From Armatimonadota bacterium (lineage in GTDB: Bacteria > Armatimonadota > Hebobacteria > GCA-020354555 > CP070648), in the NCBI GenBank assembly GCA_020354555.1, contig CP070648.1, forward strand, positions 1,059,154 through 1,102,973: a stretch of 43,820 bases of DNA, written 5' to 3'. Shown in pieces: positions 1-43,820 of the stretch. The position numbers and the translations under genes are program-made. Position 1 is the first letter of the stretch, and every line of letters starts with the position of its first letter. A model generated the notes under the pieces. It was not told the DNA's origin. It made no database searches and saw only the letters and a list, made by a program, of their open reading frames with translations.

Positions 1-358
1 CCTGGTATGACTCGACGGCGCGCTTCCACGCGTCCGGTCGCGCCGGCGGTTCCCCGTCCCACATCGGCACCGTCTCCAGAATGCGCGCACCCAGTTCCGC
101 GCCCCACGCCACGCTGTCCCTGATGCGGTCGAGCACGTCGCGGCGAACCTTTGGGTCGGCATCGGCGATCCCTGGGTGCCAGTCCATCATGGAGTGTATC
201 TCCATGCCGCAGTCCGCGGCGATGTCGCGTAGCCGCGCGACGGGCAGCTCGACCTCCGTCTTGCGCCGCATCTCGACGCGGCGATACCCGATGTCGGCGA
301 GCCTGGGCAAGCTTACGTCTTCACTGCCGAGGTAGTTGCTGAGGATGCTCAGTTTCAT
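1..358 (-). CDS. Sugar phosphate isomerase/epimerase-like TIM-barrel protein, N-terminal part (runs off left edge)
   Basis: An open frame of about 119 codons starts at ATG 358 and is still open at base 1, so only the N-terminal part is present. The start reads MKLSILSNYLGSEDVSLP, followed by an IGYRRVEMR segment. Further on are MEIHSMMDWHPG and a GARILETVPMWDG segment. This is the beta-strand spacing of xylose-isomerase-like TIM barrels (AP endonuclease 2 fold), where E and H side chains bind a metal. Its ATG overlaps the stop of the upstream aminotransferase in a 4-base ATGA (355-358), so the two are probably translated together. Substrate cannot be assigned; a keto-sugar or inositol derivative is plausible given the aminotransferase partner. 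No signal peptide is visible. Confidence 0.8.
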   Translation of the reverse strand, partial: MKLSILSNYLGSEDVSLPRLADIGYRRVEMRRKTEVELPVARLRDIAADCGMEIHSMMDWHPGIADADPKVRRDVLDRIRDSVAWGAELGARILETVPMWDGEPPARPDAWKRAVESYQ

Positions 359-1668
359 TGCTCTGCCCTCGTCTTCTTGGCCCCTGCTCTTCGCGTGGGC
401 CTCGCCGAGCGTCGGCCGGAAGCCGTCCCTCTGAGCCGCGCTCTCGCCCCGGCCTCGCGCAGCTCCGTGACCAGCGCCGCCGCCTGCTCGACGGCGTAGT
501 CCATCTGCTCCGGCTTGTGCAGCGGCGAGATGGGCAGGTTGACCTGCTCCTCGAACCACACCCGCTCGACGACCGGGCACTCGCCGAAGCGGTGCCCCTG
601 CGCGCGCATGTACCCCGTGAGATGGCACGGGAAGAAACGGTTGTTGATGCGCACGCCGCGCGCCTCCAGACCGCGAATCAGGTCGTCGTGGTTGACGCCC
701 GTCTCGGATTGGCTGATGAAGAACGGGTAGAGGTGATAGATCGAGAGGCGTTCCGGCGACACCGGCTGTACGCGAACGCCTTCGATCTGCGTCAGGCCTT
801 CGGAGTACCGTCGGGCGAGCTCGCGCCGCATCCCGTTCATACGGTCGAGCTTGCGCAGTTGCACCCGGCCGACGGCCGCCTCCGCGCCGGTCATGGGGAT
901 GTTCATGCCGACGTAGTTGACCTCAGGCCAGTCGTGGGTGTACGCGTCGCCGGAATGGTCGCTGTACGTCGGCTCGGGCTGCGCATACCGCCCGATGCGG
1001 TTCGTCCGTCGCTTGACGCGCCTGCCCCCGAAGCCGCGCCCGCGCATGTCGCGCAGGCGTTCGGCGTATTTCCCGTCGCCGGTCGTGATCATTCCGCCGC
1101 GGCCCAGCGTGGTCATGTTCTTGAGCGAGCCGAAGGAGAAGCACGTCACGTCGGCGATGGAGCCGATCTTCCGCCCGTTGTATTCCGCCCCGGACGCATG
1201 CGCGGCGTCCTCTACGACCGGCAGCTTATGCCTGCGCGCGATCTTCATGATGGGATCCATGTCACACGGCAACCCGCCGTAGTGCATAACGTAGATCGCC
1301 TTTGTCTTCGCCGTGATCTGCGCCTCGATGGTTGCGGGGTCAATGCACAGCGTCTCGGGTTCAATGTCCCCGAAGCGCACCGTCACCTGGCGCGCGAGGA
1401 ACGGGAGCATCGTCGCCTGGAACGTTTGAGGTGTGCACACGACCTCGTCGCCGCGGCCGATGTCGAGGGCCTCCGTCGCCATGTGCAAAGCAGTGGTCCC
1501 GGACACCGTCCCCACGGCGTGCTTGGCGCCGGTGTATTCGCAGAATTCCTTCTCGAACTCGCGCAGGATCCAGCCTCCCTCGTAGCTGTCCTGCTGAAGG
1601 GCCAAAGCGATCGCTTCCATCTCCTCGAAGTCGTAGAGCGCGCCCAGCCCGTACTCGGGTACGATCAT
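355..1668 (-). CDS. DegT/DnrJ/EryC1/StrS-family PLP-dependent sugar aminotransferase
   Basis: This 437-residue protein belongs to the family that transfers an amino group, usually from glutamate, onto a keto-sugar or keto-cyclitol. Visible landmarks are SGTTAL (about 56-61, cofactor phosphate region), VEDAAHASGA (152-161, Asp contacting the pyridine nitrogen) and the CFSFGSLKNMTTLGRGG block with the expected Schiff-base Lys at about 183. The open frame extends 26 codons upstream to 1746. I chose ATG 1668 because MIVPEYG fits the family start and GGAGG lies 11 bases ahead, while the extra residues look like chance coding. The stop overlaps the start of the isomerase-like gene (ATGA). Diverges from the ABC importer. 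The product may be an amino sugar, but nothing here fixes the substrate. Confidence 0.88.
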   Translation of the reverse strand: MIVPEYGLGALYDFEEMEAIALALQQDSYEGGWILREFEKEFCEYTGAKHAVGTVSGTTALHMATEALDIGRGDEVVCTPQTFQATMLPFLARQVTVRFGDIEPETLCIDPATIEAQITAKTKAIYVMHYGGLPCDMDPIMKIARRHKLPVVEDAAHASGAEYNGRKIGSIADVTCFSFGSLKNMTTLGRGGMITTGDGKYAERLRDMRGRGFGGRRVKRRTNRIGRYAQPEPTYSDHSGDAYTHDWPEVNYVGMNIPMTGAEAAVGRVQLRKLDRMNGMRRELARRYSEGLTQIEGVRVQPVSPERLSIYHLYPFFISQSETGVNHDDLIRGLEARGVRINNRFFPCHLTGYMRAQGHRFGECPVVERVWFEEQVNLPISPLHKPEQMDYAVEQAAALVTELREAGARARLRGTASGRRSARPTRRAGAKKTRAEQ

Positions 1669-1852
1669 CGCAATCCTAACCTCCGGGTGTTGCCGCCCGG
1701 CGCACAGCGGGGGCGGCGGACAGGACCAAGAAGTTACGCCAGACATGCCCGCTCACCTCTAGCCCACCGGCCGCGCGAGCGCCGCAGTGGAGGTGCCCGG
1801 TCCTCTCCCGAAGAAGACTAAGGGCGGCCATGCTCGATGATGGATGTTATAA

Positions 1853-3256
1853 GTGAATGCCCGACGCACAGAGCGCTGCGCCCGGCTGAGCCTGCGAGGA
1901 CGGGCGCGCGGCCAGGTGCCGGTATGGCTGCCGGCGCTGATCGGGCTGGCGGCGGTGGCGGCGGTGCTTCTATGGATGGGGCTTGCGGCCGTGGGCGGTC
2001 CCGCCGGCCAGTCGAACGACGGGCGCATCGAGATCACCTACTGGGCACGCCACACCGGGCACGAGTACGAGGCCGACCGCGCGCTGGCTGAGGAGTACAA
2101 CCGCAGCCAGGACAGAGTCCGCGTCCGCCCTCTCCCCATCGGCTACAACCTCGAGAAGATCGTCACCGGCATCGTCACCGGCACCCCGCCCGATGTCATG
2201 ACGATCTCCGATGACATGCTGCTCGAACTCGCGTGGCAAGGGGCTTTCATGCCACTCGAGGAACTCCTTGCCGAGCGCGGGATACGGCAGCAGGACTACT
2301 TCGCCTCGTGCTGGCGGGCGGGACACGTCAACGGCCGTCTCTATGCTTTGGCCGTCACCTCAGATTCTTATCTCCTGCTCTATAACAAGGGCGCGTTTCG
2401 CGAAGCGGGGCTCGATCCGGAGCGCCCGCCGCGCACGCTCGCTGAACTCGACGACTATGCCGACCGGCTGACGAAGTACGGGCCCAACGGCGAAATCGAG
2501 CGCATGGGGTTCGTGCCGTGGATCATGTGGGACCACAGCACGATGTACGGTTGGCTGTTCGGCGGCGAGTGGTACGATGCCGCATCCCGCCGCGTCACTC
2601 CTACTCACCCCGCGATTCTTCGCTCCTTCGAGTGGCAGCGCAAGTACGCCCGCAAGTACGACATCAACAAGATCATGAGCTTTCAGCAGGGCTTCGGGTC
2701 GTACTTCAGCGCGATGAGCCCGTTCTACGCGGGCAAGGTAGCGATGATCGTGGAGGGCGAGTGGCAGGTCACCTTCACTAAGAAGTACGCGCCCAAGCTC
2801 GACTGGGGTGCAACGCCGGTGCCGCCTCCGCCCGGCGGCAGGATCGCCTCCAGCGGCGGCATGGTGCTGTTCGCGATTCCCGTCGGCTCGCGCCGTCCCG
2901 AGGCCGCCGCCGACTACATCGCCTGGTATCACACCGCGCGGCGTCGCGGCACGACTCCCCTGAGCGATTTCAACTACGCCATCCACAATATCCCGACGCG
3001 CCGCGAGGCCGCCGCCGAGCAGCGCTTCATGGGCGACCCCAAGTTCCGCCCGTTTGTGGAGCTGTTCCTCAACGACCAGGTGCACAACAATCCGCCGCTA
3101 CCGAACATCATGCTCTACACCGACGAGATAGACGTGGCTCGCGAGCAGATCATCCGATTCCAGAAGGAGCCGCTGGATGCCATGCGCGACGTGCAGGCGA
3201 AAGTGCAGCGCGAACTCGACCGCGCGCTGACCTATCTGAGGAATCCATTGCGGTGA
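1853..3256 (+). CDS. Sugar ABC transporter substrate-binding protein (family 1)
   Basis: A 467-residue extracellular solute-binding protein. After a basic N-terminus there is one hydrophobic segment (about residues 23-48, VWLPALIGLAAVAAVLLWMG) acting as an uncleaved anchor or signal; no lipobox cysteine is seen. The mature part begins with IEITYWARHTGHE and contains GTPPDVMTISDDMLLELA and KVAMIVEGEWQ, typical of UgpB/MalE-like proteins that deliver sugars to a membrane permease. The start is GTG 1853 with only a weak ribosome-binding site (GGATG), so the exact N-terminus is uncertain. The stop overlaps the next gene's GTG (GTGA, 3253-3256). Ligand is unknown; the nearby PL22-like and rhamnulokinase genes make a plant-wall oligosaccharide plausible. 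Confidence 0.9.
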   Translation: MNARRTERCARLSLRGRARGQVPVWLPALIGLAAVAAVLLWMGLAAVGGPAGQSNDGRIEITYWARHTGHEYEADRALAEEYNRSQDRVRVRPLPIGYNLEKIVTGIVTGTPPDVMTISDDMLLELAWQGAFMPLEELLAERGIRQQDYFASCWRAGHVNGRLYALAVTSDSYLLLYNKGAFREAGLDPERPPRTLAELDDYADRLTKYGPNGEIERMGFVPWIMWDHSTMYGWLFGGEWYDAASRRVTPTHPAILRSFEWQRKYARKYDINKIMSFQQGFGSYFSAMSPFYAGKVAMIVEGEWQVTFTKKYAPKLDWGATPVPPPPGGRIASSGGMVLFAIPVGSRRPEAAADYIAWYHTARRRGTTPLSDFNYAIHNIPTRREAAAEQRFMGDPKFRPFVELFLNDQVHNNPPLPNIMLYTDEIDVAREQIIRFQKEPLDAMRDVQAKVQRELDRALTYLRNPLR

Positions 3257-4146
3257 CCGCACTCGCTCGACGCAATCTCAGAAACGGGCTTCTTTTCGCC
3301 TCGCCGTTTATCGTCGGCCTGGCAGTCTTTACCATCTACCCGGTGGTCGCGTCCATCTACCTCAGCTTCTGTCGCTACACCATCCTCCGTCCGCCGCAGT
3401 GGGTGGGCCTGGACAACTACGGCCTGCTGTTCACCGAGGACCCGCTGTTCTGGAAGTCACTCTACAACACGCTGTACTACACCGCGCTCGCGTTGCCGCT
3501 CGGGCTGGTGCTTGCCCTGGTGCTGGCGACGCTGCTCAACATGAAGCTCAGGGGCATGGCGCTCTATCGCACGCTCTACTTCCTGCCCACCATCGTGCCG
3601 ACCGTCGCGGTGGCGATTCTCTGGCTGTGGGTCCTCAATCCCGAGTACGGCGTGCTTAAGGCGGGGCTGGCCGTGCTCCACGTCCCGAGCCCGGGGTGGC
3701 TGGCGGACCCGCAATGGAGCAAGCCCGGGCTCGTGGTGATGGGGCTGTGGGGCGTCGGCGGCACGATGGTCATCTTCCTCGCGGGGCTTGCCGGCATACC
3801 GCAGCAGTTCTACGAGGCTGCTGCGATTGACGGCGCCGGCAGGTGGTCCCAGTTCCGCCACGTCACCCTGCCCATGATCACGCCGACGATATACTTCAAC
3901 CTCGTGATCGGCCTCATCGCCTCATTCCAGTACTTCACCCAGGTCTACATCATGACCAACGGCGGGCCGACGCATTCGACCCTGTTCTATGCGCTCTACC
4001 TCTACCAGAATGCGTTCCGCTACCTGCGCATGGGATACGCGTCGGCGATGGCGTGGCTGCTGTTCCTGGTCATCCTCGCGGCCACGCTGTTCATCCATCG
4101 CACCAGCGCGCGGTGGGTGTACTACGAGGGAGGGGAGGCGCTGTGA
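3253..4146 (+). CDS. Sugar ABC transporter permease, MalF/UgpA type
   Basis: A 297-residue inner-membrane permease with about six hydrophobic segments, beginning NGLLFASPFIVGLAVFTIYP. The cytoplasmic EAA loop, which docks the ATPase, is EAAAIDGAGRWSQFRHVTLP at about residues 179-198. The family signature NGGPTHST follows before the last membrane segments. Start is GTG 3253, overlapping the stop of the binding-protein gene; its own TGA overlaps the GTG of the next permease. These 4-base overlaps make a tight co-translated operon. With the partner permease it forms the transmembrane channel of a CUT1-type sugar importer. Confidence 0.94.
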   Translation: MTALARRNLRNGLLFASPFIVGLAVFTIYPVVASIYLSFCRYTILRPPQWVGLDNYGLLFTEDPLFWKSLYNTLYYTALALPLGLVLALVLATLLNMKLRGMALYRTLYFLPTIVPTVAVAILWLWVLNPEYGVLKAGLAVLHVPSPGWLADPQWSKPGLVVMGLWGVGGTMVIFLAGLAGIPQQFYEAAAIDGAGRWSQFRHVTLPMITPTIYFNLVIGLIASFQYFTQVYIMTNGGPTHSTLFYALYLYQNAFRYLRMGYASAMAWLLFLVILAATLFIHRTSARWVYYEGGEAL

Positions 4147-5000
4147 GCGCGGCGACTGCGATAGCCGCGCGGCGCTTGCGGCGCCTCGGGGGCCTGACCC
4201 TCGCGCACGCCGCGCTCATCGTGTGCAGCAGCGCCTTCCTCGTCCCGTTTGCCTGGCTCGTCTCCACTTCGCTCAAGTCGGACCCGCAGATCTTCGTGTT
4301 CCCTCCGCTGTGGATGCCCCGGCCGGCGCTGTGGCGCAATTACATCGAGGCCCTGCGATACATCCACTTCGTAACGTACCTGCGCAACACGACCTACGTC
4401 TGCACCCTGGTGGTCGTCGGTACCGCGCTGTCAAGCAGTCTCGTCGCGTACAGCTTCAGTCGGCTCCGCTGGCCAGGGCGGGACCTGCTGTTCCTGGTCG
4501 CGCTGGCGACGATGATGGTGCCATTCCAGGTGACGCTCATCCCGCTCGTCATTCTGTTCGAGAGGCTCGGGTGGATCGGGTCGTTCCGTCCCCTGTGGGT
4601 GCCGGCGTTTCTCGGCAGTGCCTTCTTCATCTTCTTGCTGCGCCAGTTCTTCCTGACCATCCCCCAGGAGCTTTCAGATGCCGCCCGCATTGACGGCGCC
4701 AGCGAATTCGACATCTACTGGCGCGTCATACTGCCGCTCGCCAAGCCGGCATTGGCTACCGTCGTCCTGTTCGCGTTTATCGGGAGTTGGAACGATTTCC
4801 TGGGCCCGCTGATCTACCTTAGCGACGAGTCGAACTACACGCTCGCGCTCGGCCTCCAGCAGTTCCAGAGCCAGCACGGGAGCGAATGGGCCTATCTCAT
4901 GGCGGTCTCCACCGTCATCACCTTGCCTGTCATACTCCTGTTCTTCTTCACGCAGCGAACGTTCATTCGCGGTATCGCGCTCACTGGCCTCAAGGGATAA
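4143..5000 (+). CDS. Sugar ABC transporter permease, MalG/UgpE type
   Basis: A 285-residue permease starting at GTG 4143 within a GTGA overlap with the preceding stop. The reading frame is open further upstream inside the previous gene, but homology begins at this GTG. Hydrophobic segments start at LAHAALIVCSSAFLVPFAWL. The EAA loop is DAARIDGASEFDIYWRVILP, and the C-terminus ends in the common IRGIALTGLKG. No ATP-binding subunit follows, so this importer probably uses an MsmK/UgpC-like ATPase encoded elsewhere, as is common for CUT1 systems. A 149-base gap then leads to the phosphodiesterase pair. Confidence 0.94.
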   Translation: MSAATAIAARRLRRLGGLTLAHAALIVCSSAFLVPFAWLVSTSLKSDPQIFVFPPLWMPRPALWRNYIEALRYIHFVTYLRNTTYVCTLVVVGTALSSSLVAYSFSRLRWPGRDLLFLVALATMMVPFQVTLIPLVILFERLGWIGSFRPLWVPAFLGSAFFIFLLRQFFLTIPQELSDAARIDGASEFDIYWRVILPLAKPALATVVLFAFIGSWNDFLGPLIYLSDESNYTLALGLQQFQSQHGSEWAYLMAVSTVITLPVILLFFFTQRTFIRGIALTGLKG

Positions 5001-5063
5001 GTCCTCGGTGGCATGGGCAAGGCCGTTTACGCTCGTCGAGGGCCTCGGAGTGCGCTCCGGGCC

Positions 5064-5079
5064 TGGCACGTATCTTGCT
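5064..5079 (+). promoter_or_regulatory. Sigma-54 (RpoN) promoter
   Basis: TGGCACG (5064-5070), four bases TATC, then TTGCT (5075-5079) is an exact match to the -24/-12 consensus TGGCACR-N4-TTGCW. It lies about 70 bases before the ATG at 5150, giving a leader of roughly 60 bases for the first phosphodiesterase. A sigma-54 promoter implies control by an enhancer-binding ATPase, none of which is encoded in this window. Confidence 0.75.
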
Positions 5080-5149
5080 GCATTTCCCCATACGCCGGCC
5101 CTTCTCAACGCTGACTGCCGCACAATCCAAGCCGCGAGGGGAACGAACG

Positions 5150-6163
5150 ATGCTCCGAGGGCACACCAGGGCGGTCGTCTCACTCGCCGCGCTGGGGCTG
5201 GTGACGGCGGCAGTCTCGCACAGCGCTCTGACGCGGCGTGACACTCCCAGGAATATCATCCTCATCGGATGGGATGGCGTCCAGCGCGATCACCTCAAGC
5301 AGATGATCGCACGCCGCGAAGTGCCAAACCTGATGGCGCTTGTCGTCAACGGCAAACTCGTCGCCATTGACATTGCGCGGACGACGGACACCAAGGCCGG
5401 CTGGACGCAGATCCTCACCGGCTACGAGCCCGAAGTCACCGGCGTCTTCAACAACCGGCGCTTCCGGCCCATACCGCTGGGCTATACCGTATTCGAGCGC
5501 CTGGAAGAGTCCTTCGGCCCGGAGAATATCTACACGGCGGCCATCATCGGAAAGCTTCACAACCTCGGCGGCGCCGGCCCAAGCAAGGTGCCCGCCGACG
5601 AGCCAGAGCCCGAAGCCGGGCAGGAAGACCGCCGCTGGATGCGGCCGCGCCCGGGAACGCCGATCCCCGCCGAGCCGTTCTACCTCGTGAAGAAGAACCT
5701 CGACCTCTATCAGGAGGGACTGGGGGATGCCGACAGCGTTGGCGCTCGCGCGTTGCAGGTGCTCGACAAGCACGGCCGGGAGCGCTTCTTCCTGTTCGTG
5801 CACTTCGAGGAACCGGACAAGCAGGGGCACATCTACGGCGAGAACTCCCCGGAGTATACGGATGGAGTGAAGCAAGCCGACAAGTGGCTGGGCAAGATCC
5901 TCGCCAAGCTGCGCGGGCTGGGCATTCGCGACGAGACCATGGTGTACGTGACGTCGGATCACGGCTTCGACGAAGGATTCAGGTTCCACTTCGACGCCCC
6001 GTACACGTTTCTCGCCGCGGACGACCGGGCGGTGATGCGCCGCGGCCTCCGCGAAGATATCGCGCCGACTATCCTATGGCGCTTCGGCGTGGAGCCGTCG
6101 AGTATTGATCCACCGCTCGCCGGCCACCCCCTGCAGCAGCCCTACACTCCGCCGACCTGGTAG
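5150..6163 (+). CDS. Secreted alkaline-phosphatase-superfamily phosphodiesterase/phosphatase, copy 1
   Basis: A 337-residue exported enzyme of the nucleotide pyrophosphatase/phosphodiesterase-like branch of the alkaline phosphatase superfamily. A short signal peptide (about 1-27) precedes the first metal ligand in IILIGWDGVQRDH (D42). The candidate nucleophile Thr lies in RTTDTKAGWTQILTG (T81). The other two-metal ligands are EEPDKQGH (D223, H227), TSDHGFDEG (D270, H271) and FRFH (H280). ATG 5150 was chosen over longer in-frame options because GAGGGG lies 8 bases upstream and a signal peptide follows directly. It should hydrolyse a phosphate ester or sulfate outside the cytoplasm. The next gene is a close paralogue. 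Expression probably depends on the sigma-54 promoter at 5064. Confidence 0.85.
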   Translation: MLRGHTRAVVSLAALGLVTAAVSHSALTRRDTPRNIILIGWDGVQRDHLKQMIARREVPNLMALVVNGKLVAIDIARTTDTKAGWTQILTGYEPEVTGVFNNRRFRPIPLGYTVFERLEESFGPENIYTAAIIGKLHNLGGAGPSKVPADEPEPEAGQEDRRWMRPRPGTPIPAEPFYLVKKNLDLYQEGLGDADSVGARALQVLDKHGRERFFLFVHFEEPDKQGHIYGENSPEYTDGVKQADKWLGKILAKLRGLGIRDETMVYVTSDHGFDEGFRFHFDAPYTFLAADDRAVMRRGLREDIAPTILWRFGVEPSSIDPPLAGHPLQQPYTPPTW

Positions 6164-6484
6164 ACTCCGCCGACTCCGAATCGGCCTCACACCGAACGGC
6201 GTTCTGCCCCAGCGCGTCGGGCGCGATCCATATCTTACGGGCGAAACGCTTCCCCTGGGGATCCCTTACGTTGATCGGTGTGCGAGTGCCTGTCCAACAA
6301 GCGCCCGAGACCGACGAGACGGGATGTCTGCGGGGCGCGGCGGCATAGACGCCCACTTTTTTCGGCGCGCGCGAAACCAATCACCCCGCTGCGGCGTCAC
6401 TCCTTAAGCGAGTGACGCCAATCGAGTGCGCCGTCGGCCGCTTGCTTGGCACGCTCGCAGACGTCTTCACCTCAGGAGGTCGGC
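6164..6484 (+). other. Intergenic spacer between the two phosphodiesterase genes
   Basis: About 320 bases without a credible gene; the short open frames here lack ribosome-binding sites and family resemblance. It holds a strong hairpin at 6393-6419 (separate entry) and the AGGAGGT ribosome-binding site of the second copy at 6474-6480. I see no convincing sigma-70 promoter or sigma-54 match. Confidence 0.6.
6393..6419. repeat. Perfect 10-bp hairpin between the duplicated genes
   Basis: GGCGTCACTC (6393-6402) and its exact reverse complement GAGTGACGCC (6410-6419) flank a 7-base loop. No T-tract follows, so it is not a classical intrinsic terminator. It may be a weak terminator for the first gene, an mRNA-stabilising structure or an operator-like palindrome 65 bases before the second start. 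Confidence 0.6.
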
Positions 6485-7507
6485 ATGTCACGAAGGACTG
6501 CGGCTGTTCTAATCATCGCAACGGTGTTCGCGCTCCTGACGTTGTCCCCGTACGCCTTGCCCGCGGCGCAGCAGACACCCAAGAACATCATCCTCATCGG
6601 CTGGGACGGGCTCCAGCGAAATCACCTCAAGGAGATCATCGCGCGTGATGAGGTCCCCAATCTGATGGCGCTCGCCGAGAAGGGCAACCTGGTGGCAATA
6701 GATACCACCCGCCGGACGGATACCAAGGCGGGCTGGGCGCAGATCCTCACCGGTTACGAGCCCGAGGTCACCGGCGTCTTCGGCAACAACAGATTCCAGC
6801 CCATCCCCGTGGGCCTGACCGTATTCGAGCGTCTGGAGGACCACTTCGGTGCCGAGAACATCTACACCGCTGCGGCCATCGGCAAGCTGCATCACGTCGG
6901 CTCGGCGCCGCCGGGAGGACGGCCGGTCGGGCCGACCGGCGCGGCGCGGCCCAGGCAGCGCCAGCAGGCGCGGGCGGCGCAGCGCGCGCGACAACCCGGC
7001 GGCCGTCTGCCGGGTGAGCCGTACTACCTGACCAAGGACAACATGGACTTGTTTCAGGAGGGCCTCGGCCCCGCCGATAACGTCGGCGCGCGCGCGTTGG
7101 AGGAACTTGAAACACACGGCCGTGACCGCTGCTTCATGTTCATCCACTTCGCCGAGCCTGACCACCCCGGCCATGCGCACGGCGAGAACTCCCAGCAGTA
7201 TACCGACTCCGTCAAGCACAACGACGAGTGGCTCGGCAGGATCGTCGCGAAGCTGGAGGAGTTGGGCGTGCGCGACGAAACGCTGATCTACGTTACCGCC
7301 GACCACGGGTTTGATGAGGATCGGTCGAGTCACAGCGACGCGCCGTACGTGTTCCTTGCCACCGACGACCCGCTGGTGATGCGGCGCGGCCTGCGCGAGG
7401 ACATCACGCCTACGATCCTGTGGCGCTTCGGCGTGGACCTATCGGCTATCACCCCCGAACTCGACGGCCACCCGCTCCAGCAAGCGTATCAGCCGCCGAT
7501 ATGGTAA
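6485..7507 (+). CDS. Secreted alkaline-phosphatase-superfamily phosphodiesterase/phosphatase, copy 2
   Basis: A 340-residue paralogue of the preceding protein with the same order of motifs. There is a signal peptide of about 28 residues, then GWDGLQRNH (D41), RTDTKAGWAQILTG (T80), AEPDHPGH (D226, H230), TADHGFDED (D273, H274) and SSHSDAP (H283). Both end in the same HPLQQ-YxPP-W pattern, so the pair is a tandem duplication. The clearest difference is residues about 140-177 (6902-7018). There this copy has a low-complexity Gly/Pro/Arg/Gln linker, while copy 1 has an acidic one. Start is ATG 6485 after AGGAGGT. Both copies keep all metal ligands, so both are probably active, perhaps on different substrates or at different surfaces. 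Confidence 0.86.
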   Translation: MSRRTAAVLIIATVFALLTLSPYALPAAQQTPKNIILIGWDGLQRNHLKEIIARDEVPNLMALAEKGNLVAIDTTRRTDTKAGWAQILTGYEPEVTGVFGNNRFQPIPVGLTVFERLEDHFGAENIYTAAAIGKLHHVGSAPPGGRPVGPTGAARPRQRQQARAAQRARQPGGRLPGEPYYLTKDNMDLFQEGLGPADNVGARALEELETHGRDRCFMFIHFAEPDHPGHAHGENSQQYTDSVKHNDEWLGRIVAKLEELGVRDETLIYVTADHGFDEDRSSHSDAPYVFLATDDPLVMRRGLREDITPTILWRFGVDLSAITPELDGHPLQQAYQPPIW

Positions 7508-7628
7508 GGGCGCCGCGCGAAGCCATGTAGCGCGGCCGACCCCGCCGTGGTTCGCCTTGGACGCGCGGCGGCGGAGGAGTCCACCGCGCTCACGGGCAGA
7601 GTGTTGAATCGCATCAAAGGAATGATCG

Positions 7629-7668
7629 GGCCGCACCGCGTACTGCTTATAGAGCAGCCGGTGCGGCC
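7629..7668. terminator. Long two-part hairpin after the phosphodiesterase pair (possible terminator or leader structure)
   Basis: Outer arms GGCCGCACCG (7629-7638) and CGGTGCGGCC (7659-7668) pair perfectly over 10 bases. Inside them CTGCT (7643-7647) pairs with AGCAG (7653-7657) around a 5-base loop. The structure ends 49 bases before the nitroreductase start. Only TCGCTTCT follows, so termination is possible but not certain; it could equally be in the nitroreductase leader. Confidence 0.5.
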
Positions 7669-7717
7669 TCGCTTCTGACGCTTCGCAGCGGCCGCGACTT
7701 CGTAGGAGGTGAGCGTT

Positions 7718-8221
7718 ATGGATCTGTTCGAAGCCATCGAGAAGCGCGCTTCCGTCCGCAACTTGCAGCCGGTGGACATCACTGACGCCGACCTCAACCG
7801 CATCCTCGACGCAGGGCGCAGGGCGCCGTCGGGCTACAACCGCCAGCCCTTCGAGCTCATCGTCATCCGCGAGCCGGGGTCGCTCGCCAAGCTCGCGGAA
7901 TCGCAGGCCTGCATCGGCGATGTGAATACGGCAATCGCGGTCGTCGCCGACCCGGACATGTCGAAATACTGGCTCGAGGACCTTTCCGCCGCGACCGAGA
8001 ACATGCTGCTCGCCATTACCGCGCTCGGGTATGCCACAGTGTGGGTCGAGGGGCGCATCCTGCCCAACGAGCACGAACTCAAGCACATGCTCGGGGTGCC
8101 GGAGAAGCTTCGCCTCATGGTCGTCCTGCCCGTCGGCAAGGCGCTCGGCATGGCCAAGCAGGCCGACAAGCGCCCGCTCGAGGAGGTCGTCCACTACGAG
8201 CACTATGGCAGCCGCGGGTAG
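7718..8221 (+). CDS. Nitroreductase-family FMN-dependent oxidoreductase
   Basis: A compact 167-residue member of the nitroreductase family (NAD(P)H-dependent FMN enzymes, usually dimeric, cytoplasmic). The FMN-binding N-terminus is RASVRNLQ (phosphate-binding Arg and Ser), followed by RRAPSGYNRQPFELIVI. The middle has a TENMLLAITALGYATVWVEG helix pair, and the C-terminus ends KRPLEEVVHYEHYG, all family hallmarks. Start is ATG 7718 after AGGAGGT with a 7-base spacer; the frame opens three codons earlier, but that start is worse placed. No membrane segment. Natural electron acceptor unknown. It stands alone between the phosphodiesterases and the PL22-like gene. Confidence 0.9.
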   Translation: MDLFEAIEKRASVRNLQPVDITDADLNRILDAGRRAPSGYNRQPFELIVIREPGSLAKLAESQACIGDVNTAIAVVADPDMSKYWLEDLSAATENMLLAITALGYATVWVEGRILPNEHELKHMLGVPEKLRLMVVLPVGKALGMAKQADKRPLEEVVHYEHYGSRG

Positions 8222-8290
8222 AGGCGCCGTGTCGGCATAAGGCAGGTGCCGGAGGCGGGGCCCGTCGGCGCAGCGGCGGAGCCCGGGCGT

Positions 8291-8316
8291 GTCATTCCAA
8301 GCGCAGCGAGGAATCT
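8291..8316 (+). repeat. Half copy of a dispersed palindromic element
   Basis: This stretch (starts GTCATTCCAAGCGCAGCGAG) matches 20 of 26 bases with 33001-33026, which is the left arm of a long hairpin element. Here the right arm is missing. Elements of this general form (GTCAT-CC-GCGAAGCG-GGAATC) recur between genes in many environmental bacterial genomes. It sits 34 bases before the ATG of the propeller gene, so it would be in its 5' leader. Confidence 0.6.
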
Positions 8317-8349
8317 CGGTCGCGATCGGAGCTGAAAGGCGAGGCCCAT

Positions 8350-9495
8350 ATGCCACTCGCGGATGTGACGCAAATCGCTTTCGAGACTCTCGCCGATCCC
8401 GATACCGGCGTCGATGTCACCCGTGTGAGCGACGACCACGGCGACACCATATTCCCGTACTTCACGCAGGTGCTGTTCACCGACGACGGTGAGGACCTGC
8501 TCGTGAGCAGCAACCGTACGGGGACGTGGCAAGCTTACCTGCTCTGCGTATCTACCGGCGAGTTGCGGCAGCTCACGGACGAGCCCGAAGGCATCCGCGC
8601 GCACGGCTCCACGGTGCTCCCGACGAAAGGGGCGGTCGCGTTTCTCACCGGCAACGTGCTCAAGCGCGTCAACCTCGACGGCTCCGGCACGCGGACGCTC
8701 TACGAGGCGCCGCAAGGCTTCAGCCCCTCCATCCTCGCGCCGTCCGCCGATGGCGCGTCGGTGACTTTTGCGTACAGCGAGGGGCTCGCACTCTCCACCG
8801 AAACCGGCCGCATCTACTCCACGATGGCTGAGCGCCTCTACCGCCGCCCGGCGAGCGTCGTTATGCGCGTGGACACGGAATCGGGAGCGGCGGCGGCGCT
8901 GTGGGGCGAGCGCGAATGGATCAGCCACGTCAACGTCAGCCCGGCGGACGGCGATATCGTCGTCTTCTGCCACGAAGGCTCATGGCACCTCGTCCAGCGC
9001 ATGTGGACACTGCGCGCGAGCACCGGCAAGGTGTGGCCGCTCGTCGAGCAGAGGAGGCTGCTCGAACGCTCCGGGCACGAGTTCTTCACGCGCAGCGGGC
9101 GCGTCGTGACGCAGTACTCCTGGCGTTTCCACGCGAGCGCCAAGGACTGGGTACCGCTCGATGTCTTCGTCAACCCCGATGGGAGCGCGCCGCAGGCGTT
9201 TCGCTACCTCCACGGCCGGCCTTCGCACGTCCAAGTTGCTGGCGACGAGGCCCTCGGCGTCGGCGACTGCGCGTTCCCGTCCGCGGGCTTCGCCGACGGT
9301 CGCAGCTACATGGGGCTCATCCGTTATGAGGACGAGCGGGCCGTCATGACCGCGCTGTGCCGCCACGACTCGTCATGGCTCACCCAGCATTCCCATCCAC
9401 ATCCGATCTTCAGCCCGGACGACCGCTGGGTCTACTTCAACACCGACCGCGGTGGGCGCTGCAACATCTACCGCGCGCCGGTGCCATCGCCCTGA
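8350..9495 (+). CDS. Oligogalacturonate lyase-like (PL22-type) beta-propeller protein
   Basis: A 381-residue protein with TolB/WD-like propeller blades: FPYFTQVLFTDDGEDLLVSSNRTG near the start and HSHPHPIFSPDDRWVYFNTD near the end. It also has VNVSPADGDIVVFCHEGSWHLVQRMW. The His-rich HSHPH segment and CHEG-W-VQRMW are features I associate with oligogalacturonate lyases of polysaccharide lyase family 22, which split unsaturated digalacturonate from pectin in the cytoplasm using a metal held by His and Gln. No signal peptide, in agreement with that role. Start is ATG 8350 (MPLADVTQIAF); the long upstream open extension inside the nitroreductase gene is chance. Another oligosaccharide or a merely propeller-type function is possible. 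Confidence 0.72.
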   Translation: MPLADVTQIAFETLADPDTGVDVTRVSDDHGDTIFPYFTQVLFTDDGEDLLVSSNRTGTWQAYLLCVSTGELRQLTDEPEGIRAHGSTVLPTKGAVAFLTGNVLKRVNLDGSGTRTLYEAPQGFSPSILAPSADGASVTFAYSEGLALSTETGRIYSTMAERLYRRPASVVMRVDTESGAAAALWGEREWISHVNVSPADGDIVVFCHEGSWHLVQRMWTLRASTGKVWPLVEQRRLLERSGHEFFTRSGRVVTQYSWRFHASAKDWVPLDVFVNPDGSAPQAFRYLHGRPSHVQVAGDEALGVGDCAFPSAGFADGRSYMGLIRYEDERAVMTALCRHDSSWLTQHSHPHPIFSPDDRWVYFNTDRGGRCNIYRAPVPSP

Positions 9496-9686
9496 ATCTT
9501 TCGTTCACGGCGTCACGGTGAGCGGCAGGGCGACGCCTGTGCCGCGCCTCGGTCTGTGTTCCTAAGGGACTCTCGCGGCACTCCGGACGGCACGGAGCCG
9601 AGTTACCACCTGGAAGGGCGGGCGACCCGTGTGCAGTGTGAGAGGAGACCCCGTCTGGTAGCAGCACGGTCGGCGAATCCAGCGCC

Positions 9687-10364
9687 TTAGTCGAATGACC
9701 AGAAGAGCCAGCCCTGGGGCAGCAGGCAGATCGGATAGGTCGGCCGCTCGTCCGGGATGATCTCGTCAATCGGGCGCGCGCGGCCGTATTCGGAGTAGTC
9801 CTGGTTGCTGCGGTACAGCAGCTCCTGGAGCGCCGCGAACTCGATGCTCCTTACCCTCAGCTCGAAGCCGTCGTCGGACGTCGCGTACTCGACAACGCGG
9901 TATTCGGCGGTGCCTGTGTCGGGAATCCTCGCGAGATACTTCGGCACGAGCGCATCCATGGTCGCGGGGTATTCCCCCGTCGCCTCTCGGTACGCACCCA
10001 AGGCCGTGATGAGGGGCTGCATGCGCTGCGGGATCAGCGCAATACGGCGAAGATAGACGCGCTGCGTCCACTGGCCGAGATGGCCGAAGGTCACGTACAA
10101 GGCGGCTGTCACGGCGATCCAGACGACGAGCGACTGGAGACGGTGACCGCGCCAGGCAACTGCCGCGACGGCTACGATAACGAAAGCCGCAAGGTATCCT
10201 AGAAGGAGCGGCACCCCGAGCACCCAGATGTTGGCCTGGAAGGCGTCCAGGCCGCGTATCGGTCGCGACAGGGGCAGTAGAGCGCTCGACGTGACGGCAA
10301 TTGGAAGTGCCAACAGGGCGGCCGCCGCTGCAGCGAACGCGATGATCCATCGGCGGCGAAGCAT
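9687..10364 (-). CDS. Membrane protein of unknown function with a pilin/GspG-like periplasmic segment
   Basis: 225 residues from ATG 10364: a basic start, then membrane segments at about 7-24, 43-66 and 74-92. A soluble part follows. Its YREATGEYPATMDALVPKYLARIPDTG core and an EYATSDDGFELRV strand resemble the C-terminal fold seen in type II secretion pseudopilins and many envelope proteins. ATG 10448 in the same frame has a somewhat better-spaced GGGAG, but it adds 28 Arg/Cys-rich residues before the first membrane helix, so I favour 10364. It lies just downstream of the large membrane protein in the same direction and may be co-transcribed with it. No function assigned. Confidence 0.68.
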   Translation of the reverse strand: MLRRRWIIAFAAAAAALLALPIAVTSSALLPLSRPIRGLDAFQANIWVLGVPLLLGYLAAFVIVAVAAVAWRGHRLQSLVVWIAVTAALYVTFGHLGQWTQRVYLRRIALIPQRMQPLITALGAYREATGEYPATMDALVPKYLARIPDTGTAEYRVVEYATSDDGFELRVRSIEFAALQELLYRSNQDYSEYGRARPIDEIIPDERPTYPICLLPQGWLFWSFD

Positions 10365-10556
10365 CGTCTCCAGCCTATGCGACAGTATCGCCGCTCCGCC
10401 CCCGTCCCGTCGGCAGCCAAGTGACGACCCATTGGTGCAGTGCCGCATCGCGGTTGTCTCCCTGCCGCCCGCTCGCCCCTGATAGAGTACCGCGAAGCAC
10501 GACCCCTGACAAGCCCAGCGGGAGCGCCTACCGTTGCTCGGCCAGACGGAGCGCCC

Positions 10557-12587
10557 CTACCGCAGCCCTCCCGACGGGAACAGCGCATGCCCCCGCAGGC
10601 CGGTCATGGCGTCAACCACGAGCCACAATGCCACCCCCGCGAACTCGCCCACGACAAGCCCGATGAAAAACGGCCGGATGCGCCGGTACACGGACAGCGT
10701 CGAATACCGCGTGATGAGTGAACTCACCGCCCAGCCGATGAAGAACGACGCCGCGATCTGCTCCAGCGCCGGGCTCCACCCCATCAAGTATCCCACCGGG
10801 CTCAGCCGCCACCACAGGAACCTGCGATGCAGTTGCACCAGCGCCAGCATCACCGCCGCCCCGACGAAGTTCCACCACACGAAGTACCAGTTCGGGTCGC
10901 GCTGCGTCTCCCAGCGGTTCTTCAGGCGGTCGTAGTTCCACACCGGAATGTGCCGCGCGCTCATGTCCCACAGACTGATCGCTCCGTGACGATAGAAGAT
11001 CGTAAGCCCCACTACATAAGAAACAACGACAGCCGCGACAACGCCGAGCATGATCGGCCCGCACAAACGAAGGATGGACATGCGCTCGCTGCCCGCGATC
11101 TTCAGGGCATCGGTGATGAAAGGCATGGTGATGGTGCGCCGGTCGTTGATGAAGATCGCCTGATGCAGGTAAATGACGAACGACGTCGGCGCGCCGAGCG
11201 CAGTCATCCCGAGCGGGTAAGCGAGCATATCTCCGGGCAGAAACTCCGCCGACCACGCGGCGAAGAAGACACCGGCCTGCGCCACGAGCCGCGCGATGAC
11301 GAACGCGATCGTGAGGTAGAGCACGATCGCGGCCAGCGCGTAGCCCGATTTCATCCCCGCCGCCACACACCACACCCACATCAGCGCCAACCCGACGGCG
11401 AGGCCGTACACTCCCCAGCGCACCTCCCGCTGTTCCTGCGGCGTGTCCTCCTTCGTTTGCCTGTGCAGCAGCGCTGGGCCAACGCGCCGCCCGACCTCCC
11501 ACAGCATCAGAAATGCCATGAGGTAGAACGCGCCGACCTGCTGCCCGCGGGAGAAAAGCTGCATGCTCCACATCTGGGTAACCGAGCCGGCCTCCACGCC
11601 GTAGGACCCGATGGCGTAGAGCTGAATCTTGCTGATGATCCAGAACAGCCAGATGCTCAACCCCACCTCGGCGCTGAGGAGAAAGCCGATGCCGACAGCG
11701 GAGGGATAGAAGTGCAGCCCGGTGCCTTCGAGGTTGAGCATCGGCAGGCGGGTGGCGCCGCGCACGAGAGGCACATCGGTGATATGGATCGTGGGCAGCG
11801 CGGGGAGATACTGCTGCCCGCCGAGGATGACATGGAATCCCAGCGCCGCGAAAAAGCCGATCCACAGCGTACGCGACTGAAGTGTCCGCGTCAGCCCGTG
11901 CGGTGTCTCCTCGCCGGCAACCAACTCCAGCGGCACCTGCGCGAGCGGATAGGTCAGGCGTTCATCCTGCACCCACCGCTTGCGGACGACGAGCGCCAGC
12001 GCCATGCTCGTGCCGACGAAGAGGATGAAGAACAGGCCCCACGCCACCATCGGCGCGAGCCACTCGCGCCACGGAATCCCGCGCCCCTCCGGCAGGCCCT
12101 CGAAGAAGTGCGTGACCGTCTCCGGATTGTGCGGCGCCAGCCACGGCTTCATGTACGGCATCAGCAGCAGGAGCCACTCGTTTTCCGGCGTCGCGTAGTA
12201 GTACCCTCCCGCCGGCACGGTGAGCACGTATGCCAGGAACGCACGCGCGGGGACCGCCGACGCGACGAGCATCATGACGTAAATGAGCAGCAGCTCGCCA
12301 CGCGATAGGCCCCAGCGCTCGCGAAGACGAACCAGCGCGCGGTTGACGACGACTACGAGGAGCAGGAAGACCACCATCACCCCTGCCGGCAGGTGGTTGG
12401 CGGCGATCTCGCTGCCCTGCATCACGAGTAAGGTGTAGGGCGTGGCGATGCTGAGGAAGATCACGCAGCCCAGGCCGAGCAGGACGGCCCGCGCGGTGAG
12501 GATTCGCCTGGGGGCGGCACCCGAGCCGTCAATCGGCGCGTCGCCTGGTCCCACAGAAACCGCCTCTCGTTCTTGCTCCTGCTTCAC
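10557..12587 (-). CDS. Large polytopic membrane protein, DUF6785/DUF6784-like (OPT-transporter-like)
   Basis: 676 residues with about 14 hydrophobic segments. Segments such as LSRGELLLIYVMMLVASAVP and VQDERLTYPLAQVPLELV resemble the DUF6785/DUF6784 proteins. Those are distant relatives of oligopeptide transporters and are common in Armatimonadota, Lentisphaerae and Planctomycetes genomes. The start is GTG 12587 (VKQEQEREAVSV); the ribosome-binding site is weak. The N-terminal 25 residues are charged and cytoplasmic, and a short basic loop follows helix 3. Transported substrate is unknown. The smaller pseudopilin-like membrane gene follows in the same direction after about 190 bases. Confidence 0.75.
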   Translation of the reverse strand: MKQEQEREAVSVGPGDAPIDGSGAAPRRILTARAVLLGLGCVIFLSIATPYTLLVMQGSEIAANHLPAGVMVVFLLLVVVVNRALVRLRERWGLSRGELLLIYVMMLVASAVPARAFLAYVLTVPAGGYYYATPENEWLLLLMPYMKPWLAPHNPETVTHFFEGLPEGRGIPWREWLAPMVAWGLFFILFVGTSMALALVVRKRWVQDERLTYPLAQVPLELVAGEETPHGLTRTLQSRTLWIGFFAALGFHVILGGQQYLPALPTIHITDVPLVRGATRLPMLNLEGTGLHFYPSAVGIGFLLSAEVGLSIWLFWIISKIQLYAIGSYGVEAGSVTQMWSMQLFSRGQQVGAFYLMAFLMLWEVGRRVGPALLHRQTKEDTPQEQREVRWGVYGLAVGLALMWVWCVAAGMKSGYALAAIVLYLTIAFVIARLVAQAGVFFAAWSAEFLPGDMLAYPLGMTALGAPTSFVIYLHQAIFINDRRTITMPFITDALKIAGSERMSILRLCGPIMLGVVAAVVVSYVVGLTIFYRHGAISLWDMSARHIPVWNYDRLKNRWETQRDPNWYFVWWNFVGAAVMLALVQLHRRFLWWRLSPVGYLMGWSPALEQIAASFFIGWAVSSLITRYSTLSVYRRIRPFFIGLVVGEFAGVALWLVVDAMTGLRGHALFPSGGLR

Positions 12588-12729
12588 CCTGACTGATGTC
12601 CGGCGAACACGCCGCGGTCATGCTGCTCGATACAGTCGCGCCGGGATGTCCCGCCGCCACTCTTCGGCATTCGCGTTCCCGCGACCTACACGGAACCGGC
12701 GCCGTTCATCCGTTTTTCGCCCGTCGCGA

Positions 12730-12758
12730 TTGGCCAAATTGCGAGCGGAGGGTATAAT
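12730..12758 (+). promoter_or_regulatory. Sigma-70-type promoter for the DUF2061 gene
   Basis: TTGGCC (12730-12735), a 17-base spacer, then a perfect TATAAT (12753-12758). The expected transcript start near 12765 leaves a leader of about 60 bases before the ATG at 12827. It reads away from the large membrane-protein gene on the other strand. Confidence 0.75.
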
Positions 12759-12826
12759 ATGATGCCGTTGACCCAGGCGTGGCGCGCGGCAATTCGGGCG
12801 TCGCGCCTGTCCGAGGCGAGCACGAC

Positions 12827-13123
12827 ATGACAGAACATCGCCGCCGCAGTGTGGTTAAGGCCGTTAGCTGGCGCATACTTGCGACCATTACAACCATGGG
12901 CGTCGTTTACGGGTTCACCGGACGCCTCGATCTGTCCCTCGGCGTGGGCGCCGTCGAAGTCGTAGTGAAGATGCTGCTGTACTATGCCCACGAGCGCCTG
13001 TGGGGACGTGTCACCTGGGGCCGGCCCAGTCACCCGCTGGCCGCGCTGCCGGTCACGAAGCAGTTGACCTCCGAGGATATGGACGAGATTCGTCGTCGGC
13101 TCGAAGAGTTGGGGTACTTGTAA
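12827..13123 (+). CDS. DUF2061 small membrane protein
   Basis: 98 residues matching the DUF2061 pattern almost end to end: RRSVVKAVSWRILATITTMG, GFTGRLDLSLGVGAVEVVVK and MLLYYAHERLWGRVTWG. Two membrane helices with conserved Trp/Arg and a YY-HER-W motif. A charged tail TSEDMDEIRRRLEELGYL follows. DUF2061 is sometimes fused to adenylylsulfate kinase (CysC), hinting at sulfate assimilation, but no sulfur gene is adjacent here. ATG 12827 is preceded by GAGGCGAG; an in-frame start 16 codons upstream is less likely. Function of the family remains unknown. Confidence 0.86.
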   Translation: MTEHRRRSVVKAVSWRILATITTMGVVYGFTGRLDLSLGVGAVEVVVKMLLYYAHERLWGRVTWGRPSHPLAALPVTKQLTSEDMDEIRRRLEELGYL

Positions 13124-13284
13124 GTCCTGGCCGCGAACCGGCCGGCCGGCGGGGCGCCTGCGGTGACGAGAAGCTCCGCCCGTGCGTGCGCTGTTGGCCT
13201 CACGCGCCGGCGCAGGTGTCGCGCGACGGGCTTTGACGTGTAACCATGAACGCAGACTTCAGGGCCGTAGAAGGAGGAACACCG

Positions 13285-14712
13285 ATGCGTGAAGCGCCAA
13301 CCGCGAAAGCTTCGGGATGCAGCCGCCGCCAATTCCTCAGACGCGCCTCCGCAGGTACGCTGGGGTTACTGCTCGGGCCTTCAGTCCTGAGTCGGTCGAG
13401 CCAGGCTTCCGCCGCCGGGAAGCCGGACGCGCCCTTCCTCGCCATTCAAACCCATGCCCACGACTACTTCCTTGAGGGCGCGGAAACGGTATGCCGGAAC
13501 GTAGTGGAGCGCGGCGGCTTCAATCAAATGCTCTTCGCCGCGACGTACGTCCGGGAAGGCAAATGGACGAATCACCAGCCCGGCAATGACTACACCGTCG
13601 AGGCGGGCCTTTATTTCGCCCCGGACCCCAAGCTGTACCGGGACAGCGGAGTCGCTCCCCGCCGTGCGCCGAGTGCAGGCATGGAGAGCTACAACGCCCT
13701 GGCGGAAGTGTCCAAGGCCGCGCGCAAGGTCGGCGTCGGAGCCTATGCCTGGATATCCGACTACGACCAGCGGCTAGTCGCGGCGGATTACCCGGAGCTG
13801 CGGGTAGTCGGGCCCGACGGCAAGCCGGCCGATAGCGAGTGGTTCTGCCCGAACAACCCGCGGGCGCGCGCCTACGTCGTGGCACTGTACGAGGACGTCG
13901 CGCGCAACTACGACGTGGACGGCTTCTTCATGGACCGCATCCGCTACAGCTCTCCGACTGCCGTGTGCTACTGCAAGTGGTGCCGCGAGGCGATGGAGCG
14001 CAGCGGACTGGACGCGGAGCGCGTCATGAGCACCATGCGGCGCATCGCGGGTCAGCCGGCAGGAACGATGACGCTGATGATCGGCGCCAGCTTCGACAAT
14101 ATCTTCGAGAACGACGATGTCGTCGAAGTCGCGCAGTGGATGCGCTTCCGCCAGCAGACGGTTGCCGACCATGTGGCGCAGGTGCGTCGCCTGGTGGCCG
14201 ACTTGCGGCCGGAATGGAAGGTCGGGCTCGACCTCATCGGCCCGATCGGGGCGCCTTCAATGGGGCAGGACTACAGCACGCTCGCCGCCCACTGCGAGTG
14301 GCTCAAGCCGATGCTGTACCATCACTCGACGGCGCGCGGCGTGCGGCAGTGGGTCGAGGGGATGGCGCAGATGCGCGGCATGACCCCCGACAAGGCCTAC
14401 GACCAAGCGCGAGCGCTGTTCTTGCTGCAGGGCACTGAGATGCCGCAGACCTGGGACGAGTTCCGCGAAGCCGGCATGCCCGCAAGCTGGGTGTCAGCCC
14501 AGACCAAGTACTGCCAGGGCGTCGTCGGGGACAAGGCGGAGGTCTATCCCGGCATCCAGGGCTGGGAGCCCGCGACGACGGACGAGATTCGCGCCATGCT
14601 CAACGCGGCGTTCGACGCCGGCGCCCCCGGTATCACCACCTACTGCTACTCGAACATGGTGTGGGAGAAGTTCGACGTATTCCGCGAGGTGTTCAAGGAG
14701 CGCTTCGGCTAG
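13285..14712 (+). CDS. Tat-exported TIM-barrel glycoside-hydrolase-like protein
   Basis: 475 residues beginning with a twin-arginine signal, SRRQFLRRASAGTLGLLLG (about 13-31), cleaved after ASA. The mature part starts FLAIQTHAHDYFLEG and looks like a (beta/alpha)8 barrel of the hypothetical glycosidase (GHL) kind. It has AYAWISDYDQR, EWFCPNNPRARAYVVALYED, YDVDGFFMDRIRYSSP (acidic residues at a strand end) and the cysteine cluster CYCKWCREAM. The end is GAPGITTYCYSNMVWEKFDVF. Tat export suggests it folds, perhaps with metal at the Cys cluster, before crossing the membrane. ATG 13285 follows AGGAGG with a 7-base gap, so I prefer it to ATG 13246. Its TAG shares CTAG (14709-14712) with the opposing rhamnulokinase stop. 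Substrate unknown. Confidence 0.8.
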   Translation: MREAPTAKASGCSRRQFLRRASAGTLGLLLGPSVLSRSSQASAAGKPDAPFLAIQTHAHDYFLEGAETVCRNVVERGGFNQMLFAATYVREGKWTNHQPGNDYTVEAGLYFAPDPKLYRDSGVAPRRAPSAGMESYNALAEVSKAARKVGVGAYAWISDYDQRLVAADYPELRVVGPDGKPADSEWFCPNNPRARAYVVALYEDVARNYDVDGFFMDRIRYSSPTAVCYCKWCREAMERSGLDAERVMSTMRRIAGQPAGTMTLMIGASFDNIFENDDVVEVAQWMRFRQQTVADHVAQVRRLVADLRPEWKVGLDLIGPIGAPSMGQDYSTLAAHCEWLKPMLYHHSTARGVRQWVEGMAQMRGMTPDKAYDQARALFLLQGTEMPQTWDEFREAGMPASWVSAQTKYCQGVVGDKAEVYPGIQGWEPATTDEIRAMLNAAFDAGAPGITTYCYSNMVWEKFDVFREVFKERFG

Positions 14713-16205
14713 GGCCCGCCGTCGAGCAGCGCGCAGTAGCGGTCGTACGCCTCGTCCCAGCCGTCGGGTGAGCCAGGCTCGTACGTTGTTGTCGGGAAGC
14801 TCGCCGCAACGATCGCGCGTGCCTCCGCCAGTGATCCGACCTCACCGACCGCGATGGCCTGAATCATGATGTTGCCGATGGCGGTCGCCTCCACCGGCCC
14901 CGTCATCACCGGCCGCTCCAGGGCGTCGGCGGCAAGCTGACTGAGCAGCGTGTTCTGTGTCCCGCCGCCGACGATATGCACGCGCGCGATGCGCCGCCCC
15001 AGCATTTCCTCCAGCCGCTCCAGCACCCAGCGGTACTTCAGCGCGAGGCTTTCGAGGATGCAGCGGATCACCGCCCCGACGTCGTCCGGTTCGGGCTGCC
15101 CGGTTTCGCGGCAGAACTCTCCGATCCGGGCCGGCATGTCGCCGGGGTGCAGGAACGAGGGGTGGTCCGGCTCGACGATGGAAACCAGGGATTCGGCGTC
15201 GGCCGCCAGGGACGTCAGTTCGTCGTAGCTCAGCGCCCGTCCCTCGCGCTCCCACGTGCGCCGGCTCTCCTGCACCAGCCACAGCCCGCCGATGTTCTTC
15301 AGGAACCTGTACGTCCCCGCGACGCCTCCCTCATTCGTGAAGTTGTACCGCAGCGCGGCGTCGTTGATGACCGGCGCGGCAACCTCTACGCCCATGAGCG
15401 ACCACGTGCCCGAGCTGATGTAGCACCAGTCGTCGCCGTTCGCCGGCACGGCGGCCACCGCCGAGCCGGTATCGTGGCTTGCCGGGGCGATGACGGGCGC
15501 CTGTGTCTCCGTCTCTTCCGCGACGGACTTCGCGAGCGGACCCAGCACCGTGCCGGGCTGGATGAGCGGCGGGAGGATGTCCGTCGGGATGCCCATCTTC
15601 TCCAACATGCCGCGTGCCCAGTCGCCGGCCCGCGGATCGTAACACTGCGATGTTGTGGCGATGGTGAACTCGCCGACCGCCTCGCCCGTCAGCCAGTAAT
15701 GGAACAAGTCGGGCATCATGAGCAGGCGGTGCGCGGCGCCCAGCGCCGGGGACTTCGCGCGCGCCGTCGCGAGCAACTGGTACAGCGTGTTGATCTCCAT
15801 GAACTGAATGCCGGTACGTGCGAAGATCTCCTCACGCGGGACGAGCTTGAAGGCATGCTGAGACATTCCGGTGGTGCGGGCATCGCGGTAGTGATACGGG
15901 TTGCCGAGAAGCTCGCCGTCGCTGCCGATCAGGCCATAGTCAACGCCCCACGTATCAACGCCGATGCCGTCGAGCGCGCCGCCGGCCGCGCTCTGGGCGA
16001 TGATATCCTTGGTGTGCTGATGGATGCTTGAGGCGTCCCAGTGGAGAGCGCCGAGGAGGTTCACCGGACCGTTGCGGAAACGACCGACTTGCTCCAACGC
16101 CAGCTTGCCGTTGGCGAGCGTACCGATGACGCCCCGGCCGCTTTCCGCGCCCAGGTCGAGGGCCAGGAAACGCTTGCCCGCGCCAGAGGATTCGCTCTGT
16201 CTCAC
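14709..16205 (-). CDS. rhaB: Rhamnulokinase (FGGY carbohydrate kinase)
   Basis: 498 residues, close to the usual RhaB length. It phosphorylates L-rhamnulose at O-1 with ATP in L-rhamnose breakdown in the cytoplasm. FGGY landmarks: FLALDLGAESGRGVIG (ATP phosphate loop), GVDTWGVDYGLI, YHYRDART, ASHDTGSAVAAVP, YISSGTWSLMGVE and HIVGGGTQNTLLSQLAADAL (adenosine site). The combination of GVDTWGVDYG and SSGTWSLMG points to the RhaB subgroup rather than xylulokinase or glycerol kinase. GTG 16205 has GAGG 10 bases upstream; the frame is open for another 62 codons, which look non-coding. No rhamnose isomerase or aldolase is next to it. Rhamnose is a pectin sugar, in line with the PL22-like enzyme. Confidence 0.88.
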   Translation of the reverse strand: MRQSESSGAGKRFLALDLGAESGRGVIGTLANGKLALEQVGRFRNGPVNLLGALHWDASSIHQHTKDIIAQSAAGGALDGIGVDTWGVDYGLIGSDGELLGNPYHYRDARTTGMSQHAFKLVPREEIFARTGIQFMEINTLYQLLATARAKSPALGAAHRLLMMPDLFHYWLTGEAVGEFTIATTSQCYDPRAGDWARGMLEKMGIPTDILPPLIQPGTVLGPLAKSVAEETETQAPVIAPASHDTGSAVAAVPANGDDWCYISSGTWSLMGVEVAAPVINDAALRYNFTNEGGVAGTYRFLKNIGGLWLVQESRRTWEREGRALSYDELTSLAADAESLVSIVEPDHPSFLHPGDMPARIGEFCRETGQPEPDDVGAVIRCILESLALKYRWVLERLEEMLGRRIARVHIVGGGTQNTLLSQLAADALERPVMTGPVEATAIGNIMIQAIAVGEVGSLAEARAIVAASFPTTTYEPGSPDGWDEAYDRYCALLDGGP

Positions 16206-16336
16206 CTTGCACCGACCTCGCTTCTCAGACACGCGCGCTAACCGGCGGCCCCGCCGGCCTAGGTTTCGGCACGCGGTGTGTCCGCGCCTGCAAGCGCATT
16301 CGGACGCCGGACGCTGCGACCACGGAGAAACGCGGC

Positions 16337-16364
16337 GGGGCGCTTCGAGATATCGAAGCGCCCC
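16337..16364. terminator. Perfect 12-bp palindromic hairpin (likely terminator of the HD-GYP/GGDEF gene)
   Basis: GGGGCGCTTCGA (16337-16348) and TCGAAGCGCCCC (16353-16364) pair perfectly around the 4-base loop GATA. It lies 69 bases past the stop of the minus-strand signalling gene and ahead of rhaB. No good T-tract is visible on either strand. A small GCCCC-GAT-GGGGC hairpin sits beside it at 16374-16386. The GGCGCTTC core recurs in the palindrome at 42822-42839. Confidence 0.55.
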
Positions 16365-16432
16365 TATGGTAAAGCCCCGATGGGGCGTCACAGCGCGGCA
16401 GGTTGGGCAGATGCAGTGCGGCGCGACACAGC

Positions 16433-18364
16433 TCAGGCGCCAACCAGGCTTATCTTCTGCTGGTTGGTGCGCTTGTCCGCGTACATCGCGGCGTCAGCGG
16501 CGGCAATCAACGCGTGCAGGTCCTCCGCCTCGTCGGGGAACGTGGCGACGCCGATGCTGACTCGCAGCCGGACCGCTTGGTTGTTGCGGAAACGCGGCCG
16601 GTGATCGCGTACCGCGGCCTGAATACGGTCGGCAATGACGCGCGCTTGATCGTGCCCGGTCGCGGGAAGGACGACGAAGAACTCGTCGCCCGCGTGACGC
16701 GCTACGACGTCGTACTCGCGCACCGCGTGCTGGAATATGCGCCCCAACTCGCACAGCGTCTGATCGCCGGCCTGGTGGCCGAAGGTATCGTTGATGGACT
16801 TGAAATCATCTACGTCGAGGCCGAGCAGCGAGAGCGGCTGCTCCTGCCTGCGCGCGCGGCTCATCTCCTGCTCCAGCAGCATGTACAGGCAGCGCGCGTT
16901 GGGCAGACCCGTCAGATTATCGGTGAGCGCTGACTCCTTGGTACGCTCGAACTCGCGCGCGTTTTCAACCGCCAACGAGGCCTGGCGCGCGACAATGCTC
17001 AGCAAGCGCTGGTGGTCCTCGGTAAAGACCTGCTTCTGCGTGTGGTAGAGGCTGATAACGCCGATAATCTCGCGCTCGTGAGTCAGAGGCACCGCAAGCA
17101 CGGACTCGAGATCCCCGCCGCTCGGCCCCGGGCGCGCCCACTCCAGGTCGGTCCCCGGATCGTCGCCGCGCATGGGCAGCCCGCTGCCGGCAACCTTGCC
17201 GCTGACGCCCTCACCGACAGGAATTGTCATGCCGACGAGTTCGTTCTCGCGCAAGCCTTGGGCGAACTCGGCGCGGATTGCCGTGCGCGCCTCGTCGAGC
17301 AGGAAAACGATGCACGTCGAGTAATCCACGACTTTCTTCGTCTTGCTCGCAATCAGGTTGAGCGTTTCCTGAACATTGAGCGTGGCGCTCATGGTCTGAG
17401 CGACATCGTAGAGCGCGAACAGCTCTTGCTGCGCGCTCGCGATGTCGTCATGGATCGAGTCCGGGGCGACCACCCGTGCTGCGCGCCGCGCGGCCTCGAC
17501 GCCGATGTATATCGGTTCCAGGCCGCCGGCCCGGGCGATGCTGACGAAGGCGGCGACCACCTCGGGGTCGAACTCAGTGCCCGCGCGCGCCTCGACGTGG
17601 GCGAGCGCATCGTCCGGGGGCATCGCCTCGCGATAGGGCCGCGGGGACACCAAGGCGTCATACACGTTGGCGACGGACAGTATGCGCGCGCCAAGGGATA
17701 TCTCCACGCCCTGCTGGCCGTCCGGATAACCGCTGCCGTCGAAGCACTCGTGGTGGTGCTCCACGATGGGCAACACGTTATGGGGGAACTTGATCGGCTC
17801 CAGAATGCGCTTGCCCACCCGGGTGTGACTCTGTACCTTGCGCTCTTCCTCTTCGGTCAAACGCTCGGGCTTGTTCAGGATGTGCTCGGGAACTGCGAGC
17901 TTGCCGATGTCGTGGAGCAGGGCGGCGATGCGGATCGCCTCGATCTCGGAGTCGTCCACTCCCATCTCCCGAGCGGTGGCAAGGGCAGCTTGCTGCACGC
18001 GCTCGAGATGGCCCTGGCTCATGCGATCCTTGGAGTTGATGGCAACGGCCAACGTGCGGATAATCGAATTACTGAGGTCCTCGATATTCCGCCTGCGGTC
18101 GAGCGCGCGCTCGATGCGCTCGACGTACAACTCGCGGAGGCAGTGAAGCAGGAACAACAGCGCGAGCAACGCCATCGCAGCGAAGAGGAGCAGCTCGGGA
18201 ATGGTCAACTCCGGCATCACCAGCCAGGATGATGCCTGCAACACGAGCGTTGTAATGCAGGCGGCAAGTACAATAGCACGCACCACCCAGTCCGTGCGGT
18301 TGCGCCGGAAACTGAGCCACAAATCGTTGCCGCCTGCCGAAAGGCGCAGGGCATGGTCGTTCAT
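16433..18364 (-). CDS. Membrane-anchored HD-GYP, GAF and GGDEF-type cyclic-di-GMP signalling protein
   Basis: 643 residues. Two membrane segments (about 27-48 and 55-75) anchor it. Then comes an HD-GYP phosphodiesterase domain (about 95-290) with ALLHDIGK (H151, D152), HHHECFDGSGYPDG and SVANVYDAL. A GAF sensor follows (about 310-475, TLNVQETLNLIASKTKKVVD to QASLAVENA). Last is a diguanylate cyclase domain (about 485-640) with LDVDDFKSINDTFGHQAGD. The catalytic signature is AGDEF (558-562) rather than GGDEF. REYD (549-552), five residues before it, is an RxxD inhibitory site. The protein could both make and break cyclic-di-GMP, with the GAF domain sensing a ligand or partner. Start ATG 18364 has only a weak GGAAG; no target gene is adjacent. 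Confidence 0.92.
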   Translation of the reverse strand: MNDHALRLSAGGNDLWLSFRRNRTDWVVRAIVLAACITTLVLQASSWLVMPELTIPELLLFAAMALLALLFLLHCLRELYVERIERALDRRRNIEDLSNSIIRTLAVAINSKDRMSQGHLERVQQAALATAREMGVDDSEIEAIRIAALLHDIGKLAVPEHILNKPERLTEEEERKVQSHTRVGKRILEPIKFPHNVLPIVEHHHECFDGSGYPDGQQGVEISLGARILSVANVYDALVSPRPYREAMPPDDALAHVEARAGTEFDPEVVAAFVSIARAGGLEPIYIGVEAARRAARVVAPDSIHDDIASAQQELFALYDVAQTMSATLNVQETLNLIASKTKKVVDYSTCIVFLLDEARTAIRAEFAQGLRENELVGMTIPVGEGVSGKVAGSGLPMRGDDPGTDLEWARPGPSGGDLESVLAVPLTHEREIIGVISLYHTQKQVFTEDHQRLLSIVARQASLAVENAREFERTKESALTDNLTGLPNARCLYMLLEQEMSRARRQEQPLSLLGLDVDDFKSINDTFGHQAGDQTLCELGRIFQHAVREYDVVARHAGDEFFVVLPATGHDQARVIADRIQAAVRDHRPRFRNNQAVRLRVSIGVATFPDEAEDLHALIAAADAAMYADKRTNQQKISLVGA

Positions 18365-18463
18365 ATGTCACATGAATCTTCCATATTTGAGCGTGCATTC
18401 TCAGGGCCGCCGAGGCACAACGGGAGCCCACTCATCCCCTGCGGCGACCGGTGGCTACGACGT

Positions 18464-18492
18464 TTGACAGGCGCAGCAGGCCCGACTATAAT
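18464..18492 (+). promoter_or_regulatory. Perfect-consensus sigma-70 promoter for the phosphomutase gene
   Basis: TTGACA (18464-18469), exactly 17 bases, then TATAAT (18487-18492). Transcription should start near 18499, giving a leader of about 26 bases that carries AAGGAG just before ATG 18525. The match to consensus implies strong constitutive expression. Confidence 0.85.
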
Positions 18493-18524
18493 TGCGCCGC
18501 GCGATATCGCGCGTAAGGAGTGCC

Positions 18525-19919
18525 ATGTCACCCCACGGCGAGGCGAACGGTCTTCGGGTGAGCTACTCGGGTGTGCGCGGCATCTACGGGGAGTCGCTGA
18601 CCACGCTCGTTGCCGCTCGTTTCGCCGAGGCGTTCGCACGACTGGCGACCAGATACCGCCCCAAACCGACCGTCATCATCGGCCGCGACACGCGGCCGTC
18701 AGGCGAAGAACTGCTGCCGGCGGTCATCGCGGGGCTCACGCGTCTGCCGTGTTCTCTGATAGACGTCGGCGTCGTGCCCAGCCCCACCGTGCAGGTCGCG
18801 ATGGCCGAGTTGGGTGCGCAGGCAGCCATCATCGTCACCGCCAGCCACAACCCTCCGGAGTGGAATGGCTTCAAGTTCCTCATTGGGCCGCACAATATCG
18901 TTCTCAACGGGGAGCAGACGCGGGAGTTGTTCCAGTTGTCCCGGGATGCATCGCGCGAGATGGAGTCCCCCCAGTCGAGCGCGGCGCCCAGCAGGAACCG
19001 GGAGGCCCTCGATGCGCATCTGCGGCGCGTCCTCGACCAGGTTGACGTGGAGGCCATCAAGCGCCGCCGCTTCAAAGTAGCGGTTGATTCCTGTCTCGGC
19101 GCAGGGGAGGAAGTGACGGCCTCGCTGGCGGACGCGCTTGGTTGCACTGTCGTGCCCGTGCGCGTGGAGCGGAATTCGGAACCTGTCGCCGCTCACCTCG
19201 GCGCGCTGCGAGCGTACGTCGTCGAGAACGAGTGCGACATCGGCGTCGCGCAGGATCTCGATGCCGATCGCCTCGCACTCGTCACTGAGACAGGCGAGGC
19301 GATCGGTGAGGAGTGCACACTCGCCTTCGCGGTTGACCACCTGCTTCGGCGCTTCGGCGGGGCCGCACCTGTCGTGGTCAGAAACAGTTCGACCAGCCGT
19401 ATGATTGATGACTTGTGTGCGGCCCACGGGGCGGAGCTGCGCGAAGTCAGGGTGGGGGAGGTCAACCTGTCGCAGGCCATGATCGAATTGACGGAGCAAG
19501 GGCGCACGGTATTCGGTGGGGAGGGCAACGGCGGCGTAATCTACCCGCCGGTGTGTTTTGGGCGAGACAGCCTCATCGGCATCGCGCTGATCCTCGAGTA
19601 CGCCGCGCGAGCGGGCCGGCCCCTCTCCGAACTCCATGCGGCGCTCCCTCAATACCACATCATCAAGCGCAAGCTCGAAGGCCTGGACGGGCACCGCTTG
19701 GACGAGGCGCTGGCGCGAGTCAAGCGACTGTTTGCTGCGGAAACGCTCTCTGAGTTTGATGGCCTCAAGTTCACTTTCTCCGATGGCGCGTGGTGCCAGG
19801 TGCGCCCGTCGAATACCGAGCCTATAGTCCGAGTCATCGCCGAGGCGCGCTCGCCCGCGACCGCCGAGCAGTTGTACCGCCAGGTCGAGAGCGAGGTCGC
19901 CCCGTTGCTGCACAGATAG
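18525..19919 (+). CDS. glmM: Alpha-D-phosphohexomutase, probable phosphoglucosamine mutase
   Basis: 464 residues of the phosphohexomutase family. GlmM turns glucosamine-6-phosphate into glucosamine-1-phosphate for UDP-GlcNAc and the cell wall. The four active-site elements are all present: the phosphoserine loop TASHNPPEWNGFK (S107), the Mg site DLDADR (D244, D246, D248), the sugar-recognition loop GGEGNGGVIYP, and the phosphate loop RPSNTEPIVRVIAEA. The SGVRGIYGESLT start resembles the archaeal-like GlmM/phosphomannomutase branch, so phosphomannomutase or phosphoglucomutase activity is possible. ATG 18525 has AAGGAG 4 bases upstream; the longer frame would lie before the transcript start. 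A perfect 14-base palindrome, GATAGCCGGCTATC (19915-19928), overlaps its stop. Confidence 0.88.
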   Translation: MSPHGEANGLRVSYSGVRGIYGESLTTLVAARFAEAFARLATRYRPKPTVIIGRDTRPSGEELLPAVIAGLTRLPCSLIDVGVVPSPTVQVAMAELGAQAAIIVTASHNPPEWNGFKFLIGPHNIVLNGEQTRELFQLSRDASREMESPQSSAAPSRNREALDAHLRRVLDQVDVEAIKRRRFKVAVDSCLGAGEEVTASLADALGCTVVPVRVERNSEPVAAHLGALRAYVVENECDIGVAQDLDADRLALVTETGEAIGEECTLAFAVDHLLRRFGGAAPVVVRNSSTSRMIDDLCAAHGAELREVRVGEVNLSQAMIELTEQGRTVFGGEGNGGVIYPPVCFGRDSLIGIALILEYAARAGRPLSELHAALPQYHIIKRKLEGLDGHRLDEALARVKRLFAAETLSEFDGLKFTFSDGAWCQVRPSNTEPIVRVIAEARSPATAEQLYRQVESEVAPLLHR

Positions 19920-19956
19920 CCGGCTATCCTCATCACGCCGTGCGGTACACCCGCAG

Positions 19957-22482
19957 ATGGGAAATCGAGCACCGCTAGTGGATCAGTCCGTAAGTGCAGC
20001 GCCCCGTGTTGACCCTGGTCGTCCCCCGGCAACCCCTGTACCGGACGGGCCGTGCGACGCGCAGCATCTGGATCCCGCCGCGCCGTGGCGCCGTTTCGCC
20101 GCGTCGGTCCTCGACACAGCGGTACTGCTCTTGTGGAGCGCCTTCATCTTCCTCGTTGCCGTCGCGCTTGCTCCTGAGTCTGCTGCCGGCCTGCCGCTGC
20201 CGTTCATCGGAATGGCGTCCGCTGTCCTCTATCTGACCATCGGATGGGCGATCTGGGGCATGACACTCGGCAAGTGGGCGCTCGGCATTCGTGTGGTCAC
20301 CGCCGATGGAAGCCGCCTGTCGTGGGGACGCGCTGCCGCACGCACGGCCGCCTTCCTAGTGGCGTCGGCGCCGCTGAAAGCCGGGCTCGCCGCCATTCTG
20401 TGGGATCGCGGGCGGCGCGGGTGGCACGACCACATCGCGGCGACGATGGTGGTCGCAACTCGAACGGCGCATAACCGGCGTGCCGCGCGTGCCTTCCACC
20501 CCGAGGCCGACAGCCACCGCAGCGAAGCCGACGTCGCCGGACCTACGTCCGCGCTTCTCCCTGGCCGCCCGTCGCGGCACAGCCGCCTGCTTGCCTGCGG
20601 CATGGGCTTCGCCTACCTCCTGCTTGCGCTTGCGCTCACGATGCCCCTCGCATTGCACTTCTCGACGCACATTCCTGGCGCTCCAGTGGAGGGTCTCGAG
20701 CAAGACGGCTATATGTTCCTTTGGGACTACTGGTGGGTGAAGACGTCGCTCGGAGACCCCGATCTGCATGTGATGTCCACTCGCTACCTGTTCTGGCCGC
20801 AGGAAGTCAGCCTACGCTATCACACCCTCGTACTGCTGCACTCAACTGGCGCAGCAGCGCTGCAAAACGCATTGCACCTGGTGCAGACATACAATGTGTT
20901 GCTCATCCTCGCGCTTGGCGCGAGCGCGTGGAGCGCGTTTCTGTTGTGCCGCTATGTCACCGGCAGCACGGCGGCGGGCGCCATCGCCGGGCTCGCGTTC
21001 GGCTTCTGCCCATTCATGACGACGCACGCACTGGCACATCAGAACCTGATCGCCGCCGAATGGCTGGCGCCGTTCGCGTATTGCGCGCTGCGCGCCCTGG
21101 AAGAGCGTCGGGCGCGCTACCTCATCGGTGCAGGCATCTCGTGGGCGCTCATCGGACTGTGCGAGTGGTACTACTTCCTATACGCGGCCATGCTGCTCGC
21201 CATCTTGGTCGCAGCCGGGATCGCGCGTTATCCACGCCGTTGGGCGGGAGCGGCGGCCATCGCGCTCGGCGTAGTCACTCTGGGCGTGGCGTTGCTGTCC
21301 CCCCTGCTCGTGCCAATGCTGGTCGAGCGCGCGCAGGGGGCGTACATGCAGCAACCGCTGGGGCGCGGCGCGGCGCTCGGCGGGCAGCCGGGGCTGTACC
21401 TCACACCTGCCTTCACGCACCCGCTGCTCGGGCGGGCGGGCGGCCGCATACTGCGCGCGCTCGGATACAGCCGCGCCGAGGCCACTGTCTACCTTGGCCT
21501 CGTCGTGCTCGCGCTGGCGCTGACCGGACTTGCTTTCCGCAGCCGACGCCTAATGCCGTGGACTGCCGGTGCCGCATTCTTCCTCGTCCTCGCTCTTGGC
21601 CCCCACCTGCGCCTCGGCGACCGCACGCAGTTCAACGCCCTGACGCTCCTGTTGGTCGGCGGTGCACCGGGCAATGGGCTTGATCTCCCGGTCACCGCAG
21701 GGCTGTCCTCGCGACTGGCGATGGAACTCGTCGGCGGCGGCGGTTTCCTCACGGCCCAGGAGCGTATCGCTTTGCCGTACCTCTGGCTGTGGAAGTACGT
21801 GCCGATCACCAAGCTTGCGGCGGTTCCCACGCGGGCCGTCCTGCCCGCCATGCTGTGCCTCGCCGTGATGGCGGCGGCCGGGCTGGCGGCGGTGCTCGAG
21901 GGCCGCAAACCGCGGAGCCGCCTGCTCATCGCAGGCGCAGCGGGGGCGCTCGTGCTCTTCGAGTTCATGCCGGCGCCATATCCACTGAGAGACGTGCGGG
22001 CTCCGTCGTTCTATCAGAGACTCGCCCAGCACCGAGGCATGTTTGCCGTCGCCGAAGTACCGCTGTTCGGCGATTGCATGATCGCCATGTACTACCAGAC
22101 CGTCCATCACAAGCCGATCCTCGCGGGTCATGTATCGCGTCTGCCGCCACACGCGCTGGATTTCGTACGCGGGAACGCCCTGCTCAGCGACCTGCAGCCG
22201 GAGCGCCCCGCACCACCCGGCGAGCCGGTGCTGCGGCTCACCCGCGCCGGGGTGCTCGCGGAGGACTTGGGAGAGCTGCGGGCGATATACGGTCCTGCGC
22301 TGGCGGAAGCGCGGGAAGCAGGCGTCGGCCTCATCGTGGCTCACGAGAACATGCTCACGCCGCGCGACGTCAGGGCGCTTGATCGTGTTCTTTGCGACGC
22401 GCTTGACGTCCAGCGCAGGCAGCATCCGGGCGAAATCATTGCATACCACGTCGGGACAGCGTCGCTGCCGCGCCGGCAATGA
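19957..22482 (+). CDS. RDD-domain / glycosyltransferase-like polytopic membrane fusion protein
   Basis: 841 residues. Residues about 40-175 form an RDD domain: PWRRFAASVLDTAVLLL, then GMTLGKWALGIRVVTADG and WHDHIAATMVV. After a charged linker (about 175-210) come around ten further hydrophobic segments, starting LLACGMGFAYLLLALALTM. These match multi-spanning glycosyltransferase-like or mannosyltransferase-like proteins with the DQDGY-type first loop (here EQDGYMFLWDYWWVK). A soluble C-terminal part follows (about 690-841, FAVAEVPLFGDCMIAMYYQT). It begins 37 bases after the phosphomutase stop and has no strong ribosome-binding site at ATG 19957, so it is probably read through. The lipid-linked sugar donor expected of such enzymes is an inference only. 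Confidence 0.72.
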   Translation: MGNRAPLVDQSVSAAPRVDPGRPPATPVPDGPCDAQHLDPAAPWRRFAASVLDTAVLLLWSAFIFLVAVALAPESAAGLPLPFIGMASAVLYLTIGWAIWGMTLGKWALGIRVVTADGSRLSWGRAAARTAAFLVASAPLKAGLAAILWDRGRRGWHDHIAATMVVATRTAHNRRAARAFHPEADSHRSEADVAGPTSALLPGRPSRHSRLLACGMGFAYLLLALALTMPLALHFSTHIPGAPVEGLEQDGYMFLWDYWWVKTSLGDPDLHVMSTRYLFWPQEVSLRYHTLVLLHSTGAAALQNALHLVQTYNVLLILALGASAWSAFLLCRYVTGSTAAGAIAGLAFGFCPFMTTHALAHQNLIAAEWLAPFAYCALRALEERRARYLIGAGISWALIGLCEWYYFLYAAMLLAILVAAGIARYPRRWAGAAAIALGVVTLGVALLSPLLVPMLVERAQGAYMQQPLGRGAALGGQPGLYLTPAFTHPLLGRAGGRILRALGYSRAEATVYLGLVVLALALTGLAFRSRRLMPWTAGAAFFLVLALGPHLRLGDRTQFNALTLLLVGGAPGNGLDLPVTAGLSSRLAMELVGGGGFLTAQERIALPYLWLWKYVPITKLAAVPTRAVLPAMLCLAVMAAAGLAAVLEGRKPRSRLLIAGAAGALVLFEFMPAPYPLRDVRAPSFYQRLAQHRGMFAVAEVPLFGDCMIAMYYQTVHHKPILAGHVSRLPPHALDFVRGNALLSDLQPERPAPPGEPVLRLTRAGVLAEDLGELRAIYGPALAEAREAGVGLIVAHENMLTPRDVRALDRVLCDALDVQRRQHPGEIIAYHVGTASLPRRQ

Positions 22483-22565
22483 CCAAACGACTCAACTGGC
22501 ACCGCCGGTAGGGCGCCGTTCGGCTCGACTCGGTTCGGATCGCCTGCCGGGACCTCGTCGGAAAT

Positions 22566-22596
22566 CCGGGCCGGTCGAGGCCCTCGACCGGTCCGG
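22566..22596. terminator. Strong hairpin between converging genes (likely bidirectional terminator)
   Basis: Fourteen paired bases (22566-22579 with 22583-22596, one G-U pair) enclose a 3-base loop. It sits in the 139-base gap between the stop of the RDD fusion gene and the stop of the opposing repeat-protein gene, the right place to end both transcripts. No long T-tract follows. Confidence 0.6.
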
Positions 22597-22621
22597 CTCA
22601 CGGTGTCGTGGCAGCGCCGAT

Positions 22622-23929
22622 CTACTGCGGCTGAAGGTTGAAATTCACGTACGTCGTCGCGCCGCCGGCGACGGGGATGTCCTTCCTGGTCTGCCCGAGA
22701 TAACCGCTCTTGCTTGCCCCGACGACGTACGTCGCAGGCGGCAGGTCGCTGTCCATCTCGTAGATCCCCCACGGGGCGGTCGTCGTCGCCGTCGCCCACA
22801 TGACGCCGCCGCTCCGCGCGACCACCGTCGCGCCCACAATCGGCGTCCCCGACACGCCATCCTTGACTTGCCCCCTGAGCTTGCCGGAGCGCTCGAGGCT
22901 GAAGTTGACGAACGTGGTGGACCCGGACGTGATGCCGACGCCGAACTTGTACTGGCGCACGTACCCCGTCTTGGATGCACGCACGAGATATGAGCCAGTT
23001 GCGAGATCCTGGTTGATCTCGTAGATCCCGTACGGCGGCTGGCTCGTGCCGCTCGTCCAGACGGCGCCGTAGTCGAACACGTCAACCGTCGCGCCCGCCA
23101 GCGGCGCATCCGCGGTCGCGTCGCGCACCTGGCCCTTCAACGTGCCCGAGACCTCGAGCGCGAAGTTGACGAACGTGGTCACGCCGGCGGTCACGGTGAT
23201 GTTCCACTTGGTCTGGCGTACGTACCCCGACTTGGCGGCAGCCACCTTGTATAGGCCCGGCGGCAGGTTCGCCGCGATCTCGTATATGCCGCTGGCGTCT
23301 GTCGTCGCCACGCCCTTTACCTCGTCGTCCACGTAGGCCGTCACAGTGGCCCCCGCGATGGTGGTCGTCGTGCCCGCCACGCGCACCTGCCCTTTGAGCG
23401 CGCCGGATTGGTCGAGGAAGAAGTTGCAGTAGCTCGTGCTGCCCTCAGTGACGCCGATGCCGGCTTTGGTCTGGCTCACATACCCGGCCTTGCTCGCCTT
23501 GACGACGTAGCTCCCGGTCGGCAGGTCCCTGGCGAGCGTATAGACTCCGTTGGGACCCGTCCACGCGGTGGCCTTGAGCGCACCGCCGAGATACGCCTCG
23601 ACCTGCGCGCCGTTTATCGGGGTACTCGCGGCCTTGGCCTTGACCTGGCCCATGAGCGTCCCCGACGCGCTCAGGTTGAAGTTGCAGTAACTGGTGGCAC
23701 CCTCGGTAACGAAGATGCTGATCTTGGTCTGGCTTAGGAAACCGTCCCCGCTTGCGACGACTGTATAGTTGCCCTCCCGCAGCTTCTGCGTGATCTCGTA
23801 AATGCCGTTGGCGGCGGTCGTCCCCGAGGCGACCGGAGTCGTGCCGAGGTACGCCGTGACCTCCGCGCCGACGATGTTAGTCGTGGTGCCGGCAATGCGC
23901 ACCTGGCCTTTCAGCTCACCCGTCGGGCT
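22622..23929 (-). repeat. Five tandem ~260-bp coding repeats
   Basis: The repeat units are 23672-23929, 23414-23671, 23156-23413, 22895-23155 and 22622-22894 (the last including the tail QPQ and the stop). Each encodes 86-90 residues opening with S-G-x-L-x-G-Q-V and closing with Y/F-x-N-F-x-L. Two units carry a single Cys (SYCNF) where the other three have FVNF or YVNF. An older sixth unit lies just upstream. Sequence drift between units shows the array is not recent. Confidence 0.85.
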
Positions 23930-26254
23930 GAGGCCGAAGTTCTGTTCCACGGTCTCGCCGGGAGTAAGCGTCACGCCGTCGTAGGCGAACGTATCGTAGT
24001 AGCGCTTGCTCGCGACGATGGTGTAGCTGCCTGCCGGGAGGTTGGTGTCGATGCGGTAGGTCGCCCATTCGTCTGTATACGCACTGCCCCTGACAACGCC
24101 GCCCAACTTGGCTTCGACCAACGTGCCTGGCAAAGGCGTAACCAGAGCCCGGCCCTGCGCACTCATGATGCCATCAGGGTCAGCGATGACCCAGCCCGTG
24201 ATGATCGCCGACTGGCTCAGCGCGAAGTTCTGCGTGTTTGTCTGGTCGGCGACCACGGTAACACTGCTGCGGGTCGTCTTGATATAGCCCGGCGCTGAGA
24301 CAATCATTGAGTATGTGCCGGGCTGCAGCGCAACGCTGTAAGCGCCGGTCGCATCGGTCGTATCGGAGCCCAAAGCGATGGCGCCGGACATCGCTTCAAC
24401 CAACGCGCCGGCCACCGGCGTGCCCGCGCCGGCGACGGTCACCGTACCGGCGATCGTGCCCCCGGGTTGGGCGGTGACGCTCAGCGTGCCCGATGTGGGC
24501 AGCCGCGCCTCCAGCATATTCCAGTCCAGCGCGCCGAAGTAGAACGAATGCCCGCCGCTGCTGAGCGTGGTTTCGTAGGAGTATGCGTTGCCGTCCGTGA
24601 AGTCCCCGTCACCTTCATCCGCAGGCGCCATGGGCCGCGGCCAGCCGTCGATCACCACGTACACGTCATTGGGACCTGTGTCGTCCGCCGACGTGTAGGT
24701 CACGCTGAACGTGAAGACCTGCCCGCCGATGCCGCCGCTTACCGGGTCCACTGCCGCGGCGCTGAGCGTCGGCGCCGAATGACTTGGTGTTAGCTCGATA
24801 TCAACGCTGCTTTGGCCGGGCGGGAAGGGGATCATCACCGGCCCGGCGCCGGCCTCGTACATCCAGTTGTACGCGTAGCCGTTGAAAGTGCCGGCCGGCA
24901 CGTGAACCGCGTAATAGCCCTGTCCGTCCGTCGTGGTGTAGAAACCGCCGACATACGTGCCGCCGGTTTCCTCGAGGTAGAGCTCGGTCCACGGCATGCC
25001 GGTGCTCGTTCCGGTGAAGGTCACGCGACCGCTTACAGTGTACGGGCACGACTGCATGCTGAAATCCCTGCGCTGGTCGCCGGGCACCGTGACTAGCGCG
25101 ACATCCGTCATCAGCAGCGTATAGTGGCCACCCTCGTCAAAGGGTGCGACGTAGTACGTACCGCCCGGCAGCCAGAGTTCGTAGCGTCCCGCGCCGTTGA
25201 CTGGAATCTCGAACTGCTCCGTGCCCTGGGTGGGAAGCTTCGCCCACACCCATGCATCGGGCGGGACGACCCCTCCGGGCCCCGTGACAATGCCGTAAAC
25301 GCGGTTGGCATACCGCGGCAGGCTGAAATTCACCGTCACGTCGCTCGACCCGACGGTAACAAGCTTGCCCGTGGGCCTGCCATAGGGCCCATGCGCCTCC
25401 ACCCACGTCCCCACATTCCAGTCTCCCGGGAAGACGCGCAGGCTGTAGTTGCCCGCGATGTCGGTGAAAGCCGCGACCTGCTCGCCGGTGGACGTGTCCC
25501 AGGTCTCCACGAGCGCGCCGGGGACGGGGCGGCTCGTATCGCCCTCCGTCACCGTGCCGGCGATGTCCGGCCCGGAGCCCACATGCATGGTGAAGTTCAG
25601 CCCCGTCTTCGCCTCGCCCGCGCTGAGGTCAATCCAGTCCAACACGGGCACCCCGCGCAGGCTGCGGGAGAACGCGCCCTCGATGTTGGGCAACGCGCCG
25701 ATTGCGTGTTGCCCCGGTTGCAGGAAGAGCGCGTAGTTGCCCGCGGCGTTCGTGAAATACATCGCGGCTGGCTCGCCTTCCGTGATCGCCGCAACTGCGA
25801 CCCCGGCGGCCGGCGTGCCGTCATCGTAGAGCACCGTACCCGAGACCGATTGGGCGGGATGGGTGTAGTTCAGCGAGAAGCCGTGGCCGACGGTGGTGCC
25901 GTCCTGATCCACGGCCTGCACGACCACCGATCCGCCGACCCGGATCGGAAGATACTCCGTGACTTGCAGGACACCGCTCGCGGGCTCTTCATCCGTCCAA
26001 CTGCCGTCGCGGACGCTGCTGATGCCCACGAGCACAGGCTCCCCCGCCTCCAGTTGGCCGCTGGAGTCCAGGTCGGAGCCCAGCACAAAGCGCACGCGCG
26101 CCCCGGTGCTCGTGTCGCAGCGCATGGTGATGTTGCGCGGAGTGTTGATCGTTCCGCTGGTTGCGCCGTTGACCGTCATCCACGTTACCGCATTGGCGGG
26201 CAACGCGGCGACCGCCAGAGTGATGGCGACGACTGCGATGGCGGCTGATCTCAT
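22622..26254 (-). CDS. Secreted carboxypeptidase-regulatory-like repeat protein
   Basis: 1210 residues with a signal peptide (MRSAAIAVVAITLAVAALPA, cleaved near ANA-V). The rest is a string of beta-sandwich domains of the carboxypeptidase-regulatory/Cna-B-like type, each with a G-x-V...P-x-x-G-A-x-V start, a G-x-Y centre and a G-x-Y-x-V-x-A-S strand. The last five are near-identical in plan, 86-90 residues each, beginning SG-LKGQV and ending Y-NF-L. Earlier, more divergent domains lie between about 110 and 770. No C-terminal membrane anchor or sorting signal is seen. ATG 26254 has GGAG 8 bases upstream; the longer open frame lacks a signal peptide. Probably a surface or extracellular adhesion/structural protein; no enzyme domain recognised. 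Confidence 0.85.
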   Translation of the reverse strand: MRSAAIAVVAITLAVAALPANAVTWMTVNGATSGTINTPRNITMRCDTSTGARVRFVLGSDLDSSGQLEAGEPVLVGISSVRDGSWTDEEPASGVLQVTEYLPIRVGGSVVVQAVDQDGTTVGHGFSLNYTHPAQSVSGTVLYDDGTPAAGVAVAAITEGEPAAMYFTNAAGNYALFLQPGQHAIGALPNIEGAFSRSLRGVPVLDWIDLSAGEAKTGLNFTMHVGSGPDIAGTVTEGDTSRPVPGALVETWDTSTGEQVAAFTDIAGNYSLRVFPGDWNVGTWVEAHGPYGRPTGKLVTVGSSDVTVNFSLPRYANRVYGIVTGPGGVVPPDAWVWAKLPTQGTEQFEIPVNGAGRYELWLPGGTYYVAPFDEGGHYTLLMTDVALVTVPGDQRRDFSMQSCPYTVSGRVTFTGTSTGMPWTELYLEETGGTYVGGFYTTTDGQGYYAVHVPAGTFNGYAYNWMYEAGAGPVMIPFPPGQSSVDIELTPSHSAPTLSAAAVDPVSGGIGGQVFTFSVTYTSADDTGPNDVYVVIDGWPRPMAPADEGDGDFTDGNAYSYETTLSSGGHSFYFGALDWNMLEARLPTSGTLSVTAQPGGTIAGTVTVAGAGTPVAGALVEAMSGAIALGSDTTDATGAYSVALQPGTYSMIVSAPGYIKTTRSSVTVVADQTNTQNFALSQSAIITGWVIADPDGIMSAQGRALVTPLPGTLVEAKLGGVVRGSAYTDEWATYRIDTNLPAGSYTIVASKRYYDTFAYDGVTLTPGETVEQNFGLSPTGELKGQVRIAGTTTNIVGAEVTAYLGTTPVASGTTAANGIYEITQKLREGNYTVVASGDGFLSQTKISIFVTEGATSYCNFNLSASGTLMGQVKAKAASTPINGAQVEAYLGGALKATAWTGPNGVYTLARDLPTGSYVVKASKAGYVSQTKAGIGVTEGSTSYCNFFLDQSGALKGQVRVAGTTTTIAGATVTAYVDDEVKGVATTDASGIYEIAANLPPGLYKVAAAKSGYVRQTKWNITVTAGVTTFVNFALEVSGTLKGQVRDATADAPLAGATVDVFDYGAVWTSGTSQPPYGIYEINQDLATGSYLVRASKTGYVRQYKFGVGITSGSTTFVNFSLERSGKLRGQVKDGVSGTPIVGATVVARSGGVMWATATTTAPWGIYEMDSDLPPATYVVGASKSGYLGQTRKDIPVAGGATTYVNFNLQPQ

Positions 26255-26459
26255 CTGAATCACTCCCGTGGACATGTGCTGACCGAACCGGCGAGCCGAT
26301 ACTTGGCCGCGCCAGGTTGATTCCACGCACGAGAGGGTGTTCCTCCCGATCTCACTGGGATGGGGCTCAGGGCTGACAGCGGCGGAAGGAACGGATGGTG
26401 GCGAAGATGGGTGTGAAGCCTGGAGGGGCAGGCCGCCCCGGGGTCGCCGACGGCGGACC

Positions 26460-27137
26460 TCACTGCTCCAGCTGAACCGGCTTGATGCGCCCCTCGATAC
26501 GCGGCGCGAGTGGCTTGGTGGCGACGGCAAAGGCGGTCAGCGCCTGCGCGAGCGTGACTTCTGTGTGCTCACTCGGGGCCGAGTTAAACACGCGGAAGTA
26601 TCCCAGGGCTCCTCGGGCAAGCGACCGGGGCATGGCGACGCGGTACGTCTTGTCCTGCGCCAGCGCTGCGTTCGTCTGCACTGCGACGAGACCGCGAAGC
26701 CTCGCGCCGGGTGACGCGGTCTGGTCGAACGATAGCCGGAGCCGCGAAACGTGAAGGAACCCCTTGTTGGGGTGGGGGAGCAGCGCCAATGACCGCTCCA
26801 GCGCATCCTGAATACGCGCCGCGTCCAGTCGCACCACGCTGATCGGCTCGTCGGGGAACACGAGCATCGCGCGCAGCGCCTCCACAGTCACATCGCCGGG
26901 CGGGACGGTGACCGGCTGCAGGGCGCTCGCCTGGATGAAGGCGAAGTCGGCCGTGGTCGCCGCGCGCACGGCGTCGGCCACCAGGTTGCCGAGGTTGGTC
27001 TCCGCTACCGCGTTCTTCGTGCCATCGAGCGGCACCGTCAAGCGCGCGGTCTCCTGCGACCACGCGCCTCCCTGCGCCCCGATGAGCGCGACGCAGGCCG
27101 CGAAGCTAACCAGCGCTTTTCTTATCATCTCTGTCAT
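26460..27137 (-). CDS. Stand-alone secreted 5'-nucleotidase C-terminal domain protein
   Basis: 225 residues with a signal peptide (about 1-28). The body matches the C-terminal substrate-specificity domain of 5'-nucleotidase/UshA-type enzymes: ETNLGNLVADAVRAATTADFAFIQ, PGDVTVEALRAMLVFPDEPISVVRLDAARIQDALERSL, then a strand-rich end with KTYRVAMPRSLARGALGYFRVF. The catalytic metallophosphatase half is absent and no open frame nearby supplies it, so this is a single-domain protein by design or by loss. It may bind nucleosides or nucleotides. ATG 27137 is inside the 3' end of prfB (32 bases overlap) with AGGCGG five bases upstream; ATG 27128 is an alternative. Probably co-transcribed with secA-prfB. 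Confidence 0.8.
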   Translation of the reverse strand: MTEMIRKALVSFAACVALIGAQGGAWSQETARLTVPLDGTKNAVAETNLGNLVADAVRAATTADFAFIQASALQPVTVPPGDVTVEALRAMLVFPDEPISVVRLDAARIQDALERSLALLPHPNKGFLHVSRLRLSFDQTASPGARLRGLVAVQTNAALAQDKTYRVAMPRSLARGALGYFRVFNSAPSEHTEVTLAQALTAFAVATKPLAPRIEGRIKPVQLEQ

Positions 27138-28243
27138 GTCGGCCGCCTGCCCGGTGCTCCAGGTACGCGCGAATGAACTGGTCAACGTCGCCCTCGAGCA
27201 CTGCTTCAGCGTTACCTGTCTGATACCCAGTTCGGTGATCCTTCACCATGACGTAGGGCTGCAAAACGTACGAGCGAATCTGGTTGCCCCAGGCGATCTC
27301 GCTCGGCTCCCCGCGCATCTCGGCGAGCTTGCGTTCCTGCTCCTCGATCTTGCGCTCCAGGAGCCGCGCCTTGAGCACCTTCATCGCGTTGACCCGGTTC
27401 TGGTGCTGCGACCGCTCGTTCTGCGATTGGACGACGATCCCTGTCGGGACGTGCGTGATGCGCACTGCGGAGTCCGTCTTGTTGACGTGCTGCCCGCCGG
27501 CGCCGGTCGCGCGAAACGTGTCGACGCGCAGATCGTCGGGGTTGATCTCCACTTCCTCCTCGCGCTCGACCTCGGGGATGACGTCCACGGACGCGAAGGA
27601 CGTGTGGCGCCGATGGGCCGCGTCGAAGGGCGACAGCCGCACCAGGCGGTGCACCCCACGCTCGGCCTTGAGATAGCCGTACGCGTGCGGGCCGGAGATC
27701 ACCGCGGTCATGCTGCGGCTCCCCGCCGACTCGCCCGGCGTGCGGTCTATCATCTCCACGGAATAACCTCGATCCTCCGCCCAACGGAAGTACATGCGCG
27801 TGAGCATGTCCACCCAGTCGCACGACTCGGTGCCGCCGGCGCCCGCGTTAATCGATATGATGGCGTTGCTGCGGTCGTACTCGCCCGACAGCAGCGCCGC
27901 TGTCTCCATCTCGCGCAGACGCCCGCGCAACTCCTCGAGTGCCTGCTCGGCCTCGCGTGCGGCGGCCGCGTCCTTCTCCTCCTGTGCGAGTTCGGCGAGC
28001 ACTTGCACGTCCTCCCCGCGCCGCGTCAGGTCGTCCCACGGCGCGAGTTCCTGCTTGCGCCGCGAGATCTCAGAGAGAAGCTTCTGCGCCTCCTCGGGAT
28101 TCTGCCACAGGTCGGGATCGCTGCTCTTGTTCTCCAACTCCGCCAGTTCGCGCCGTCGCTGATCGAGGTCAAAGACCGTCTCGCAGCTCTTCGAGGCGCC
28201 GCATCAGGCCGCGGGCGGCTTCGATCAGTTCCTGGGTCGTCAT
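27106..28243 (-). CDS. prfB: Peptide chain release factor 2, made by +1 programmed frameshift
   Basis: RF2 ends translation at UGA and UAA. The gene starts at ATG 28243 (AGGAG, 8-base spacer), runs 24 codons (MTTQELIEAARGLMRRLEEL...) and meets an in-frame TGA at 28171-28169. Skipping T 28171 continues with DLDQRRRELAELENK in the +1 frame to the stop at 27106, giving 378 residues. The site is the classical CTT-TGA-C. With the shift, the SPF codon-recognition tripeptide falls at about 204-206 and the catalytic GGQ at about 249-251, one residue from their positions in E. coli RF2. That supports this start and shift. It follows secA by 79 bases on the same strand and overlaps the next gene. Confidence 0.95.
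28168..28174 (-). promoter_or_regulatory. RF2 programmed +1 frameshift site (CTTTGAC)
   Basis: On the minus strand bases 28174-28168 read CTTTGAC: the peptidyl codon CUU can slip onto UUU/UUG when UGA is read slowly at low RF2, so RF2 regulates its own synthesis. The Shine-Dalgarno-like AGGGGG that normally sits three bases upstream is replaced by CGAGAC here, a poor match to anti-SD. Confidence 0.9.
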
Positions 28244-28322
28244 AAGGTGGTCTCCTGTTGGTGCACGATTGGCAGCGGCGATCGCTCCTCCGAATGACTC
28301 GGCCTGGCCGGTACGGAGGCCG

Positions 28323-31460
<3,138 letters not shown>

Positions 31461-31577
31461 TTCTGTAGTGGGCCGCGCGAGTGCGCACGCACGCCGACGC
31501 GCGGCTCAATCGAGCGTTCGAAGCAGAAACGGCGTCCTCTCACGAGGTGCCGACTGACGCCAACTGCATCCATTTGA

Positions 31578-31586
31578 ATTATAGCA
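31578..31586 (-). promoter_or_regulatory. Extended -10 promoter for secA
   Basis: On the minus strand 31586-31578 reads TGCTATAAT, the extended -10 (TGn before a perfect TATAAT), which tolerates the lack of a good -35 seen here. Transcription would begin near 31571, leaving a leader of about 110 bases before ATG 31460. Confidence 0.6.
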
Positions 31587-31819
31587 GAATTGCAGAGTCT
31601 CCGCTATTGGAGAAGCAGCCGAGACTCCTCTGGAACGGAGTCGGTGAGCGTGATTCCCGGATCTACGGGACCCGCGTTCACACACCAACTCCGCCAGTGC
31701 CCGTTGTCAGGGAGGTATCGGCCTGCCGATGATGTCTGCGCGAGTGCTTGCTGCACCGGGCGACCCTCCTGCGCCGCACCTGCTGGATACCGGTCTGCCA
31801 CATCTCCAACTCGCGGCGC

Positions 31820-31847
31820 TTTACTTTTGACGCCGCCCAGGTATAAT
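31820..31847 (+). promoter_or_regulatory. Sigma-70-type promoter for the fdhD group
   Basis: TTTACT (31820-31825), 16 bases, then TATAAT (31842-31847). The predicted transcript start (~31854) fits a translation start at GTG 31903 better than the in-frame GTG at 31855, which would sit at the very 5' end. Confidence 0.62.
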
Positions 31848-31902
31848 TGGTTTTGTGTTGCCTGCTGCGGCGACGCCCTCCCGCTTCCCCGGAGTATCCG
31901 TT

Positions 31903-32721
31903 GTGGCCGACGAGGAGACAACGCATCTAACCGATCACGACGCGACGGCTGTGCGCCGGATCCGCAGGGCGACGCCGCAGGGCGCCGAGGAAATCGAAGA
32001 CGCGCTCGCGGTGGAGCGCCGGCTGCGCTTCACGCTCAACGGTCGTGAGGTGGCGGCCGTGATGTGTTCGCCCGGCCACGAGGACGAACTCGGGGTCGGG
32101 CTCGCGTTGACACAGGGGCTCATCCGCAGCGCAGCCGACCTGCTGTCCGTGGGGCTGCGCGGCGATGCCGAGAAGGGCGACGCGGTCCGCATCGTCGTGC
32201 CCGTTGAGCTGTCGCTCAGCGTCGCGGGCCGCGTGACCGCCCGCGGCACGGCGGGCGGTGTGGTGCAACTCGAGGAGGAGTTGCCGGTGCTGGAGGGCGA
32301 TGGGCCGAGCGTGACCAGCAAGGCGCTGCTGCGCATGGCGCAAGGACTCTCGGCAGGCCAGACGATATACGCGCGAACCGGCGGCACCCACGGCGCGGGC
32401 GTATTCACAGCGGACGGCGGGCTCATAGCGCTTCGCGAGGACGTGGGTCGCCACAATGCCGTGGATAAAGCGATCGGCCACTGTCTCCTGGCGGGGGAGT
32501 CGCTGGCGGACAAAGTGCTGGTCATTTCCGGCAGGGCGAGCCGCGAGATGGTAACCAAGGCCGCGCGCGGGGGCGTGCCCATTCTCGCTTCCGTGTCGGC
32601 AGCCACCGATGCGGGAGTGGACGTCGCGGAGCGGTGCAGACTCACCCTGGTCGGGTTTCTTCGCGATGAGCGGATGAACGTCTACACATGCCCGCACAGG
32701 ATCGCGGCTGCTGATCGGTGA
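31903..32721 (+). CDS. fdhD: FdhD-family formate dehydrogenase sulfurtransferase, lacking the CxxC loop cysteines
   Basis: 272 residues. FdhD carries sulfur from the cysteine desulfurase IscS to the molybdenum cofactor of formate dehydrogenase. Family marks are clear: RLRFTLNGREVAAVMCSPGH, ARTGGTHGAGVFTADGG and the hallmark REDVGRHNAVDKAIG, then VISGRASREMVTKAARGG and a DERMNVYT end. The usual sulfur-carrying CxxCG loop is missing: the equivalent stretch reads ARGTAGGVVQLEEEL, with Gly where both Cys should be. Four other Cys exist elsewhere (MCSPGH, HCLLA, ERCRL, YTCPH). GTG 31903 has CGGAG 8 bases ahead and suits the promoter; GTG 31855 is the alternative. Followed by the small Cys protein and moaA, but no formate dehydrogenase is in the window. 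Confidence 0.87.
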   Translation: MADEETTHLTDHDATAVRRIRRATPQGAEEIEDALAVERRLRFTLNGREVAAVMCSPGHEDELGVGLALTQGLIRSAADLLSVGLRGDAEKGDAVRIVVPVELSLSVAGRVTARGTAGGVVQLEEELPVLEGDGPSVTSKALLRMAQGLSAGQTIYARTGGTHGAGVFTADGGLIALREDVGRHNAVDKAIGHCLLAGESLADKVLVISGRASREMVTKAARGGVPILASVSAATDAGVDVAERCRLTLVGFLRDERMNVYTCPHRIAAADR

Positions 32722-32779
32722 GTCGGCCGCTTGGTCTCGCATCTCCGCGCCGCGATGATGGTCACGGGAGAAAGGTGCC

Positions 32780-32989
32780 ATGCCGCGAGGAAAAGGGGAG
32801 CCCGACCCGAACATAGTCGTGCCCGACGACGTAGCCGCCATGATAGAGAAACGCGGCGGCGAAGCCATAACCTGCGCCGAGTGTTTTGAGATCGCCGAGC
32901 GCACGGGAGCCGCACGCCGCGTCGTGGGCGAGGCCGCAAACCGAGCCGGCGTGCGCATTGTGCGCTGTCAGCTCGGGTGCTTTGATTGA
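32780..32989 (+). CDS. Small four-cysteine protein between fdhD and moaA
   Basis: 69 residues from ATG 32780, with GGGAGAAAGG close upstream. It has an N-terminal basic-acidic stretch and two cysteine pairs: ITCAECFEIAERTG (CxxC, about 32-35) and RCQLGCFD at the very C-terminus (CxxxC). The central RTGAARRVVGEAANRAGVRI reads like a small helical or helix-turn-helix segment. The paired Cys could hold zinc or an iron-sulfur cluster, or carry sulfur. I do not recognise a named family. Its position 58 bases after fdhD and 99 bases before moaA suggests a role in molybdenum-cofactor or formate-dehydrogenase maturation, but that is only guilt by association. Confidence 0.7.
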   Translation: MPRGKGEPDPNIVVPDDVAAMIEKRGGEAITCAECFEIAERTGAARRVVGEAANRAGVRIVRCQLGCFD

Positions 32990-33000
32990 GCGCGGGACCC

Positions 33001-33075
33001 GTCATGCCGGGCGAAGCGCGGAATCCTGCCGGCGTCCCAGCAGGAGGCAACAGCCCCTGCTTCGCTTGGCATGAC
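33001..33075. repeat. Dispersed hairpin element with 17-bp arms
   Basis: Left arm GTCATGCCGGGCGAAGC (33001-33017) and right arm GCTTCGCTTGGCATGAC (33059-33075) pair over 17 positions with two G-U pairs as RNA. A 41-base centre includes a CTGCCGGCGTCCCAGCAGG mini-stem. Its left half also occurs at 8291-8316. It fills the gap between the small Cys gene and moaA. Such non-autonomous palindromes are spread between genes in many genomes. Confidence 0.7.
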
Positions 33076-33088
33076 AGTTGAGTGACGA

Positions 33089-34096
33089 ATGACGTCGACT
33101 GACTCCAGTAAGCCGCCGATTCTCGATTCCTTCAACCGCGCGTTCCGCTACCTGCGTGTATCGGTCACCGACCGCTGCAATCTCCGGTGCCGCTACTGCA
33201 TGCCGCCCGAGGGCATACGCCTGCTGCGGCACGAGGACATACTGACCTACGAGGAGATCGCGGCGGTGGTGCGCGCGGCGGTCGGCCTTGGCGTCACCAG
33301 CGTCCGCATCACCGGCGGGGAGCCTCTGGTGCGGCGCGACCTGGCCGGCCTCGTCGCTCTGCTGCGCGACATCGAGGGGCCGGCAGACATCAGCCTAACC
33401 ACCAACGGCGCGTTGCTCGCCGGTGCCGCGGCGCCCTTGGCGCGAGCGGGTATCAACCGCGTCAACGTCAGCATAGACAGCCTCGATCCAACTGAATACG
33501 CGGCAATCACGCGCGGCGGCGACCTGGGCGCCGCGTTGGCGGGCCTGAATGCAGCGCTCGAAGCCGGGTTGAGCCCGGTCAAGGTCAACGCCGTGATGCT
33601 CGGCCGCAGTGGAGGAGAGGAACTGCGCGACTGGATGGCCTCATTCCTCGACTTGGCTCGAAGGCTCCCGTTACACGTGCGTTTCATCGAACTCATGCCG
33701 ATGATTGAGGGTGCACCGTCGGCATGCGGCGGCCCTGCGGCCGCAGATGTGATCACGGCTCTGGGGGCGACGCCCGCCGGGAACGTCGTGGCCGGAGCAG
33801 GGCCGGCCCGCTATTGGCAGCTCGACGGCGCACCCGGGTCGGTGGGCCTAATCGCGCCGCTCAGCGAGCCATTTTGCGACCGCTGTAACCGCCTGCGGCT
33901 GACCGCCCGCGGCGAAATACGCAAGTGCCTCTTCTCTGCGCCTGACATTGACCTCATGCCCGTGCTGCGCCCGCGGATTGAGCCCCATGCCATAGGACAA
34001 GCCCTGTGCCGGGCGTGGGTAACCAAGCCGCAAGGCGGCGAACGCCTCCCATCCGGCGACGTCGTCCGCGCCAGCATGTGCCAGATCGGCGGGTAG
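33089..34096 (+). CDS. moaA: GTP 3',8-cyclase MoaA (radical SAM, molybdenum cofactor step 1)
   Basis: 335 residues. MoaA uses S-adenosylmethionine and two [4Fe-4S] clusters to rearrange GTP toward cyclic pyranopterin monophosphate. The N-terminal cluster motif CNLRCRYC (C30, C34, C37) and the SAM-binding TGGEPLVR are present. The C-terminal cluster, which binds GTP, has C263, C266 and C280 (CX2CX13C, within FCDRCNRLRL...IRKC). The protein ends in the double Gly GG that the enzyme needs. Start ATG 33089 has a weak GAG ribosome-binding site and follows the hairpin element. MoaC, needed for the next step, is not in the window. The MFS gene starts six bases past the stop. Confidence 0.97.
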   Translation: MTSTDSSKPPILDSFNRAFRYLRVSVTDRCNLRCRYCMPPEGIRLLRHEDILTYEEIAAVVRAAVGLGVTSVRITGGEPLVRRDLAGLVALLRDIEGPADISLTTNGALLAGAAAPLARAGINRVNVSIDSLDPTEYAAITRGGDLGAALAGLNAALEAGLSPVKVNAVMLGRSGGEELRDWMASFLDLARRLPLHVRFIELMPMIEGAPSACGGPAAADVITALGATPAGNVVAGAGPARYWQLDGAPGSVGLIAPLSEPFCDRCNRLRLTARGEIRKCLFSAPDIDLMPVLRPRIEPHAIGQALCRAWVTKPQGGERLPSGDVVRASMCQIGG

Positions 34097-34102
34097 CGCG
34101 TC

Positions 34103-35449
34103 GTGGCAGGCACCTCCGGCGTCAGCCATATCGCCCCCGACCTTGCCGAGCGCCCTACCGAGCCGGCCGCGGCGTACCCGCACACCCGCTGGAACTTCAC
34201 CGTCATCGTCACTGATGCCAGCGCGTTCATGACGGGCCTCGCCTTCGCCAGCCCGATGATCGTCATCCCCTTGCTCGTGGAGCGCCTTACTGGCTCGACC
34301 GTGCTCGTCGGCCTCGTCATCGCGCTCCAAATGGCAGGGTGGGTGCTGCCACAGCTTCCGGTCGCCAGCGCGGTAGAGCATCGGCCGCGCAAGAAGCCGT
34401 TCATGCTGAAGGTGTGTTTGCTGGGACGACTGCCCGTTGTGCTCATCCCGTTCGCGCTCGTGGTACTCGCGGGCCGCCCACACCTCGTGCTCGCGGTTCT
34501 TCTCGCCGTGCACTTCCTGTTCTTCCTGAGCGACGGCATGACGGGGGTGCCGTGGACCGATATCGGTGCCAAAACCATCCCCCCACGCCTGCGCGGGCGC
34601 TTCTTCGGGACAATGCAGCTCGTTGCTGGCACTCTTTCCGTGCTCGCCGGCGTCGCGGTGCGCCGCATCCTCGATGACCCGCGGCTGCCGTATCCCAGAG
34701 ATTATGCGCTGCTGTTCACCATCCAGTTCGCCCTGATCATGGTGTCGTGGGTATTCCTGGCGCTGATCCGGGAGCCGGTGCGGCCGGTACGCGCCGAGCG
34801 CCGCGGCCTGCGGCGGATGCTGCGCGATGCGCCGGGGCTGCTCGCCGGCAATCCGCAATTCCTGCGGCTCATCATGGTCATGGCGCTCGTCGGCGTCGGC
34901 TCCCTGGCGGTACCGTTCTATGCGGTCTACGCAACTGAGAAGCTCGGGGTGGCGGAGGCGATGGCGGGGTTCTTCATATCAGCGCAGATGGCGGGCGGCA
35001 TCGTTTCCAGCATGGTGTGGGGACTGCTGTCGGATCGGCGCGGCAGCAAGCGGGTCGTCCAGGGCACTACGATCTGCAGTCTCGGCACGCCTCTCGTCGC
35101 CCTGCTCGTGCCGCTCGTACTGGCGCGGCACACTCCGGGCGCGCTGGCCTACGGCTACGCCCTGACCTTCTTCCTGCTCGGCGCGACATTCAACGGAACG
35201 TGGATCGGGCCGACGAACTTCGTGCTCGAACTCGTGGGGGACGAAGAACGGCCGTCGTACGTCGCGCTGCTCTACGCCATGAGCGCGCCGCTCGTGCTGC
35301 TTCCGATCATCGGGGGCTGGCTGATTCGGGTGACGTCCTACCAGGTCGTCTTCGTCATCGCCGCTCTGTGCGGAGCCATCGCGGTCGGCGCGACCGCGTG
35401 GCTGCGCGAACCGCGGGATGCGGCACGCCGCGAGACCTCCGCCGCTTGA
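34103..35449 (+). CDS. Major facilitator superfamily transporter
   Basis: 448 residues, about 12 membrane helices in two halves. The first begins FTVIVTDASAFMTGLAFASP; the second begins LIMVMALVGVGSLAVPFYAVY. A cytoplasmic middle loop RPVRAERRGLRRMLRDAPG divides them. A WTDIGAKTIPPRLRGRFFG segment after helix 4 and GLLSDRRGSKRVV in the second half are the MFS D-R/K-rich loops. GTG 34103 is six bases from the moaA stop, so it is probably in the same operon, though substrate (molybdate, formate or something unrelated) cannot be read from sequence. The end lies only nine bases from the converging tilS stop. Confidence 0.85.
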   Translation: MAGTSGVSHIAPDLAERPTEPAAAYPHTRWNFTVIVTDASAFMTGLAFASPMIVIPLLVERLTGSTVLVGLVIALQMAGWVLPQLPVASAVEHRPRKKPFMLKVCLLGRLPVVLIPFALVVLAGRPHLVLAVLLAVHFLFFLSDGMTGVPWTDIGAKTIPPRLRGRFFGTMQLVAGTLSVLAGVAVRRILDDPRLPYPRDYALLFTIQFALIMVSWVFLALIREPVRPVRAERRGLRRMLRDAPGLLAGNPQFLRLIMVMALVGVGSLAVPFYAVYATEKLGVAEAMAGFFISAQMAGGIVSSMVWGLLSDRRGSKRVVQGTTICSLGTPLVALLVPLVLARHTPGALAYGYALTFFLLGATFNGTWIGPTNFVLELVGDEERPSYVALLYAMSAPLVLLPIIGGWLIRVTSYQVVFVIAALCGAIAVGATAWLREPRDAARRETSAA

Positions 35450-35458
35450 CCATGCGGC

Positions 35459-36886
35459 TCAGGCCTGAATCGAGTTCCCCGCGCGTGCCGACTCTCGGCG
35501 CGAGAGTCTGACCTGCAGTCGCAGCACCGTCTCCGTCGCGTCAGTCACCTTGAAACGGTCGTCAATCCGCCAGCCGACGACCCAGGCGATGTCGCCCCCG
35601 GCGGTGACCAGGGGCAATCGCTCGCGCTCGCTCTGCGGAACTTTCTCGTTGACGAAGAAATCGTGCAGCTTCATGGAGCCGTCCATGCCGAGCGGGACGA
35701 AGCGATCTCCCTTGCGCCACGTGCGCAGCATCAAGGGCTGGGGCGTATTCGCATGATCGAGCTGCGCCGCGCTCGGCGGCTCGTCTGCCGCCGGAGCCGT
35801 TTCCCCTCGCGGGACGATTTCGGCGGTCATGGTGATCCCCAGCGGCGCGACGTCCGTCGCGCCCGGCACCGCCAGCACGAATTCGCCCACGGGTTCGGCC
35901 GCTTCGGGTTCGCCGATGCGCAGAGTCAGCTTGCCGTACCCGCGCTCGATCGTCAGATTACGGGGCAGATGTACCCGGCCACCGGTTTTGCCGTCGTTCA
36001 CCAGCCGCAGCGCCGCCTCGACGTGATTGTGCCCCAAGTCCGTCGTATCCCCAAGCAGCAGGCGCATCGCCTCGCGCAGGACGCGCCGCTGAACCGGAAC
36101 GGCGGCACGCGAAACCGAGGCGAGCCGGACCGCGACGGCGTTGGCCTCGCGTTCGACGACGCCGCGCTCGAGAATCGCCGCGCCCTGCTCGCGGAGCCAG
36201 GCGGCTTCCTCCGCCGCAAGCTCCGACAGACGCAAGATGGCCCCCTTGACGCCGGGCTGGAAGTCCTCCAGCGCCGGGAGCAGCGTCGATCGAATCCGGT
36301 TGCGGAAGAAGGATGGGTCGCGGTTGGACAGGTCGTCGCGGCACGGCAGTTCGCGCTCGGCGATGTAGTCCTCGATCTGCAGGCGCGTCACGTCAAACAG
36401 GGGGCGGATGAAAGGGTCGGCCTTCGGCCGTATGCCTGCCAAACCGTCCACGCCGGTGCCGCGCAGAATGCGCATGAGGACGGTCTCGACGCGATCGTCC
36501 GCGTGATGGCCGAGCGCGATCCGCTGAGCTTGAGCCGATTCCGCGGCGCGCAGCAGAAACTCGCGCCGCGCGTTGCGCGCCGCGAGTTCAAGCGAGGACT
36601 TGTCCTCGGCGGCCAGGGCGCGCACGTCGGCGGATTCCACGGTGACCGACAGCCCCATCTCCTCCGCCAGCTCGCGGACGAAATCGGCTTCCTCCTCCGC
36701 CTCGGCCCGGAGCATGTGGTTGAGGTGCGCAACGTGCAGTGTGAGTTGGTATTCCGCCCGCAGCTGGCTCAATAGGTCGAGCAGCGCCACGGAATCCGGC
36801 CCGCCCGAGACCGCGACGAGTACACGGTCTCCGCGCTCGACCATGTGGTGGTCATCTATGGTCTTCCTGACGACGTCCAAGAGCAT
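35459..36886 (-). CDS. tilS: tRNA(Ile)-lysidine synthetase
   Basis: 475 residues. TilS adds lysine to C34 of the tRNA-Ile with anticodon CAU so that it reads AUA; an essential enzyme. The PP-loop ATP site is VLVAVSGGPDSVALL (SGGPDS 27-32). NHMLRAEAEEEADFVRELA and LGHHADDRVETVLMRILRGTG (the HxADDxxET motif) follow. FIRPLFDVTR and FFRNRIRSTLLPAL complete the N-terminal domain. C-terminal TilS domains run from about 385, with RTWRKGDRFVPLGMDGSMKLHDFFVNEKVP. ATG 36886 has a GGGGA some 8 bases upstream. Ends convergent with the MFS gene. Confidence 0.95.
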   Translation of the reverse strand: MLLDVVRKTIDDHHMVERGDRVLVAVSGGPDSVALLDLLSQLRAEYQLTLHVAHLNHMLRAEAEEEADFVRELAEEMGLSVTVESADVRALAAEDKSSLELAARNARREFLLRAAESAQAQRIALGHHADDRVETVLMRILRGTGVDGLAGIRPKADPFIRPLFDVTRLQIEDYIAERELPCRDDLSNRDPSFFRNRIRSTLLPALEDFQPGVKGAILRLSELAAEEAAWLREQGAAILERGVVEREANAVAVRLASVSRAAVPVQRRVLREAMRLLLGDTTDLGHNHVEAALRLVNDGKTGGRVHLPRNLTIERGYGKLTLRIGEPEAAEPVGEFVLAVPGATDVAPLGITMTAEIVPRGETAPAADEPPSAAQLDHANTPQPLMLRTWRKGDRFVPLGMDGSMKLHDFFVNEKVPQSERERLPLVTAGGDIAWVVGWRIDDRFKVTDATETVLRLQVRLSRRESARAGNSIQA

Positions 36887-36926
36887 CCTGCGGTCCCCTT
36901 GGCGGCCTTGGATGGAGCCGCGCGGT

Positions 36927-38114
36927 CTATCCGAGCAGACGCTCTATGAGGTGATGACCTTCCTCCACGAGTACGCCGCTGTCGGTGGCGAGGGCCTCGG
37001 TAAACCGATCCGCCGAGTCCGGGGCGATGCCCGTGCCCGCGAGCAGGAACGGCACCGGGTCTTTGCTGTGCGTCCGTACGGCGATGGGCGTCGCGTGGTC
37101 CGGGACAATGAGGACGCGGGACTCCTTGAAGCGCCCGAGCGCGGCGGCAACCTGCCCGACGACTTCGCGATCGAACTGCTCCAGCGCCCAGACCTTCTTC
37201 TCGACGTCGCCCTGGTGGCTGGCTTCGTCTGATGCCTCGACGTGGACCAGCACGAAACCGTAGCGCTCGAGAGCTGCAACTGCCGCGCGCCCCTTGGCGT
37301 CGAAGTCGGTGTCGAGGTTACCGGTGGCGCCCGGGATTTCAGGGGCGCTCAGACCGGCCGCCTTGGCGATGCCGCGCACCAGATCCACCGCGGCCACCGC
37401 GAAACCAGGCACGCCCCAGCGCAGCGCGAAGGCCGGCAGGCGCATCAGCCGCCCTTGCCCCCACGGCCAGATCATGTTCGCGGGGTGCTTGCCCGCATCG
37501 CGCAAGCGCTGGTTGACCTCCAACCCGTTCAGCAGCTCGTGCGAGTCGTGAATCAACTGGATCAGCCGTTCCGCGCCGTCGCCTTCGGGCAGGTGCTTCT
37601 CGATGGGCTGGCCCATGATGTCGTGGGGCGGCGTCATGTGCGCATCGGCGGGGCCGTCGCGCCACACCAGCAGATGGCGATAGCTGATCCCCGGAAAGAA
37701 GCAGAGCTCCGGGGTGCCCAGCTCGTCCGACACCGTCTCCATGAGCTGGTGTGCGAGCGGCGTCTCGATTTCGCCCGCGCTGTAGTCCAGCATCGTCATG
37801 TCGTCGCCGCACGTCACCAAGTTGCAGCGAAACGCGACATCCGCCGGCCCCAGGTCCACACCCATGCTCACGGCCTCAAGCGGGCCCCGCCCGGTGTAGT
37901 AGCGGCGCGGATCGTAGCCGAGCAGCGACAAACAGGCAACATCGCTTCCCGGCACGTCAATCTCGGGCGGCACGGTTCGCACCAGCCCAACCTGGCCCTG
38001 CGCCGCGAGCGCGTCCATCTCCGGCATTTCCGCCGCTGCCAGGGGCGTGCGCCCATCGAGTTCATCGCGCGGCTCGTCCGCCGCGCCGTCAGGAATGAGG
38101 AGAACGTATCTCAT
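36927..38114 (-). CDS. apgM: ApgM-family phosphomutase; candidate non-canonical homoserine kinase
   Basis: 395 residues of the archaeal-type 2,3-bisphosphoglycerate-independent phosphoglycerate mutase family (alkaline phosphatase superfamily, cytoplasmic). Metal and catalytic residues: IPDGAADEP (D9), catalytic Ser in PGSDVACLSLLGYDP (S57), VHVEASDEASHQGD and VPDHATPIAVRTHSKDPVP. A subgroup of this family is proposed to act as homoserine kinase in bacteria that lack ThrB (TIGR02535). The start MRYVLLIPDGAADEP and the YYTGRGPLEAVSMGVDLGPADVAFRCNLV block are what I associate with that subgroup. Hom and thrC lie just upstream on the same strand with only purC and a gap between, and no thrB is visible. 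Either role is possible; homoserine kinase is my inference. ATG 38114 lacks a clear ribosome-binding site. Confidence 0.85.
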   Translation of the reverse strand: MRYVLLIPDGAADEPRDELDGRTPLAAAEMPEMDALAAQGQVGLVRTVPPEIDVPGSDVACLSLLGYDPRRYYTGRGPLEAVSMGVDLGPADVAFRCNLVTCGDDMTMLDYSAGEIETPLAHQLMETVSDELGTPELCFFPGISYRHLLVWRDGPADAHMTPPHDIMGQPIEKHLPEGDGAERLIQLIHDSHELLNGLEVNQRLRDAGKHPANMIWPWGQGRLMRLPAFALRWGVPGFAVAAVDLVRGIAKAAGLSAPEIPGATGNLDTDFDAKGRAAVAALERYGFVLVHVEASDEASHQGDVEKKVWALEQFDREVVGQVAAALGRFKESRVLIVPDHATPIAVRTHSKDPVPFLLAGTGIAPDSADRFTEALATDSGVLVEEGHHLIERLLG

Positions 38115-38528
38115 GTGATGATGTCTCTGGCGGCCCTGCGTGACACACCGATGCCGCCGGCGTGCCGCCTTCCGGCGAAAGCAGGTCCGTTACCCCCTTT
38201 CTAGACGATTGAAGGCACGGAGTGAGCGAGATCAGGAACGACTCCTTGAGATTGGAGAGAAAGCCGGCATGGCACGACCTCTCGCTCTGCGCCCACGCCC
38301 TGGAGCGGCCCAGTTCCTTGCGACGTCGGACCGTTCCATCGTGGCTTACCCAATCTCGGCGGCCGATCATGTCCATCCACACGGCCAAGGCTGAAATGCC
38401 GGGCTTGCGTCGCAAAAGCAACCGGCGTCAGCATGGGGACACTCCCCCCCTTTGAGCGTACATACGAGGCACGCCACCGCGGCACGCCCTGTTGCGTCCA
38501 TGCGTTCGCGGCTCTGAATGAAGTCCCC
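38115..38528 (-). other. Spacer between purC and the ApgM-like gene
   Basis: About 410 bases without a supported gene. Overlapping short frames exist on both strands, but none has a ribosome-binding site or recognisable domain. It contains a CGCCGG/CCGGCG inverted pair (38148-38171) and a GGGGACACTCCCCC stretch (38435-38448). The latter resembles the GTCCCC repeats near 43128. I suspect remnants of small repeat elements. No clear promoter for the ApgM gene was found. Confidence 0.5.
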
Positions 38529-39437
38529 TCAGCTCACGTCAAGTGCCTCGCCGACCAAGCGGCGATAGGCCTCAAGATACTTCTCGCGCGTGCGGGCGAC
38601 GACCTCCGGCGGCAGCTCAGGGGCCGGCGGCTCCTTGTCCCACTTGACCGTCTCAAGGTAGTCCCGCACGTACTGTTTGTCGAAACTGTCCTGACCGACG
38701 CCGGGACGATAGCCCTGCACGTCCCAGAAGCGAGAGGAGTCCGGCGTCAGCACTTCGTCAATCAGCACGATCTCACCGCCGCTCGCGACGCCGAACTCGA
38801 ACTTGGTGTCGGCCACTATAATGCCGCGCTCGCGCGCATAATCGGCGGCGAACCGGTAAATCGCAACACTGCGGTCGCGCAGTTCGCGGAACGCATCCTC
38901 GCCGACGATGTCAGCGGCCTGTGACGCCGTGATGTTCTCGTCGTGGCCGGACTGTGCCTTCGTGGTCGGCGTGAATATCGGCTCCGGGAGCTGCTGCGAC
39001 TCCTGAAGCCCCGCGGCGAGGGCTATGCCGCAGATGCTCCCTTTCTCCCGATACTCCTTCCACCCCGCGCTGCCGAGCACTGCGTACCCGCGCACGACGC
39101 ACTCGACGGGCAGCACGCTCGTCTTCCTGACGAGCATGCTGCGCCCCGCCAGTTGGTCGCGGCAACTGGGCAGCGGGTCGGGATACCGCGCGACGTCCGT
39201 CTCCAGGACGTGGTGAGGAGTGATGTCGCCGAGCTTGTGACACCAGAACAGCGACAGGCCGGTCAGCACCCTACCCTTGTCGGGAATGCCGTTGGGCATG
39301 ACGACGTCGAACGCGGATATCCGGTCGGTGGCGACGATCAGCAGGTGCTCGCCTAGATCGTAGATGTCGCGCACCTTGCCGCGGTTGAATAGCGGCACCT
39401 CGGGCAGGTTGGTGTGCAGCAGGGCTTGATTCCCCAT
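38529..39437 (-). CDS. purC: SAICAR synthetase (purine biosynthesis)
   Basis: 302 residues. PurC joins CAIR with aspartate using ATP, step 7 or 8 of purine synthesis. The ATP-binding start LFNRGKVRDIYDLGEHLLIVATDRISAFDVVM is textbook, followed by VECVVRGYAVLGSAGWKEY, TPTTKAQSGHDENIT, ADTKFEFG and LIDEVLTPDSSRFWD. About 300 residues suggests the longer PurC form also seen in yeast and several bacterial phyla. ATG 39437 is only three bases from the thrC stop, so it is co-transcribed with hom-thrC. Confidence 0.97.
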   Translation of the reverse strand: MGNQALLHTNLPEVPLFNRGKVRDIYDLGEHLLIVATDRISAFDVVMPNGIPDKGRVLTGLSLFWCHKLGDITPHHVLETDVARYPDPLPSCRDQLAGRSMLVRKTSVLPVECVVRGYAVLGSAGWKEYREKGSICGIALAAGLQESQQLPEPIFTPTTKAQSGHDENITASQAADIVGEDAFRELRDRSVAIYRFAADYARERGIIVADTKFEFGVASGGEIVLIDEVLTPDSSRFWDVQGYRPGVGQDSFDKQYVRDYLETVKWDKEPPAPELPPEVVARTREKYLEAYRRLVGEALDVS

Positions 39438-39440
39438 GGT

Positions 39441-40529
39441 CTACGCTACCTGTGTAGGCTCCTGCGTCAGTTGCAGAGCGTCCGCGACGGCCTCGGTGTG
39501 CGCCGGCATCCTCAGCGGCTCCTCGGCGACCGCGATCGCTCGGTCCGGATCCTTCAGCCCGTGCCCCGTGAGCACGCATACCACCCGCGCGTCGGCTGCG
39601 GCGCCGTCGAAATACCCGCTCGCCGCGAGCTTCCGCACCCCGGCGACCGAAGCCGCGGACGCCGGCTCGACGAACAGCCCCTCCAGGTTGGCCAGCATCC
39701 GATAAGCCAGGATGATTTCGTCGTCGCTCACCGTGTCGATCACTCCGCCGGACTCGTCGCGGGCAGCCTCGGCCTGCTGCCAACTCGCCGGGTTGCCGAT
39801 CCGGATCGCGGTTGCAATCGTCTCCGGCCGCTCGATCGGATGCCCGCACACGATGGGCGCCGCTCCCTCCGCCTGGAAACCGAGCATCTTCGGCACGCGC
39901 GGCACCCTGCCGAGCGCTTGGTATTCCTTATACCCCTTCCAGTACGCGGTAATGTTCCCTGCGTTGCCCACCGGCAATGCATGGTATTCCGGCGCGTCGC
40001 CGAGGGTATCGCATATCTCGTAGGCCCCGGTCTTCTGCCCCTCGATGCGATTGGGATTCAGCGAGTTGACCAATGTGATCGGGTAGCGCTCGGTGATTTC
40101 CCGCACCACCCGCAGGCATTCGTCGAAGTTGCCCTTCAGCTCCATCACCTGCGCGCCCTGGATCATGCTCTGCGCCAGCTTGCCCATCGCGATGTGACCC
40201 TCCGGGATCACCACGGCGCAGCGCATCCCGGCGCGCGCGGCGTAGGCCGCCGCGCTCGCCGCGGTGTTGCCGGTCGAAGCGCAGATCACCGCCTGCGAGC
40301 CCTCTTCCACCGCCTTGGAAATCGCGACCGTCATGCCCCGATCCTTGAACGACCCGGTGGGGTTGAGGCCCTCGTACTTGAGATAGAGCCGCAGCGGCAG
40401 GCCGATCCCCTCCGCCAGCCGCGGAGCCTCGATGAGCGGGGTATCGCCTTCCAGCAGCGTCACCACCGGCGTCGCATCCGTGACCGGAAGCAAATCCCGA
40501 TAGCGCTCGATTACCCCGCGGTAGGACAT
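39441..40529 (-). CDS. thrC: Threonine synthase
   Basis: 362 residues. ThrC turns O-phosphohomoserine into threonine with PLP, so a homoserine kinase must exist in this organism. LEGDTPLIEAPRL, then LKYEGLNPTGSFKDRGM (PLP-binding Lys at about 62), the phosphate-binding ASTGNTAASAAAYAAR, LPVGNAGNITAYWKGYKEY and a C-terminal VCVLTGHGLKDP, all family signatures of the short ThrC type. ATG 40529 lies three bases after the hom stop, and purC starts three bases after this stop. Confidence 0.97.
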   Translation of the reverse strand: MSYRGVIERYRDLLPVTDATPVVTLLEGDTPLIEAPRLAEGIGLPLRLYLKYEGLNPTGSFKDRGMTVAISKAVEEGSQAVICASTGNTAASAAAYAARAGMRCAVVIPEGHIAMGKLAQSMIQGAQVMELKGNFDECLRVVREITERYPITLVNSLNPNRIEGQKTGAYEICDTLGDAPEYHALPVGNAGNITAYWKGYKEYQALGRVPRVPKMLGFQAEGAAPIVCGHPIERPETIATAIRIGNPASWQQAEAARDESGGVIDTVSDDEIILAYRMLANLEGLFVEPASAASVAGVRKLAASGYFDGAAADARVVCVLTGHGLKDPDRAIAVAEEPLRMPAHTEAVADALQLTQEPTQVA

Positions 40530-40532
40530 GCG

Positions 40533-41825
40533 CTATCCTTCCTCCACGCGCACCCAGTTTGACACCTCGGCGACCTCGGGCAGAGCGGCGATACGTTCCA
40601 GCGACTGACGCACAGACCGTTCGACCGATTCGTGCGTCACCCACACGATCTCCGCCCCTTCGCCGCTCGCCGCTTTCTGCACCACCGACGCGAGGCTCAC
40701 GCCCTCCTCGCCGAACACAGCCGCGATCTTGGCCAGGACGCCCGGGCGATCCAGGACCTGCATGCGGACGTAGTGCTTGGCGCGGACCTCGTCCATGGCC
40801 GTGATCGGCCGCGCCTCGAAGCACGTGCACGGCACGCGCCCCGTCGCGCCCGCGTTCAGGTTGCGCGCGATCTCGATGATGTCGCCGACAACCGCGGAGC
40901 CGGTCGGCCCTGCCCCGGCCCCCCGTCCGTAGAACATGAGTCTGCCCACCGCGCTGCCCTCGACGAAGATCGCGTTGAAGACGTCGCCTACCGCTGCCAA
41001 TGGATGGGTTTGCGGCAGGAAGGCAGGATGCACCCGCAGCTCCACCGAGTCGCCGCGGTCGCGTCCGATGGCGAGGAGCTTGATGACGTACCCCAATTCG
41101 TGTGCATAGACCATGTCGGCGGGCGCGATGCGCGAGATGCCCTCGCGATAGATGTTGTCCACCGTTGCGCGGCTGTTGAAGGCGATGGAGGCGAGAATGG
41201 CGAGCTTGTTGGCGGCATCATTGCCCTCGATATCATCCGTCGGGTCGGGCTCCGCATAGCCGTTTTCCTGCGCCTGGGCGAGGGCCTGCTCGAAGTCCTG
41301 GCCCGCCGTCGCCATTTGCGTCAGGATGTAGTTCGTCGTGCCGTTGACGATGCCGATGACGCTGCGGATGCGGTTGGCCGCCAGGGATTGCTTGAGCGGC
41401 TGGATAATCGGGATACCGCCTCCGACCGCGCCCTCGAAGTAGATGTCCAGGCGGCGGCGGTCGGCTTCCTCGAGGATCTCGCGCCCGTGCTTGGCGATCA
41501 GTTCCTTGTTGGAGGTAACGACGCACTTGCCTGCGCGCAGCGCCGAGAGGATGAAGTCGAGCGCGGGGTCGGTGCCGCCGATGGTCTCGACGATGATGTC
41601 AATCGCGGGGTCTTCGATGATCGCGTGCGCGTCGGACGAGCGTTTGTCCCGAGGCACGTCAACCGGCCGCGGCCGCTCCCAGTCAATGTCGGCCACGCGG
41701 GTGACCTCCAGTGGCGAGCCGACCTTAAGGGCGATGGCGTCGGCGTTCGCCTCCAGCACCTGGTAGGCGCCGGCGCCCACGTTGCCGAATCCGAGAATGC
41801 CGATCCTGATCACGTCTCGGGCCAT
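40533..41825 (-). CDS. hom: Homoserine dehydrogenase with C-terminal ACT domain
   Basis: 430 residues. Reduces aspartate semialdehyde to homoserine with NAD(P)H, the branch point to threonine and methionine. The Rossmann start IRIGILGFGNVGAGAY, then VVTSNKELIAKHGREI, EGAVGGGIPIIQPLKQSLAANRI, GIVNGTTNYILTQM and the catalytic-site YAEPDPTDDIEGNDAANKLA are all present. An ACT domain (about 353-430, YVRMQVLDRPGVLAKIAAVF) should give threonine feedback inhibition. Ten bases separate it from accB upstream, and thrC follows after three bases. Start ATG 41825. Confidence 0.97.
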   Translation of the reverse strand: MARDVIRIGILGFGNVGAGAYQVLEANADAIALKVGSPLEVTRVADIDWERPRPVDVPRDKRSSDAHAIIEDPAIDIIVETIGGTDPALDFILSALRAGKCVVTSNKELIAKHGREILEEADRRRLDIYFEGAVGGGIPIIQPLKQSLAANRIRSVIGIVNGTTNYILTQMATAGQDFEQALAQAQENGYAEPDPTDDIEGNDAANKLAILASIAFNSRATVDNIYREGISRIAPADMVYAHELGYVIKLLAIGRDRGDSVELRVHPAFLPQTHPLAAVGDVFNAIFVEGSAVGRLMFYGRGAGAGPTGSAVVGDIIEIARNLNAGATGRVPCTCFEARPITAMDEVRAKHYVRMQVLDRPGVLAKIAAVFGEEGVSLASVVQKAASGEGAEIVWVTHESVERSVRQSLERIAALPEVAEVSNWVRVEEG

Positions 41826-41835
41826 CGCCTGCGCC

Positions 41836-42267
41836 TCACTCAGCGGGCTCGACGATCATCAACACTTGCTCCGCCTCGACCAGTTCACCGTTCCCGACGG
41901 GGATAGCGACCACACGCCCTTCGACTTCGCTGTTGATCTCGTTGAAGACCTTCATCGCCTCGATCAGCCCGATGCTCTGACCCGGCTCGATCCAGTCGCC
42001 GACCTCGACGTAGGACGGCGCGTCGGGTGCGGGCGCGCGATAGAAGACGCCAACCAAGGGAGCGCGGATCTCCACCACACGGTCGCGGGGGGGTACGACC
42101 GCCTTCGCCTCGCGCCTCGCGCCTCTAGGCGGAACGCCGCGGCGCACGCGCACTGCACCATCGGCGCTCTCCACGCGCAATTCGGACAGGCGATGCTCCG
42201 ACGCCAGCCTGACGAGCGCGCGAAGCTGTTCGAGTATTTCCTCGTCCAACGCTACTCTGCGCAGCAA
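41836..42267 (-). CDS. accB: Biotin carboxyl carrier protein of acetyl-CoA carboxylase
   Basis: 143 residues from TTG 42267. AccB carries biotin between biotin carboxylase and carboxyltransferase at the start of fatty-acid synthesis. The N-terminal helix LDEEILEQLRALVRLASEH and RVESADGAVRVRRG lead to a basic linker. Then comes the biotinyl fold: EIRAPLVGVFYRAPAPD (with the thumb region), SYVEVGDWIEPGQSIG and the biotinylation motif EAMKVFNEI (Lys at about 106). The usual neighbour accC is missing here. The start is doubtful: no ribosome-binding site is seen before TTG 42267, and TTG 42249 is an alternative. Ten bases before hom on the same strand. Confidence 0.9.
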   Translation of the reverse strand: MLRRVALDEEILEQLRALVRLASEHRLSELRVESADGAVRVRRGVPPRGARREAKAVVPPRDRVVEIRAPLVGVFYRAPAPDAPSYVEVGDWIEPGQSIGLIEAMKVFNEINSEVEGRVVAIPVGNGELVEAEQVLMIVEPAE

Positions 42268-42502
42268 GTTTCGATGGGAAGACCGGACGTCGCCGGCGCC
42301 GAATCCCGCTGCGAGCCCTGCCTTCCGCAGCGCCGCTCGGACCTCGCTCGCGGGCCCTCTCCTGGCGCCCCTGCGGCCGGAGCGGCAACCGGACGATGAG
42401 GTGCGCGCGGCAACTTACGGACCGGCGCAGGGTGCTCCTCGCCGGCGCGCCGGCACTGCGTGGCCTGACGGCCGCACGGCGCATGTCGACGACGGAATCA
42501 CG

Positions 42503-42700
42503 TCAATACGAGGCCCGAGAGGCTGCCTTCAGGCGCTTCTTGCGAGCGCGCTTCTCGCGGGCCCGCTTTGCCTCCTCTGCGTTGCGACGGCGGTCGTGCG
42601 CTTCTCTGTCGACCGCTTGTTCGATTTCCCGCTCGAAGCTGCGGAACTTATGCAGGTCGCAACTCGCCTTGAGCTTATCCAGATCTAGCGTCGTCGGCAA
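42503..42700 (-). CDS. Small, highly charged protein at the head of the accB-hom-thrC-purC operon
   Basis: 65 residues from TTG 42700, with AAGGAG at an ideal 8-base spacing, and directly downstream of a consensus promoter. The sequence begins MPTTLDLDKLKASCDLHKF. After FEREIEQAVDREAHDRRRN comes a long Arg/Lys/Glu/Ala helix (about 34-60) that looks like a single alpha-helix or RNA-binding arm. One Cys, no membrane segment, no family I recognise. The strong translation signals and promoter argue it is real. A 235-base gap without features separates it from accB. Confidence 0.65.
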   Translation of the reverse strand: MPTTLDLDKLKASCDLHKFRSFEREIEQAVDREAHDRRRNAEEAKRAREKRARKKRLKAASRASY

Positions 42701-42728
42701 GATGATGGCTCCTTGGCTCTAGGAATAA

Positions 42729-42750
42729 GAGCACGGCCAACGCCGTGCTC
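42729..42750 (-). promoter_or_regulatory. 5' leader hairpin of the small-protein operon
   Basis: GAGCACGGC (42729-42737) and GCCGTGCTC (42742-42750) pair perfectly over nine bases with loop CAAC. The transcript from the promoter at 42764-42793 would begin near 42757, so this hairpin forms right at the 5' end, ahead of the AAGGAG site. It may protect the mRNA or regulate its start. Confidence 0.65.
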
Positions 42751-42763
42751 CATCACCGCTGCG

Positions 42764-42793
42764 ATTATATCAGCGCGCTCCCGCCGCTGTCAA
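42764..42793 (-). promoter_or_regulatory. Consensus sigma-70 promoter for the small-protein/accB/hom/thrC/purC transcript
   Basis: On the minus strand TTGACA (42793-42788), 18 bases, then TATAAT (42769-42764). Both hexamers are perfect. Transcription would start near 42757. Confidence 0.82.
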
Positions 42794-42821
42794 GGAGTAC
42801 ACACCCGTGCCGCTCTGGAGT

Positions 42822-42839
42822 GCGGCGCTTCAGCGCCGC
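42822..42839. repeat. GC-rich palindrome
   Basis: GCGGCGC (42822-42828), loop TTCA, GCGCCGC (42833-42839). It shares the GGCGCTTC core with the palindrome at 16337-16364, so the two may be members of one intergenic repeat family. Confidence 0.45.
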
Positions 42840-42869
42840 TTTCCGCCTGGCTTCGTCCTGCCTCTGGCC

Positions 42870-42898
42870 TTGACATCCGGTTGCCGGAGTGGTACAAA
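42870..42898 (+). promoter_or_regulatory. Possible plus-strand promoter upstream of the last gene
   Basis: TTGACA (42870-42875), 17 bases, TACAAA (42893-42898). The -10 matches four of six bases. If used for the gene at 43221, the leader would be over 300 bases long, so the link is uncertain. Confidence 0.35.
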
Positions 42899-43127
42899 TT
42901 CGACGGCTCAGCCGTGATGGCACGCTGAGCGCGGGGGAATACCGCACGTGGCGCCCTGCCGCCGAGAGGCCGCAATCATACCGCCGCAGGCTCATCCTGC
43001 GGGCGAGCGGACCTCCGCCCGCCCACCGGCCCGCGCGCTCTTCGCGCCTGCGGGCATCCTTCGCTTCTTCGCCCTCCGCGCCCACGGAGATTCAGACGTG
43101 CGCGTCACCGATCGCACAGCGCGAAAT

Positions 43128-43176
43128 AGGTGGCTGTCCCCATCCTTTCGGGGAACAGGTGACGTCCCCATTTTCG
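43128..43176 (+). repeat. Pair of GTCCCC direct repeats
   Basis: AGGTGGCTGTCCCCAT (43128-43143) and AGGTGACGTCCCCAT (43157-43171) are followed by TTTCG-type ends. A CCCC-N8-GGGG mini-hairpin lies inside. Similar strings are often seen around IS200-like/REP-associated transposase relics, but no transposase gene is present, so I treat this as a remnant. Confidence 0.5.
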
Positions 43177-43220
43177 TCGAGATCATTCAATCCGGCTTCC
43201 GAGTTGCGGAGATCTGAAGC

Positions 43221-43814
43221 ATGTCTGCCACGCCCGTCGACGGCGAGGAGTTCTGCACCAAACCACCATGGCTCGCTCTGTGGGCTGTTTATCTGAACGC
43301 TGCCATGAGTTACGGCGTAGGCGGGCTGATGCTCATATCCTGGGTGTTCTTCATCGGACTCATGGTGTGGGGGCTCGCCACTAGGTCTCTGTCGCTCGCG
43401 CTGTTTGGCCACTATTTCGGCGACGTGGAGCTAGTACTTGGATTGGCGGCGGTGCCCGTACTTGCAATATTTATGCTTAGAACCGGATGGCTCTCCCTAA
43501 GGGCCATCCGGTTAGGCCGAGAGCTCTCATTGAAAGTTGGTGCTGTTGCGATCCACGTAAGGGACAGGCGCGGAAACCAATATGAAATTGGCATGAAGCA
43601 GATTGAGCGGCTGGAGGTTAGAAAGTCCTTCTGGCTTGGAACGCGCACTTACATCTGGCTCGCCTCCGGCGAACGGCATCGTCTGCCTCAGCGAGTCCGG
43701 GATCACAATTTGCTCATTGAGAAGATCGCAAAAGGTGCGGGGTTGACCAGACGCTATCAGCCGGGGCGATCAGACGTGTACTCGAGGGATACCGAATATG
43801 AGCCCGAAGGGTAA
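43221..43814 (+). CDS. Membrane protein of unknown function with a soluble beta-rich C-terminal half
   Basis: 197 residues from ATG 43221 (GGAG nine bases upstream) to TAA 43814. Two long hydrophobic stretches (about 34-60 and 68-90) follow a short cytoplasmic start. The rest (about 95-197, ELSLKVGAVAIHVRDRRGNQYEIGMKQIERLEVRKSFWLGTRTYIWLA) resembles a PH-like/DUF-type beta domain after a helical hairpin. Base composition is clearly lower in GC than the neighbours (AAATTGG, TTTATG and ATAT stretches), hinting at recent acquisition. No family name recognised. Confidence 0.72.
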   Translation: MSATPVDGEEFCTKPPWLALWAVYLNAAMSYGVGGLMLISWVFFIGLMVWGLATRSLSLALFGHYFGDVELVLGLAAVPVLAIFMLRTGWLSLRAIRLGRELSLKVGAVAIHVRDRRGNQYEIGMKQIERLEVRKSFWLGTRTYIWLASGERHRLPQRVRDHNLLIEKIAKGAGLTRRYQPGRSDVYSRDTEYEPEG

Positions 43815-43820
43815 TCAGGC

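Follow-up and report, generated by a model that had tools for sequence, protein, structure and literature searches.

A three-cysteine protein encoded between fdhD and moaA, from an unnamed family often found among molybdenum-cofactor genes

The question

In the stretch of Armatimonadota DNA analysed here (43,820 nucleotides of contig CP070648.1, hereafter the window), a gene for a small cysteine-containing protein lies between fdhD and moaA. What might such a protein do there? How some FdhD proteins work without a CxxC motif is described as an open question in one study (PMC6239281), and the initial annotation proposed that the small protein might be the missing sulfur carrier of a cysteine-less FdhD, or else a metal-binding partner.

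The gene and its locus

The locus has the following features:

32780..32989, + strand: gene for the three-cysteine (C...CxLGCF) protein, 69 aa, ATG start, from the open reading frame and its translation
32766..32775, + strand: putative ribosome-binding site GGGAGAAAGG, read in the sequence and plausible
31855..32721, + strand: fdhD (PF02634, 2e-65; TIGR00129, 3.9e-55), given from the first GTG of the frame, the true start being perhaps downstream
33089..34096, + strand: moaA (TIGR02666, 3.7e-92), with CxxxCxxC at C30, C34 and C37

The gene starts 58 nt past the fdhD stop and ends 99 nt ahead of moaA, all on one strand. Judged by their profile matches, its neighbours are certainly FdhD and MoaA. 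Downstream of moaA, in the same orientation, lies a gene for an MFS transporter (window 34103-35449).

As translated, the protein carries C32-x2-C35 and C63-x3-C67. It is encoded by a single copy in its own genome, where two further matches (L002 and L003) were rejected as chance. A 74% identical copy was found in G001, the only other genome of the taxonomic family compared, and likewise lies directly behind fdhD. The two copies differ at 10, 8 and 35 sites in codon positions 1, 2 and 3, respectively (dN 0.16, dS 1.12, dN/dS about 0.15). Because the substitutions fall mostly at third codon positions, the gene is real and constrained; it is under purifying selection. The 69-residue protein described as wedged between fdhD and moaA was thus borne out as a real gene with a syntenic copy. 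In G001, which represents a sister genus, an extra gene on the minus strand (L004:290-1606), resembling uroporphyrinogen decarboxylase by eye, lies between the three-cysteine gene and a downstream moaA fragment.

A widespread and unnamed family

A single-sequence search with the window protein gave no relative in genome contigs, viral contigs or plasmids, because the family is too divergent for such searches. A two-sequence profile run against 291 genomes of the window's phylum identified one distant relative worth naming, L006, with the C-terminus CELGCF. With the resulting three-sequence core profile, 12 of the 291 Armatimonadota genomes matched at E 1.7e-9 or better, with background from 7e-4; the weak matches in this phylum (those at E 7e-4 to 0.05, and L005 and L007-L010 from the two-sequence profile; L005 and L007 were inspected) were excluded from all counts.

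A profile scan of genome contigs then gave 332 relatives among 351 stretches selected by pattern. The best 80 of the 332 were kept; these lean towards the query, and the search pattern demanded C63-F68. The relatives came from Heliobacterium, Thermodesulfovibrio, Desulfobacca, Geotalea, Methanospirillum, Chloroflexi and others. Profile searches found the family in 9 of 82 genomes of the class of Heliobacterium chlorum (G334, locus L111) and in 94 of 198 genomes of Desulfobacterota (the phylum of G318, with locus L092 of Desulfobacca). The window protein itself matched the family profile (alignment A4) and has all three cysteines. On these sequence criteria, it is a member of a widespread, unnamed family that extends across bacteria and archaea.

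No match to the window protein was found in Pfam or NCBIfam at E<=1, and no model in either collection covered the three-cysteine domain in ten varied relatives. Among PDB sequences, no relation to the family was detected beyond chance or designed repeats. The FdhD-NarQ profile (PF02634) did not match the window protein at E<=1, and the Pfam and NCBIfam profiles of sulfur carriers (TusA/SirA, DsrC/TusE, MoaD/ThiS) matched neither this protein nor the ten relatives. Within the literature searched, the family turned up in no published description, a statement confined to that literature. The earlier remark that the protein has no named role agrees with the empty Pfam, NCBIfam and PDB searches.

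Conserved cysteines and predicted fold

The domain comprises about 57 residues with the consensus GxIxCxxAxxxAxxLGVxxxxVGxxxNxLxIKIRxCQLGCF. The corresponding features in the window are:

32873..32875, + strand: codon of C32, the invariant first cysteine (C in 76 of 76 rows of A4 and in 119 of 119 domain copies), outside the search pattern
32882..32884, + strand: codon of C35, a position without a conserved cysteine in the family (A in 68 and C in 2 of 76 rows of A4; A in 109 and C in 3 of 119 copies)
32966..32983, + strand: C-terminal CQLGCF, in which C63, L65, G66, C67 and F68 are invariant in A4
32825..32962, + strand: helix 16-25, strand 29-31, helix 32-42, helix 46-56 and strand 59-61, predicted by AlphaFold2

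Across the 119 domain copies, C63 was kept in all, C67 in 117 and the final F68 in all; the two losses of C67 are both in first repeats of tandem proteins (L101 and L114). The 119 copies include such first repeats as well as 39 loci found by profile, and are less biased than the 80 selected by pattern. The pattern fixed C63-F68; the unbiased test of conservation is limited to C32 and to those of the 119 copies that were not chosen by pattern. Of the two cysteine pairs noted initially, C63/C67 is family-wide, while the CxxC created by C35 is a local addition.

AlphaFold2 modelled the window protein with a mean pLDDT of 75.6 and a pTM of 0.55, the tail being less certain (pLDDT 65-69 in the last block). 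The relative L073 was predicted with a pLDDT of 83.8 and a pTM of 0.58, and has the same helix-strand-helix-helix-strand topology. In the predicted model, C32 opens helix 2 after the first strand, whereas the other two cysteines, C63 and C67, come after strand 2. It may be guessed from this arrangement that the three cysteines are close in space, and the domain is predicted to be helix-turn-helix-like.

Foldseek gave no structural match at E<=0.001. In fold searches, homeodomains, L11 C-terminal domains and NuoE-type domains appeared at Z 5-6, which is middling and at noise level; the best VIA fold rows had Z 5.0 with an rmsd of 1.9 over 46 aligned residues and Z 5.8 with an rmsd of 2.2 over 48. 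An L11 or homeodomain fold, seen in rows at Z 5-6, was not adopted, nor was a NuoE-like N-terminal fold, the family profile giving no match to the NuoE of L006. NfnC (9bov_C) was also set aside, with a Foldseek E of 3.4 and no link found in the papers searched.

FdhD loop cysteines

The FdhD of the window differs from its relatives in one loop:

32245..32262, + strand: FdhD loop GTAGGV instead of SSCGxCG, from alignments with relatives

The claim that this FdhD lacks its own cysteines holds for the loop, which has no CxxC, and fails for the rest of the protein, where four cysteines are present (71, 210, 261 and 279). The loop without cysteine and the position of the 69-residue gene directly behind fdhD are what a sulfur carrier standing in for the missing CxxC would predict. 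The FdhD of G001, with one loop cysteine, is in line with this reading. To compare genomes, one FdhD per genome was taken and its loop judged by eye in an automatic alignment.

FdhD and the family co-occur in Armatimonadota, since FdhD was found in 11 of 12 family-bearing genomes versus 59 of 279 others. A CxxC loop was read in 5 of 11 family-bearing genomes of this phylum versus 45 of 57 without the family (p 0.055), the FdhD loops of G012 and G019 being unreadable. Nevertheless, the trend was reversed in the taxonomic families f42 and f45 together, with CxxC in 4 of 8 genomes with the three-cysteine family versus 0 of 5 without.

In the class of Heliobacterium, for which 50 of 72 FdhD-bearing genomes were read, all nine family-bearing genomes have a one-cysteine loop, whereas 40 of 41 others have two cysteines. 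This fit may represent a single lineage and hence one event. Among the FdhD genes of this class (L164-L166 and L241-L287), the loop reads TGCGKG in the nine genomes with the family and mostly SCCGKG, ACCGKS or SGCGKC in those without. From fifty other family-bearing genomes, 30 loops were read, with two cysteines in 7 cases (6 CxxC and 1 CC), one in 21, and none or an unreadable loop in 2. FdhD was found in 41 of these fifty genomes and none was shown in 9.

The largest control, Desulfobacterota, does not follow this pattern. FdhD was found there in 71 of 94 genomes with the family versus 59 of 104 without (p 0.007), and 23 of the 94 family-bearing genomes show no FdhD. One-cysteine loops are the rule whether the family is present or absent. 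CxxC was read in 16 of 58 genomes with the family versus 8 of 54 without (Fisher p 0.11), a slight lean against the proposed link, based on 112 of 130 FdhD-bearing genomes and with several misaligned rows (e.g. G318, G497, G566 and G603) scored as not CxxC. An FdhD with CGxCG is also retained in several individual family-bearing genomes (G230, G261, G280, G283, G289 and the genomes of L059, L060, L062, L063 and L066).

A cysteine-poor FdhD as the cause of the family's presence was rejected on the Desulfobacterota control. The check proposed initially, co-occurrence of homologues with cysteine-less FdhD, therefore went against the proposal in the phylum where it could be applied most widely. 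The premise of cysteine replacement is itself weakened, because one report states that FdhD group III shows no conservation of CXXC and that the FdhD cysteines are not essential (PMC6239281). A carrier dedicated to replacing the FdhD motif is highly improbable. Taken together, the family tracks Mo/W metabolism and not the cysteine state of FdhD.

The window's genome has one further peculiarity. The FdhA-like gene L162:1330-3327, the only full-length PF00384 gene found there, reads DFSSRPQ where six aligned FdhA relatives read DHCAR(L/I/T)CH, a seventh having no residues at that place; a serine replaces the catalytic cysteine or selenocysteine. This serine-type FdhA may bear on the loss of loop cysteines in the window's FdhD.

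Fusions and gene neighbourhoods

The three-cysteine domain is fused to MobB in L087 (PF03205, 7e-9), to MobA in L070 (PF12804, 8e-36) and to a ModE-type HTH in L079 (TIGR00637, 4e-15). Tandem copies of the domain were found in L098, L101, L103, L114, L116, L119 and L131. Within a flank of up to 8 kb, and with Mo-cofactor genes called by home-made profiles, a core Mo-cofactor gene was present at 50 of the 80 loci (a raw count from the best 80 of 332 relatives), and at 42 of 71 loci outside the window's phylum. By arithmetic, chance would place a given single-copy gene this close, within 8 kb, in <1% of genomes of usual size. The genes near the 80 loci were those for MobB (29), MoeA (24), MoaA (19), MoaC/Mog (18), FdhD (15) and MobA (8). 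The fusions and this proximity uphold the link to molybdenum-cofactor genes that had been read from the window alone.

According to Pfam, the next downstream gene (n=98) encodes a radical SAM protein in 26 cases, 9 of them also with Mob_synth_C and hence MoaA-type, MoeA_N in 14, a cytochrome c assembly protein in 14, NUBPL/ParA in 8, FdhD in 2 and MobB in 2. The upstream gene (n=83) encodes a metallo-beta-lactamase fold in 10 cases and a MobA-like protein in 3. In two loci, the three-cysteine gene is directly followed by a single open reading frame of 414-416 aa (L062:4474-5724 and L066:8129-9373) that matches both a MobB-like and an FdhD profile and appears to encode a MobB::FdhD fusion.

The available flank of 30 of the 80 loci holds no core Mo-cofactor gene, and some of the loci without Mo genes lie beside genes for radical SAM proteins of other kinds, for CoA-dehydratase activases or for Mrp-type ATPases. 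The role may thus be wider than molybdenum. The domain could be an iron-sulfur or metal module in general use among anaerobes and recruited only sometimes to Mo-cofactor operons, as the 17 non-MoaA radical SAM genes, the 8 NUBPL/Mrp-type ATPases and the 14 cytochrome c assembly genes downstream would suggest; tandem copies also often stand apart. Nevertheless, the recognised fusions were to MobB, MobA and ModE-type domains, and several CcsB cases adjoin a MobB that either carries the domain or has it as a neighbour. This reading is regarded as doubtful, although conceivable.

The ModE-type neighbours raise another alternative, a DNA-binding Mo/W regulator with a helix-turn-helix in which the cysteines would respond to a metal, a cluster or the redox state. 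The predicted fold is compatible with it. A ModE-type DNA-binding domain is fused in L079 and adjacent in L102, MobB::ModE-HTH fusions follow the three-cysteine domain in L052, L056, L057, L061 and L065, and the three-cysteine gene often stands immediately before moeA. However, L079 already has a dedicated ModE HTH, so that the domain looks like an effector and not a DNA reader, and fusions with MobA and MobB would be odd for a repressor. A DNA-binding role is accordingly judged unlikely. The five MobB::ModE-HTH proteins (that of L052 at 8108-8932) combine a MobB-like P-loop with a ModE-type DNA-binding domain, and no molybdate-binding domain was reported in them.

Proposed role and comparison with known systems

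The preferred reading, given an even chance of being right, is that of a three-cysteine metal ([4Fe-4S]) accessory or sensor module acting in late Mo/W-cofactor biosynthesis with MoeA, MobB and some ModE-type HTH domains. C32, C63 and C67 would be metal ligands, the likeliest case being a [4Fe-4S] cluster that has one open iron; the three cysteines are invariant and no other polar residue is, which suggests a site for a soft metal or a [4Fe-4S] cluster. The accessory or sensor role would fall late in the pathway, where metal is handled, a stage suggested by the MobB and MobA fusions and by the operons with MoeA. The partners of the domain there would be MoeA and MobB, joined in some lineages by a ModE-type DNA-binding domain. 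Of the two roles proposed initially, the metal-binding partner is retained in that the invariant cysteines look like metal ligands, the metal site itself being predicted from sequence.

ModE (TIGR00637 DNA-binding domain plus molbindin domains) carries a molybdate-binding sensor part behind its HTH. Sensing is possible for the three-cysteine domain because in L079 it stands behind a ModE-type HTH, at the position of the ModE sensor. Unlike ModE, the window protein has no match to the ModE DNA-binding domain (TIGR00637) and bears cysteines, and the family profile A7 finds no match in the ModE part of L079. Molbindin domains are not known to use cysteines. MobB (PF03205) is fused or adjacent in many loci, but it is a P-loop protein, to which the three-cysteine domain would be an add-on. 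FdhD/FdsC, the sulfurtransferase-chaperone of PF02634, is encoded by the neighbouring gene and likewise brings cysteines to Mo-cofactor maturation; it differs in that it has no sequence match to the family, which occurs also with normal FdhD and in genomes showing no FdhD. By sequence comparison, the window protein thus leads to a three-cysteine family that is widely conserved, has no name and is linked with the genes of the Mo/W cofactor.

PA1006 of Pseudomonas is TusA-like, and its cysteine motif differs from that of the window protein, which has no Pfam match to a sulfur-carrier family. The likeness is that PA1006 is a persulfide-modified cysteine protein needed for molybdenum homeostasis (PMC3568144). 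A sulfur carrier of wider use would hold a [4Fe-4S] cluster with extra sulfide, or a persulfide on the CxxxC tail, for general Mo-cofactor sulfur chemistry. LarE of Thermotoga maritima offers a parallel in its three conserved cysteines, for which a tri-Cys [4Fe-4S] cluster passing a non-core sulfide is proposed (PMC9283937), and the second cluster of MoaA is held by three cysteines, according to another report (PMC5352715). Radical SAM or cluster-carrier genes are often neighbours. The extra sulfide proposed for LarE lends a sulfur role some plausibility. However, LarE is a PP-loop enzyme with no relation in Pfam or NCBIfam scans of the three-cysteine family, and these scans found no relation to a known sulfur-carrier family. 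The wider carrier is considered distinctly unlikely.

The preferred metal module could take a more specific form. MoeA1-MobB is described as a tungstate-insertion platform with MobA and FdhD downstream, and the role of MobB as uncertain (PMC13197769). On the MoeA-MobB platform, the tri-cysteine domain would be an unrecognised late Mo/W factor that takes up metal displaced from molybdopterin or, alternatively, supplies Mo/W insertion with reducing power or with sulfide bound to its cluster. It would double as the metal sensor of those ModE-type regulators without molybdate-binding domains. This combined scheme is speculative and quite unlikely to be right as it stands. The conserved domain, fused to MobB, MobA and a ModE-type HTH, nonetheless offers a small, defined candidate for the metal-handling step, which would matter for making active Mo/W formate dehydrogenases; the cysteine-less FdhD is not the first idea to pursue.

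In the phylum of G318, L085 and neighbouring loci show another setting, with the three-cysteine gene standing between a metallo-beta-lactamase-fold gene and a Mrp-type ATPase near MrpORP, an arrangement that recalls Mo-Cu orange-protein operons.
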